Positions 1-38,492 of a DNA stretch of 38,492 nucleotides are shown here, one piece after another (positions within the stretch are counted from its first letter, which is position 1; every line of letters begins with the position of its first letter). A model generated the notes under the pieces. It worked only from the letters and a program-made list of their open reading frames with translations. It was not told where the DNA came from and made no database searches. The stretch is from a virus: the IMG/VR virus record IMGVR_UViG_3300020165_002639, positions 1 through 38,492 of that record; one strand, 5' to 3'. The translations under genes were made by a program, and so were the position numbers.

Positions 1-248
1 TGCACTGGTGCGTTCACACCGTCAATTCTGTTTAGTATGTTTCTTATTTCTACCATTGATTCCGCTATCGGTGAGTTGCCCATCTGCATCTGTGTCCTGT
101 CGTTTGTGAATTGTGTTGTCTTGGCCAGACCCCTGCTACCTGCACTGGCTGGTGACTGGATCTGTTTGCCTGCGGACACGTGTCCCGTGTCAGTCATTGC
201 CACCTTGGCGTCTATGTATGATCCGTAGTTGTAAGGTATACTGCTCAT
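1..248 (-). CDS. Partial unknown late virion-region protein (N-terminal 82 residues)
   Basis: An open minus-strand frame runs from ATG at 248 off the left edge without a stop. The visible N-terminus (MSSIPYNYGSYIDAKVAM) is polar and rich in Ser, Thr, Gln and Asn, with no membrane segment. The last visible stretch, SMVEIRNILNRIDG, could begin a helix. A late-promoter octamer (AATAAATA, 255-262) ends seven bases before the start codon, and there is no ribosome-binding site. I do not recognise the family. The late motif and neighbouring genes suggest a virion or morphogenesis protein. Confidence 0.75.
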   Translation of the reverse strand, partial: MSSIPYNYGSYIDAKVAMTDTGHVSAGKQIQSPASAGSRGLAKTTQFTNDRTQMQMGNSPIAESMVEIRNILNRIDGVNAPV

Positions 249-254
249 ATGCAG

Positions 255-262
255 TATTTATT
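255..262 (-). promoter_or_regulatory. T4-like late promoter octamer AATAAATA
   Basis: The minus strand reads AATAAATAC, and the final A of the octamer is 7 bases from the A of the start codon at 248. With T4 geometry (+1 about six bases after the octamer), transcription would start about one base before the ATG. Confidence 0.6.
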
Positions 263-1052
263 TTTTTTCTGCTGGGTCTAGATCGTTTGTAAACTTGTCT
301 TCTGAGGGTATTTCCACTTCTTCACCCATTTCGTCCTCGTCATCAAACTCTGGGTCCAACATTTCAACTTCACCGTCTGTGTCTAATTCGTCGTCTGCTT
401 CTTTGTCGTCTGCTTCTGCATCTGCAAGAACTTCTTGTTCTGCTGGTGCCTCGGCCTGTTCAGCGTCTGCTATGATTTCAGTAGTTTCTGGAGTCTTGAT
501 GAGAATGTTTGATGATTCTTCATTGTAAACTGCTTCATTGTCTGAGATTGTGTTGTAAAGTTCAACCAAGGCAGTGTCTTCTGCGCCTTTGATGTACTCC
601 GCGATATCCTTAGTGATAACTTCTCTGAATGATTTTGAGTCATATGTTTGTTCTTCTTTTTGTTCCGTCTTCAGTTCCGCCAACTGTGCTTCTAACTCTG
701 CTATCTTGTCTAGTCTGTTGACCTCTTCGTTGACTTCTTTCTTGATTGAAGTGGCAATGGAGTCATCTGCGTCTGATTCTTTGATTGCTTTTGTTATCAC
801 AGATTCCGCTTTTGGCTCTTTCGTGATTGATTCAACCAGTGCTTCTGCTTTCTTTGAATGTTTCACCGGTTCAACATACTCCTTGATGCCTGCCAGTTTG
901 GCTATGTCGGCCAATGTTACTTCTTTGTCATCTAGCACTTTAGGTGCTTTGCCTGCCGCTTCCATTAATTGAGCTCTTTCCTCTTCTGGAGTTACATTAC
1001 TCATTGCGTTTAAACGTGCTACTAGGTCTCTGAAACTTGGTGTTGTGCTCAT
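258..1052 (-). CDS. Acidic virion-region protein, unknown
   Basis: A 264-residue protein with no recognised enzyme domain. Residues about 1-60 are helical with a Leu/Ala pattern. Residues about 105-130 (from VNEEVNRL) look like a short coiled coil. The last 80 residues are extremely acidic, dominated by Asp and Glu, before a basic PAEKK end. An LME-A motif near residues 29-32 fits the (L/I)xE prohead-protease consensus of T4. Acidic tails of this sort occur in head scaffold and core proteins, but I cannot assign a T4 homologue. It has its own late promoter (1059-1066) immediately before the ATG. Confidence 0.8.
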   Translation of the reverse strand: MSTTPSFRDLVARLNAMSNVTPEEERAQLMEAAGKAPKVLDDKEVTLADIAKLAGIKEYVEPVKHSKKAEALVESITKEPKAESVITKAIKESDADDSIATSIKKEVNEEVNRLDKIAELEAQLAELKTEQKEEQTYDSKSFREVITKDIAEYIKGAEDTALVELYNTISDNEAVYNEESSNILIKTPETTEIIADAEQAEAPAEQEVLADAEADDKEADDELDTDGEVEMLDPEFDDEDEMGEEVEIPSEDKFTNDLDPAEKK

Positions 1053-1058
1053 ATGAAG

Positions 1059-1066
1059 TATTTATA
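1059..1066 (-). promoter_or_regulatory. T4-like late promoter octamer TATAAATA
   Basis: A perfect T4 late consensus on the minus strand. The spacing to the ATG at 1052 is 7 bases, the same as for the gene starting at 248. The predicted transcript has about one base of leader. Confidence 0.7.
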
Positions 1067-1078
1067 TTTGTTTTGTTT

Positions 1079-2956
1079 TTATTTAAGACGTTGTTTAAGG
1101 TTCACCGCAAGTTTTGATTCGTATGCCATGCCCTCGGTGTTCATGAACTTGGTGTATTTGTCCTGTAGGCCTGCCACGTGCCCTAGATCCTTGCCTGAAC
1201 TTAACCTAACCTTGGCATCTGATAGGTCTTTTTCTATCATTTTTGCCAGTTCATCGTTGCCTGAATCCTGTGCCATCTCTAGTGCCGTGTTCATTGCATT
1301 CACTGCCGGTATTGAATTGTCTATAGCGTCGTTGATCGAGTTCACTCCAGCCAAACCTGCAACAATCACGCCCGCCATTGCTAGACGTTTGCCCCATTCT
1401 CGGATGCCTTCGTCCAATGCCGCTTCTCTTAATTTGTCGTAGTTCTTTGAAAGGTATGCCCTCGCCACCCTCTCGTCTGATGTCTTGAATGCTGACTTCT
1501 CGTGTTTGTCCAACACGTCATAAACCATTTTGCCATCCTTGCCCCTGTACATTGACACGTAGGGTTTGATGGTTGCCTCTTCATTTGTTTCTTTCCTGTT
1601 CTCTTTTGCGATCTCTTTCTCCACCTCGTTCACTTTCTTCTTGAGGATCCTCATCATGCCAGGTTTGGTGTCAACGTCCGCTGTTTTAGTTTCTTTGGAC
1701 AGTATCTCATCTAGATGTTTTTGTATGACACCTGCGTGTTTCTGCATCAATGACCCGTCTAGTTCTTCCCTGTATGGATTCAGTTTCTGGTAGTCCTCGT
1801 AGTGGTAAACTGCCTGTAAGTAGTCCGCCGCTAAATTCAATTTTGTCTGTACCCATCCTTCTAGATCATCACCCTTGTTGATCATGTCAATCAATTCAAT
1901 TGCCATCTTGGCAGTCTGGTACAACTGTGATTTGCTCATGTGTCCCTCGCCCGCGTCTTCCGAAACTGATTCAGACGCTTGTACTCTTGAAACTTTTTTC
2001 TGCAATGGCGTGCCTTCGAAATCCTGTTGGAACACCAACATGGCCGACGCTATGTGTGGATCATCATCTATCATATCTAGCACGGCTCTTATCGTCTTCA
2101 CAGTGAAGTCTGAACCTGATACATCCTCTAGCCCGCCTGTGTAGTGCGTGGCGTGTTGTGAGAAATCTGAGGCTTGTCGATGTCCTTCATCATTCATCAG
2201 CATATCTTCATCGCCGAATTTTTCCTCCACACCCAACACATCACTTGCAAAGTCATCTATGTTTTGTGTGGCATGTGCTTTCTTCAGGTATTCTTTGATT
2301 TTTGGAATAAATTTATGGTATTGATCCTCTATGGCACTTGGATCATCGCCGATTTCTTCAACACCATCTAGTGCCATTGAAGAATAATCATTTGCTGTGT
2401 CAATCAACCACTTCTTGAACTGCTGTCTCTCCTGTGGTGTCAAAGGAGTTTTGTCCACGTCGCCGTATTTCTCAACGTTGTCCGCATATTCATCACTATT
2501 TTCAAAATCAAAATACTTGTCGCCCTCGTCCTCGTTGGCTGTCTTCAGTGCGTCAGCAACGTCTGGTTGCTGTGACAACCCTTTTTTAACTTTCTCGATT
2601 GTGTTTGATGCTCCAGTGTAGTTGTCTTTGTATCTCTTGTCAAAAGCAATACCTTTTGCCATTTTAATCTCTTTGTCTGTGGCAGGTGTGTCTGTTCCCT
2701 CTGACATGCCGTCGTCATCGTAAGTGCCCGCCTTGGAACCCGCCGTGTAACCGTGTACACTTTTCACATAGTTTGATGCCAGGTCAATCTTCTTGGCCAC
2801 CCAAGATTCCATCTCGGCCGCGTCATCTATCATGTTGTGTATCTTGATCGCGTGTGTGCCAATCTTCAACAATTGGTTCAAGGCCATTCCTGCCTCATAC
2901 GTGTCCGGCTTTGGCTCCGGCTTCTGCATCATGTGTGATAATTCGTTGAACTTCAT
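1079..2956 (-). CDS. Large virion-region protein with duplicated helical domain
   Basis: A 625-residue protein of unknown function. It carries two diverged copies of one helical domain at about residues 24-72 and 344-388. Both have the pattern xAIxxxxMIxxxxxxExWVxxKxxLAxxYxxxVxxY, so the gene probably contains an internal duplication. Residues about 70-340 are acidic and low in hydrophobics. A Gly/Ala-rich hydrophobic stretch near residues 530-550 (MAGVIVAGLAGV) could be a membrane or fusion-type helix. An LREA site just before it fits a prohead-protease cut. The N-terminus MKFNELSHMM fits the shared M-K-x-x-E-L pattern of this cluster. Its start lies one base past the stop of the upstream gene, so translation is probably coupled. 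Confidence 0.85.
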   Translation of the reverse strand: MKFNELSHMMQKPEPKPDTYEAGMALNQLLKIGTHAIKIHNMIDDAAEMESWVAKKIDLASNYVKSVHGYTAGSKAGTYDDDGMSEGTDTPATDKEIKMAKGIAFDKRYKDNYTGASNTIEKVKKGLSQQPDVADALKTANEDEGDKYFDFENSDEYADNVEKYGDVDKTPLTPQERQQFKKWLIDTANDYSSMALDGVEEIGDDPSAIEDQYHKFIPKIKEYLKKAHATQNIDDFASDVLGVEEKFGDEDMLMNDEGHRQASDFSQHATHYTGGLEDVSGSDFTVKTIRAVLDMIDDDPHIASAMLVFQQDFEGTPLQKKVSRVQASESVSEDAGEGHMSKSQLYQTAKMAIELIDMINKGDDLEGWVQTKLNLAADYLQAVYHYEDYQKLNPYREELDGSLMQKHAGVIQKHLDEILSKETKTADVDTKPGMMRILKKKVNEVEKEIAKENRKETNEEATIKPYVSMYRGKDGKMVYDVLDKHEKSAFKTSDERVARAYLSKNYDKLREAALDEGIREWGKRLAMAGVIVAGLAGVNSINDAIDNSIPAVNAMNTALEMAQDSGNDELAKMIEKDLSDAKVRLSSGKDLGHVAGLQDKYTKFMNTEGMAYESKLAVNLKQRLK

Positions 2957-2957
2957 T

Positions 2958-3368
2958 TTAGTTAAATCCTAAGTGTGTTACTTCTGGATATTTAGCCATG
3001 ATTTTCCTTGCTATCTCGTTGTGTGCTTTGACCATCTGGTTCATGTGACCCTCTGGCTTGCCACCTGATATCATGTTGCCGTCCCTTGTGGCTGGTTCTT
3101 CTGGTGATCTCTTGCCAATGTTCTTTTGTAACCATTGTGTGGTCCTTGCTATGAATTCTTTTGCTGGCACAGGACTCTGGTCCTCGAAATCCGGATTGTA
3201 TCCAAGTGCGTACAAGAACTGTCTCATACTGGCGTTGCTCATGTATGGGCTCTCCACTTCCTTGTCGTCCTGGTATGCCTTTGGGAATGTCCATAGATTT
3301 TTCTCTGTTGGATGCTTGTGGTATGCGATCATTTCTGCGCCTTCTCTGATGAATTCTTGTGCCCTCAT
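2958..3368 (-). CDS. Putative internal head protein with capsid-targeting-like N-terminus
   Basis: A 136-residue protein that begins MRAQEFIRE-GA. This closely resembles the T4 internal-protein leader (consensus like MKTYQEFIAE-A), which directs proteins into the prohead and is cut after the Glu by the gp21 protease. The mature part has a helical, polar composition with no enzyme motif I recognise. The C-terminal half (KAHNEIARKIMAKYPEVTHL) is a likely helix. A late octamer (CATAAATA) ends 6 bases before the ATG and there is no ribosome-binding site. The function after packaging is unknown. Confidence 0.85.
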   Translation of the reverse strand: MRAQEFIREGAEMIAYHKHPTEKNLWTFPKAYQDDKEVESPYMSNASMRQFLYALGYNPDFEDQSPVPAKEFIARTTQWLQKNIGKRSPEEPATRDGNMISGGKPEGHMNQMVKAHNEIARKIMAKYPEVTHLGFN

Positions 3369-3373
3369 ACCAA

Positions 3374-3381
3374 TATTTATG
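3374..3381 (-). promoter_or_regulatory. T4-like late promoter octamer CATAAATA
   Basis: The octamer ends 6 bases from the A of the ATG at 3368. T4 geometry would place +1 on the start codon itself. The motif overlaps the stop codon of the upstream zinc-ribbon gene. Confidence 0.6.
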
Positions 3382-3538
3382 CGGCCTCGTCTTCGTATCT
3401 ACAGTGTTTACACACCTCTATTTGATACTCCCTGCCGTCGTAATCCTGCTCTGTCCTGTACAATGGACCGTCGTGTGCGTCGTTTCCGCAGTTGAGACAC
3501 TTCACTATCCATTCTGTCTTAAGGACTAATGGTTCCAT
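3377..3538 (-). CDS. Small zinc-ribbon protein
   Basis: A 53-residue protein, MEPLVLKTEW to YEDEAA, with two CxxC knuckles: CLNC at residues 14-17 and CKHC at 43-46. This is the arrangement of a four-Cys zinc ribbon. The start overlaps the stop of the upstream gene as TAATG, which supports translation by coupling. Small phage zinc ribbons often bind nucleic acid or partner proteins, but nothing here fixes the role. It sits inside the putative internal-head-protein cluster but lacks the shared N-terminal leader. Confidence 0.8.
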   Translation of the reverse strand: MEPLVLKTEWIVKCLNCGNDAHDGPLYRTEQDYDGREYQIEVCKHCRYEDEAA

Positions 3539-3804
3539 TATGCTAATGGGCCGCCAAACAGGCTCGTACCTTTCAATTTGTGTGCACCTTTGGCTGTGCC
3601 ATCTGGATTCTTGGGTTGCACTACTTTTGGTAATCTAGGTGCCCTTGTTCCAGATCGGCCCGGTGATCCCGAATAGGCCTTTGAGAATCTGTCTTTGCCT
3701 ATGGCAATGTGTGGACTGACCACACTTGCTATGTTTCCTGCACTGGTGGCGCCCGCAGTTGCCTGCTCTTGCACCCTACGTATGATTACTTCGTTGATCT
3801 TCAT
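3538..3804 (-). CDS. Putative small internal head protein, basic
   Basis: An 88-residue, Gly/Ala/Pro-rich basic protein. The start is placed at ATG 3804, giving MKINEVIIRRVQEQ. This fits the cluster's shared N-terminal pattern, puts a GCTAAATA late-like motif 8 bases upstream, and makes a 4-base ATGA overlap with the upstream gene. A longer version starting 33 bases upstream is possible but loses these features. A VQE-Q site near residue 13 could be a protease cut. The remainder looks unfolded (SGSPGRSGTRAPRLP), as expected of a DNA-contacting internal protein. Function unknown. Confidence 0.75.
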   Translation of the reverse strand: MKINEVIIRRVQEQATAGATSAGNIASVVSPHIAIGKDRFSKAYSGSPGRSGTRAPRLPKVVQPKNPDGTAKGAHKLKGTSLFGGPLA

Positions 3805-4418
3805 GCTGGGGTATTTAGCCTGTGATACGATGACCAAAATTGCAGACCCTCTTCCTGCAAATAAATTCTACCGGGCCTAACTTTACCAATGTGCCAAATA
3901 CCATATTTTCTGCTGACAGTCATTTCCATGGTAAAGTTTCCTCCTCTCCTGCACATTAGAATGTCGTCCGGCCAGTGCTCCTTGCCTGAAACCAAAAACT
4001 CTTTAGTAAAATAGGGTGGGTACGACTGTCGATTTAACAGTTGGCGGTACGACTGTGATAAGCGAGATCTGTCCATCTTCTGAAAACGGTACAGTCTTTT
4101 CCAGTTTTTTTCCTGTAACAAACAATCTGGCAACAGGTTTATTCTATGGAACATGATCCACGAATACTTCGTCATAAATCCGTTACTGTAATTGTTGTTA
4201 TCATTTTCAACTTGAATTGTAATGCTTTTGCCAAGATACTTTTCCTCTATTTCTATAAAGAAAAGTTTTTCCGGATATTGGAAGATCTTGGCGGTCTTTA
4301 TTTTAATGCTATCAGATAGAATTATTTCTGCCACGAGATTTTCACCACTATGTATTCGTATGACAGCATCGCGTTTGTATCTGTTGTAAGTGAAAGCGAG
4401 TGCGAGAATGTGCTTCAT
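3801..4418 (-). CDS. Unknown AT-rich protein within head-protein cluster
   Basis: A 205-residue protein with no family I can name. It alternates beta-like segments (ALAFTYNRY, EIILSDSIKI, LFFIEIEEKYLGKSITI) and ends with aromatic-rich strands (RRGGNFTMEMTVSRKYGIW). This suggests a beta-sandwich such as a carbohydrate-binding fold. It may be distantly related in design to the protein at 8528-9070, but I cannot align them by eye. Its DNA is AT-richer than its neighbours: the 60 bases from 4141 have 20 G+C, and the 60 from 4561 have 36. It also lacks the cluster's N-terminal leader. It may be a recent insertion. The 4-base ATGA overlap with the next gene shows it is integrated into the operon. 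Confidence 0.75.
   Translation of the reverse strand: MKHILALAFTYNRYKRDAVIRIHSGENLVAEIILSDSIKIKTAKIFQYPEKLFFIEIEEKYLGKSITIQVENDNNNYSNGFMTKYSWIMFHRINLLPDCLLQEKNWKRLYRFQKMDRSRLSQSYRQLLNRQSYPPYFTKEFLVSGKEHWPDDILMCRRGGNFTMEMTVSRKYGIWHIGKVRPGRIYLQEEGLQFWSSYHRLNTPA
3812..3819 (-). promoter_or_regulatory. Variant late promoter octamer GCTAAATA
   Basis: This differs from NATAAATA at the second base. Its distance to the ATG at 3804 is 8 bases. It lies inside the upstream coding sequence (3801-4418), so it is weaker evidence than the intergenic copies. Confidence 0.4.
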
Positions 4419-4428
4419 GCTGAAATAA

Positions 4429-5643
4429 TTATTTGGATTTCTTGCGTCCGCTTTTCATGTTGGCACACCAGTGGTACATCTTGGCCTTCTCGCCACTGCT
4501 GTTTTTTGCTCTTTTACGCAGTGCTGTGACAGATCCGTTGCAACTGGCACCTGATCTTTTGACCCTGCCAGGCCTGCTCTTGCCCTTCTTCTTGCCGTCC
4601 GCGAAGTTCTCGTTGAACTCCTTCCAGTCTAACTTCAATTTTTTCACGTTCATGTATTCACCGCCAACTGGCACATCCTTTGTGGCGTTCTGTTTTGTGA
4701 TAATACCAACGCCAGCGGCCTCCTTCTTGGGCCTACCGTGTTTGTTGTGCTGTGCCCACGCCAGTGCGTATGCCCCAGACTTGCCGAATTTCTTCTTCAG
4801 TGCTTTGACCTGTTTCTCCCTGCCTGGTGGTGCCTCTTCTTCTATGTCTTGAGGTGGAACAATTTGTGCCTTTATGGAATTAGCACCTGCTTTCTTATGT
4901 CCCCAGAAACGATGGTGTCCATCGATGACTTGGTAACCGTTCTTGTATTTTCTTGCAAGTATAGGTCCCATGGGTTTTTTACTTTGTACAGCCTTTGCTA
5001 TTTGATCCACTTTGGCCATGCTCTTAGGGTCTCTCATCTTGTCTTCGGGTTCGAACCCAACCAATTGTTTAATAGGAATGTTGACTTGTGGGCCTGTGGC
5101 TTTGTATTTTTCCACGCCGATTGCACCAAAATATTTTGGGTCTGTTGACAGTTTTATTTTGTTTTCGTTTGCTCTGTTGTTGCCCTTGTTCTTGAAATCA
5201 TATCTGTTGTTTGGACCAACACCTGGTTTGTGTATCAACCCCATTGTGTCTGCCGTGTGTGGCATTATTATGAATTCAGTTATCGGCATCTTGGCATCTG
5301 CGGCCGCTTGTTTGATCTGGTCTAACTTTCCTTTGGCATTTGCATCACCTCTGGCGGCGTTTTGTTTTATTGTTTTCCATTCAGTGTCCATGTACTCCTG
5401 CCATGCCGCTGGACTCATGCTCCGCAAAGGCGTAATTTTATCACCGCCAGCGGCTTTGGTTTTTGCATCTTGTCTAGGATATTGTTTTAAATTCGTTGAT
5501 GTGAAAATGTTTGGTTCTGCAGGATTTGGTCTTTTTCCCATTGCTCTTAATTCTGGACTGTCCAACAAGTAAGGCATGACTGCTTTTGCCTGTCTTAATG
5601 CATTCCAGTCTATTCTCTCTTGAACTATATCTCTTATCTTCAT
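4429..5643 (-). CDS. ParB/sulfiredoxin-like domain protein with basic Cys tail
   Basis: A 404-residue multidomain protein. Residues about 190-262 form a ParB/Srx-like fold: an IPIKQLVGFEP strand, a helix of the AKVDQIAKAVQSKKPMGPI type, and the signature VIDGHHRFWGHKKAG. Some phage ParB-like domains have nuclease or ATPase activity. After this come a GKSGAYALAWAQHNKHG segment and a very basic tail (about 350-404) with isolated Cys residues (ASCNGSV, MYHWCANMK). I recall related tails in marine T4-like phages. The N-terminus MKIRDIVQE-R fits the cluster's capsid-targeting-like pattern. The role is unknown. A packaged DNA-binding or nicking protein is one inference. Confidence 0.8.
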   Translation of the reverse strand: MKIRDIVQERIDWNALRQAKAVMPYLLDSPELRAMGKRPNPAEPNIFTSTNLKQYPRQDAKTKAAGGDKITPLRSMSPAAWQEYMDTEWKTIKQNAARGDANAKGKLDQIKQAAADAKMPITEFIIMPHTADTMGLIHKPGVGPNNRYDFKNKGNNRANENKIKLSTDPKYFGAIGVEKYKATGPQVNIPIKQLVGFEPEDKMRDPKSMAKVDQIAKAVQSKKPMGPILARKYKNGYQVIDGHHRFWGHKKAGANSIKAQIVPPQDIEEEAPPGREKQVKALKKKFGKSGAYALAWAQHNKHGRPKKEAAGVGIITKQNATKDVPVGGEYMNVKKLKLDWKEFNENFADGKKKGKSRPGRVKRSGASCNGSVTALRKRAKNSSGEKAKMYHWCANMKSGRKKSK

Positions 5644-5870
5644 TTTTTCTTCCTGCCCGCACAGTGGGCCTTCTGTGAGAATCCCTTTGGGTTGCTACAG
5701 TTTATGGACTTCTTGTATTTCTTGCTCCAGCCTTCTACCCTATACGGGTATGCCATCATGGAATGGTATCCCATACTTGCTCTGCCCTTGGCCCTTCTTT
5801 GCTGTTTCTTAAGTATATTGTCCACGTCAGGGTGAACATACTTTGTGGCCAGTACCTCCCTGATCTTCAT
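5640..5870 (-). CDS. Small basic protein with shared Cys motif
   Basis: A 76-residue, strongly basic protein. It begins MKIREVLATKYVHPDVD, which fits the cluster's N-terminal pattern, although I see no clear Glu cleavage site. The middle has KKQQRRAKGRASMGY, and the end has INCSNPKGFSQKAHCAGRKKK with two Cys residues. It overlaps the next gene by 4 bases (ATGA). The basic, Cys-containing tail resembles in style the tail of the protein at 4429-5643, suggesting both bind DNA or the same partner. No function is assigned. Confidence 0.75.
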   Translation of the reverse strand: MKIREVLATKYVHPDVDNILKKQQRRAKGRASMGYHSMMAYPYRVEGWSKKYKKSINCSNPKGFSQKAHCAGRKKK

Positions 5871-5871
5871 T

Positions 5872-6057
5872 TTACAGATCTTTCAGGGATGACAATTTAT
5901 CTTGTGCGTGTGCCAGTGCTTCCAGTTTCTTTTCCGCAGTAACAACATAGTCTATGTGTTCTGCTACACCGATTGGTTTTGCCATGAAAGTTCTTAGGTC
6001 CGCTTCTGCCACAGCAACGTCGCCTTCTAGTTTTTTTATGAGTGCTTCTTTTATCAT
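5872..6057 (-). CDS. Short helical protein, unknown
   Basis: A 61-residue protein (MIKEALIKKLEGDVAVAEAD to SSLKDL) predicted by eye to be almost wholly helical, with a heptad-like Leu/Ala/Val pattern. It could be a two-helix coiled coil. A late octamer (6063-6070) ends 6 bases before the ATG and no Shine-Dalgarno sequence is present. One base separates its stop from the start of the following gene. Probably a minor structural or morphogenesis protein. Confidence 0.7.
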   Translation of the reverse strand: MIKEALIKKLEGDVAVAEADLRTFMAKPIGVAEHIDYVVTAEKKLEALAHAQDKLSSLKDL

Positions 6058-6062
6058 GTCAA

Positions 6063-6070
6063 TATTTATT
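6063..6070 (-). promoter_or_regulatory. T4-like late promoter octamer AATAAATA
   Basis: The octamer ends 6 bases from the ATG at 6057. It lies in the 15-base gap between this gene and the stop of the superoxide dismutase gene. Confidence 0.6.
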
Positions 6071-6072
6071 CT

Positions 6073-6627
6073 TTATTCTGTTGCTCTCAAAGTAATCACA
6101 CCACAGGCCAATCTTTCACCTGCGTTTCCAGTTTTTAGACTTTCGGCGTCTCCGCCCTTGCCTAGGTCATCCTCGTCTTCATGCACTACAAATCCTCTAC
6201 CTATCACAGATCGTTCTCCGATCAGATCCACTCTCTTTGCTTCTATTGTGAACTTGGCAGTCCCTGATTCGTCTGCTGTGATATTGCCAAGATCGCCCAC
6301 GTGGCCTTCGTTGATGTCACCGTGATCAACTCCGTCTGGGTTGTAGTGTCCGCCCATGCTCTTACAACCATCTGACATGTCGCCAAACTCGTGTATGTGG
6401 AATCCGTGAAGTCCAGGCTTCAGTCCTGTGATGGTACCCTTTACTAGTGTTGACGTTCCTGATGCTTGTATAAGCAGGATAGACCCCTTTACAGAGTCAG
6501 AATGCTCCAATATACACTGTGCCACTGTTGTTTCCTGTGCTTCGGTAATTGCATTTACTTTACTGCAACTACACTCCTTTGCCTTGGTTCTGGGACAACT
6601 TGTTTCTGTGAATTCTAATGCTCGCAT
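6073..6627 (-). CDS. sodC: Cu/Zn superoxide dismutase with capsid-targeting-like leader
   Basis: A 184-residue Cu/Zn superoxide dismutase, which converts superoxide to oxygen and hydrogen peroxide. All metal ligands are visible: H77 and H79 (GFHIHEFGD), H94 (GGHYNP), H102, H109, D112 (HVGDLGN) and H149 (GFVVHEDEDD). The disulfide pair C88/C175 and the active-site Arg R172 (GERLACGV) are also present, so it should be active. Instead of the secretory signal normal for bacterial SodC, it begins MRALEFTE-TS. This matches the leaders of neighbouring putative internal head proteins. Residues 10-35 form a linker with four Cys (C11, C19, C21, C38 region). A late octamer is 9 bases upstream. The inference is that the enzyme is packaged in the virion head rather than exported. 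Confidence 0.95.
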   Translation of the reverse strand: MRALEFTETSCPRTKAKECSCSKVNAITEAQETTVAQCILEHSDSVKGSILLIQASGTSTLVKGTITGLKPGLHGFHIHEFGDMSDGCKSMGGHYNPDGVDHGDINEGHVGDLGNITADESGTAKFTIEAKRVDLIGERSVIGRGFVVHEDEDDLGKGGDAESLKTGNAGERLACGVITLRATE

Positions 6628-6635
6628 TGTGCGAG

Positions 6636-6643
6636 TATTTATT
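6636..6643 (-). promoter_or_regulatory. T4-like late promoter octamer AATAAATA
   Basis: The octamer ends 9 bases from the superoxide dismutase start at 6627. It lies across the stop region of the upstream 69-aa gene, so superoxide dismutase is expected to be expressed late. Confidence 0.6.
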
Positions 6644-6848
6644 TGTTTTTGGGCATTGGGTTTTCGCCAGTGAGTCTAGGTTGTGCGAACCATAGTTTGA
6701 ACCACTCTTGTGTGCCCGGTTTGATGTTGTGCTTTCTCTGATACTGTGATTTCTGTGTGCCAATGTAGGATAGGTTCTCGCCCATTGAACTTTCCGTAGA
6801 TAGTTTATCTACGCCTGCCAACTGTTTGATCCTCTCTAGTTCGTCCAC
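6639..6848 (-). CDS. Small conserved phage protein (GTG start)
   Basis: A 69-residue protein beginning MDELERIKQLAGV and ending GENPMPKNK. The start codon is GTG at 6848 and overlaps the stop of the upstream gene as TAGTG, so translation depends on coupling. The segment HNIKPGTQEWFKLWFAQPRL looks like a conserved helical motif that I associate, from memory, with marine T4-like phage structural regions. No catalytic residues are visible and the function is unknown. Confidence 0.75.
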   Translation of the reverse strand: MDELERIKQLAGVDKLSTESSMGENLSYIGTQKSQYQRKHNIKPGTQEWFKLWFAQPRLTGENPMPKNK

Positions 6849-7027
6849 TAGATGGTCCAGTCCTTCATCTGTTGTTTTGTAGGTTTGTGTGCCTTTACTT
6901 TTTCCACCTTGCCACCTTTGGCTAGGAACTTCTTCATCTTCTCGTCTAGTTCTCTCTGTAGTTCCTGAGGTGTCTTGGGTATTTCACCTGTTGCGTATGG
7001 TCTATTGATCCCGCTGAATTTTGGCAT
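6848..7027 (-). CDS. Small conserved protein, 59 aa
   Basis: ATG at 7027 to TAG at 6848 gives a protein that begins MPKFSGINRPYATGEIP and ends KQQMKDWTI. It is basic and helical in the centre (ELDEKMKKFLAKGGKVEKV). It overlaps the end of the upstream nucleotidyltransferase gene by 26 bases and the following GTG start by one base. It has protein-like composition and fits the overlap style of the operon. Function unknown. I recall FLAKGGKVEK-type motifs in small proteins of marine myoviruses. Confidence 0.7.
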   Translation of the reverse strand: MPKFSGINRPYATGEIPKTPQELQRELDEKMKKFLAKGGKVEKVKAHKPTKQQMKDWTI

Positions 7028-8183
7028 AGTCTTCCAGTCCTTTCTGAACTTTGTTAAGTGAGTCTCTGTTTGCTTGATATAGTATTCCGTAACCTCCGGC
7101 CGCCTGCCACTTCTGTATGTTGACTGGCCTGTCGTCGATTAGGATGTTGGGTGTACCTGTGCCCTTGTCTTTGGCATAAGTTTCTTTCCTACCAGTGACA
7201 ATTATATTGTCAGGTTGTTCGATGTTATTTGAAATCCATACTTTTTTATACTTGGCACTGTTATCATGGTCACCCCTCAATGGTGACGTGTTAATTGAAA
7301 ACTTACCACCTGTGAATTTCTTCACCATTTCTATCAGTGCATCTGCTGTTGGGAATTTTGGTAGCACTGCGAAGAAGTCTGTGCCAGTGATTCTATCTAT
7401 GACTTGTTTCTTCAAGTCCTTTGTTTTGTCGTTTGTTAATTCCTTCCAGTGTTCAACACCATAAAGGAATTCAACTCCACCAAAGAAGTCTGCTAGGACT
7501 CCGTCCATGTCAAGATATACGATTGGCTTTGCATCTTCCATATCCTCATTATACAACTTTTTGTTGTTCTCGTCAACTGTCTTACCAAACTGGTCCTGTA
7601 TCTTGTCGTAAAGAACTTTACCTTTGTCGCCACCCATTATGATCTTGCTGAATTCGTGTTCCTGTCCCTTCATTGCAAGTTCTCTGGCCTTGGATGCAGA
7701 AACACCTGTGATGTCACTTGCGTCTGGATCACGTTGTCCTGCACTGACAACTTGAATGCTGTCAAATGTGTATTCAACATTTCCAGACTTGGTTGGTTTT
7801 CCGTTGTACTGATTTAATAATTTTTGGAATTCCATTACTCTGTCGTCGCCTGCAACCATTATCACTTTTGTTCTACCTTCCTGCTCAAGCACCTTCATCA
7901 CTTTGATTATAGTGTTTGCCCTGATATCTCCAAAACTTAATTTAGGATCCGATTGGAAATGTTGTCTCATGTAACTTAATTTTGTTGTGAAATCTATTGG
8001 ATCTTTAGCAGTGCCACCTGTGTGTGCTAGGAACACATACCCCTTGCCATTTACCTTATTGGCAACAGATTGTACTTTCTGTATTAACTTCTCGTGTCCT
8101 ATTGTGGGTGGATTGAATCGGCCAAAGGCAAATACTGCGGTTGAACGATCGTCCTCTCTAAGAAACAGTTCCCTGAGATACAT
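7002..8183 (-). CDS. Nucleotidyltransferase-HAD phosphatase fusion, putative head cargo
   Basis: A 393-residue two-domain protein. Residues about 14-200 are a cytidylyltransferase-like (HIGH superfamily) domain: GRFNPPTIGH (21-30) holds the T/HxGH site, and GVSASKAREL (160-169) matches the ISxxxxR motif. Such enzymes transfer a nucleotide onto a phosphorylated substrate, as in NAD or CDP-alcohol synthesis; the substrate is unclear. Residues about 220-385 are a HAD-like 5'-nucleotidase-type domain with the VYLDMDGVLADFF nucleophile motif (D225, D227) and a late ILIDDRPVN acidic motif. The N-terminus MYLRELFLRE-D fits the cluster's leader pattern and is followed directly by the enzyme. Upstream overlap is 26 bases. 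Confidence 0.85.
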   Translation of the reverse strand: MYLRELFLREDDRSTAVFAFGRFNPPTIGHEKLIQKVQSVANKVNGKGYVFLAHTGGTAKDPIDFTTKLSYMRQHFQSDPKLSFGDIRANTIIKVMKVLEQEGRTKVIMVAGDDRVMEFQKLLNQYNGKPTKSGNVEYTFDSIQVVSAGQRDPDASDITGVSASKARELAMKGQEHEFSKIIMGGDKGKVLYDKIQDQFGKTVDENNKKLYNEDMEDAKPIVYLDMDGVLADFFGGVEFLYGVEHWKELTNDKTKDLKKQVIDRITGTDFFAVLPKFPTADALIEMVKKFTGGKFSINTSPLRGDHDNSAKYKKVWISNNIEQPDNIIVTGRKETYAKDKGTGTPNILIDDRPVNIQKWQAAGGYGILYQANRDSLNKVQKGLEDYAKIQRDQ

Positions 8184-8514
8184 CGTATTCGCCTTGCTTT
8201 ATGTTTTCTAATTCTCTATCTGATATAATTTGTGCAACCTTTTGTCTGGTCTCTTTTGGGAACATTGTTGCAACGTCGTCCTGTGTTGTGCCAAATTCTT
8301 TAACATATTCCTTTGCGGCATCATCAACAAGATACATCCAAAGTTTCTGTGCCTTGTCATGATCATACACATTCTTTTTTAGTTTCCTACGGATGTTGCT
8401 TATGATTGGCATGAAACGTCTACGATACAGTTCTTCGTTGTTCATAATGTAAGAATCCAGCTCGTTTACAGCGTCTGAGTCTATGTTTTCTGAAATAAAT
8501 TGTGATGCTCTCAT
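8158..8514 (-). CDS. Putative internal head protein
   Basis: A 118-residue protein that begins MRASQFISE-NI, a clear match to the capsid-targeting leader pattern with a Glu cut site. The mature part is helical and basic in the middle (ELYRRRFMPIISNIRRKLKK) and contains KAQKLWMYLVDDAAKEYV. I recall similar proteins in cyanophages and other marine T4-like phages. A late octamer lies 8 bases before the ATG. The gene overlaps the next by 26 bases, so the nucleotidyltransferase fusion is probably co-transcribed. Function after packaging unknown. Confidence 0.8.
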   Translation of the reverse strand: MRASQFISENIDSDAVNELDSYIMNNEELYRRRFMPIISNIRRKLKKNVYDHDKAQKLWMYLVDDAAKEYVKEFGTTQDDVATMFPKETRQKVAQIISDRELENIKQGEYDVSQGTVS

Positions 8515-8521
8515 ACAAGCG

Positions 8522-8529
8522 TATTTATT
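8522..8529 (-). promoter_or_regulatory. T4-like late promoter octamer AATAAATA
   Basis: The octamer ends 8 bases from the ATG at 8514, and no Shine-Dalgarno sequence fits between. It probably drives the internal-protein and nucleotidyltransferase genes. Confidence 0.6.
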
Positions 8530-9070
8530 AGTAAAGATTCTCTAAAAGCCACATGTAGAACGGTGATGCGAATGTGAATTTCCACTCACCTTCGTGTCCC
8601 AACTGTGTGACGTTCTTGAAAAATTCGGGAAGTTCTGCACCAGACTCACGTTGTCTGGCGGCCCATGGTTCAGGGTATCTAGGAGTGTACACACCATCGT
8701 AGACAAGTCCACCGATGTTTATCTCGTCGATTTCTATACTCTTTATGTGAAGCACTTGATCTTTGATAATTTTTCCGTCTTCGTCCGCCACGGTCTGTGA
8801 TTCAATCTGTTCAGGCCATACAATGCCATGGTCATTTTTTGTGTTGGTAAGTTCGGCCTTTCCTTGTTTTCCTGATCTATTGATTATAAGACTGTATTCC
8901 TGGCCTTCTGCCATTTCGTATTCAAATTCTAAAAGGTCTGGCTTATCAAGTGAGCCTGTGATGTCCTTTTTGAACATACTCTGGTCATTGATCAGGATCT
9001 CCACATGTGGAGGCCTGTCCCACATTGTGGCATATAGTTCCAGTCTAAACTTTAGTTTTTCGGTTGCCAT
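8528..9070 (-). CDS. Beta-rich conserved phage protein, possible binding domain
   Basis: A 180-residue, beta-rich acidic protein. It opens with KLKFRLELYATMWDRPPHVEI and ILINDQSMFKKDI, the look of a small beta-sandwich such as a carbohydrate-binding domain. It ends in an aromatic-rich segment (GEWKFTFASPFYMWLLENLY). No catalytic residues are evident. It overlaps the 64-aa gene by 19 bases. I recall similar unannotated proteins in marine myoviruses. A virion-surface or ligand-binding role is inference only. Confidence 0.75.
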   Translation of the reverse strand: MATEKLKFRLELYATMWDRPPHVEILINDQSMFKKDITGSLDKPDLLEFEYEMAEGQEYSLIINRSGKQGKAELTNTKNDHGIVWPEQIESQTVADEDGKIIKDQVLHIKSIEIDEINIGGLVYDGVYTPRYPEPWAARQRESGAELPEFFKNVTQLGHEGEWKFTFASPFYMWLLENLY

Positions 9071-9246
9071 TCGAATTCTAATCCTGCTGTGTGTCCTGTG
9101 TACGGTATATTTACGTCATCACGGAACAGCTCTATGAACAATTGGGTACCTGGTACCTGCACCTTAAGATACTTGTCGTTTTTTTCCAGTACTTCTGCTT
9201 CCTTGGTCTTGTCGTTGTTCGTGCATGTTATCGTTATTGTTTCCAT
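9052..9246 (-). CDS. Small beta protein, unknown
   Basis: A 64-residue protein (METITITCTN to FEWQPKN) with repeated beta-like segments (YLKVQVPGTQLFIELF) and no enzyme motif. It overlaps both neighbours (13 bases with the upstream gene, 19 with the downstream gene), which supports its being expressed as part of the operon. Function unknown. Confidence 0.7.
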   Translation of the reverse strand: METITITCTNNDKTKEAEVLEKNDKYLKVQVPGTQLFIELFRDDVNIPYTGHTAGLEFEWQPKN

Positions 9247-9578
9247 TTATACATCCTTTCAAATTTTTCTGTTATCTCTATCCTACGTCCGCCCTGTGCT
9301 TCAAATTCACTTATGAATTGGTCTATTAAATTTGCGGCCAATCTTCTGTACTCTGACAAAACATCTTGACATAGTTTCACAATAGATTCCTGAGGCTCTG
9401 ATTCAACTATCGTGTCAACAGGTACACTGTCAATCCAACTTCCTGCCTTGCACATGTCGTTTTGTATCTTGTGTAAATTTTTTGTGGTTTTGAATGTGGG
9501 CAAAATCCTGCGTGACTCATCCACAAGTATGCACATCAGTGTGCCAAAATAATCTTCCTTGAAGATATCTTTTTGCAT
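9234..9578 (-). CDS. Helical protein of unknown function
   Basis: A 114-residue protein, mostly helical by composition. The C-terminal half (VLSEYRRLAANLIDQFISEF) is amphipathic, ending in EKFERMYKWKQ. It has two Cys and no recognised motif. It overlaps the following gene by 13 bases. The start at 9578 lacks a clear ribosome-binding site. Not identified. Confidence 0.65.
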   Translation of the reverse strand: MQKDIFKEDYFGTLMCILVDESRRILPTFKTTKNLHKIQNDMCKAGSWIDSVPVDTIVESEPQESIVKLCQDVLSEYRRLAANLIDQFISEFEAQGGRRIEITEKFERMYKWKQ

Positions 9579-9582
9579 TGTG

Positions 9583-9765
9583 CTATATCAATATGCCAAT
9601 TATGTATCCACCCAACAAAAATGCCAACACATATTTTGTCCATGTAGTCCAATGTTTCTCTACTTTGTATCCATTTTCTCTTAGGCATAACACGTGGGCG
9701 TCGATTGATTCCGCGGTTACTTTTACGTCAACTGTTTGTATGTTTTCAATTTCATTATCTGTCAT
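9583..9765 (-). CDS. Small C-terminal membrane-anchored protein
   Basis: A 60-residue protein. Residues 1-40 are soluble and acidic to neutral (MTDNEIENIQ onward), and residues about 43-60 form one hydrophobic helix (YVLAFLLGGYIIGILI) at the extreme C-terminus. This is a tail-anchored topology. It could be a small lysis or superinfection-related membrane protein, but nothing in the sequence decides this. It stops five bases before the next gene. Confidence 0.65.
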   Translation of the reverse strand: MTDNEIENIQTVDVKVTAESIDAHVLCLRENGYKVEKHWTTWTKYVLAFLLGGYIIGILI

Positions 9766-9811
9766 TTAATAATTGTACTACAATTTGGGTATGTGTCAAC
9801 CAAGTCGGTCT

Positions 9812-9826
9812 TGCTAGAATCTAGCA
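9812..9826. repeat. Perfect 7-bp inverted repeat, possible operator or stem
   Basis: TGCTAGA-A-TCTAGCA is a 7+7 palindrome with one central base. It lies in the 73-base gap between the genes ending at 9839 and starting at 9765. No T-run follows on the minus strand, so it is not a standard intrinsic terminator. Confidence 0.4.
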
Positions 9827-9838
9827 GTAGTGCGAGTT

Positions 9839-10414
9839 TTATGAATTTGTTAGTACAGAACTGATAGTTCCAGCAGTCACCGAAGTGGCTTTTGCCCTGA
9901 TCCAAACAAAATTGCCTGTGAAATTTGCAGTCGAGATGAGTGTGCTTTGATCCGCAGTGAATGTTGTTCCAGCAATATCAAAGTAATCATCTTCGGTTGG
10001 CGTTGTTGCTAATGATCCCTGCATCTTGATTGATCCGGTCATCGTAGCATTTACTTGGTATGCCACAGTGTGTACACCATCTGGTTGAGAAAAGTATCCA
10101 TCACCTTTTGCTTTATCTGAAACGAAACCTGTATGATCCAGTGTGGTGGTCGATGATCCATCCGATGTCTCTGTCGTCACAATCTCTTCGACGATAAGCT
10201 CGTTTGCAGAAGTTTCTGTTTTGACTGTGAATGTCTTGTTGTTGCTTGTTGTACCGGTCACTGTGATCAAGTCTCTTACGGCAAAACCTGCCAGACTTGT
10301 GCTTGTGGATGTGATCTTGTACTCGGTGCCAGTGGCAGTGAAACTAATATCTGTACCGGTGACGTTTGCTATGTGCGATTTTGACGCTAGTAATGTTGTG
10401 CTTGTCTGTGCCAT
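9839..10414 (-). CDS. Beta-rich virion structural protein
   Basis: A 191-residue protein very rich in Thr, Ser, Ala and Val, beginning MAQTSTTLLASKSHIANVTG. Its alternating beta-strand pattern (FTVKTETSANELIVEEIVTT) and lack of charge clusters are typical of phage tail or head decoration proteins. The late octamer at 10421-10428 lies 7 bases before the ATG, so it is a late gene. I recall comparable proteins in marine T4-like phages, with no precise function. Confidence 0.75.
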   Translation of the reverse strand: MAQTSTTLLASKSHIANVTGTDISFTATGTEYKITSTSTSLAGFAVRDLITVTGTTSNNKTFTVKTETSANELIVEEIVTTETSDGSSTTTLDHTGFVSDKAKGDGYFSQPDGVHTVAYQVNATMTGSIKMQGSLATTPTEDDYFDIAGTTFTADQSTLISTANFTGNFVWIRAKATSVTAGTISSVLTNS

Positions 10415-10420
10415 CGTTGT

Positions 10421-10428
10421 TATTTATT
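10421..10428 (-). promoter_or_regulatory. T4-like late promoter octamer AATAAATA
   Basis: The octamer ends 7 bases from the ATG at 10414. It overlaps the stop of the upstream 98-aa gene and marks the switch from the chaperone/protease operon to a late gene. Confidence 0.6.
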
Positions 10429-10720
10429 CAGTATTTTTCCTTTTGAATCTGGCAGTCTTTGGACCAAGCCCGTACACAGCGGCCAATTCGTTTGGCTCCT
10501 GCCCGTCCACTGTGAGTACGTTTATATACTTGATCTTGTAGGCCTTGCCATCTGCTTCGCCTAGTTCTTCACATACACAGTGGTCTTCATCGACTTTCCT
10601 TACTCTCAACAGGCTCCTTTTGATAACGGGAGAGCCCATCCAGTTTTTCTGTATCATGCTTTCCACTATGCTCTGATCATTAAATATTTTCTTATCTCGT
10701 AGTTTTTTTATTGCTTCCAT
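10424..10720 (-). CDS. Unknown basic protein, end of Clp operon
   Basis: A 98-residue protein. The N-terminal 40 residues are helical and basic (MEAIKKLRDKKIFNDQSIVE); then come beta segments around CVCEELGEADGKAYKIKYIN; the end is a basic tail GPKTARFKRKNTE. A good Shine-Dalgarno sequence (AGAAAGG) precedes the ATG, although the gene overlaps the one upstream by 29 bases. I considered a ClpS-like adaptor because of the neighbouring unfoldase but see no ClpS motif. Function unknown. Confidence 0.65.
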   Translation of the reverse strand: MEAIKKLRDKKIFNDQSIVESMIQKNWMGSPVIKRSLLRVRKVDEDHCVCEELGEADGKAYKIKYINVLTVDGQEPNELAAVYGLGPKTARFKRKNTE

Positions 10721-11333
10721 TTTTTACCTTTCTAAATTTAATTACTTTGTCTATCGCCTGCTGGGCCAACATGTATATTGGGGTCAGGTACTTCTCTTCT
10801 TTGACATAGAAGTATCCACCAAAACAGTACGGAGACTTGTCCTCAAGGAAGTCTATTATGTTGTAGTTAGATACCAAACAGTTGTCTACATTCCTTTCTA
10901 GAAACTCCCATAGGTTAGCCTTCTGTGTTTTACTCATCAATACCTGTGCGTCCTTCTTGAGATATACTTGGTATTGGTATTTGCCATGTGGCAGTCTCGT
11001 GCATCCTACGGTGTGCTTTCCTAGGTTCTTGAACTTTGGATCAACAGTCTCTGATCCAATCCAGAATTCCCAAAAACGTTCTATCAGTTCCTGTGACTTG
11101 TCCATGTTAGAATAGAATATGGTCTTCCTGTCCTGCATACGGAACTTGACGTTTTTCCTATTGGCCATTATGAAACTGGCAAGATGATTTACGTCTGGCA
11201 GTTCCTTGTAGTCGTTTTTTATCTTCATGAGATGTTCGTCCGTTGTGGGATAGAACATGAGACTACCAGGCAGTCGGAAAATTGTCTTGTGCCTGTACTT
11301 GCCGTAGTACAACTTATTGTGATTTTTTCTCAT
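10692..11333 (-). CDS. Unknown protein between Clp unfoldase and 98-aa gene
   Basis: A 213-residue basic protein beginning MRKNHNKLYYGKYRHKTIFRLPGS. It is rich in aromatic residues and Lys, with strand-like segments such as HGKYQYQVYLKKDAQVLMSK. There is no motif I can name. It overlaps the unfoldase gene by 20 bases, so it is translated from the same transcript. Its position suggests a substrate adaptor or an unrelated replication factor; neither is supported by sequence. I recall uncharacterised relatives in marine myoviruses. Confidence 0.75.
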   Translation of the reverse strand: MRKNHNKLYYGKYRHKTIFRLPGSLMFYPTTDEHLMKIKNDYKELPDVNHLASFIMANRKNVKFRMQDRKTIFYSNMDKSQELIERFWEFWIGSETVDPKFKNLGKHTVGCTRLPHGKYQYQVYLKKDAQVLMSKTQKANLWEFLERNVDNCLVSNYNIIDFLEDKSPYCFGGYFYVKEEKYLTPIYMLAQQAIDKVIKFRKVKNGSNKKTTR

Positions 11334-13659
11334 CAGATACCTCGGGTTTAAGTTGCTCTAATACCTGTGGCTCTTTCTTGGCTTTGAAATTCACTGTGAG
11401 TTTTGGAACAATGTCGTCCGATAGTCCTACTTCGACCATGCCACCTGCTGTTAGCTCTCCGAACAACATCATTTTAGACAAAGGTTTCTTGATCTCGTCG
11501 TCTATCACACGTTGTAGTGGCCTCGCACCCAGTTTTGCATCAAAACCTTTTGTCATCAAGAACTCGATTGCGTCATCAGTTGCGTTGACTTCTACATCTT
11601 TCTCCATTGTCATTGTGTTTAGTTCCTGCAAGAACTTCTTGACCACAGATCTCATTGTGTCTTTGCCCAGTTTGTCGAACTTGATCACTGCGTCTAGCCT
11701 GTTCCTGAATTCTGGTGGGAAGAACTTCTTGAGTGCCTTGTCATCCTCGCCTGTTCTCTCACTCTTACCAAATCCTATGTTGTTCCGCTCTTGTTCTTCT
11801 GCACCTAGATTAGATGTCATTATCAGTGTAATATTTCTACAGTCTGCTTTCTTGCCGTTAGAGCCAGTCACTGTACCATAGTCCATGACTTGTAGCAACA
11901 TGTTGGACACATCTCTGTGTGCTTTCTCTACTTCATCAAACAGCACAACTGCGTGTGGATTCTTTTCAACTTCATTAATGAACATACCGCCACCCATGTT
12001 TGAGTCTTCATAGCCCACATAGCCTGGAGGAGATCCAATCAGTTTAGCGATTGAATGTTTTTCTTGGTATTCACTCATGTCAAACCTAATTAATTCAACA
12101 CCTAGTGTTTTTGCCAGTTGTTTTGCAGTTTCAGTCTTACCACAACCTGTTGGTCCTAGGAACAGGAACGAGCCAACTGGTTTTGTTAGACTCTTGAGGC
12201 CTGCTCTTGCAACCAGTATCTTGTCTGTGATTGTGTTTATCGCCTTGTCTTGGCCATAAACCTGTAGTTTCATCTTCTCTTCCAATGTCTTCAAATTACT
12301 TGCCTGTTTCTGACTCAACTGCTCGATACTGATCCCTGTCATTACTGATATCTCATGTATTATTTCCTCATGGTCTATCTTACCATCTTTTACATTATTC
12401 AATCTCAATCTTGCACAGGCGACATCTATCACGTCAATCGCCTTGTCTGGCAGTTTCTTGTCTGCTATGAATTTTGTGGAGTAATCAACTGCGTCCTCAC
12501 AGGCTTCGTCTGTGATCGTGCATTCGTGGAACTTCTCGTAATACTGTTTCACACCCTTAAGAATCTTTACTGATGTTTCTTTTGATGGTTCACCAACTTG
12601 TAGTCTCTGGAACCTTCTCATAAGTGCTCTGTCCTTCTCGAAATACTTCCTGTATTCTTCCCAGGTTGTAGAAGCAAGTACTTTGATTGATCCTTTCAAC
12701 AGTGCGGGCTTCAACATGTTCGCCATGTCCATGTTGTTGCCCTGGCCTGTTGCTCCAGCACCCACTATCATGTGTGCTTCATCAATAAACAAGATAGACT
12801 TGCCTTTTTGATCCAATGCGTTAACGATCAGTTTCAACCTCTCCTCAAAGTCACCTCTGAATTTACTGCCCGCAATAAGACTGTTCACATCTAGACTCCA
12901 TACAATATGGTCTTTCAAGTATTCAGGTATGTCGTCTTTGTTCTTTGCGATCCTCCTAGCAAGTCCTTCTACGACTGCTGTCTTACCAACACCCGGATCG
13001 CCTACTATCAATACATTGTTCTTGTTCCTTCTTGCAAGGATCTGTTTCAAATCTTCTGTTTCCTGCTCTCTACCTATCACGGGATCAATCTTTTTGTCAA
13101 AATATTTTTGATTCAAGTTCTCACAGTAGCTCTTCAGTATTCTATCTGCTTGATTGGGCCTCAGTTTCTGTTCTTGGCCTGCATCGACTGGGCCACCCAT
13201 TCCGGCCATGCCCTCATCCAGTATGGTCTCCGTGGACACAAGGTCTATGAGATCCTGTTTGTTCACTTGGTGTTTCTTCAAGAAGAATGCCGCATAGCTC
13301 TTCTTCTCGGCGAATATGCTGATGAGTATATCAACGGAACTAACGTCCTGTCTGCCTTGGAATAGTGCCTGTGTGAACGCCCTGTTCATTAATCTTTCCA
13401 GCGATGCCGTTTTACGTGGTGTCATTGGTTCACTACCTTTCGCCACAATATCATTACATTTGGTATCAAGATAATCCTCAACATCCTTGATCAATGCACC
13501 AACCTGCACCTTGAAGTCATGCAACACAGTTCCGATGTGTTTGTCCTTTATTAAAGACAATAACACGTGTTCGATTGTGACGTACTCGTGTCTTCTCTTC
13601 TCTGCTTCTTTAACTGCATTCTCGAATATGTTCTCTAGTCCTTCATTTGCTTCTAACAT
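11314..13659 (-). CDS. clpA: ClpA-like AAA+ protease unfoldase
   Basis: A 781-residue, two-ring AAA+ unfoldase. It has a Clp N domain (about 1-145, including HVLLSLI), a first ATPase module with Walker A GDPGVGKT (220-227), Walker B FIDEA (291-295) and Arg finger region MRRFQRL, then a second module with GPTGCGKT (502-509), LFDEVEKAH (573-581) and EFRNRLD. There is no ClpB middle coiled-coil, so it is ClpA/ClpC-type. IGF at 628-630 matches the loop that docks on ClpP. No clpP is in this window, so host ClpP is the probable partner. It would feed selected proteins to ClpP using ATP. Shine-Dalgarno AAAGGA precedes the ATG. It lies downstream of deformylase and DnaJ in one operon. Confidence 0.93.
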   Translation of the reverse strand: MLEANEGLENIFENAVKEAEKRRHEYVTIEHVLLSLIKDKHIGTVLHDFKVQVGALIKDVEDYLDTKCNDIVAKGSEPMTPRKTASLERLMNRAFTQALFQGRQDVSSVDILISIFAEKKSYAAFFLKKHQVNKQDLIDLVSTETILDEGMAGMGGPVDAGQEQKLRPNQADRILKSYCENLNQKYFDKKIDPVIGREQETEDLKQILARRNKNNVLIVGDPGVGKTAVVEGLARRIAKNKDDIPEYLKDHIVWSLDVNSLIAGSKFRGDFEERLKLIVNALDQKGKSILFIDEAHMIVGAGATGQGNNMDMANMLKPALLKGSIKVLASTTWEEYRKYFEKDRALMRRFQRLQVGEPSKETSVKILKGVKQYYEKFHECTITDEACEDAVDYSTKFIADKKLPDKAIDVIDVACARLRLNNVKDGKIDHEEIIHEISVMTGISIEQLSQKQASNLKTLEEKMKLQVYGQDKAINTITDKILVARAGLKSLTKPVGSFLFLGPTGCGKTETAKQLAKTLGVELIRFDMSEYQEKHSIAKLIGSPPGYVGYEDSNMGGGMFINEVEKNPHAVVLFDEVEKAHRDVSNMLLQVMDYGTVTGSNGKKADCRNITLIMTSNLGAEEQERNNIGFGKSERTGEDDKALKKFFPPEFRNRLDAVIKFDKLGKDTMRSVVKKFLQELNTMTMEKDVEVNATDDAIEFLMTKGFDAKLGARPLQRVIDDEIKKPLSKMMLFGELTAGGMVEVGLSDDIVPKLTVNFKAKKEPQVLEQLKPEVSDEKKSQ

Positions 13660-13662
13660 TGT

Positions 13663-14157
13663 CTATCCTTTGTTTGCCATTTGCCATCGTAATTTCGATA
13701 CTCTTTTATTAAATGTAATACCGTCAAGGTGATCGAGTTCATGCTGGAAGCACTTGGACTCCATCCCGTCGAGTTTTGCGAATCTTGTTTTGCCTTGTGT
13801 TGTTTCATATTGTACTTCTATAGTTTTTGGTCTTTCTACTTTTACGAAAATGTCTTTAAAACTTAGACATCCTTCCACATCAATAATCTTTTCTTCACCG
13901 AAGTTTATCACCTGTGGATTCCAAATTATAGCATGTTTTTTCAATGTGTCAAATGACTCATGACCTATCGCGAAGAATCTTTTGGTAATGCCGATCTGGT
14001 TTGCCGCCAGTCCCATGCCATGCTCATCTAACATTAACTCAATTACGTCTGATTCGAATCTTTCTAGATCGTCGTATCCATCTATACTGTCATCCTCTTT
14101 CCAGACTGTGCTGGTCTGCAACAGGGTCTCGTGTGGGTATTGGAATAACTGTATCAT
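13663..14157 (-). CDS. def: Peptide deformylase
   Basis: A 164-residue peptide deformylase, which removes the formyl group from the N-terminal methionine of new proteins. All three signatures are present: GMGLAANQ (47-54), EGCLSF (95-100, metal ligand C97) and QHELDHLDG (H139, catalytic E140, H143). The length is normal for the catalytic core, without the longer bacterial tail. It overlaps the dnaJ stop by 4 bases and precedes the Clp unfoldase by 3. Marine phages, including cyanophages, are known to carry deformylase genes. Here it is part of a protein-maturation operon. Confidence 0.96.
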   Translation of the reverse strand: MIQLFQYPHETLLQTSTVWKEDDSIDGYDDLERFESDVIELMLDEHGMGLAANQIGITKRFFAIGHESFDTLKKHAIIWNPQVINFGEEKIIDVEGCLSFKDIFVKVERPKTIEVQYETTQGKTRFAKLDGMESKCFQHELDHLDGITFNKRVSKLRWQMANKG

Positions 14158-15029
14158 AGGTCCTTTATCTTCTTCAAGTCAGCGGCACTCAGTTGCGGTA
14201 TCAACACATGCACTTTCACATACAGATTACCACGTATGCCTATGGTCTTGTGTACTGGCATTCCCTGTCCCTTGACTTGCAGTATGGTATTGGGTTGTGT
14301 GCCTGACGGCACTTTAACTTTAATTATTTTGTCTTCCAGTGTCTTGAGATTGAAGTCATGTCCACGCACTGCCTGGAAACAGTCTATGGTCTTGTCAGTG
14401 TATAGATCATTGCCTTTCCTGGTGTATCCATCACTGTCCAACACGCTCATCATGACCATGAGATCACCACGAGGCACGTTCTTTATGCTGTCGTCACCCA
14501 TTCCTGCGAACTTGAACGTGACTCCGTGTTGCACTCCTGCAGGTATTTTAACAGTTGCAAACTCATCTCTGCCGCTGGGCAGTTTGTAGTTGATGGTCTT
14601 CTCATTTTCATTCATGGCTTCTTTGATGCTCAGTGCCATTCTTACCTGAACACTTCTGTTGCCTCTCTGTTGCGTTCTGTTCTGTCTGAATATCCTTTCT
14701 CCTCCAGGTCCTTTAGTGAAGTTGAAACGACTGTTGAAATCCATGTCACCGCCACTGAACCCAGAGAAGAAGTCACCGAAGATGTCCTCATTGAAGAACG
14801 GATGCTGTCCGCCACCAGTATTGGCACTGCCAAACTTACGCATCGTGTCGTATTCGTGTCGTTTCTTTGAGTTCTTGAGCGTGTCGTGTGCTTCGTTGAT
14901 CTCCTGGAACTTGTCCTTGTTACCGCCCCTGTCTGGATGATGTTGCTTGGCCAGGTCCTTGAATGCTTTTGTTATATCTGCACTGGTGCTCTGTTCATTC
15001 ACACCTAGCACGTCGTAATAATTTTTCAT
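14154..15029 (-). CDS. dnaJ: DnaJ-family co-chaperone (class II/CbpA-like)
   Basis: A 291-residue J-domain protein. The J domain (1-65) has the HPD motif at 31-33, needed to stimulate Hsp70 ATPase. A Gly/Phe-rich linker follows (about 68-105, FFSGFSGG), then two beta-barrel C-terminal domains (about 125-285) with RGDLMV and RGNLYVKVHV. There is no CxxCxGxG zinc finger, so it resembles CbpA or class II proteins. No phage DnaK is present, so it presumably recruits host DnaK. It is the first gene of the DnaJ-deformylase-Clp operon. A sigma70-like promoter ends about 7 bases before its ATG, and there is no Shine-Dalgarno sequence. Confidence 0.95.
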   Translation of the reverse strand: MKNYYDVLGVNEQSTSADITKAFKDLAKQHHPDRGGNKDKFQEINEAHDTLKNSKKRHEYDTMRKFGSANTGGGQHPFFNEDIFGDFFSGFSGGDMDFNSRFNFTKGPGGERIFRQNRTQQRGNRSVQVRMALSIKEAMNENEKTINYKLPSGRDEFATVKIPAGVQHGVTFKFAGMGDDSIKNVPRGDLMVMMSVLDSDGYTRKGNDLYTDKTIDCFQAVRGHDFNLKTLEDKIIKVKVPSGTQPNTILQVKGQGMPVHKTIGIRGNLYVKVHVLIPQLSAADLKKIKDL

Positions 15030-15036
15030 TACGTAT

Positions 15037-15064
15037 ATTGTATAACAGATTGACTATCTGTCAA
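15037..15064 (-). promoter_or_regulatory. Sigma70-like promoter for dnaJ operon with overlapping palindrome
   Basis: The minus strand has -35 TTGACA (15059-15064), a 16-base spacer and -10 TACAAT (15037-15042). The ATG at 15029 is about 7 bases past the -10, so the mRNA is likely leaderless or nearly so. An inverted repeat, ACAGAT-TGACT-ATCTGT (15045-15061), fills the spacer and overlaps the -35, in the position of a repressor operator. Confidence 0.6.
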
Positions 15065-15074
15065 TGTTTGGTAA

Positions 15075-15395
15075 TTATTTTTTGATGTCTGTCTTCTTAC
15101 CGTTGACGTAAAGACCAAACCAGGCCGCTCCAGCACCAACCACAACTGACACGAAACCCGCCTGTGCGTTGTTTGGGTTCTCAAGCATCATGAACCATTG
15201 CATGGTGTTGTAGAACACTAGTCCGTACAATGCCATCATGATTCTAGGAACCGTTCTCCAGTTAGATAGGAACTGCGGTAATTCTTCTTTAAGAAACAAC
15301 CAAACAATCTTGATCAATGCCCAACCATCCTTGGCACCTTTCTTCACTATGTTGTCGTTGTTTACAACCAGTTTGTCTTCTTTTAATTCAGCCAT
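15075..15395 (-). CDS. Holin-like membrane protein
   Basis: A 106-residue protein with two clear membrane helices at about residues 50-70 (RIMMALYGLVFYNTMQWFM) and 80-98 (VSVVVGAGAAWFGLYV). A weaker amphipathic helix lies at 27-43 (ALIKIVWLFLKEEL). The ends are charged and soluble. The size, helix arrangement and AAWFGLYVNG ending resemble three-helix holin-type proteins of GTA and marine phages, and endolysin and spanin-like genes lie 2-4 kb upstream. It starts inside the stop of the preceding gene (TAATG). Holin is the best guess; another inner-membrane role is possible. Confidence 0.65.
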   Translation of the reverse strand: MAELKEDKLVVNNDNIVKKGAKDGWALIKIVWLFLKEELPQFLSNWRTVPRIMMALYGLVFYNTMQWFMMLENPNNAQAGFVSVVVGAGAAWFGLYVNGKKTDIKK

Positions 15396-15985
15396 TATCT
15401 TAAACCCTTTATCTTTGCATTTCGTTTTCTATGGCCATTCCAGGCAACAAATCCACCTATTCTCAATGACCAATATGCAAGTCTGTTCATTGTGTAGAAT
15501 CCGTTCACGATTATGTTGATGTCTCTGAATATCTCATCTGCCCTCTTCTGCGTGAGTACACCCATTGTGTCTTTTTTATTTTTCTTTAGAAGCGTTTTGT
15601 ACTTGTATGCGTAGTCGTGTACTAGTCCACCCATCAATAAAACACCAACTGGTGAGAAGAAAGTTCTTAGGAACTTAGGAATACTTGCACCATCAAATTG
15701 GAAACCGGATGGTATCACATATTCTTCACCATCTATGTTGTATTTCCAGTCCTCTGTTAATACCCAGTTCCTTGTTGAAAGCAACCACATCACGATGCCT
15801 TTCCAGAAACCTTTGCCCTTTGTTGCAATTGGTACAGGTTGCAATTTTGGCATCCCTTTGTAGTAGAATTTTAATTTTGTTTTTGCTCTCTTGTCAAACA
15901 CATTGACAAGTGCGGCTATGATCACCACTGCTATCAACACAGTCCATTGCCAGAATTTCATTGCTAGTGCTATTATTAATTCCAT
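15395..15985 (-). CDS. DUF1353-family protein with N-terminal membrane helix
   Basis: A 196-residue protein. Residues about 5-28 are a membrane helix (WTVLIAVVIIAALVNVF). Residues about 85-140 carry the DUF1353 signature FQFDGASIPKFL...GLVHDYAYKY. DUF1353 proteins are frequent in phage late or lysis regions and have no proven activity; the conserved His and Asp residues suggest an enzyme. It has a late octamer 29 bases upstream and a real ribosome-binding site (GAGGAG), unlike most late genes here. It is followed by the holin-like gene with a TAATG overlap. Confidence 0.8.
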   Translation of the reverse strand: MELIIALAMKFWQWTVLIAVVIIAALVNVFDKRAKTKLKFYYKGMPKLQPVPIATKGKGFWKGIVMWLLSTRNWVLTEDWKYNIDGEEYVIPSGFQFDGASIPKFLRTFFSPVGVLLMGGLVHDYAYKYKTLLKKNKKDTMGVLTQKRADEIFRDINIIVNGFYTMNRLAYWSLRIGGFVAWNGHRKRNAKIKGLR

Positions 15986-16013
15986 TTAATTTGTTCTCCT
16001 CGTTTAAAGTACG

Positions 16014-16021
16014 TATTTATT
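16014..16021 (-). promoter_or_regulatory. T4-like late promoter octamer AATAAATA with leader and SD
   Basis: The octamer is 29 bases before the ATG at 15985. The predicted leader is about 23 bases and contains GAGGAG. This is one of four late promoters in the window with a leadered, Shine-Dalgarno-bearing arrangement. Confidence 0.65.
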
Positions 16022-16451
16022 CTATTGCGCCTTTGACCACACCTTCAGCAACAAGTTTTTTCCTGTTCTTCATGTGTTGTTTCTGCGTGTCCGCTTTTGC
16101 ACCACCAAAGTATGGCACCGCGTGTCCGGTCTTGCACATGATCTCAGTGACTAGTTTGCCGTCCACAAGGAAGTCACCCAGCACCCTGCCGAACTTGCCC
16201 TTCATGTCCTCACCTTTCTTGCTGATTGTTGTCTGCAATACGGGTTTTGGTCCAAGCAATGATTTAAGTTTGGCTTTTGCGGCCAATCCAAATTTCTTTT
16301 CAATTTTGTCTCTTGTTCTTGATTCTGGTGTGTCTATGCCCATGATCCTCACACGTTCATTCATCTGCCATATTCCAAAGCCTAGGTCAATGTCAACATC
16401 CACCGTGTCTCCGTCCACCACTCTTCTCAATTTACATCTGTACGTCCACAT
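16017..16451 (-). CDS. Thermonuclease (staphylococcal nuclease-like)
   Basis: A 144-residue SNase-fold nuclease. The motifs are RVVDGDTVDVDIDLG (Ca-binding Asp residues), ERVRIMGIDTPESR (catalytic Arg and Glu) and GKFGRVLGD (second catalytic Arg). There is no signal peptide, so it should act inside the cell, hydrolysing DNA or RNA in a Ca-dependent way. Marine T4-like phages are known to carry such genes, perhaps to degrade host nucleic acid. It starts within the stop of the acyl carrier protein gene (TAATG), so expression is coupled. Confidence 0.85.
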   Translation of the reverse strand: MWTYRCKLRRVVDGDTVDVDIDLGFGIWQMNERVRIMGIDTPESRTRDKIEKKFGLAAKAKLKSLLGPKPVLQTTISKKGEDMKGKFGRVLGDFLVDGKLVTEIMCKTGHAVPYFGGAKADTQKQHMKNRKKLVAEGVVKGAIE

Positions 16452-16669
16452 TATTTTTTCTCCACTAGGTTGATTAGATCTTGTACTGTCTGGACTCTGT
16501 CACCATCGTCCTCTGATATTTTTACACCTGTTGCCTTTTCAACCTGTATGCATAATTCGATTGTGTCAAATGGATCCGATCCCAGATCATCTACCAGGTG
16601 TGCCTCGGGTGTCACCTTGCTCTCTGCCACATCTAGGTGTTGTGCTATGACTTTGATTACTGTTTGCAT
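16451..16669 (-). CDS. Acyl carrier protein homologue lacking the phosphopantetheine serine
   Basis: A 72-residue, acidic four-helix protein of acyl carrier protein type. The active-site region reads LVDDLGSDPFDTIEL, where the normal motif is DLGxDSLDxVEL. Pro33 occupies the Ser position that carries 4'-phosphopantetheine, and Phe34 replaces Leu. The codon is CCA, not a serine codon, and the reading is clear. Other fold positions are kept. It therefore probably cannot be loaded with acyl chains. It may be a decoy or binding partner of a host enzyme, or the prosthetic group may attach elsewhere (Ser31 is nearby). A GGAG ribosome-binding site precedes the ATG. Confidence 0.8.
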   Translation of the reverse strand: MQTVIKVIAQHLDVAESKVTPEAHLVDDLGSDPFDTIELCIQVEKATGVKISEDDGDRVQTVQDLINLVEKK

Positions 16670-16670
16670 G

Positions 16671-16886
16671 TTACTCCAATATGATTTTCTTGATTGATTT
16701 ACTTCCGTCTATGTTGGACTCAAGTTCTGCCTTTACCTTGAGACACTGATATTTTGTTCCTTGACTGTACTGTCTTTCAGCAGTACGTTTGCCTCGTAGA
16801 CAAACTGCCATTGACTCCTGTATCCTGTGTTCTTTTATTTCACCATGGATAATCATCAACAATGCCACAACTGTTTCTACTATCAT
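16671..16886 (-). CDS. Small membrane-anchored protein
   Basis: A 71-residue protein with an N-terminal hydrophobic segment (MIVETVVALLMIIHG), then a basic soluble part (LRGKRTAERQYSQGTKYQCL) with two Cys and a charged tail. It is probably anchored in the inner membrane, with the short N-terminus as helix. The start overlaps the stop of the upstream gene (TAATG) and one base separates it from the acyl carrier gene. I recall similar small proteins in marine myoviruses. Function unknown. Confidence 0.7.
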   Translation of the reverse strand: MIVETVVALLMIIHGEIKEHRIQESMAVCLRGKRTAERQYSQGTKYQCLKVKAELESNIDGSKSIKKIILE

Positions 16887-17332
16887 TAGTGTGCGTCTCC
16901 GTTACCGTTCTTGTAAACTATATCTCGGTCAGCATCTTTTAGTTTTTCAATATTTGATTGTGCTTTCTCCATCTGCTTTGTTAAGAACTCTATGTTTATC
17001 TTGTTGTTGGACATGCTGTCTAGATGCTGTTGCATTCTGTCCACTGTTTTGTAAAGATCCTCAATCAACATGAACTGTTCGATGTCCTGTGAACTCTGAC
17101 CCAACTCGCCTCTTGGATATTTGATTCTAAATTCTGTATTTTTTTGAACTTCGTTGTGCAGTCTCTCATCTTCCGCAGTCATGTCTTTCTCAATTAAAAC
17201 TCCTTGAGTTTCCAACTTGTTCAATCGCTCGATCACACCAAAGTACGCCCAAACTCCCACGGCAACCGCGGCCACGATGGACAACAGATTCCGCATGGGC
17301 ATTGAAATAGATGTGTTATCACTGATCTTCAT
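16886..17332 (-). CDS. Membrane protein with coiled-coil, lysis region
   Basis: A 148-residue protein. Residues about 12-32 form a membrane helix (MRNLLSIVAAVAVGVWAYFG). A long charged helical part (about 33-140) follows with heptad-like spacing, such as EFLTKQMEKAQSNIEKLKDA. One membrane helix plus a periplasmic or cytoplasmic coiled coil resembles a spanin or a virion-associated membrane protein. It lies between spanin-like genes and the acyl carrier gene. A late octamer lies 9 bases upstream. Confidence 0.7.
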   Translation of the reverse strand: MKISDNTSISMPMRNLLSIVAAVAVGVWAYFGVIERLNKLETQGVLIEKDMTAEDERLHNEVQKNTEFRIKYPRGELGQSSQDIEQFMLIEDLYKTVDRMQQHLDSMSNNKINIEFLTKQMEKAQSNIEKLKDADRDIVYKNGNGDAH

Positions 17333-17340
17333 TATAGCAG

Positions 17341-17348
17341 TATTTATT
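17341..17348 (-). promoter_or_regulatory. T4-like late promoter octamer AATAAATA
   Basis: The octamer ends 9 bases before the ATG at 17332. It overlaps the stop codon region of the upstream lipoprotein-like gene. No Shine-Dalgarno sequence lies between. Confidence 0.6.
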
Positions 17349-17793
17349 GGGAATTACCAGTATCTTCGTAGTACTTCTTGTATTCATCCAGCAGGTTGTT
17401 GGTTTCCTGCAGTTTTTGCCTGATCTGGGCAAAGTTCTTGGCCAGTAGTTCATAGTCCTTGTCCGTCAATCCAAACAGCACGGGATCGATGCCCGCTTCT
17501 TCCAGTTTCTTGAACACTTCTTCTGCGTTGGCTGATGTTATTATTATCCAACGTATGTCCTCAAGAGTCAATGGCATTGGGTCTGGTAGATTTAATTTTG
17601 CTCTGGGTTCCTCCAAAGCGAATATTTTGATCTTCTTTTCTCCACCTATGCTACAACCTGTCAGTGCTAATATCAGAAGCACTAGAATCACGCCCTTGAA
17701 GAAACTCACCCAGTAAGTTCCGTAGTGCGACATCTTCATGGCCTGTCTCCATTTCTCACACCAATTCTTATGCCAGTTGATTATTTTATTCAT
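17344..17793 (-). CDS. Putative outer-membrane spanin-like lipoprotein with two possible starts
   Basis: From ATG 17793 the protein has 149 residues. It has an amphipathic basic N-terminus (MNKIINWHKNWCEKW), a hydrophobic helix (about 32-45) and the lipobox LALTGC with Cys at residue 47, then a soluble part with a coiled-coil-like end (IRQKLQETNNLLDEYKKYYE). An internal ATG at 17739 is preceded by GGAG seven bases upstream. Starting there gives MKMSHYGTYW plus the hydrophobic helix and puts the Cys at residue 29, a normal lipoprotein signal. It overlaps the spanin-like gene upstream by 8 bases. An outer-membrane spanin subunit is the best guess. Confidence 0.65.
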   Translation of the reverse strand: MNKIINWHKNWCEKWRQAMKMSHYGTYWVSFFKGVILVLLILALTGCSIGGEKKIKIFALEEPRAKLNLPDPMPLTLEDIRWIIITSANAEEVFKKLEEAGIDPVLFGLTDKDYELLAKNFAQIRQKLQETNNLLDEYKKYYEDTGNSQ

Positions 17794-18259
17794 AAGGTAC
17801 AAAATTAGGATTTGCCAAACTTGGGCACATCGTGTTTATCTCCGATTTCTTTGTTGCTTTCAATTCTGCTTCTGTTCTCTCTGCACCGCTGGCCAGTTCA
17901 ACACATCTAGTCGCAGATGCAGAACCTTTGTTGATCACACGTTCAACAGACTTGGATCTCTCTATTGCCAGTTTGCCAACATCTCTTTTCTTCTTGTTGA
18001 AACGCTTGTCCAATTCATCTAGGTCCTTCTTGAACGTCAGTACCAAGGAGTTTAATTTCTTGTTGCTTTCCATTATTGCATTGAAATCTTGTTTCTGTTG
18101 TTCAAGCAATTTTGTCTGTGATTCTATGCCCTGCTCTAATTCTATCTGGTTGGCTTTGAGGGTGGCATTGTCTGCCCGTAGTTTCATCACGTACATGCCC
18201 GCACCGGCTATACCGGTAATCAACATTATGGCTATCGCCATTTTTATTGTAGAAAACAT
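17786..18259 (-). CDS. Inner-membrane spanin-like (Rz-type) protein
   Basis: A 157-residue protein. Residues about 6-24 form an N-terminal membrane helix (MAIAIMLITGIAGAGMYVM). A long charged coiled-coil region (about 27-100) follows, and the C-terminus has two Cys (ATRCVELASG, NTMCPSLANPNF). This matches the layout of Rz inner-membrane spanins, which link inner and outer membranes during lysis. The adjacent lipoprotein-like gene, overlapping by 8 bases, is the natural partner. A late octamer ends 6 bases before the ATG. Confidence 0.7.
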   Translation of the reverse strand: MFSTIKMAIAIMLITGIAGAGMYVMKLRADNATLKANQIELEQGIESQTKLLEQQKQDFNAIMESNKKLNSLVLTFKKDLDELDKRFNKKKRDVGKLAIERSKSVERVINKGSASATRCVELASGAERTEAELKATKKSEINTMCPSLANPNFVPYE

Positions 18260-18264
18260 AAAGA

Positions 18265-18272
18265 TATTTATC
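18265..18272 (-). promoter_or_regulatory. T4-like late promoter octamer GATAAATA
   Basis: The octamer ends 6 bases from the ATG at 18259. It sits in the 34-base gap between two divergent genes, so promoters for both directions share this gap. Confidence 0.6.
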
Positions 18273-18293
18273 TGCGTATATTTAGGAGTAAAT

Positions 18294-18824
18294 ATGTTAT
18301 CAATGTATAATCAAAAAGTAAAATTCGACTACGATTGCAATAAGTTTGTAGACTGCGAATATCCCACAGTTTCATCCTGCATAAGACACCAAGTACACGA
18401 GTTGAAAGACATACACGACAAATATGGTGGATTTCCTGAATCGTACAAGTTTGACAACACAAAAATACATCAACGTTGGTGGAGCGAAGACGAATTAGAG
18501 TTCAAAGAAATAGGAAATCTGATTGGTATGGATGTTGTCACAGTCAGCAGTATTAAACAACCCCCGGGACAGGTGGTTCCTTGGCACAGGGACACTTTCT
18601 TCCTGCTTAAGAAACAGTTTCCAGATAGACCACAACCGGTGAGGGCATTGATAATGTTAGAGGATTGGAAGGTAGGACATTACGTACAGCACGATGACGC
18701 AGTATTCACTCATTGGTCAGCAGGTGACGGATACATATGGGACGAGGATATATTACATTTAGGTGCCAATGCAGGAATGCAAGATAAATTCACACTCCAA
18801 ATTTCTGGTTTTTTAAAAAATTAA
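18294..18824 (+). CDS. Fe(II)/2-oxoglutarate oxygenase-like protein (lone plus-strand gene)
   Basis: A 176-residue protein and the only well-supported plus-strand gene here. The start at 18294 follows the ribosome-binding site TTTAGGAG; an upstream extension of the frame is antisense to the spanin gene and rejected. The facial-triad pattern of double-stranded beta-helix oxygenases is visible: H98-R-D100 (PGQVVPWHRD) and H155 (DEDILHLGAN), with strands RALIMLEDW and FTLQISGF between and after. Such enzymes hydroxylate small molecules or proteins using iron, oxygen and 2-oxoglutarate. It ends base-to-base with the convergent endolysin gene. Its opposite orientation between lysis genes suggests later acquisition. 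Confidence 0.75.
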   Translation: MLSMYNQKVKFDYDCNKFVDCEYPTVSSCIRHQVHELKDIHDKYGGFPESYKFDNTKIHQRWWSEDELEFKEIGNLIGMDVVTVSSIKQPPGQVVPWHRDTFFLLKKQFPDRPQPVRALIMLEDWKVGHYVQHDDAVFTHWSAGDGYIWDEDILHLGANAGMQDKFTLQISGFLKN

Positions 18825-19286
18825 TTATTGGATCAATCCAAGTTTGTAGACGGTTTTACCATTTTCTTTCATCGCAGTCAAGATGCTCTTACGATTGCCC
18901 TCAGACTTGTAGGATACGTGTACCCAGCCAGAGTCAGGTATGCCTGGCGTGTAGAATTCTAATATCAGTTGATCGAAGTCGCAGTTCTCAGATATCCATT
19001 TGGCCACATCGTAGTTGCCTGTGCCTGGACATTCAATGTCAACGGCCTCACCTTTGCAGTGTTGGGATTTAGATGAACCGCCTACTGCTTCGTTGAGTGC
19101 TGGTCCTCTGTATCCTGAGTTTATTACTGTCACGCCAAAGTTCTCTCTGACCTTCTGTACAACATTGGTAAAAAGTTCTTTTGCGTTTGCCAGGTGTTCT
19201 TCGCCTGGTGTGTTGTCTAGACCTTTTCGTGTTGCTGTTTGGCTTTTTGTGAATTCTGCTAGTGTGAAGTTTGTGCTTAATCTCAT
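18825..19286 (-). CDS. Endolysin: M15-family peptidase
   Basis: A 153-residue Zn-dependent peptidase of the M15A (VanY-like) type, which cuts peptidoglycan cross-bridge peptides. The metal site is complete: S74-x-H76-xx-G-x-A-x-D83 (SKSQHCKGEAVDIE) and H123 (SGWVHVSY). The substrate-region motif SGYRGPALN is at 57-65. The start is set at ATG 19286 (MRLSTNFTLAEF), because a late octamer ends 6 bases before it; five more in-frame residues are possible. No signal peptide, so release through a holin is expected. Spanin-like and holin-like genes lie downstream in the same direction. Confidence 0.9.
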   Translation of the reverse strand: MRLSTNFTLAEFTKSQTATRKGLDNTPGEEHLANAKELFTNVVQKVRENFGVTVINSGYRGPALNEAVGGSSKSQHCKGEAVDIECPGTGNYDVAKWISENCDFDQLILEFYTPGIPDSGWVHVSYKSEGNRKSILTAMKENGKTVYKLGLIQ

Positions 19287-19291
19287 ACACT

Positions 19292-19299
19292 TATTTATC
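19292..19299 (-). promoter_or_regulatory. T4-like late promoter octamer GATAAATA
   Basis: The octamer ends 6 bases from the endolysin ATG at 19286, predicting a leaderless late mRNA. Confidence 0.6.
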
Positions 19300-19318
19300 A
19301 ATAAGTGCGTGTATTATA

Positions 19319-20062
19319 TTACCAGCCGCTTTTGCTTAACAATGCTGACTGATCACCTTTCGTGAAGATGAATTGGTTCTCGTTTGTCTTTGTGATGTCG
19401 TATGGTCCGAAGTATTTGGTAAGGTGTGTGCATTCTGCAATTGAGTCCATGTCTATTTTGAATGCTTTGGTTTCTTTCATTATTTCGTTTGTAGTACCAA
19501 ACTTGTGCAGTTCAAATTTAAGGTCGTGTCCTGCACCTGTTTTTTTCACAGTCATTATGTTCTCTGCTATCTTGCATTCCATCATGTCGTACTTGTCAAA
19601 AAAATGTCTTGCTTCACTGACTCTCATTTCGTTTACTCTTTGTTCATATGCCTCGGGCGTTGTTGGTATTGCTTCACCCATTGTGTCTAGGGAAACCACC
19701 GTTGAATTTTCACCCTTGTGGTATGTGTATTCAAATTCTTCAATGTTAGTAAGTTTTTTCAAGTCTTCCAGGAATGATATGATTTGACCAACAACTTCAG
19801 GAGTCCTCGCAAATTCTACGAACACCCTGTGTTTGCCATCCTCCAATGTTCCGGGTGTAGCGTCTGCGTCAAGAACACTCTTGTATCCAACTTCTGCGAA
19901 ACGTTCAAGATCCTTTGCAGGTGCTGATCCGTCTACCACAAATCCAAGAACTAAGATGTTCTTGTCATCACCCATTTTAGATTTGTATTGATCTACTGAG
20001 AATTTATTACTTACGATTCCTTCTAGGTCTCCGGCCTTTAAACCTTCATTAACTAATGTCAT
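19319..20062 (-). CDS. Conserved phage protein, unknown
   Basis: A 247-residue acidic protein beginning MTLVNEGLKAGDLEGIVSNKFSVDQYKSK and containing GKHRVFVEFARTP and ARHFFDKYDMMEC. No catalytic motif or membrane helix is seen. It overlaps the upstream gene by 14 bases, forming a two-gene late unit. I recall a similar adjacent pair in marine T4-like phages, with no known function. A structural role is plausible from the late promoter upstream of the pair. Confidence 0.75.
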   Translation of the reverse strand: MTLVNEGLKAGDLEGIVSNKFSVDQYKSKMGDDKNILVLGFVVDGSAPAKDLERFAEVGYKSVLDADATPGTLEDGKHRVFVEFARTPEVVGQIISFLEDLKKLTNIEEFEYTYHKGENSTVVSLDTMGEAIPTTPEAYEQRVNEMRVSEARHFFDKYDMMECKIAENIMTVKKTGAGHDLKFELHKFGTTNEIMKETKAFKIDMDSIAECTHLTKYFGPYDITKTNENQFIFTKGDQSALLSKSGW

Positions 20063-20522
20063 CTATGTTACCTAAATCTGCAGATGGTTCTCCCTGCGTT
20101 TCGATTTCGTCTTGGCCATGCTTCATGTTTCCTATCAAGGCCTTTGGCATTTTAATTTCAACTACCCAGATGTCATGTGCATCTATCTTGCCCTTGGTTG
20201 TTCCTGGTCTGTAATCCTCTGGACCCTTGATCTTCCTGGGCTTCATTAATTCGTCTTTCTTGTATGATACCTTGCATCCTTTGTCGAGCAATCTCTTGCC
20301 ACCTGCAGGGTCTGGCATCTTGTCTGCTGGCCACATGAATGAACATGTGACAAAGTGTCTAGAGTCTATCGGTCCTGAAAGCAGTTCACCGTCTTCCCAG
20401 TTCTCAAACACATATACGTCTAACTCGTCTACGACTCTTTCGAAATCTTTCAGTATGCTCAAAGTAGGGCCTACCGCGTATAACGATTGTACGTTTTTGA
20501 TTATGTCTAAGACGTCATGCAT
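20049..20522 (-). CDS. Conserved phage protein, unknown
   Basis: A 157-residue protein. It opens with an amphipathic helix (MHDVLDIIKNVQSLY), followed by a region with LDVYVFENWEDGELLSGP and a basic segment MKPRKIKGPEDYRPGTTKGK, then DAHDIWVVEIKMPKA. It has no recognised enzyme site. The late octamer (20529-20536) is 7 bases before the ATG. It overlaps the following 247-aa gene by 14 bases and probably functions with it. Confidence 0.75.
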   Translation of the reverse strand: MHDVLDIIKNVQSLYAVGPTLSILKDFERVVDELDVYVFENWEDGELLSGPIDSRHFVTCSFMWPADKMPDPAGGKRLLDKGCKVSYKKDELMKPRKIKGPEDYRPGTTKGKIDAHDIWVVEIKMPKALIGNMKHGQDEIETQGEPSADLGNIDDIS

Positions 20523-20528
20523 AGTTCT

Positions 20529-20536
20529 TATTTATC
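20529..20536 (-). promoter_or_regulatory. T4-like late promoter octamer GATAAATA
   Basis: The octamer ends 7 bases before the ATG at 20522, with no Shine-Dalgarno sequence. It probably drives the 157-aa and 247-aa gene pair. Confidence 0.6.
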
Positions 20537-20593
20537 CTAAATATCTGTGTTGTAAAATATGCATACTTAATCTGGGAATTTGAAAGTAAGTAT

Positions 20594-20876
20594 TTGTACA
20601 TGAGTCAGACACAAAGACACATCAAACCACAATCAACCACAACCTGTGAGGAACCTTATGCTACTATCAAACGGCCTACAAATGCGACCTTTATTCCAAC
20701 GGAAATTATGGAAACTAATGAGGAAAAAAAGAGTGTACGACAAGCGTGTGAGCTTGTACATGCAGAATCAAAATTGGCTCAAGATAAGGAAACAGAAGGA
20801 CAGACGTCGGCGTAGGGTGTTGATGAGGATATGGAAGGCACAGCAACTGGCCTACTTGCGTCGTGTTTGTGCGTGA
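20594..20876 (+). other. Ambiguous 388-base gap with two overlapping plus-strand frames
   Basis: No minus-strand gene is evident from 20523 to 20910. The plus strand is A-rich, like coding strands elsewhere here. Frame one, 20594-20815 (71 aa, MSQTQRHIKPQSTTT start), is polar and Glu/Thr/Lys-rich. Frame two, 20646-20876 (GTG start, 76 aa; internal ATGs at 20658 and later), is very basic with KDRRRRRVLMRIW. They overlap for about 170 bases, so at most one is likely to be the main product, unless there is frameshifting. I cannot choose. A small RNA is also possible. Confidence 0.35.
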
Positions 20877-20910
20877 TTATTTGACCAACTACAAGGATCT
20901 CATACGGGGA

Positions 20911-21507
20911 CTAGATTTTGGCCAACCATAGTTCGTGTGCTTTGGTACACAACTCTTTGTCAATGTCTAAACCTATCTTTTTGGTTTGTGTGACAAGATC
21001 ATCTACAAAATTTTTCCCCTCAAATAAATCCTCACCATTAATTTCTACACAAGGTTCTATGATATTAAATATTTTTCCAAAATTTTGAGCGGTGTAAAGA
21101 CTGCTTGACTCGTACCAAAAATAACTGTTTTCAAACGCAGGAATTAATTTTTTCATTCTTGTATGTCCTATGCTGTTTTCTCTAGGCATTTTGATCAGAA
21201 TAAAACTTTTTTTTATTAATTTTTTGAAGCCAAATCCTCCAAATTCAAAAAAATGGCTTGCGTATGATCTTTTCTCATTTACAATCTTTTTAAGATCTAT
21301 TTGGTCTTTTTCTAGAATTTTGCTGTCAAAGTAATGTGCTGTGTCTGAGGTGTCTTTGTAGTCATCTATACCAAATCTTGATATCAATCTACTATCAGTG
21401 GAAACAAGATTTGCGATATGATTGCCACCACAGCCTGGAGCAAACACAGTAAAAATGTTATCAACTGTTAATGAATTGCTGTAAGACGCCTGCATACCAT
21501 TTTTCAT
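20911..21507 (-). CDS. Sulfotransferase-like protein, AT-rich gene
   Basis: A 198-residue protein. The start at ATG 21507 is chosen because it makes a 4-base ATGA overlap with the upstream gene; an in-frame ATG 57 bases earlier is less likely. The N-terminal strand and loop FTVFAPGCGGNHIANLVS resembles the cofactor-binding loop of sulfotransferase-like and nucleotide-binding proteins. I recall GGNHxAN motifs in marine phage sulfotransferase-like proteins. A second strand, FILIKMPREN, would fit the fold. No activity is proven. Very AT-rich DNA suggests horizontal gain together with the upstream SGNH gene. Confidence 0.6.
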   Translation of the reverse strand: MKNGMQASYSNSLTVDNIFTVFAPGCGGNHIANLVSTDSRLISRFGIDDYKDTSDTAHYFDSKILEKDQIDLKKIVNEKRSYASHFFEFGGFGFKKLIKKSFILIKMPRENSIGHTRMKKLIPAFENSYFWYESSSLYTAQNFGKIFNIIEPCVEINGEDLFEGKNFVDDLVTQTKKIGLDIDKELCTKAHELWLAKI

Positions 21508-22388
21508 AATGTTTGTAAAGGTTTTCGTAAGGTGCTGTAGTAATTGTATAGGTAATCTGCCCAAATCTGATGTCCCTCGGCCGAAGGATGTCTGGTTGAT
21601 TTCTCAGAGTTTAATTTGCTCACATCAAAAAGCCTAACCAATTCTACCATGTGCTTGGTTTGTTGTAAAAAACCCTTGAGGATGTCTTTCAAATTATTTT
21701 CTTTACAGTACTTTTGGAATGGTGGTATCGCTACCCCAGAAACCATTGGTGTGATAATTTTGTAATTTATTTTTTGCTTTTTAAACAATAAATCTTGCCA
21801 GGTTGTATTAAGAAAATTATACTGATCACAATTCAAATCTATGTCCCAGCAATTTTTTGAGAAAGAATGAAATTTTGGAATAGGTAAAAATTTATCTAAA
21901 TGTTTAAGAACCGTGATATCAAAATAACTTTTACTAAAATCTTCAAAAGTTTTAATGTCATTTAATTTTTTTTTTATAATTTGTTTTGCGATGACTATCT
22001 CTCTGAACAATTCGGTTAAACACACATGTACATATACATTCTCATATTTTTCATAGTATCCGCTTTCGATTGCTTGTTTTATTATCATGTATTGTTTCAT
22101 GATCCAGGTGTTACTGGTACCACACCAACCAATCATTAACCAATCACTTTCTAATTTTTCTGCTAACCTATTTGTGTAAAATTCAGTATATCTTACTTTC
22201 TTGTTGTTAAAATCTGAATTTGTTCCTCCCAGGCTTTCCCCCCATGTCCAACTGTCTCCTATGCAGATAAGTAGGTCCTTTTTTGATTGTATTTTTTCTG
22301 CTACCCATTCTCTGGGATTGCTTCCGTTTTGTGTAGCACCGTTCCAAATGTACTCACTCTCTATAGGTATGGGGTATAATTTTATCAT
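21504..22388 (-). CDS. SGNH/GDSL-hydrolase-like protein, AT-rich gene
   Basis: A 294-residue SGNH-type protein. Block I is ICIGDSWTWGE with nucleophile S46; a GTSNTW segment resembles the oxyanion Gly/Asn blocks; the C-terminal HPSAEGHQIWADYL matches block V. In the usual DxxH motif the Asp three residues before His is Ser here (STRH), so activity may be altered. SGNH enzymes deacylate or deacetylate lipids and glycans. The 60 bases from 21901 have only 14 G+C against 27 in the 60 from 12961, marking this pair of genes as foreign in composition. It starts in the stop of the 90-aa gene (TAATG). Confidence 0.75.
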   Translation of the reverse strand: MIKLYPIPIESEYIWNGATQNGSNPREWVAEKIQSKKDLLICIGDSWTWGESLGGTNSDFNNKKVRYTEFYTNRLAEKLESDWLMIGWCGTSNTWIMKQYMIIKQAIESGYYEKYENVYVHVCLTELFREIVIAKQIIKKKLNDIKTFEDFSKSYFDITVLKHLDKFLPIPKFHSFSKNCWDIDLNCDQYNFLNTTWQDLLFKKQKINYKIITPMVSGVAIPPFQKYCKENNLKDILKGFLQQTKHMVELVRLFDVSKLNSEKSTRHPSAEGHQIWADYLYNYYSTLRKPLQTL

Positions 22389-22660
22389 TATTTAACGAAC
22401 TGATCTAACATGTTGCCATAGGTTTTATGGAAATGTTTGTATATGGTATCGTAGGAAATATGATCAACCAGATTGGGTTGGCCGGGCACTTCACACTTCA
22501 ACACTTCTTTGTCCACGAGATCTAGGACCACACCGGATTGCACCAACTTGCCTGGGCCGATGCTCTTCTTTGAAAGTTCAACAAGCTCGTCGTATGTGCC
22601 CTTCATGTTTAGACTGTACTTCACAATCATATATCTTTTCTTGTTGTGCTTACTGCCCAT
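22388..22660 (-). CDS. Small protein downstream of clamp loader, unknown
   Basis: A 90-residue basic protein (MGSKHNKKRYMIVKYSLNMKG to MLDQFVK). It overlaps the gp44 stop by 11 bases. In T4 the gene after 44 is 62 (small clamp loader subunit), followed by regA. This protein is much shorter than gp62 and shows no RegA motif I can recognise. An alternative start at Met11 (MIVKYSL) is possible. It is probably a replication-linked or regulatory protein by position only. Confidence 0.65.
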   Translation of the reverse strand: MGSKHNKKRYMIVKYSLNMKGTYDELVELSKKSIGPGKLVQSGVVLDLVDKEVLKCEVPGQPNLVDHISYDTIYKHFHKTYGNMLDQFVK

Positions 22661-23579
22661 TTGATAACCTTGCTAATTTGATCATGACACTGGCTAGATT
22701 TATCTCAGGATCAGCAACGAAAGAGTGATCAACCAGTCCTTGTTTGATTATCAATACAGCCTTGTCTTGGTTGTCCTCATCTTTAGATATGATATCCAAG
22801 TTGTCGTACAGCCATCTGTATATCTCCTCACACTCCTCTGGTCTGGCTTGGGCACAAACAAGTTTCCTTGCTTCTTGTATCTTGCCCTGTTTAAACAGAT
22901 CAACCATTTGCAATCTGTAATCCTGCTGTCCTGAATCACCAGTTGCTGGTGGCATCAGTTTGCCATCTCTACAATTCTGTTGTATCATGTTGATACATTT
23001 TCTTAGATCAGGATAACTTGCTTTCACATAAGTGTCTAGTACTTCTATGTCTGGTTCCATCTGTTCTGCAATCAGTATCTCTGCTGTCCTTGCCGTGAAT
23101 TCATTTTTATCAATTGTTTCCATGTGGAAGCCTTGACATCTGCTGTGCAGTGCAGGAATAACTCTGTTGGGGTAGTTGCAAGTCAATATGAATCTTGCTG
23201 ATGTGTGATACATTTCCATGACGCCACGTAGTGCCGCCTGCCCATTTGGACTCATGTAGTCTGCCTCATCCAGTAATACGTATTTGTAATCACCAAATGG
23301 CATTATCTGTACGAAGTTATTGATCTTCTCTCTAACTGTGTCCACAGAATTTTCTCTTGAAGCATTTATTTCCAGTATGTCATAACTGCTGACATCTAGT
23401 TCTTGAAACAGTACTTTTGCTAGTGTGGTTTTACCCACTCCAGGTGCACCACTCAATAACAAATGCGGAATTGCTTTGTCATTGATCCATGTTTGTATTT
23501 GACTTCGCTGTGCTTCGTCCCTTACAACATATTCTTTCAATTGTTTCGGTCTGTATTTTTCTACCCAAAGTTCTTTCAT
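22650..23579 (-). CDS. 44: Sliding clamp loader large subunit, T4 gp44-like
   Basis: A 309-residue AAA+ ATPase of the clamp loader family, which opens and loads the DNA polymerase sliding clamp. The motifs are the RFC-box start LWVEKYRPKQLKEYV, Walker A GAPGVGKT (44-51), Walker B LLDEADYM (103-108) and sensor/Arg finger HSRCQ (145-149). The length matches T4 gp44. The start overlaps the stop of the 54-aa gene (ATGA). The protein needs a gp62 partner and gp45 clamp, neither visible in this window. It lies downstream of the formate dehydrogenase promoter. Confidence 0.95.
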   Translation of the reverse strand: MKELWVEKYRPKQLKEYVVRDEAQRSQIQTWINDKAIPHLLLSGAPGVGKTTLAKVLFQELDVSSYDILEINASRENSVDTVREKINNFVQIMPFGDYKYVLLDEADYMSPNGQAALRGVMEMYHTSARFILTCNYPNRVIPALHSRCQGFHMETIDKNEFTARTAEILIAEQMEPDIEVLDTYVKASYPDLRKCINMIQQNCRDGKLMPPATGDSGQQDYRLQMVDLFKQGKIQEARKLVCAQARPEECEEIYRWLYDNLDIISKDEDNQDKAVLIIKQGLVDHSFVADPEINLASVMIKLARLSNGQ

Positions 23580-23740
23580 TTACGTAACCATTTCCTTGCC
23601 GCTTCGATTGGATTTTTCAATCCGTCGTATGTTGAATCGATAAACTTAATATGTTTATATAGGCTTTGTGATAATTTGTCAACGGTGGTTTGAAGTTTAT
23701 CAATTTTCTTATGTAATTCTTCAATTTCCTTTTTAGTCAT
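23576..23740 (-). CDS. 54-aa coiled-coil protein with start codon in an inverted repeat
   Basis: A 54-residue protein starting at ATG 23740 (MTKKEIEELHKKIDKL) with a strong heptad pattern through residue 30 (DKLQTTVDKLSQSL), then a basic end RKWLRK. A longer frame reaching 23854 overlaps formate dehydrogenase and is rejected. The 13 bases up to and including the first two bases of the start codon (23739-23751) are an exact inverted copy of 23660-23672 within the gene. A hairpin could block initiation. It overlaps the gp44 start by 4 bases. Function unknown. Confidence 0.7.
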   Translation of the reverse strand: MTKKEIEELHKKIDKLQTTVDKLSQSLYKHIKFIDSTYDGLKNPIEAARKWLRK

Positions 23741-23751
23741 CACAAAGCCTA
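23660..23751. repeat. 13-bp perfect inverted repeat spanning a start codon
   Basis: TAGGCTTTGTGAT at 23660-23672 and ATCACAAAGCCTA at 23739-23751 are exact reverse complements separated by 66 bases. On the minus-strand mRNA the first arm ends in the AU of the start codon of the 54-aa gene. Pairing would hide that start. Confidence 0.55.
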
Positions 23752-23756
23752 CTATA

Positions 23757-24953
23757 TTATTTTTTATATTTTGCCGCCTCTTCAGATCCACCTGTTGCAG
23801 TTCCTTTACTGTAACTGTGGGCACCCATGCCAGCAAGTTCACCGTTCTGTACAATTAGGTATTGATCCCTGATTGGTGTGTTATCGAACATACATTCCAG
23901 TATCTCTCTAACACCGTCAGCATATCTTGTCTGTGCTGATAGTGATGTTCCTGATGTGTGTGGTGTCATACCATGATTTGGCATTGATCTCCAAACGTGA
24001 TCATTTGGTGCTGGTTGTGGGAACCAAACGTCTCCTGCATAACCAGACAGTTGTCCGCTTTTCAATGCATCTGCGATGGCTTCTCTGTTACAGATCTTGC
24101 CTCTCGCAGTGTTGACAATGTAAGCACCTTTTTTCATCTTGCTTATCATTTCAGCATCAAATAAGTTTTCCGTCTCTGGGTGTAGTGGACAGTTGATTGT
24201 CACAACGTCACAAACTTTGACCATTGACTCCACTGACTCATGGAAAGTAAGATTCAACTCTTGCTCTATTGCTTCAGGCAGTCTGTGTCTGTCAAAGTAA
24301 TGTAGATGTACATCAAATGGTTTCATTTTTCTCAGTGCATCCAAGCCAATACGTCCAGCCGCAACTGTACCTATGTGCATACCTTCAACGTCATATGATC
24401 TTTGTACTGCGTCAGCGATGTTCCAGCCACCTGCATTAACGATTGCGTGTTGGGTGTGATAATCTCTAACCATAGAAACTATCATCATCACGATGTGTTC
24501 AGCAACTGATCTTGAATTACAGTAAGTCACTTCTACAACATCAATCTTGTGATCCATAGCCGCCTGTAAGTCCACGTGATCAGATCCGATACCTGCCGTG
24601 ATTGCCATCTTAAGGTTCTTTGCTTTCTCCATTTTTTCTCTTGTCAGGTAGTAAGGGAAAAACGGTTGAGAAATAACAACGTCTGCATCTACCAGCTCTT
24701 TGTCTGCTTCGCAGTCGTCACCATCTTTGCTAGAAGTCACAACAAGTTCATGTCCTGCATCTTCTAGAAACTTTCTTAGTCCAAGTTCGCCAGATACACA
24801 ACCTAACAGTTCACCCGCATTAAAATCTCTGCCTTTTGGTGATGGTAGTGTCATACCGTCTGGATACTTTTCTAACTTGGGTAGATCCGTAAGTGGATAA
24901 CTCTCAGGCATTCCGCCTTTAGGGTCGTCGTATAATACACATAGTATTTTCAT
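23757..24953 (-). CDS. fdh: NAD-dependent formate dehydrogenase
   Basis: A 398-residue D-2-hydroxyacid-dehydrogenase-family enzyme matching bacterial NAD-formate dehydrogenase almost end to end. It oxidises formate to CO2 and makes NADH. Catalytic residues sit at the same numbers I know from the Pseudomonas enzyme: I122, N146 (VTYCNS), R284 (NTARGK), Q313 (FPQPAP), H332 and S334 (MTPHTSGT). The NAD site is GTVAAGRIG (195-203) with D221 (FDRHRLPE), which favours NAD over NADP. The C-terminal AHSYSKGTATGGSEEAA is typical. It has its own sigma70-like promoter and an AGGAG ribosome-binding site. Base use matches phage neighbours. Confidence 0.95.
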   Translation of the reverse strand: MKILCVLYDDPKGGMPESYPLTDLPKLEKYPDGMTLPSPKGRDFNAGELLGCVSGELGLRKFLEDAGHELVVTSSKDGDDCEADKELVDADVVISQPFFPYYLTREKMEKAKNLKMAITAGIGSDHVDLQAAMDHKIDVVEVTYCNSRSVAEHIVMMIVSMVRDYHTQHAIVNAGGWNIADAVQRSYDVEGMHIGTVAAGRIGLDALRKMKPFDVHLHYFDRHRLPEAIEQELNLTFHESVESMVKVCDVVTINCPLHPETENLFDAEMISKMKKGAYIVNTARGKICNREAIADALKSGQLSGYAGDVWFPQPAPNDHVWRSMPNHGMTPHTSGTSLSAQTRYADGVREILECMFDNTPIRDQYLIVQNGELAGMGAHSYSKGTATGGSEEAAKYKK

Positions 24954-24975
24954 TTTATCTCCTGTTAGTGTAATG

Positions 24976-25004
24976 ATTATACAGAATTTTCTAGGTATTG
25001 TCTA
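24976..25004 (-). promoter_or_regulatory. Sigma70-like promoter for formate dehydrogenase
   Basis: The minus strand has -35 TAGACA (24999-25004), a 17-base spacer and a perfect -10 TATAAT (24976-24981). About 16 bases of leader with AGGAG lead to the ATG at 24953. The promoter lies mostly inside the end of the UV endonuclease gene. It likely drives fdh, the 54-aa gene, gp44 and beyond in early or middle infection. Confidence 0.7.
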
Positions 25005-26017
25005 TATAATTGTTCCGTGGCCATGTTTTTACCTTTGGCCTCTACCTGTATGTCGAAGTTCTCAGAGAAGCTCAATGCCCAGTCATTCACCTTCCTGTTT
25101 GGTAATAGGTCCGAGTGTGCCCGTAGTTTCTGTTTCTTGCAACCTCTGTCAAGTAGATCCTTCATGTTGTGCATCTCTGTGTGCATAGTGTCTGTCAATC
25201 CTGCGACTGCAAGGTGTTCGTCCCTGGAGTAGGAGTAGTGCATACTAGGTCTCACACCACGCCAACTGCCTATGACTCTTTTGACTCTATCGTCTGTTGC
25301 TTCAATGTATTCCTCGTCTCTGATCCAATGATGGTGTATGTCCAGTACCAGTGCTAGATGTTTTTCCAACATCAACGACTGATCCAGTCCATGAGACATC
25401 TCATCATTCTCTATGGTGATAAGGTTCCTTGCCTCTTGCGATAATCTAGGTAGTGCTTTTATGATACCGTCTGGTCCTTGCTTGCCTGAGATGTGTACAT
25501 TTATCTTGCAACCATCCTGGAAGCTCTTGCCAAATCCCATCCAACGTGCCATGTCAGCATGGTATTCGAATTCTTCTATGCTACGTTCTACTATGTCAGG
25601 TGTTGCACTTGACAGCACACAGAATTGTCCCGGGTGGAAACTAATTTTCACATCTAACTTCCTTGCCATCTCACCAACGGGTGCAAATAACTTTTCCAAG
25701 TGATTTTGTAAGTCGGGCTGTTGCCACCATGTCTTCCAGTCTTTCTCTGTGTAGCCTTGAAGCATTTCACTGCCCAGTCTCACCATCCTACGTTCAGGCG
25801 GAAGTGTGCCAACACGTTGTATCAACCTACGTGCGGCTAGTGTGTTATGTGTGAGTATGTCCCACTGGCGTTGTACTGCTTCGTCCTTGTGTTCACGAAG
25901 CCAACGCATTGTTGTAGATCTGCCGTTGAGTTCTCTGTCTTTGGCATTCACTTTCATGCCACCAAACTCGCTGGTGTCATTGAGCCATTTGCAACAGAAA
26001 CCGAAACGTTGTACCAT
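24977..26017 (-). CDS. uvdE: UV damage endonuclease (UvdE family)
   Basis: A 346-residue UV damage endonuclease, a TIM-barrel enzyme that nicks DNA 5' to UV photoproducts. Metal-site motifs are visible in order: ISFHPGQF, NVHISGK, TIENDE, LVLDIHHHW, RAHSDLL and VEAKGKN. The length is normal. Known in other marine T4-like phages, it would protect phage DNA from sunlight damage. A sigma70-like promoter (26024-26051) ends about 7 bases before the ATG, with no Shine-Dalgarno sequence. Confidence 0.93.
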   Translation of the reverse strand: MVQRFGFCCKWLNDTSEFGGMKVNAKDRELNGRSTTMRWLREHKDEAVQRQWDILTHNTLAARRLIQRVGTLPPERRMVRLGSEMLQGYTEKDWKTWWQQPDLQNHLEKLFAPVGEMARKLDVKISFHPGQFCVLSSATPDIVERSIEEFEYHADMARWMGFGKSFQDGCKINVHISGKQGPDGIIKALPRLSQEARNLITIENDEMSHGLDQSLMLEKHLALVLDIHHHWIRDEEYIEATDDRVKRVIGSWRGVRPSMHYSYSRDEHLAVAGLTDTMHTEMHNMKDLLDRGCKKQKLRAHSDLLPNRKVNDWALSFSENFDIQVEAKGKNMATEQLYRQYLENSV

Positions 26018-26023
26018 GTGCTT

Positions 26024-26051
26024 AGTGTAACAGATTATGGAGATATGTCAA
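26024..26051 (-). promoter_or_regulatory. Candidate sigma70-like promoter for uvdE
   Basis: The minus strand has -35 TTGACA (26046-26051), a 16-base spacer and a weak -10 TACACT (26024-26029). The ATG at 26017 lies about where transcription should start. Confidence 0.5.
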
Positions 26052-26082
26052 GTCAATTTGACCGGTTATAATTTTTTTAGTT

Positions 26083-26325
26083 TTAATCGCTTTCATACTG
26101 TATATAATTTATGTCGGTTATTATTCCCCAACCAGGCCCATGTGGGAATGGCCTCCTTATTGGGTAATCATTTACATCTGAGATCTCTCTGTATTTGTTT
26201 GCACAGGGTGGACCACAGAAAGGCCTAATCAGTCTTTTTTCATATTTGGTGTCGTGTATGCTGTCGTACCAGTAAATTGCGTTTGTGAAAGTTTTCTTGC
26301 AGACGTAACAGGTATGGTTATTCAT
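26083..26325 (-). CDS. Small zinc-finger protein
   Basis: An 80-residue protein with CYVC at residues 6-9 and C-x-x-x-C (CGPPC) at about 37-41, a likely four-Cys zinc site (treble-clef or HNH-like). The end (FPHGPGWGIITDINYIQYESD) is aromatic. No nuclease His-Asn pattern is clear. It starts 8 bases inside the stop region of the SGNH-like gene. Nucleic acid or protein binding is plausible; function unknown. Confidence 0.7.
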   Translation of the reverse strand: MNNHTCYVCKKTFTNAIYWYDSIHDTKYEKRLIRPFCGPPCANKYREISDVNDYPIRRPFPHGPGWGIITDINYIQYESD

Positions 26326-27013
26326 ATTTAATTTGGTCTTTTACAGACATTACCCAATCTCGGTAAACACTGTTGTGGAAATGGCATTTGTCATCTTGTA
26401 GACCATTATGCTTCGCACAGTATGAATGTGGATCACTGTTGATCCAGTGTGTTTTATCTAAAAGATCAGGAAACTTTTCAACATGGCCATCATACATATC
26501 TTGTTCAGGGGAAGCAGGATTGGTTATGTCGTAAAAAAATGTCCAGTTGTGTGAGATATTCTTTTGTTTCAAAAACCACAGTGTGCTGGCCACTGATTGG
26601 ATGCTTTCTTTGGCCACGTGTTGATATTCTTCATCGTTGAAGTAACAGGGCATGAAAATTTCATTTGTTCTGTCACTGCCTACCCAACTACCCACTTTCC
26701 CACCTGAACACAAATATCTTCTTTTGTAAGTTTTTATGCAGTGATCGTAATCTGGAATAGAATAAGTGTCATGGGCAGGTATGTCAAATCTTGCCAATCC
26801 AGTGAATTGTGCGTAAACATAATCAACTTTGTTGTTTGAAACATAATCTACACAATTGCCTAGTATGAATTGATTCCCCACACCCCACCAAGATAAATTT
26901 ACTATCTCAGCATCTTGGCCAAACACAACATCTTTCCAGATCTGCTCTTTATTTGGATTTTGCTGATCGTCTACTAGGTTGCTACAACCAAGGAAAAGTA
27001 TTTTTTTAGTCAT
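26318..27013 (-). CDS. SGNH-like hydrolase protein
   Basis: A 231-residue protein with an SGNH layout: FLGCSNL at residues 7-13 (the GxS nucleophile block, Cys replacing Asp), SWWGVGNQFI (block with Gly and Asn) and a C-terminal DDKCHFH giving the DxxH pair D208/H211. It lacks a signal peptide. The likely substrates (acyl or acetyl groups on lipids or glycans) are not shown by sequence. It is not AT-rich, unlike the SGNH gene at 21504-22388, and differs from it strongly. It overlaps the GroES-like gene by 8 bases. Confidence 0.65.
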   Translation of the reverse strand: MTKKILFLGCSNLVDDQQNPNKEQIWKDVVFGQDAEIVNLSWWGVGNQFILGNCVDYVSNNKVDYVYAQFTGLARFDIPAHDTYSIPDYDHCIKTYKRRYLCSGGKVGSWVGSDRTNEIFMPCYFNDEEYQHVAKESIQSVASTLWFLKQKNISHNWTFFYDITNPASPEQDMYDGHVEKFPDLLDKTHWINSDPHSYCAKHNGLQDDKCHFHNSVYRDWVMSVKDQIKYE

Positions 27014-27449
27014 TGCCAGGTAGTTTGGTCATCTGTTGTGCACCGCCTGTGTTGATGTACCCTGCCTGTCTGCTGTTGAAGTCTGGTTCCTCATCTGATA
27101 CCAGCAATATGTCATTCTCGTCGATCATCCTCACCTCAAGTTCGACACCGTTTTTCTTTACTTTGAATCCTCTGCTCCATCTCCCATGTGACACCATTAC
27201 CCACTCACCAACTTTGACGTCTTCCTGTTGATCACCTATGGCGTAAACCTTACCCCATCTTGGATGTATTCCGCCTTCTGATCCGTCGTCATCCATCATT
27301 ATTATTCCGCCCTTGGATTTCCTTTCACCGAAGTGCATGTCTGATACTAATACTCTTTTTTTGAGAGGTTTGATATCGTTCTCTACGGTGTATTCCTTAC
27401 CACCGTGTGATCCAAATCCTTTTGCTTGTAAGTCTTCTAGTTGTCCCAT
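27006..27449 (-). CDS. GroES/gp31-like co-chaperonin
   Basis: A 147-residue protein with a Cpn10-like core: IKPLKKRVLVSDMH (first strand), the mobile-loop region KSKGGIIMMDDD, and HPRWGKVYAIGDQ and VKVGEWVMVSHG (barrel strands). In T4, gp31 replaces GroES so that host GroEL can fold the major capsid protein. The same role is likely here. The extended ends (N-terminal 25 and C-terminal 30 residues) exceed a plain GroES. Confidence 0.8.
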   Translation of the reverse strand: MGQLEDLQAKGFGSHGGKEYTVENDIKPLKKRVLVSDMHFGERKSKGGIIMMDDDGSEGGIHPRWGKVYAIGDQQEDVKVGEWVMVSHGRWSRGFKVKKNGVELEVRMIDENDILLVSDEEPDFNSRQAGYINTGGAQQMTKLPGND

Positions 27450-27470
27450 TATAGGATTATTTTAGCAGAT

Positions 27471-27857
27471 TTATTCTAATCCGTCAAGAGCCGCGTCTAT
27501 GCCTTTTTTGGCTGTGCTCTCTGCTTTAGATTTTGGAGCCACTGTTTTCTTTGGCGCTGGTTTAGATGCCATCTTCTGGACAGTCTGTTTTACTGGTTCT
27601 GTTTTTGGTGCCGCTGTTGATTTGTTCTTTGTTGGTGTGTCACTGACCATGCCCTTTGGCTGTTCATAGTATTTTTTCATCACAGTTTCTTTTTTGGTGA
27701 CTACCTTTCCGCCTGCTCCCAACACGTCGCCTTTAGCATTGACGTTCATGTTTCCAACTGCCTGCACGGCTTCGTTGGCGGCTCTAAGTTTTTCAATATC
27801 AATCATGCGTCCCTGCATTGATCTGTACATTTTTTTTCGGGGTGCTCTTGCTACCAT
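27471..27857 (-). CDS. Basic conserved phage protein, unknown
   Basis: A 128-residue, strongly basic protein. The N-terminal half contains a conserved-looking stretch (MQGRMIDIEKLRAANEAVQ, then VNAKGDVLGAGGKVVTKKE), and the C-terminal half is a low-complexity Ala/Lys/Pro/Thr tail. I recall the VNAxGDxLGxGGK pattern in T4-like cyanophages, near structural or head genes. The ribosome-binding site ATAGGAG is good. Function unknown; DNA or virion binding is plausible. Confidence 0.75.
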   Translation of the reverse strand: MVARAPRKKMYRSMQGRMIDIEKLRAANEAVQAVGNMNVNAKGDVLGAGGKVVTKKETVMKKYYEQPKGMVSDTPTKNKSTAAPKTEPVKQTVQKMASKPAPKKTVAPKSKAESTAKKGIDAALDGLE

Positions 27858-27884
27858 ATTATATGCTCCTATTATTATTACTTA

Positions 27885-28412
27885 TCATCTCAAAAACTCA
27901 GTGATATCTAAATTGTACAACATGGGATTTATCTTGTGTACTCCTATCAAGAACAAGCAGAAACTGGCCACACTGGAACCTCTACCCACACCCCAGACAA
28001 TATTATTTGCTCTCAACGTGTCAACAAAGTAAATCAAGAATTGTAGAACACGTATGAACTGTTTCTTCTCAAACAGCTCATATTCCATCTGCACTCGGAA
28101 TTTCTCTTCATCGTTCTGACATTTGTCAAGCAACCACTGTAGGACATTTATTTGGTAATAACTCTCAGGCATGTGCCACTCGTCACAGTTCTGTTTGTCA
28201 AACTCCTCAGGTATTGGTCTTTCGGGTGCTGTATTGATCACTGGAAGATCTATGCCGAGCTCTTTGAGGCTGTCTGAATACTTGTCTATGTCGTTGAAGT
28301 AAAGTTTTGATATGTCAAAGTTTGGATCTGTGTAAAGTAATTCTATAACATCCTCTTCTGAGAATATTACATCACCGTGATCATTTATCTTTGTTTTTGT
28401 TTTTGCCGCCAT
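27885..28412 (-). CDS. Truncated DNA polymerase III alpha-like protein
   Basis: A 175-residue protein. Its end (about 140-175, VWGVGRGSSVASFCLFLIG and the INPMLYNLDITEFLR tail) matches the segment of bacterial DnaE just before the catalytic aspartates (GxGRGSxxxSLxxYxLGIxxxxPxxYxLxFERFL). The protein stops with two stop codons right after EFLR, so the polymerase active site is absent and it cannot be a polymerase by itself. The N-terminal 100 residues are acidic and helical. I recall short DnaE-like proteins in other marine phages. It may bind a replication partner. Confidence 0.7.
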   Translation of the reverse strand: MAAKTKTKINDHGDVIFSEEDVIELLYTDPNFDISKLYFNDIDKYSDSLKELGIDLPVINTAPERPIPEEFDKQNCDEWHMPESYYQINVLQWLLDKCQNDEEKFRVQMEYELFEKKQFIRVLQFLIYFVDTLRANNIVWGVGRGSSVASFCLFLIGVHKINPMLYNLDITEFLR

Positions 28413-29022
28413 CTAAAACCTTTGGTTGGAACTCAAATATTTTAGCATGATACTCGTGCTTCTTGTCAATAGGAATCTCTTGATTGTTCCAACTGAAATG
28501 TCCTGTGTAAATGCCTTTGTCGAGTTCTTGGTCATATGTTGCCGTGTCTGCCCTTAACCACCATGGATCGAATTTGCTGTATTTTGCTGAAAACCAATCG
28601 GGTCTATCTAACAGTATAAGCTCTTTACTGTCTTTGTCAACCTTGTAGGTAATACCATCGCCCTGCCATGAACTCAATTCAATATTATTGATCACGATCT
28701 TGCTGTCCAGTATGCTGTTGGCCTTGCAGAAACACACCGCGGCCATTATCTGGTCATAGGGTGGCTTTGGCAATTCAACGAACCTGTTGGTGCTAGATTT
28801 TTTCAATGTGTTATAGAGTGGTTCATCCCTCCAAGTGGTAATAGTGTTGGCAAATACCTGTTCAAAAAGATTTTTCAGTCTATCAAAGTAATCAGTCTGT
28901 TCCTTGAGGCTGGCAGTGTGTGGAGTCAATGATACATTTAATTTGTATTCATTGGCGAACAGTTCGCCGTCCACTATGATTATTGATTTGAATTTTGTCT
29001 TCCAGGTAAATGTGTTTGACAT
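28381..29022 (-). CDS. Conserved phage protein, unknown
   Basis: A 213-residue protein with beta-rich N-terminus (SIIIVDGELFANEYKLNVS) and a Trp-rich C-terminal part (DPWWLRADTATYDQ, GIYTGHFSWNN). It has a basic end GGKNKNKDK. It overlaps the DnaE-like gene by 32 bases, so the two are co-translated. No enzyme motif recognised. I recall relatives in marine myoviruses only as hypothetical proteins. Confidence 0.7.
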   Translation of the reverse strand: MSNTFTWKTKFKSIIIVDGELFANEYKLNVSLTPHTASLKEQTDYFDRLKNLFEQVFANTITTWRDEPLYNTLKKSSTNRFVELPKPPYDQIMAAVCFCKANSILDSKIVINNIELSSWQGDGITYKVDKDSKELILLDRPDWFSAKYSKFDPWWLRADTATYDQELDKGIYTGHFSWNNQEIPIDKKHEYHAKIFEFQPKVLDGGKNKNKDK

Positions 29023-29033
29023 AAAACTATTTA

Positions 29034-29285
29034 CTAGTCTATGTTGACCAGGTCACCTAGGTCTGGTTCATTCCTTAACTTCTTGTTGTTCTTGTGCCAC
29101 TCTTCGATTCTTTTCTGTCTGACGGCATCTTGATAGGTTCGTAATGCATGTTGTAGGTTGGCCAGCATCTCAGGATTACGACCACGCCTTGCTATGGCAA
29201 CTTTCCTCGACAGTTCCTTGATACGTTTGGAGATCTCCTCCTCGCTCATGTTGCCTATCTCTTCTTGTAATGGATGGAAGTACAT
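29034..29285 (-). CDS. Small helical protein, unknown
   Basis: An 83-residue, almost wholly helical charged protein (MSEEEISKRIKELSRKVAIA, ALRTYQDAVRQKRIEEW). It has a strong ribosome-binding site (AAAGGAG) seven bases before the ATG at 29285. An internal Met13 start is possible but lacks such a site. Probably a coiled-coil or structural accessory protein. Confidence 0.7.
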   Translation of the reverse strand: MYFHPLQEEIGNMSEEEISKRIKELSRKVAIARRGRNPEMLANLQHALRTYQDAVRQKRIEEWHKNNKKLRNEPDLGDLVNID

Positions 29286-29300
29286 TATACTCCTTTATTG

Positions 29301-29864
29301 CTATGCGTACTGTTTGCCCAGTTGATGCATCAGCACAGTTGTGCCACCGTCTGGTGTCATGAATTCAAAAAGGAATCTACCTAATCCTGTTGTGATTTGG
29401 TCGGACGTCCCGTCACTGCCGTGGACGTTATCTGCTTTTATGACTGCAGTTGGCAGAGTCAAGATTCCTGTTGAGGTCGGAGCAACTGTTATGTCTAGTA
29501 TTATCCTGCCTACCGCTCCTGTGGGAAAGTTGAGAAATGAAAAAGTTGTGTCTGCAGTGATAGTGAGTGTTTGATAATGACCATTGGCATGATTCAGTAC
29601 AACCGATCCACTGGAAACTGACCCATGCGGATACACAGTTTCAGAAGTATCTTTAAATTTGGCTCTTGTTACTTCATTGTTGGTGAAATCACTGGCCGCA
29701 TTGAGGTTGGCCTTGTTTGTTTGGAGATCTTCTATCTCGGTTTTTGCATTTGTGAAATTATTTTTGGTTTCACTGAAGTTGTCTCTGAATCCCTGAGAAC
29801 TGTTATCTTGTCCTGCCTTGGGGTAGGTTGCGTCTATGTTTCCTGGTACTATGTTACTTGCCAT
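29301..29864 (-). CDS. Short fibre-like virion protein
   Basis: A 187-residue protein. The N-terminal segment NIDATYPKAGQDNSSQGFRDNF followed by a coiled coil (SETKNNFTNAKTEIEDLQTNKA) is a variant of the virion-anchoring domain seen in the three fibres upstream. The rest is beta-rich (LTITADTTFSFLNFPTG). It ends with GGTTVLMHQLGKQYA. A late octamer lies 32 bases before the ATG, with Shine-Dalgarno AAAGGA. It is probably a tail fibre or baseplate-associated protein. Confidence 0.75.
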   Translation of the reverse strand: MASNIVPGNIDATYPKAGQDNSSQGFRDNFSETKNNFTNAKTEIEDLQTNKANLNAASDFTNNEVTRAKFKDTSETVYPHGSVSSGSVVLNHANGHYQTLTITADTTFSFLNFPTGAVGRIILDITVAPTSTGILTLPTAVIKADNVHGSDGTSDQITTGLGRFLFEFMTPDGGTTVLMHQLGKQYA

Positions 29865-29867
29865 TTG

Positions 29868-32378
29868 TTAAATTCCTTTGTCTCTAAATTTAAGATATTT
29901 ATCGTTGCTTCTCTCCACCTTGATAATTGTACCCGCTTGAGGTGTTTCTTTGGTAAAGGTAATGGTTGTTTTTTGATTTGACGTGTCGTGCGACAGTGTG
30001 ATACCTAATTCATGATCAGCGGATCTAAGTGTGCCATCTGCTGTGAGATATGTGGGTTTGATATTGTTGTCAGCGGTGACTCCCTGTCCAACAAACACAA
30101 TGTTGCTTCCTTCCTTGACCAATATATCTTCTTCATGTAGCAGTTCGTCCACAACAAAATTAGTTGTAGTTCCATCTGCCGTGAAAGTGTCCGTGGCAAC
30201 TTTGCTGTTGCTGACCACGTATCTGTCTATGGTAAATGATATGTTCTTGAAATTCAATGCCTTGTCCTCGATCCTTTTCTTGACCAATGCAGATTTCCCT
30301 GGCTTGCAGTAACATACAGGAACGGCCTTCACATAGCCCAGTGGTGCTAGACCTCCCGCCTGTGTGGTCTTCATCCATAACGGCAAGTAGTCCCATTCCT
30401 TGTGTCCAAGAGCTTTCATTCTCGACCTCATGTTGGCCACTGCATTTGGAAATAGTGTTGTAACAAAATCTAAATCTGCAGATAATTGGTTTGCAAATCT
30501 AACTTTTGATCCAGATGCACTGAATGCCAGTCCGCTTTGGTGTGTGAATTCATATATTTCCATGTCTGCTGTGATGTCCACGGTGCTGACTGTTGGACCT
30601 AAAAGAGGTTTCCTCACAACTTCGCCTATTGGTACATCTGCGCCGACGGCTACTCCATCACCACCAACAAGATCGTCTATCATGTCAACATATACAACCT
30701 CATATTTTACAACACCGTCTTCTTTTGCAACGGCCGTCTTTAGATCTCCAAAGTACAAGGTCTTAGGGGCATGGTTCTTCTCCATCTCTTGTTGGAACGC
30801 TGTCAGTGTTTGTGCTTCTAGTCCTGCCATCATCAACATGTCAGGCTTGACTTTGAAGCCGAAGTTTGTGTCTTCAGATCTGAATATGTTTTCTGTGGAG
30901 TTGATGTTGGGATCCTGTGCCACATTATAGAATATGTTTTGATCGATGAATGATGTTGCATGTCCTGACATGTTTCCGTACTCGACTTGAGTGTATGGAA
31001 TATCTATGTTAATCGTGAATTCCTTGGACGCGGCCAAAGACTGGTATTGATCACTAACTGTAGCAGTGAATGTGTATGCCCTTGTTGAATCAGTAAACTC
31101 GCTAGGGTCGATTGTGCCTATCAAGTTTCCTGTTGTAGAAAGTGTTATGCCAGGTGGTAAAGATCCAGATGTTTTTGTATAACTCAAAACTCTGTTGTTC
31201 GATTCTGCCACTGCTTCTAGCGAAAGTATACTAGGCACGCCTGCGGTCAATGTTCCTATCACTGTAGGAGTAGTGAATGCTATTCCAATGTCGATCTCGC
31301 CTATCACCTTCATGGTGAATGCTTGGTCAGTGAAAACGTTCAATCCCGTGACTACAACTCGGTTAGCCCTTACAGTGAAATTATAGGTAACTTCTACTGC
31401 TGATTGCCTCGCGAGTTGACCGTACAGTTCTCCTGAGTTGATGTCTATGGCCACGCCTGCGGGTAGTGAACCAGACTGTATTGAATATTCCAGATCACTT
31501 TGTGTTGGATCAAAATCCTCTACATCAATTTTTATGACTAAAGCATTATCGTGTCTGAACGTGCCGAGATCAGATCCAGTTCTGAACACAGGCCTTCTGT
31601 TGGCACTTAGGTCCATGGTAAGGGCTGAACCATTCATTTCCGTTTTGTCTATGGTTATTGCTGTGTTTGAAACTCTCCAGAAGTCTGCACTGTACACGAA
31701 TATACTGTTGTTCTGTTCAATGAAACTTGTGCCATCAGACACCCTGACTATGAAATCAAAATTCTTGCTTATGCTCTTAGTGGTGACAGTCCTGTCATAT
31801 ACACCATTGAACTCGTCGGCATCTCCAGTTCCATCATAACCGCCACGTATCCCAAATCTTTCATCTTCTGTCAGTTGCACTATTCCTGATATCAATCCTG
31901 TTGATGACATGGTGACGCCTGGTGGCAACTCACCTTGCACTACACTATACACTAATTTCTGTCCCGCTTCTGTGTCAGAGTCTGTGGCCTGCATCTGGAG
32001 ATTCACGCTAGAACCGTCTATCACCCAGTAAAGTCCCACGCTGGTGCTATCATCTAGTTGCAGTTGTCCCGAGGCTGTTGTGAACGTTGGGGTGTCCGCT
32101 CCCTCCACGTCCAAACTGAAAGTCCTGTCTGTGATAGCGGTACCGGCCGTGGCTCGCACGACGAAGGTGTAAAGAGTTCTTTTGGCAACCTCAGCCGGAG
32201 TACCTGTTAGCAAGCCATCTGTGGTTACCTGCATTCCTGCGGGTAGGCTTCCTGCTATCACGGAGTAAGTGATGGTCGTTGAATCGCTGGTGTTGGCCTC
32301 CAATTGAAGGCTATATGCGACTTGCTCGTCTATGGTTGCAATTTTACCTGCCGTGGTTGTCCACACTGGTGTTGCCAT
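29868..32378 (-). CDS. Large virion protein with putative Ig (He_PIG-type) repeats
   Basis: An 836-residue protein. Residues about 1-470 hold at least four Ig-like repeats of the He_PIG type, recognised by the tag G-x-LP-x-G-[IMV]-x-x-x-x-x-G-x-[IL]-x-G. Examples are AGSLPAGMQVTTDGLLTG, QGELPPGVTMSSTGLISG and SGSLPPGITLSTTGNLIG. The C-terminal 360 residues are a separate domain with WDYLPLWMKT and KAVPVCYCKPGKS, which I recall in marine phage baseplate or fibre proteins. It is probably a tail fibre or adhesion protein. The late octamer is 21 bases upstream, with ribosome-binding site AAGGAG. Confidence 0.85.
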   Translation of the reverse strand: MATPVWTTTAGKIATIDEQVAYSLQLEANTSDSTTITYSVIAGSLPAGMQVTTDGLLTGTPAEVAKRTLYTFVVRATAGTAITDRTFSLDVEGADTPTFTTASGQLQLDDSTSVGLYWVIDGSSVNLQMQATDSDTEAGQKLVYSVVQGELPPGVTMSSTGLISGIVQLTEDERFGIRGGYDGTGDADEFNGVYDRTVTTKSISKNFDFIVRVSDGTSFIEQNNSIFVYSADFWRVSNTAITIDKTEMNGSALTMDLSANRRPVFRTGSDLGTFRHDNALVIKIDVEDFDPTQSDLEYSIQSGSLPAGVAIDINSGELYGQLARQSAVEVTYNFTVRANRVVVTGLNVFTDQAFTMKVIGEIDIGIAFTTPTVIGTLTAGVPSILSLEAVAESNNRVLSYTKTSGSLPPGITLSTTGNLIGTIDPSEFTDSTRAYTFTATVSDQYQSLAASKEFTINIDIPYTQVEYGNMSGHATSFIDQNIFYNVAQDPNINSTENIFRSEDTNFGFKVKPDMLMMAGLEAQTLTAFQQEMEKNHAPKTLYFGDLKTAVAKEDGVVKYEVVYVDMIDDLVGGDGVAVGADVPIGEVVRKPLLGPTVSTVDITADMEIYEFTHQSGLAFSASGSKVRFANQLSADLDFVTTLFPNAVANMRSRMKALGHKEWDYLPLWMKTTQAGGLAPLGYVKAVPVCYCKPGKSALVKKRIEDKALNFKNISFTIDRYVVSNSKVATDTFTADGTTTNFVVDELLHEEDILVKEGSNIVFVGQGVTADNNIKPTYLTADGTLRSADHELGITLSHDTSNQKTTITFTKETPQAGTIIKVERSNDKYLKFRDKGI
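29896..29903 (-). promoter_or_regulatory. T4-like late promoter octamer GATAAATA with leader and SD
   Basis: The octamer is 32 bases before the ATG at 29864, within the end of the upstream Ig-repeat gene. The predicted leader is about 26 bases and carries AAAGGA. Confidence 0.55.
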
Positions 32379-32398
32379 TACTTTACTCCTTACAAGGG

Positions 32399-32406
32399 TA
32401 TTTATC
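32399..32406 (-). promoter_or_regulatory. T4-like late promoter octamer GATAAATA with leader and SD
   Basis: The octamer is 21 bases before the ATG at 32378, giving a leader of about 15 bases with AAGGAG. It overlaps the stop of the 52-aa gene. Confidence 0.65.
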
Positions 32407-32560
32407 GGCTATCGTTCTGTGTACGAATCCAGTGTTCTAGATGCTGTCGGAGACTTTCCTTGTCTACTTTGTCAGAAGCACGTCGTATGGCCTCCTCCAA
32501 GCGTCTGATCTCGGAATGTGCGGTCTTGTGCCTATTACGGTCGTTATAATGTTTTTTCAT
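32402..32560 (-). CDS. Small basic helical protein (52 aa)
   Basis: ATG 32560 to TAA 32402 gives a protein beginning MKKHYNDRNRHKTAHSEIRR and ending RTQNDSR. It is highly charged and helical throughout (RLEEAIRRASDKVDKESLRQ). No Shine-Dalgarno sequence is visible. It fills the gap between the repeat fibre and the Ig-repeat gene and has a coding-like composition. It may be a structural clip or a chaperone for the neighbouring fibres; function unknown. Confidence 0.6.
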   Translation of the reverse strand: MKKHYNDRNRHKTAHSEIRRLEEAIRRASDKVDKESLRQHLEHWIRTQNDSR

Positions 32561-32595
32561 TGGTGTCTGTTTAAGACAATGTGAAAGTGTGTTTT

Positions 32596-34158
32596 TTATT
32601 CGCTTTCGATGTACTTGTTGCCTGTGAAGGACTCTAGATCACGAATCATTGCTTCCATGTTTATTCTGACAGTTTTTCCTGTACTGCTGTTCCGTGAAAA
32701 ATATTCCCATTCACCATTGTCGTTGTGCGGTGAAATCTTTGTTTCGTTGTCTGCCGCGTCAAGAACGAATACTTCGCCTGTTCCTGAATCATTTTTAGTG
32801 TAGATGAAACCATGATCTGTGACTGCAGTCGGCTTGGACACTTCCGCCATCTTGATAGCGGCGTTGAAATCAAACACCCCTGTACCTTGAGTGTTGAAAA
32901 CAAGGTCTGCGTTTGTTGTATCACTTTCAATTGTGTTGGCCCTTGCGGTAGTCGCCTCCATCAATGTGAAGTTGGCCTCTGCGGCTGTTAAGTTCGTGTT
33001 TGTACCACCAACTGTAACGTTCTGTCCATCTGCCGGTGTCAGTGTTATAGCACCCGATGTTGCAGATAACACGTTCCCATCTAATCTCAAGTTGTCAACA
33101 TTAAGTTGTCCAGTTGTTGTCTGTGTTCCTGCGTGTGTAATGTCACCGGTCAACACAATAGCACCTGTGCCTGCTGGATCGATGTTGACATCACCGTTGG
33201 TGTCTGTTGTGATCTTTCCTGATGCGTCGATGTTTAAGTCACCAACGTTGAAAGTTCCTGTTGTCAGTGATCCTGACACAGTCGTGTTGCCTGTTGTGCT
33301 AACATCAGCAGTGTTCAAAGTTCCTACCACTGTGGCGTTTGCTAGTACCTTCACTTGTCCTGTGCCACCACCATCTAATTCTAAATCTGCATTTGAGGCG
33401 TTGGCAATGATAGTGTTGTCGTTGAGTGTTATTCCGTTAATGGCAATAGCACCTGTCATGGTCGCCGCGTTAATTGTAGGGTTAGTTAAAACTTTGTTAG
33501 TCAATGTTTGTGATCCAGTCAGTGTTGTTACTGTCGAATCTATTGCAAAGGTAACCGTGTTTCCTGTACCCGCTGTAGTGATACCTGTACCACCAGAGAA
33601 TTGCAGGCTTTCTGAATCTAAATCAATAGACAAAGTTGTAGAGTCATCACAAGCGAAATCTAGGTCACTTGCTGTAACCTGTGCGTCAACGTAAGTTTTG
33701 ATTGCACCCTGTGTGGCCAATAGTGTTGCACTTGATCCCAAAGCACCGTTGTCTATGCCTGTGACAGTTGCACCCGAGGCCAATGCCAATGACGTTCCCA
33801 CTGATAGTGTGTTGCCTAGAGTGGTCGCACCAGGCACATTCAATGTACCTGTAGTTTGAATGTTCTCAGCAATAGTGATCTGTGTAGAATCATCGGAACT
33901 CATTGTTGTGCCAACGAATTTCATTGCACCCAGTTTGATGCTACCTGTGCCGTTTGGCGTGATTGTTACGTCGCCATTAGTGACACCTGTTGTTATTGCA
34001 TTGTTGTTTAGGTCTAAGTTGGCGTCTAGTGTGTTGATGTCATTGTCACCGCCGTAAAGTTCTACAAAGTTGTCATTGATCTTGTCAAATGCTGTTCTTA
34101 ATGGATCGCCTGTGCCGTCATTTGCACTTGATCCGATGTTGATTGGTTGTCTAGCCAT
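32596..34158 (-). CDS. Fibre protein A (520 aa)
   Basis: A 520-residue fibre-like protein. The N-terminal anchor PINIGSSANDGTGDPLRTAF plus DKINDNFVELYG is shared with the two next fibres upstream. The shaft is Ser/Thr/Asn/Asp-rich beta sequence with motifs such as NADLELDGGGTGQVKV and NGDVTITPNGTGSIKL, which suggest a trimeric beta-helix. The C-terminal 50 residues (EWEYFSRNSSTGKTVRINM to FTGNKYIESE) form a distinct compact end that I recall in marine phage fibres. The late octamer is 26 bases upstream, with ribosome-binding site AAAAGGA. Confidence 0.85.
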   Translation of the reverse strand: MARQPINIGSSANDGTGDPLRTAFDKINDNFVELYGGDNDINTLDANLDLNNNAITTGVTNGDVTITPNGTGSIKLGAMKFVGTTMSSDDSTQITIAENIQTTGTLNVPGATTLGNTLSVGTSLALASGATVTGIDNGALGSSATLLATQGAIKTYVDAQVTASDLDFACDDSTTLSIDLDSESLQFSGGTGITTAGTGNTVTFAIDSTVTTLTGSQTLTNKVLTNPTINAATMTGAIAINGITLNDNTIIANASNADLELDGGGTGQVKVLANATVVGTLNTADVSTTGNTTVSGSLTTGTFNVGDLNIDASGKITTDTNGDVNIDPAGTGAIVLTGDITHAGTQTTTGQLNVDNLRLDGNVLSATSGAITLTPADGQNVTVGGTNTNLTAAEANFTLMEATTARANTIESDTTNADLVFNTQGTGVFDFNAAIKMAEVSKPTAVTDHGFIYTKNDSGTGEVFVLDAADNETKISPHNDNGEWEYFSRNSSTGKTVRINMEAMIRDLESFTGNKYIESE

Positions 34159-34183
34159 GTTTTATAATTCCTTTTGTTACGGG

Positions 34184-34191
34184 TATTTATT
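34184..34191 (-). promoter_or_regulatory. T4-like late promoter octamer AATAAATA with leader and SD
   Basis: The octamer is 26 bases before the ATG at 34158. The predicted leader is about 20 bases and contains AAAAGGA. Confidence 0.65.
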
Positions 34192-34218
34192 GTTTATTCT
34201 ATAAACCTAATGTAATTA

Positions 34219-36231
34219 TTATACGTCTATTACTATACGTTGGAATTTGAACACTGTGCTGTCGTTGGTGATGTTGGTAGCCAACAATCTCACGTTTCCG
34301 TCATCAATATCCGCTGTGAATGTGCAAAGTGGATCGGTGTAGGATCCCGTGTTGCCAAACACGGTCACGTAGGCCTCCGTGGTGCTGTCAGCACTTGGAC
34401 CGTGTACCAGCGTGGCTTCCACTATCTCGAACCTGCTGTTGGTGGCGTCTGATATTGAGATGTAGTATTTGGCACTCCTGTAGGAAGCACTAGACCAACT
34501 GTCTATGACGCTAGTGGCAGACGTGGCCACAGTTGCAGTGTTGTCACCGATCTCCGAGTGGTTCAATGTGGATGCACTTGAGATGGTCACGAATCCTATG
34601 TTGCCAGAACCGTCCGTCTTCAGCACCTGGTCCGCCGAACCGTCTGAGGTTGGGAAACTGAAACCGCTGATGGACACCGTTCCCGTGCCATTGCCTGAAA
34701 GTTCCAGGTTGGCGTTGGAGGCATTTGACGAGATAGTGTTGTCTGTTATGGTCACACCATCGATGGTCATTCCACTGGTTGTTGCCAATGTGGTGAATGT
34801 TGCCGCCACCGGCGTGGTTGCACCGATCACGGTGTTGTCGATGGCACCGCTGTTGATGTCTGCCTTGGCCATCACCACGGATCCTGTTCCGCTCGCTGAT
34901 AGCACCAGGTCTGAGTTGGATTGTGTGGTCGTGATCGTGTTGTCCGTGATGTTTACATTAGAATCTATGGTCAGGTTGCTGATGTTCACGGTGCCGGTAC
35001 CGCCCGGTGTGAGGTTCAGGTCAGCGTTTGAGCTTGTTGCTATAATATTGTCGTTGAATATGATGTTGTCTATGGTTGTAGTGCCCACCAGGCTCGTTGT
35101 TCCTGTGACAGTCAAAGTTGAAAGTGTTGTGAGTCCACTCACGTCAAGTGTTCCTGTAGTGGTGATGTTCTCATTGCCGAAATCGATCTCACCCGACGAA
35201 TCTGTTATTGATGCACCTGCCAACGTAAGAGTTCCAGATGTAACAGAGCCCGAAGTAGTCAAGTTCTCATTTCCAAAACTAATTGCACCTGATGAATCTG
35301 TTATTGATCCATTGGCCAGTGTGAGGTTACCAATAGTTGATCCTGTGCCACTGTTGATTGTACCTGTTGATGTAAGATTTTCATTGCCAAAACTTATTGC
35401 ACCTGATGAATCCACAATGGAACCACTTGAAAGTGTAACATTGCCAACAGCCAGTGTACCTGTCGTGGTTAAATTCTCGTTTCCGAAACTAATTGCACCA
35501 CTCGAGTCAGTGATAGATCCATTGGCCAGTGTTAGATTTCCCAGTGTAGATCCTGTTGCTCCTGATATGGTACCTGTTGTACTTAGATTCTCATCGTTGA
35601 AAGTTATGGCACCAGATGAATCTGTTATTGATCCATTGGCCAGTGTTAGATTGCCCAGGGTTGAACCTGTGGCCGCCGCTAGTGTACCTGTTGTGGACAA
35701 GTTTTCGTTGCCGAAACTGATGGCACCACTAGAGTCTGTGATAGATCCGTCTGCAAGTGTTAGGTTACCGATCGTGGTTCCTGAACCTGCTGAAACGGTA
35801 CCTGCAAATGTTGTTGCACCGGATACTGACAGTGTTCCGTCCACTACAAGTCCTTCGTTTATGTTGATAGTAGCCGAGTCTGCGGAACTTAACGTCGTTC
35901 CTGATATTGATATGGCACCAAACACCACCGAACCTGTCCCGCTAGGTAAAAGGTTGATGTCCTCGTTTGATCTTGTGCCCTCGATGTTGTTATCGTTGAT
36001 CCTGATGGCAGGGAATAAAACTGCACCAGTGCCCGCTGGTTTGAAAACAATGTCATCATTTGACCTCACGGCAGTTATTTCGTTGCCGGCGAATGTAAGC
36101 GTATCCGTGCTTATACCAGGAGCACTATACAAGTCAGTGAAATTTTCATTCACTTTTTGCATCGCGGCACGTAGATTATCTCCTGTTCCGTCGTTTGCGT
36201 TTGAACCTACATTTAAAGTCTGTTGTGCCAT
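34219..36231 (-). CDS. Fibre protein B with tandem repeats (670 aa)
   Basis: A 670-residue fibre-like protein. N-terminal anchor: LNVGSNANDGTGDNLRAAM, then QKVNENFTDLY. The shaft has about seven copies of a roughly 24-residue unit with the core GSITDSSGAISFGNENLTTT, separated by GSTxGNLTLAN spacers. A second type of repeat (NADLxLxGxGTGxVxI) follows. The last about 100 residues (from SYRSAKYYISISDATNSRFE) pair with the end of fibre C. The start is one base from the stop of fibre C. Host recognition is the likely role. Confidence 0.88.
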   Translation of the reverse strand: MAQQTLNVGSNANDGTGDNLRAAMQKVNENFTDLYSAPGISTDTLTFAGNEITAVRSNDDIVFKPAGTGAVLFPAIRINDNNIEGTRSNEDINLLPSGTGSVVFGAISISGTTLSSADSATININEGLVVDGTLSVSGATTFAGTVSAGSGTTIGNLTLADGSITDSSGAISFGNENLSTTGTLAAATGSTLGNLTLANGSITDSSGAITFNDENLSTTGTISGATGSTLGNLTLANGSITDSSGAISFGNENLTTTGTLAVGNVTLSSGSIVDSSGAISFGNENLTSTGTINSGTGSTIGNLTLANGSITDSSGAISFGNENLTTSGSVTSGTLTLAGASITDSSGEIDFGNENITTTGTLDVSGLTTLSTLTVTGTTSLVGTTTIDNIIFNDNIIATSSNADLNLTPGGTGTVNISNLTIDSNVNITDNTITTTQSNSDLVLSASGTGSVVMAKADINSGAIDNTVIGATTPVAATFTTLATTSGMTIDGVTITDNTISSNASNANLELSGNGTGTVSISGFSFPTSDGSADQVLKTDGSGNIGFVTISSASTLNHSEIGDNTATVATSATSVIDSWSSASYRSAKYYISISDATNSRFEIVEATLVHGPSADSTTEAYVTVFGNTGSYTDPLCTFTADIDDGNVRLLATNITNDSTVFKFQRIVIDV
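35140..35780 (-). repeat. Tandem coding repeats in fibre B
   Basis: Repeated units encode GSITDSSGAISFGNENL. At DNA level the units share near-identical tracts, such as GATTCATCAGGTGCAAT-like segments. They are direct repeats inside a reading frame, not a CRISPR array. Copy number could change by recombination. Confidence 0.75.
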
Positions 36232-36232
36232 G

Positions 36233-38257
36233 TTATACTTTTATCACCCTTTTCACGAATTTTATTACTTGGTTGTTAGTGTTATTTACTGTTCCTCGCA
36301 ACCTAACGTTGCCGCCCGATATGTCCGCACTCAACACTATTGACTGATACGCAGTTGATCCATCTCCCTGACCATTGCCTACACGTGCAAAAGAACTGAT
36401 GTAGGCGTTGGATCCGTCGTGGGACACGTTGGCCTCTACCAATGCGTACCTGTCCGCCGTGCTGTCCGACATCTGTATCAAATATTTCACACTCCTGTGT
36501 GTTGCCGCACTGGACGAATCTATGGTCTGTGTCGAGGAGTCACCTGTTATGGTGACCGTGCCGTCCGCTATGTCTGATTCCACGTACAGGATTGGGAAGG
36601 TGACCAGCGAGAGATTCTTGGATGCATCCGTCTTTATGAATTGTCCCGCCGCATATGAGTTTGGCCAACTGAAATCGTTTATCAGGACATTGCCTGATCC
36701 ACTGGCATTGATCTCGAGGTCAGCATTCAGAGTGTTGACCGTGATCTGGTTGTCCTTGATGTTGAGCTGGCCAGCGTTGATCTCCGTGTTTGTGAAGGAC
36801 ACCGTGGCGAAGGTTCCAGCGGCTGGTGTGGCGGCGCCTATCACTGTGTCGTCAATGGTGCCTGAATCTAGATCGATGTTTGAAATCTGTGTGGAGCCCG
36901 TGCCATTGCCTGACAGCACTAGGTGGTCATTGGATCTGGTGACCTTGATCACGTTGTCCGTGAGGTTGATGCTGGAGTCTATGGTGAGATTACTGACGTT
37001 GACCACTCCCGTGCCACCTGGCGTAAGATTCAGATCCGCGTTTGAACTGGTCCCTATTATGTTGTCATTGAACGTGAGGCTGTCTATCGTTGTGGAGCCC
37101 GCGAAAGATGTTGCCCCTGACACTGTTGTCAAACTGCCTAGAGTTGACAAACCACTGACATCCAATGTCCCGGTTGTGGTCAGGTTGTCATTGCCAAAAC
37201 TGATGGCACCTGTTGTGTCAGTGATGGTGCCACTGCCTGCAGTCATTGTGCTACCGATGGCCATGCTCGAGGCCGACGTTGTAAGGTCCTCATTTCCAAA
37301 ATCTATGGCCCCAGATGCACTGGTGATTGATCCGTTGGCCAGCGTTAGATTACCTATAGTGGAACCTGTTGCCCTGGCGATTGTACCTGTCGTGGTTACG
37401 TTCTCATCGCCGAAACTGATGGCACCTGATGAATCCGTTATGGATCCGTTCGCTACAGTAAGTGTGCTGTTGATGGCAATGGACGTTGCAGTCGTTGTCA
37501 GGTTCTCATTGCCAAAACTTATGGCACCACTTGAATCCGTTATGGAACCATTTGCTAAAGTCAGGTTACCAAAAGTGGAACCAGAGCCGGCTGTTATTGT
37601 TCCTGTTGTGGAAAGGTTTTCATTTCCAAATGCTATTGCACCACTTGAATCTGTTATAGAGCCATTTGCGAATGTAATATTGCCAAGGGCTGATCCAGTC
37701 CCGGCTGACAGTGTTCCTGTTGTTGTCAGATTCTCATTGCCAAAACTAATGGCACCTGTTGAATCAGTTATGGATCCATTTGCGTATGTTTGTGTTGCGA
37801 AAACTGATCCTGTTGGGAATGTTTGTGCACCACTGAATGTGAATGTACCACCAAAGGTAGCGGAGCCGTCCACTATTAAGTTTTCATTTATGTTTATACT
37901 TGTTGAATCTGGTGCACTTATAGATGTTCCACTGAAAGCAAGTCCGCCTATGATCACCTTGCCCGCGCCATTGGGTGTAATTTTCAGGTCATCGTTTGAT
38001 CTGGTCGGTTTGATGTTGTTGTCTTCGAAAGTAAGGGCGGGGAACACAACGTTTCCTGTGCCCGAAGGTGAGAGCACGATGTCCGCATTTGAAGATTCCG
38101 ATGTGATATTATTTCCTCTGAATTTTATATCACCCACATGTGCCGGAAGAGCATAAACTTCTGTGAAGTTAGCGTTTATCTTACGACCAGCGTTCCTGAT
38201 AGTATCACCTGTCCCATCATCAGCCAGTGCGCCTATGTCTATTAGTTCTTGTGCCAT
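36233..38257 (-). CDS. Fibre protein C with tandem repeats (674 aa)
   Basis: A 674-residue paralogue of fibre B. It has the anchor IDIGALADDGTGDTIRNAGR with KINANFTEVY, about seven copies of the GSITDSSGAISFGNENL-type unit, NADLNLTPGGTGVVNV-type repeats, and a C-terminal domain (HRSVKYLIQMSDSTADRY and INNTN-like end VIKFVKRVIKV) that aligns with the end of fibre B. Fibres B and C are clearly the products of a gene duplication with divergence at the tip. A GCTAAATA late-like motif is 10 bases before the ATG. Confidence 0.88.
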   Translation of the reverse strand: MAQELIDIGALADDGTGDTIRNAGRKINANFTEVYALPAHVGDIKFRGNNITSESSNADIVLSPSGTGNVVFPALTFEDNNIKPTRSNDDLKITPNGAGKVIIGGLAFSGTSISAPDSTSININENLIVDGSATFGGTFTFSGAQTFPTGSVFATQTYANGSITDSTGAISFGNENLTTTGTLSAGTGSALGNITFANGSITDSSGAIAFGNENLSTTGTITAGSGSTFGNLTLANGSITDSSGAISFGNENLTTTATSIAINSTLTVANGSITDSSGAISFGDENVTTTGTIARATGSTIGNLTLANGSITSASGAIDFGNEDLTTSASSMAIGSTMTAGSGTITDTTGAISFGNDNLTTTGTLDVSGLSTLGSLTTVSGATSFAGSTTIDSLTFNDNIIGTSSNADLNLTPGGTGVVNVSNLTIDSSINLTDNVIKVTRSNDHLVLSGNGTGSTQISNIDLDSGTIDDTVIGAATPAAGTFATVSFTNTEINAGQLNIKDNQITVNTLNADLEINASGSGNVLINDFSWPNSYAAGQFIKTDASKNLSLVTFPILYVESDIADGTVTITGDSSTQTIDSSSAATHRSVKYLIQMSDSTADRYALVEANVSHDGSNAYISSFARVGNGQGDGSTAYQSIVLSADISGGNVRLRGTVNNTNNQVIKFVKRVIKV
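37170..37790 (-). repeat. Tandem coding repeats in fibre C
   Basis: Repeat units encode GSITDSSGAISFGNENLT, as in fibre B. Similar DNA in the two genes offers tracts for recombination between them. Confidence 0.75.
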
Positions 38258-38266
38258 ATCGACTAA

Positions 38267-38274
38267 TATTTAGC
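38267..38274 (-). promoter_or_regulatory. Variant late promoter octamer GCTAAATA
   Basis: The octamer is 10 bases before the fibre C ATG at 38257. The second base differs from NATAAATA, as in the copy at 3812-3819. Confidence 0.4.
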
Positions 38275-38299
38275 GGTTTTTATGATTTGATAAATCTGC

Positions 38300-38492
38300 C
38301 TACGGAGAGATGTTCTTGAACGGGTGGTCACTGGGTAGATTTCCCGTCAGACCCCACTTATGAGCCAGGTATCCCTCAGCCTTTTGGAACTCCGTTATGT
38401 CAGTTCCGCCCGTGCCCGGCAGTGCGCCTACCACGAAGAATTCAGCAACCCTGCCATCCAACCTCTCGTTGGCCCTGTTTCGCATGATCCTC
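38300..38492 (-). CDS. Partial LamG-like fibre or adhesion protein (C-terminus)
   Basis: The frame is open to the right edge, so the gene begins beyond the window; the Met at 38485 is probably internal. The visible C-terminus contains GRVAEFFVVGALPGTGGTDI and the tag EGYLAHKWGLTGNLPSDHPF. I know this tag from LamG/concanavalin-like domains at the ends of marine phage structural proteins. It probably encodes a carbohydrate-binding fibre component transcribed just ahead of fibre C. Confidence 0.75.
   Translation of the reverse strand, partial: RIMRNRANERLDGRVAEFFVVGALPGTGGTDITEFQKAEGYLAHKWGLTGNLPSDHPFKNISP

Follow-up and report, generated by a model that had tools for sequence, protein, structure and literature searches.

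What does it mean when eight neighbouring genes of a virus, coding for otherwise unrelated proteins, all begin alike? The genes occupy positions 1079-8514, on the minus strand, of the window (the whole stretch of DNA that was analysed, 38,492 nt), and a preliminary description had taken their common start for a capsid-targeting leader and the proteins for head-packaged cargo. The window is a 38-kb fragment, part of an incomplete genome, and itself contains no head genes (gp21, gp23); a nucleotide search among cultured phages gave no match. The proteins discussed here are as follows, with a slash at each predicted cut.

8158..8514 (-): helical protein, 118 aa; leader MRASQFISE/ (residues 1-9, 8488-8514)
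7002..8183 (-): NMNAT-like/cytidylyltransferase plus NT5C-type nucleotidase (PHROG cytidyltransferase, E=7e-47; Pfam NT5C, 1e-6); leader MYLRELFLRE/D (8154-8183)
6639..6848 (-): 69-aa protein; N-terminus VDELERIKQLAGV, scaffold-tail-like motif
6073..6627 (-): Cu/Zn superoxide dismutase gene, SodC (Pfam Sod_Cu, 1.5e-45); 29-aa leader MRALEFTETS-CPRTKAKECSC-SKVNAITE/A (6541-6627)
5640..5870 (-): 76-aa protein; leader-like MKIREV, C-terminal CSNPKGFSQKAHCAGRKKK module, conserved cut site absent
4429..5643 (-): ParB-like multi-module protein (Pfam ParB_N 3e-4, under the curated cut-off; PHROG ParB-like 4e-7); leader MKIRDIVQE/ (5617-5643)
3538..3804 (-): 88-aa protein; leader MKINEVIIRRVQE/ (3766-3804), then QATAGATSAGN
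2958..3368 (-): 136-aa protein; leader MRAQEFIRE/GAEM (3342-3368)
1079..2956 (-): 625-aa protein; leader-like MKFNEL, conserved cut site absent
258..1052 (-): acidic protein, 264 aa; scaffold-tail-like LADIAKLAGI, capsid-targeting leader absent

The shared start and the glutamate that follows

All eight starts fit M-[KRY]-x-x-[EDQ]-[FILV], as originally proposed: MRASQF (gene 8514), MYLREL (8183), MRALEF (6627), MKIREV (5870), MKIRDI (5643), MKINEV (3804, taking the ATG at 3804 and not the upstream TTG at 3837), MRAQEF (3368) and MKFNEL (2956). The pattern is thus found in 8 of the 13 genes of the interval, the remainder being 3377-3538, 3801-4418, 5872-6057, 6639-6848 and 6848-7027, against 2.3% of 873 background proteins (three long relatives and phage S-CREM2). 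The binomial p = 9e-11 (about 1e-10) serves as a guide only, because the regular expression was post hoc, picked with the window already seen; the background estimate is conservative, because homologous clusters were counted within the 873 proteins. Many relatives, and cultured Kyanoviridae as well, have the same leader. Relatives keep the pattern and not the exact sequence (homologues of the 2956 protein begin MKINEL, MKIKEF, MKFKEF or MRLKEI), a conservation that weighs more than what the window shows by itself.

The preliminary description also saw several leaders run on to a Glu. Six of the eight proteins clearly have a downstream Glu with a hydrophobic P3 (SodC, the NMNAT-like and ParB-like proteins, 3804, 3368 and 8514), whereas the MKIREV (5870) and MKFNEL (2956) proteins have no conserved following Glu among the homologues compared. 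In the 8514 family, Glu9 and the hydrophobic P3 occur in 15/15 homologues, with P2 variable; in the 2958-3368 family, [IVLM]xE/GA occurs in 17/17 contexts, including fusions with different upstream sequence. All 41 unique SodC homologues have CxRTK..C.C and [ILVM]xE ahead of the SOD domain in an otherwise variable leader, and LFLxE/D is retained in the 17 NMNAT-like homologues listed. A hydrophobic-x-Glu step thus marks the border of the mature domain in the SodC, 3368 and 3804 families and in the major capsid protein (MCP), not in the 5870 and 2956 families, and it persists while leader sequence and length change (SodC, 3804, 3368 and 8514 families). Such a leader pattern is, as these comparisons indicate, kept by selection. 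AlphaFold models agree: residues 1-9 of the 8514 protein are predicted to be disordered, with the fold beginning at residue 13 (pLDDT 84), and in the 3368 protein residues 1-8 are disordered and the first strand runs from 11 (pLDDT 76), so that both modelled proteins fold only downstream of the Glu. Neither model matched a PDB entry at E <= 0.001.

A common start might also stem from AT-rich base composition, a translation-start preference or a common ancestral start, with no role in targeting. The starts are A/T-rich, with many Lys/Arg codons, and the regular expression is short and post hoc. However, the excess over background, the retention of the pattern both at late-promoter genes and at genes overlapping a neighbour, the invariance of the Glu step at the edge of the domain even where indels occur, and the association of the T4 register with virion proteins in S-CREM2 (below) all speak against this origin, which we consider very improbable.

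Enzymes behind the leaders

The match of SodC to PF00080 (E=1.5e-45) extends across the full profile, and the metal-ligand residues are present by reading (HGFHIHEFGD, GGHYNP, GHVGDLGN, VVHxDxDDLG); by domain and ligands, the window protein is a predicted Cu/Zn superoxide dismutase. Export is the normal fate of SodC in bacteria and lysogenic phages, and with it an N-terminal signal is to be expected; the closest cultured matches include sodC of Gifsy-2 and Fels-1. The N-termini could then be signals of another kind, meant for example for a membrane or protease of the host or for a compartment resembling a phage nucleus. Yet the leader has no long hydrophobic stretch, and the T4 register and the capsid-site match described below argue for the prohead; we hold such signals to be highly unlikely. 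SodC as predicted head cargo is new here. So are the SodC fusion proteins of relatives, whose domain joints bear a site of the same hydrophobic-x-Glu type; at one locus (L047) the EFIIMP..RANE module of the ParB-like protein sits between leader and SodC. A multi-module architecture is common to the SodC fusions and the ParB-like protein.

Homologues of the NMNAT-like protein in syn9, P-SSM2, P-SSM4, S-H34 and ACG-2014d all begin MKxFxxFLxE, a start not present in the homologue of jumbo phage Paride. Cyanophage nucleotidyltransferase homologues were detected by mass spectrometry in purified virions in two studies (PMC10665884, PMC9146016), and these virion-detected proteins bear a T4-type N-terminal leader. 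A third study also records a virion homologue (PMC9602691). The parts of the three papers at hand make no mention of a targeting leader on this protein, and those of PMC10665884 and PMC9146016 report no N-terminal processing.

For the proteins of genes 8514, 3368, 2956, 6057, 3538 and 4418, Pfam, PHROGs and NCBIfam (not every library for each protein) returned no function; for 2956, Pfam and PHROG searches were both empty.

Possible links to head assembly and the virion

A gp21-type prohead protease, which the preliminary description had proposed to look for, was found (PF03420, E=4e-27) together with gp23 in one relative only, G001, of 196 kb and with the same cluster; its lack in other fragments is uninformative, because gp23 is missing there too. 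The MCP of this relative reads YLSE/QATAGATSAGNVA, and its likely cleavage site, LSE/QATAGATSAGN, recurs in the 3538-3804 protein as VQE/QATAGATSAGN. The two sequences give an ungapped score of 68, with at most 51 reached in 60 shuffles, and Glu at P1 and a hydrophobic P3 are found in 56/56 unique contexts, MCPs and 3804 family pooled. From this similarity, the QATAGATSAGN of 3804 likely corresponds to the residues following the MCP maturation site.

A second motif, also new, is [IL]xxLAG[IL], invariant at the C-terminus of the scaffold protein (75/75) and enriched within the window locus. Orthologues in G001, G002 and G003 keep the motif of the 1052 protein (LADIAKLAGI), and those of 6639-6848 in G001 and G003 read MEDLERLKKLAGI. 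The same scan also matched VAGLAGV in the 2956 family, where it is probably just a hydrophobic stretch and not the motif.

These resemblances to head proteins also suit a different account, in which the leaders do direct the proteins to the prohead core, yet most of these serve as assembly or core parts, such as scaffold helpers or capsid cement, with a role in the producing cell or a lasting place in the head, and are not effectors sent into the host. The MCP mature N-terminus on 3804, the scaffold C-terminal motif shared by the 1052 and 6848 proteins and the several locus proteins of no known domain are in keeping with it. SodC and the NMNAT/nucleotidase, however, are enzymes for which an assembly role is not obvious, and NMNAT homologues persist in purified virions (PMC10665884, PMC9146016). 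We therefore regard this account as possible, though on the unlikely side.

Late-promoter-like TAAATA boxes stand 5-8 nt ahead of six locus genes (expected rate, 1.1% per 22-mer):

8522..8527 (-): gene 8514, 7 nt before the ATG
6636..6641 (-): SodC gene; kept in most unfused SodC relatives
6063..6068 (-): gene 6057
3812..3817 (-): gene 3804
3374..3379 (-): gene 3368, 5 nt before the ATG
1059..1064 (-): gene 1052, TATAAATA, box 6 nt before the ATG

The boxes suggest late expression of the locus genes. In T4 itself, expression of the internal proteins is not confined to the late period, so late expression is supportive and not strictly defining. A scan for sigma-70 promoters did no better than on shuffles, and the T4 late box was preferred.

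A register derived from T4 was then compared with the S-CREM2 virion proteome. It marks 5 of 28 non-structural (non-T4) virion proteins vs 1 of 167 undetected ones (p = 2.4e-4; the expression came from the literature, and the S-CREM2 sequences had been seen before it was run) and 0/24 T4-type structural virion proteins. The window variant, one residue shorter than T4, has its full form in few genes, is more weakly enriched in the cluster (6/76 vs 7/637, p = 1e-3) and marks no S-CREM2 virion protein. An expression of the preliminary description's type is unfit across lineages, because it fails to mark S-CREM2 virion proteins (1/28 vs 7/167). A looser expression (7/28 vs 4/167) was set aside because it was picked with S-CREM2 already seen. 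The S-CREM2 and S-SCSM1 papers do not exclude carry-over of abundant proteins in CsCl preparations.

A cargo model and its known counterparts

The locus very probably encodes cargo of a marine myovirus related to T4, proteins that would be packaged in the head and delivered with the DNA. The original cargo interpretation is supported by the T4-type leader, the gp21-type protease of the relative, the maturation site shared with the MCP, the homologues in virions and S-CREM2, but two of its eight members have no conserved cut site, and for this virus we infer packaging, cutting and delivery. In the proposed mechanism, late-made proteins would carry an N-terminal capsid-targeting address of T4 type (a hydrophobic residue, two residues, a hydrophobic, usually a second hydrophobic, then x-Glu), bind the prohead core and become enclosed. 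A gp21-type protease would cut past the Glu (hydrophobic-x-E/), at the kind of site used in the MCP, and free SodC, the NMNAT/nucleotidase, the ParB-like protein, several unknowns and the small protein with the MCP mature N-terminus. This cargo would sit among the packaged DNA and be ejected into the next host, where the arriving enzymes may remove superoxide and restore NAD or nucleotides; a shared T4-like address tag on unrelated proteins suggests ready-made enzymes packed and injected with the DNA. More tentatively, and with somewhat less than even probability, there may be two interchangeable head-loading tags (the N-terminal leader and the [IL]xxLAG[IL] shared with the scaffold C-terminus), cargo made as fused polyproteins, from which the prohead protease releases the single enzymes within the capsid, and a small protein that acts as decoy or cement and has the MCP maturation site and mature N-terminus.

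If the cargo model holds, the leader provides a readable rule for head-travelling proteins of T4-like marine phages. It offers an explanation for enzymes in published virion proteomes whose authors could not tell them from contaminants, and the precise cut sites that it predicts can be checked in existing mass spectra. The products of 'auxiliary metabolic genes', sodC and NMNAT among them, may do their work as delivered protein at the onset of infection, not late, and the scaffold-tail motif, if a second address, would bear on the cargo's route to the prohead core.

This reading of the locus, as a new variant on the T4 internal-protein system, has good support but, in this virus, falls short of proof. 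Like T4 IPI, IPII and IPIII, the candidates combine a 9-29 aa leader, spaced hydrophobics and a Glu step with unrelated mature parts, and a gp21-type protease is present, here in a relative. The T4 record reads MKTYQEFIAE/A for IPII/III, MKTFKEFT...TITE/A for IPI, a layout that the SodC leader repeats, and FLTE/A for gp23. Targeting there depends on residues 4 and 7 and processing on 8 and 10 (PMC9026906). The exact register (hydrophobics 4 and 7, Glu 10) is found in the cyanophage NMNATs, whereas most leaders of the window fall one residue short of it (hydrophobics 3 and 6, Glu 9): MRAQEFIRE, MRASQFISE and MKIRDIVQE have T4 spacing minus one residue, and the others match partially. Unlike the T4 proteins, the window candidates include SodC and NMNAT/nucleotidase and have fusions with internal sites.

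Chlorovirus PBCV-1, a eukaryotic virus unlike the window phage, codes for a Cu/Zn SOD whose proposed role is against superoxide at an early stage of infection, and which is not known to have a T4-type leader. T4 Alt, a virion ADP-ribosyltransferase with propeptides at both termini (PMC9026906), is an enzyme carried in the head, as is predicted for the enzymes of this locus; the enzymes differ, and Pfam and PHROG scans of the leader proteins found no ADP-ribosyltransferase domain. The cyanophage NMNAT-like/cytidylyltransferase (T4-GC 190) has a homologous domain (phrog_3041, phrog_395) and an N-terminal leader, but the window protein is fused to an NT5C nucleotidase and its leader register is slightly different. 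Polyvalent proteins, whose paucity in cyanobacteria was noted by Iyer et al. 2017 in a paper that leaves superoxide dismutase unmentioned (PMC5512222), are also multi-domain phage proteins with predicted packaging and injection; in contrast to those multi-domain polypeptides, the joints here carry sites of the prohead-protease type.

Leader pattern and its protein families

The window, an entire IMG/VR record of 38,492 bases, is a fragment of a T4-like myovirus; its clamp loader (22650-23579) has its nearest matches in PA5oct-group jumbo phages of Pseudomonas (54%; cyanophages, 35%). A preliminary description reported that eight neighbouring proteins share the start M-[KRY]-x-x-[EDQ]-[FILV], several running on to a Glu, as in T4 capsid-targeting leaders. 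The eight starts read as described: 8 of the 13 minus-strand genes of 1079-8514 carry the pattern, against 2.3% of 873 proteins from three long relatives (G001, G002 and G003) and cyanophage S-CREM2 (p = 9e-11, for a pattern chosen on the window itself). We therefore sought tests independent of the pattern. Taken alone, the window's shorter register is only weakly enriched in the cluster (6/76 vs 7/637, p = 1e-3) and picks out no S-CREM2 virion protein.

Among relatives, whose genes were called mechanically, the step to Glu held in part: it is conserved in the families of SodC and of genes 3804, 3368 and 8514 (named by start), while 5640-5870 and 1079-2956 keep the start pattern with no conserved Glu step. 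For SodC (6073-6627), 97 viral-contig stretches matched and 80 were kept. The first six residues differ (MRALEF, MKAIEF, MRASDL, MHYREF, MKITEL, MRFTEM, MRLSDL and others) and mostly preserve the pattern; every one of the 41 unique forms carries a C-x-[RK]-T-[KRF]-[AS]-x-x-C-x-C box, after which [ILVM]-x-E stands directly before the SOD domain, followed by A (16), S (10), D (6), Q (6) or G (3). SodC is fused, in some relatives, to ParB-like or NMNAT-like segments or to small basic modules in a longer protein; [ILVM]xE likewise precedes the SOD part, and by reading, ELTE/S, DMTE/V, EVTE/A, NVQE/S and similar (slash, predicted cut after Glu) lie downstream, an arrangement compatible with putative polyproteins processed in the prohead.

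A CPRTKAxxCxC box precedes the Cu/Zn SOD domain in 6073-6627 and viral loci L020-L099. This domain occurs in many marine viral contigs and in 6 of 50,697 phage records (Gifsy-2, Fels-1, two Acinetobacter phage records and two others), all below 60% identity.

In the 3538-3804 family the leader spans about 9 to 14 residues, with Glu always directly before a conserved xATxGATSAGN block. [IVLM]-x-E precedes the GA[EDST] block of the 2958-3368 family in 17/17 contexts, including those where the block follows other sequence in longer proteins; one extra match, at a contig edge, was discarded as chance. Glu9 is invariant in the 15 sequences of the 8158-8514 family, the preceding residue varying. Predicted structures are disordered to residue 8 (2958-3368) or 9 (8158-8514) and folded beyond.

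Small Cys-/Lys-rich modules (KGFSQKAHCAGRKKK; GASCxGSVTxLRxxAK..KMYHWCANMKxGRKK; APPGxEKxVKxLKKKF) recur across several different proteins (5640-5870, 4429-5643, L020-L099), like a mobile set. The 59-residue protein at 6848-7027 matches the SutA RNA-polymerase-binding domain above the Pfam cut-off (E=2.7e-7) and is possibly a host transcription modifier.

Prohead protease, capsid and scaffold

The gp21-like protease expected to cut the leaders was found in the 196-kb G001, the one long relative from which head genes are known (PF03420, E = 4e-27; GExxHP and GVSSRG blocks of T4 gp21 kept), together with gp23 and orthologues of 8514, NMNAT, SodC, 3804 and 2956. Its absence from the other 25 fragments is uninformative, because gp23 is missing from all 25 as well.

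The first 41 residues of the G001 capsid protein look like a propeptide, with their end at the slash in YLSE/QATAGATSAGNVATLNRV, a position that reads L-x-E or alike in 80 related loci; the window's 88-residue protein 3538-3804 has VQE/QATAGATSAGNIASVV. Glu at P1 and L/I/V/M at P3 occur in 56/56 unique contexts of both families pooled, and the two proteins align ungapped with a score of 68 (maximum of 60 shuffles, 51). These results point to a shared site: 3538-3804, a leader protein of the cluster, has the shell protein's most likely cleavage place.

The putative scaffold gp22, assigned by its position immediately before the capsid gene, ends in [IL]xxLAG[IL] or a near-form in 75/75 unique forms. 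The motif occurs in 11/78 cargo-locus proteins (two probably a hydrophobic stretch, and orthologues entered more than once) vs 4/635 elsewhere (p = 1.3e-8), from which we infer a common binding partner in the prohead core. Both window proteins with the motif, 258-1052 and 6639-6848, are without a leader, and in G001 the motif, as ELNRITKLAGLGE/, replaces the leader before a GASM block. Beyond the window, loci with the motif include L106 (G001:62525-63589) and L140-L219.

The tagged proteins might instead be mostly core or cement components rather than effectors delivered to the host. Since 3804 and the LAG-motif proteins may serve assembly, we hold delivery of each individual member less firmly than head cargo in general, which we consider very probable for the locus proteins; the two readings overlap, so our confidences total more than one.

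Virion enzymes and predicted late expression

PMC10665884 reports 52 phage proteins in S-CREM2 virions, 24 of them structural, with 28 others. The T4-fixed register occurs in 5/28 others (SAM hydrolase gp6, gp13, kinase gp14, gp136 and cytidylyltransferase gp154), 0/24 T4-type structural proteins and 1/167 undetected proteins (p = 2.4e-4, from one phage, supported by a second). In that second phage, S-SZBM1, the cytidylyltransferase, the sole enzyme that PMC9146016 lists besides structural proteins, begins MRFRQFIIEA, and the capsid protein contains ILTE/AAP. The S-CREM2 (PMC10665884) and S-SCSM1 authors leave open whether such enzymes are contaminants. In the literature searched, the one paper touching on both capsid targeting and cyanophages concerns T4, so the link between leader and virion enzymes looks unreported there.

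S-CREM2 gp12 (L131:7704-10313), a virion protein annotated Cas9 (annotation and start codon putative; zero Pfam matches), has a leader-like RFASFMAEA at about residues 18-26. P-loop kinase-like proteins begin MKTFAELQEG (L130:7235-7903, Melnitz EXVC044M) and MRINEILEG (G003:70300-70908); cultured methylophage relatives may hold more leader-bearing enzymes.

Six start codons of the locus have a TAAATA box whose end lies 5 to 8 nt upstream (chance rate, 1.1% of 22-mers on the same strand):

TAAATA late-promoter-like boxes
8522-8527, minus strand, gene 8514
6636-6641, minus strand, gene 6627 (SodC)
6063-6068, minus strand, gene 6057
3812-3817, minus strand, gene 3804
3374-3379, minus strand, gene 3368
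1059-1064, minus strand, gene 1052

Leader genes without a box overlap or abut their upstream neighbour. With T4 late-promoter geometry, boxes this close would start messages almost at the ATG, and late messages of boxed genes may thus be almost leaderless.

In the proposed mechanism, late genes would yield tagged precursors, the tags would bind the prohead core, gp21 would cleave at hydrophobic-x-E/, and the freed enzymes would be packed alongside DNA and then ejected; SodC would remove superoxide, and the substrates of the NMNAT-like/nucleotidase protein would be NAD or nucleotides.

Comparison with T4 internal proteins

In the T4 record, IPII and IPIII begin MKTYQEFIAE/A, IPI begins MKTFKEFTSTTTPVSTITE/A and gp23 has FLTE/A, all established cut points. 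IPIII is reported to need no more than its first ten residues, positions 4 and 7 mainly serving targeting and 8 and 10 processing (PMC9026906, reviewing Black's work). Cyanophage nucleotidyltransferases carry the exact T4 register: syn9 (MKKFSAFLSEA), P-SSM2 (MKSFSQFLTE), P-SSM4 (MKKFSAFLKEA), S-H34 (MKGFSNFLIEA) and ACG-2014d (MKKFSDFLSEA). The homologue in jumbo phage Paride has no leader, and that of S-PM2, as annotated, none in the T4 register. The window leaders MRASQFISE, MRAQEFIRE and MKIRDIVQE match the spacing of IPII and IPIII but are one residue shorter, and the SodC leader matches the layout of IPI.

Follow-up and report, generated by a model that had tools for sequence, protein, structure and literature searches.

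The Cu/Zn superoxide dismutase (SOD) gene described here (6073–6627, minus strand) probably specifies an internal head protein made as a precursor, one that would be targeted to the phage head, matured by a gp21-type protease, carried in the virion and probably injected. The window, meaning the whole stretch of DNA analysed (38,492 nucleotides), is a 38-kb fragment given as a linear virus record. Head targeting of the enzyme had been proposed in a preliminary description of this DNA, and sequence comparison supports the proposal well through a leader class shared with other genes, a late promoter, the presence of gp21 and its cut motif in the lineage, and fusions of the SOD to leader-bearing or polyvalent-type proteins.

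An intact SOD1-type enzyme

The complete open reading frame begins with ATG and specifies a precursor of 184 aa, which matches the Pfam family Sod_Cu (PF00080) with an E-value of 1.5e-45 and 155 bits against a cut-off of 28.9 and is a single-domain protein in the Pfam search. The metal ligands H77, H79, H94, H102, H109, D112 and H149 are unchanged across an alignment of 43 sequences, as are the disulfide cysteines C88 and C175 and the active-site R172, which bears out the earlier remark that every Cu and Zn ligand and the disulfide are present. In a profile alignment the ligands, the disulfide cysteines and the arginine occupy SOD1 positions, and the best solved structures matched by the SOD profile are eukaryotic SOD1 chains. 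An AlphaFold2 model of the precursor has a mean pLDDT of 86.7 and a disordered N-terminus; its residues 33–182 (6082–6531, minus strand) align to residues 1–153 of human SOD1 with a Z-score of 28.9, an rmsd of 0.9 Å and 51% identity. The enzyme thus belongs to the SOD1 type, and whatever stands ahead of residue 33 is extra. Judged by its sequence, the gene encodes an intact Cu/Zn SOD of SOD1 type, with dismutase activity predicted.

A three-part prodomain with a predicted protease site

Comparing N-termini side by side resolves the extra segment into a prodomain of about 29 residues with three parts: a leader, a Cys-rich motif and a hydrophobic-x-E site. The leader, MRALEFTETS (residues 1–10; 6598–6627, minus strand), resembles a capsid targeting sequence and belongs to a class, M[RK]xx[ED]phi, that is common to neighbouring genes and their families. 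Its position 5 is E or D in 52 of 62 SOD homologues; in a minority the leader is degenerate, some starting MLLFEF or MRDLID and some having no clear leader. Next comes the Cys-rich motif CPRTKAKECSC (residues 11–21; 6565–6597, minus strand), of the form CxRTxxxxCxC, with C11, T14, C19 and C21 identical in all 62 SOD sequences. It is confined to phage SODs: elsewhere in the loci compared the pattern gives only chance matches, out of frame or containing stops, and both the motif and the prodomain are missing from all 76 non-phage cellular SODs that were compared. We know of no such invariant Cys-rich motif before the cut site in T4 leaders.

The third part is a predicted prohead-protease site, ITE (residues 27–29; 6541–6549, minus strand), with the cut before A30. 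It matches the L/I-X-E motif of T4, in which gp21 cuts after the Glu, several T4 head proteins being processed in this way (PMC9026906). With Asp at the cut position, processing in T4 is blocked. A hydrophobic-x-E site occurs in 46 of 46 distinct SOD prodomains, with varying middle and following residues; the count concerns a short motif in sequences that are related, not independent, and allows a one-residue shift in three of them. Cleavage after E29 would leave 155 aa, the size of SOD1, with AQETTVAQC as the first residues and a start three residues ahead of the position of human SOD1 residue 1. The likely cut of the precursor is thus predicted at E29/A30, where it would remove the Cys-rich segment and leave an enzyme of SOD1 length. 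Cleavage before T9, after FTE, was also considered and rejected: FTE is not conserved, and [LI]xE is found inside the leader in just 11 of 46 sequences, often at different positions, which makes E29 the better prediction. The preliminary description, which named T9 or later as the mature N-terminus to look for, was probably wrong in this detail, the universally conserved site being E29/A30. Judging from their sequences, the leaders of some homologues (IRE in locus L020, IAE in L021) could be cleavable as well.

It is tempting, if doubtful, to see in the prodomain a disposable built-in assembly factor. CCS, the eukaryotic copper chaperone, has a CxC motif, and CxRTxxxxCxC might similarly load copper or set the redox state of the SOD in the reducing bacterial cytoplasm; the prohead protease would then remove the prodomain, so that the enzyme would become active only within the head as it matures, and injection would deliver it.

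Late promoter and leader-bearing neighbours

The T4 late promoter is TATAAATA, with the core ATAAATA. A T4-type late promoter −10 element with this core (6636–6642, minus strand) starts 15 nt before the SOD ATG. ATAAATA lies no more than 30 nt upstream of the start in 9 of 57 window genes, against 0.27 expected, and precedes 25 of 42 distinct SOD genes at a distance of no more than 25 nt, where the background is 0.005. From this motif we infer that the SOD gene is expressed late, from its own T4-type late promoter.

Leaders of the form M[RK]x(1-2)[EDQ]phi start 6 of the 57 called window genes versus 2 of 271 internal Met positions. The resemblance of the SOD leader to those of its neighbours, noted earlier, is borne out by these counts, by the conservation of the leaders in the neighbour families and by their absence from adjacent controls. 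All the leader proteins that follow are encoded on the minus strand. One is a small protein (3538–3804), 2.3 kb from the SOD gene, which reads MKINEVIIRRVQE, then the cut, then QATAGATSAGNIA; its post-leader sequence is the inferred mature capsid N-terminus, and its version in locus L021 is MKISEVIRE-QATAGATSAGN. Another protein (8158–8514) begins with MRASQFISE followed by N, has a late promoter upstream, and belongs to a family that keeps [IVL]-x-E with a variable middle residue; neither of these two proteins has a match in cultured phages. MYLRELFLRE, followed by DD, opens a protein with cytidyltransferase and 5'-nucleotidase assignments from PHROG and Pfam (7002–8183), whose family has L-x-E in 10 of 10 N-termini, and MRAQEFIRE, followed by GAE, opens the product of 2958–3368, with hydrophobic-x-E in 11 of 12 N-termini. 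The remaining leader proteins begin with MKIRDIVQE (4429–5643; a weak ParB-like domain, with Pfam ParB_N at E 3e-4, below the curated cut-off, and a PHROG ParB-like match), MKIREVLATKY (5640–5870; leader in 12 of 12 N-termini) and MKFNELSHMMQK (1079–2956; leader in 13 of 13).

Hydrophobic-x-E, its middle residue varying freely, falls inside the first 16 residues in 15 of 16 members of the 8158 family, 10 of 10 of the 7002 family, 12 of 12 of the 3538 family and 11 of 12 of the 2958 family, versus 0 of 13, 0 of 11 and 1 of 10 in the adjacent control families 8528, 258 and 9839, which are without the leader.

A separate motif, [LI]xx(I/L)xxLAG[IV], recurs in cluster proteins (6639–6848 and 258–1052, both minus strand) and also stands at the extreme C-terminus of the gp22-like scaffold protein (62525–63589, minus strand) of a related contig, G001. 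Nearby in the window, likewise on the minus strand, are genes for a possible DnaJ-like protein, so named by its N-terminus (14154–15029), a peptide deformylase (13663–14157) and a ClpA/B-type AAA protein (11314–13659), all three syntenic in G001.

Prohead machinery in the lineage

G001 is a 196-kb contig whose SOD (L030) is 69% identical to that of the window. It holds orthologues of nearly all window genes in the same order, and its genes include those for a gp21 protease (E 4e-27), a gp23 capsid protein (E 2e-82) and, next to them, scaffold and portal proteins. Its portal protein is closest to those of the jumbo T4-like phages Phosso (54%), Atu_ph07 (52%) and PA5oct (49%). Both gp21 and gp23 are absent from the 38-kb window, and among 19 SOD-bearing contigs in which they were sought both were found only on G001, the remaining contigs being fragments. 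In the capsid proteins of the lineage ...Y(L/I)xE precedes xATAGATSAGNVATLNRVILP or a closely similar sequence, x being S, A, I, M, L, T or N; judging from this conservation, gp21 would cut them after (L/I)-x-E, for instance between LSE and QATAGATSAGN. Because the leader of the 3538–3804 protein stands directly before the mature-capsid sequence, the leader class of the SOD cluster is tied to prohead processing. In another contig, G002, about 35 kb separate the SOD gene from the cluster of leader genes, and fibre-like genes are a few kb away from it.

Fusions of the SOD module

Several homologues carry the SOD within larger proteins. In locus L029 a leader protein that starts MRAKEFIIMP and is related to other cluster genes is fused in front of the SOD prodomain; the prodomain follows cytidyltransferase-type sequence in L054 and L056, and a Gly-rich, Lys-rich protein starting MKIDDLITE or MRIKDFVNE in L072–L074 and L080. 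Elsewhere (L008, L062, L075 and others) an extra domain, DUF6267 or ParB-like, lies behind the SOD. In L054, L056, L062, L075, L008 and L080 the SOD is a module of long multi-domain phage proteins with cytidyltransferase, DUF5824, DUF6267 or ParB-like parts. The Cys-rich motif and the hydrophobic-x-E site are retained inside the fusions, so both belong to the SOD and not just to an N-terminus. Behind the core, hydrophobic-x-E occurs within 12 residues in 15 of 16 C-terminal extensions versus 15.5% of windows, a count that includes related sequences and a motif partly overlapping a structural strand; it hints faintly at cutting on that side too.

Polyvalent phage proteins are multi-domain proteins that combine ParB-like and other modules and for which packaging and injection have been predicted (Iyer et al. 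2017, PMC5512222). The SOD fusions are alike in joining ParB-like, cytidyltransferase or DUF6267 modules, whereas superoxide is unmentioned in that paper (PMC5512222) and the window SOD has a single domain. The two or more unrelated domains by which a packaged polyvalent protein is defined are present in some of the homologues and not in the window SOD itself.

Distribution of the phage SOD

A scan of IMG/VR returned 97 SOD-encoding stretches, of which 80 loci, 60–93% identical, were kept, representing at least 80 viral contigs. The SOD-bearing phages, which come from ocean samples, are large T4-like phages. Cultured phages hold no close SOD, only distant prophage-type SodC; the nearest are those of Gifsy-2 and Fels-1, with 32–36% identity over about 60% of the query. 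Cellular SOD relatives in GTDB are at most about 56% identical to the window SOD. Among GTDB species genomes four matches exceed 70% identity, all in MAG contigs with the phage-type prodomain, and these four are probably phage contigs binned with bacteria. The MAGs whose contigs have the phage-type SOD (L104, L105, L106 and L107) bear the labels Pelagibacter, Betaproteobacteria TMED41 and Rickettsiales MED657. The gene is dispensable in the lineage, being missing near the 8158 gene in several contigs, and it was not found on long contigs selected for a major capsid protein gene.

Alternative explanations

The most serious alternative, which we nevertheless regard as rather unlikely, is an ordinary cytoplasmic auxiliary metabolic enzyme that protects the infected cell and is not packaged, its N-terminal extension contributing stability, metal binding or regulation. 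Phages are known to carry SODs, as Gifsy-2 and Fels-1 do, the conserved Cys-rich segment could serve metal loading, and the dispensability of the gene would suit such a role. An enzyme of this kind would not, however, be expected to have a late promoter and a leader common to its neighbours, nor a conserved protease motif that separates prodomain from core in all of 46 distinct sequences, nor fusions to leader proteins and polyvalent-type modules.

A virion SOD on the outside of the particle or in the tail, instead of the head interior, appears very improbable. The window does contain tail and fibre genes, and the SOD gene of G002 is close to fibre-like genes, but the gp21-type motif and the core-targeting-like leader point to the interior, T4 gp21 acting inside the prohead (PMC9026906). 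Least credible of all is a secreted or periplasmic enzyme resembling the SodC of the Salmonella prophages. Although the Gifsy-2 and Fels-1 enzymes are the nearest among cultured phages, the window core is SOD1-type, and its prodomain has neither a hydrophobic signal segment nor a lipobox-like N-terminus. In the prodomain's place, a hydrophobic signal-like stretch is found in most of the 76 non-phage cellular SODs, and the maximum number of hydrophobic residues per 10 is 7–10 upstream of cellular SODs versus mostly 3–5 in the prodomains; on these grounds secretion was rejected, in agreement with the earlier observation that a secretion signal is missing.

A proposed route into the head and its implications

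On the preferred reading, that of an internal head protein, the precursor would be transcribed late from its own T4-type promoter, and its leader would act like the T4 capsid targeting sequence in binding the prohead core. During prohead maturation a gp21-type protease would cut after E29 (ITE, then A), removing the leader and the Cys-rich segment; this step is proposed because the motif is kept in every homologue and because gp21 and capsid-protein cut sites exist in the same lineage. The 155-residue SOD1-like enzyme would stay inside the head with the DNA and, by analogy with T4 internal proteins, would probably be ejected with it into the next cell, where it might remove superoxide early in infection; alternatively, it might guard the packaged genome. 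In other members of the family the SOD is part of a longer polypeptide and is flanked on one side or on both by cut motifs. The suggestion in the preliminary description that the enzyme could protect packaged DNA, or else the infected cell, in sunlit water is plausible.

In T4 the capsid targeting sequence is a leader of 10 residues at the N-terminus (PMC9026906). The T4 internal proteins IPI–IPIII and Alt share with the phage SOD a short Met-basic leader with an acidic-hydrophobic pair, an L/I-x-E cut motif, late expression (predicted here from a promoter motif), gp21 in the lineage and clustering with other leader genes. They differ in that the cargo here is an SOD whose packaging is predicted, and that some 20 more residues, with the invariant Cys-rich motif among them, precede the cut motif. 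Among viral SODs, A245R of PBCV-1 is a functional Cu/Zn enzyme, encoded by a late gene and packaged in the virion (PMC7019647), so the earlier statement that chloroviruses package such an enzyme is correct. Like the window SOD, for which late expression is predicted, it is a late-expressed viral enzyme of SOD1 type, whereas PBCV-1 is a virus of algae, with no prohead-protease route described there. Gifsy-2 SodCI and Fels-1 SodCIII are likewise phage-encoded Cu/Zn SODs but are of the secreted bacterial type, lysogenic cargo without a head leader.

Searches of the openly licensed literature yielded no account of a tailed phage that packages an SOD. If the reading is right, an antioxidant enzyme would be packaged by tailed phages too, besides eukaryotic giant viruses, by the same means as in T4, capsid targeting and gp21 cleavage. 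Engineered T4 has packaged and delivered foreign enzymes that were joined to the targeting sequence, and the phage SOD would be a natural counterpart of that design. The sequence rule seen here, a leader plus hydrophobic-x-E with a free middle residue, would then predict injected proteins in uncultured jumbo T4-like phages, and a packaged SOD would raise the question of what superoxide does to the phage genome or to the cell in the first minutes of infection.
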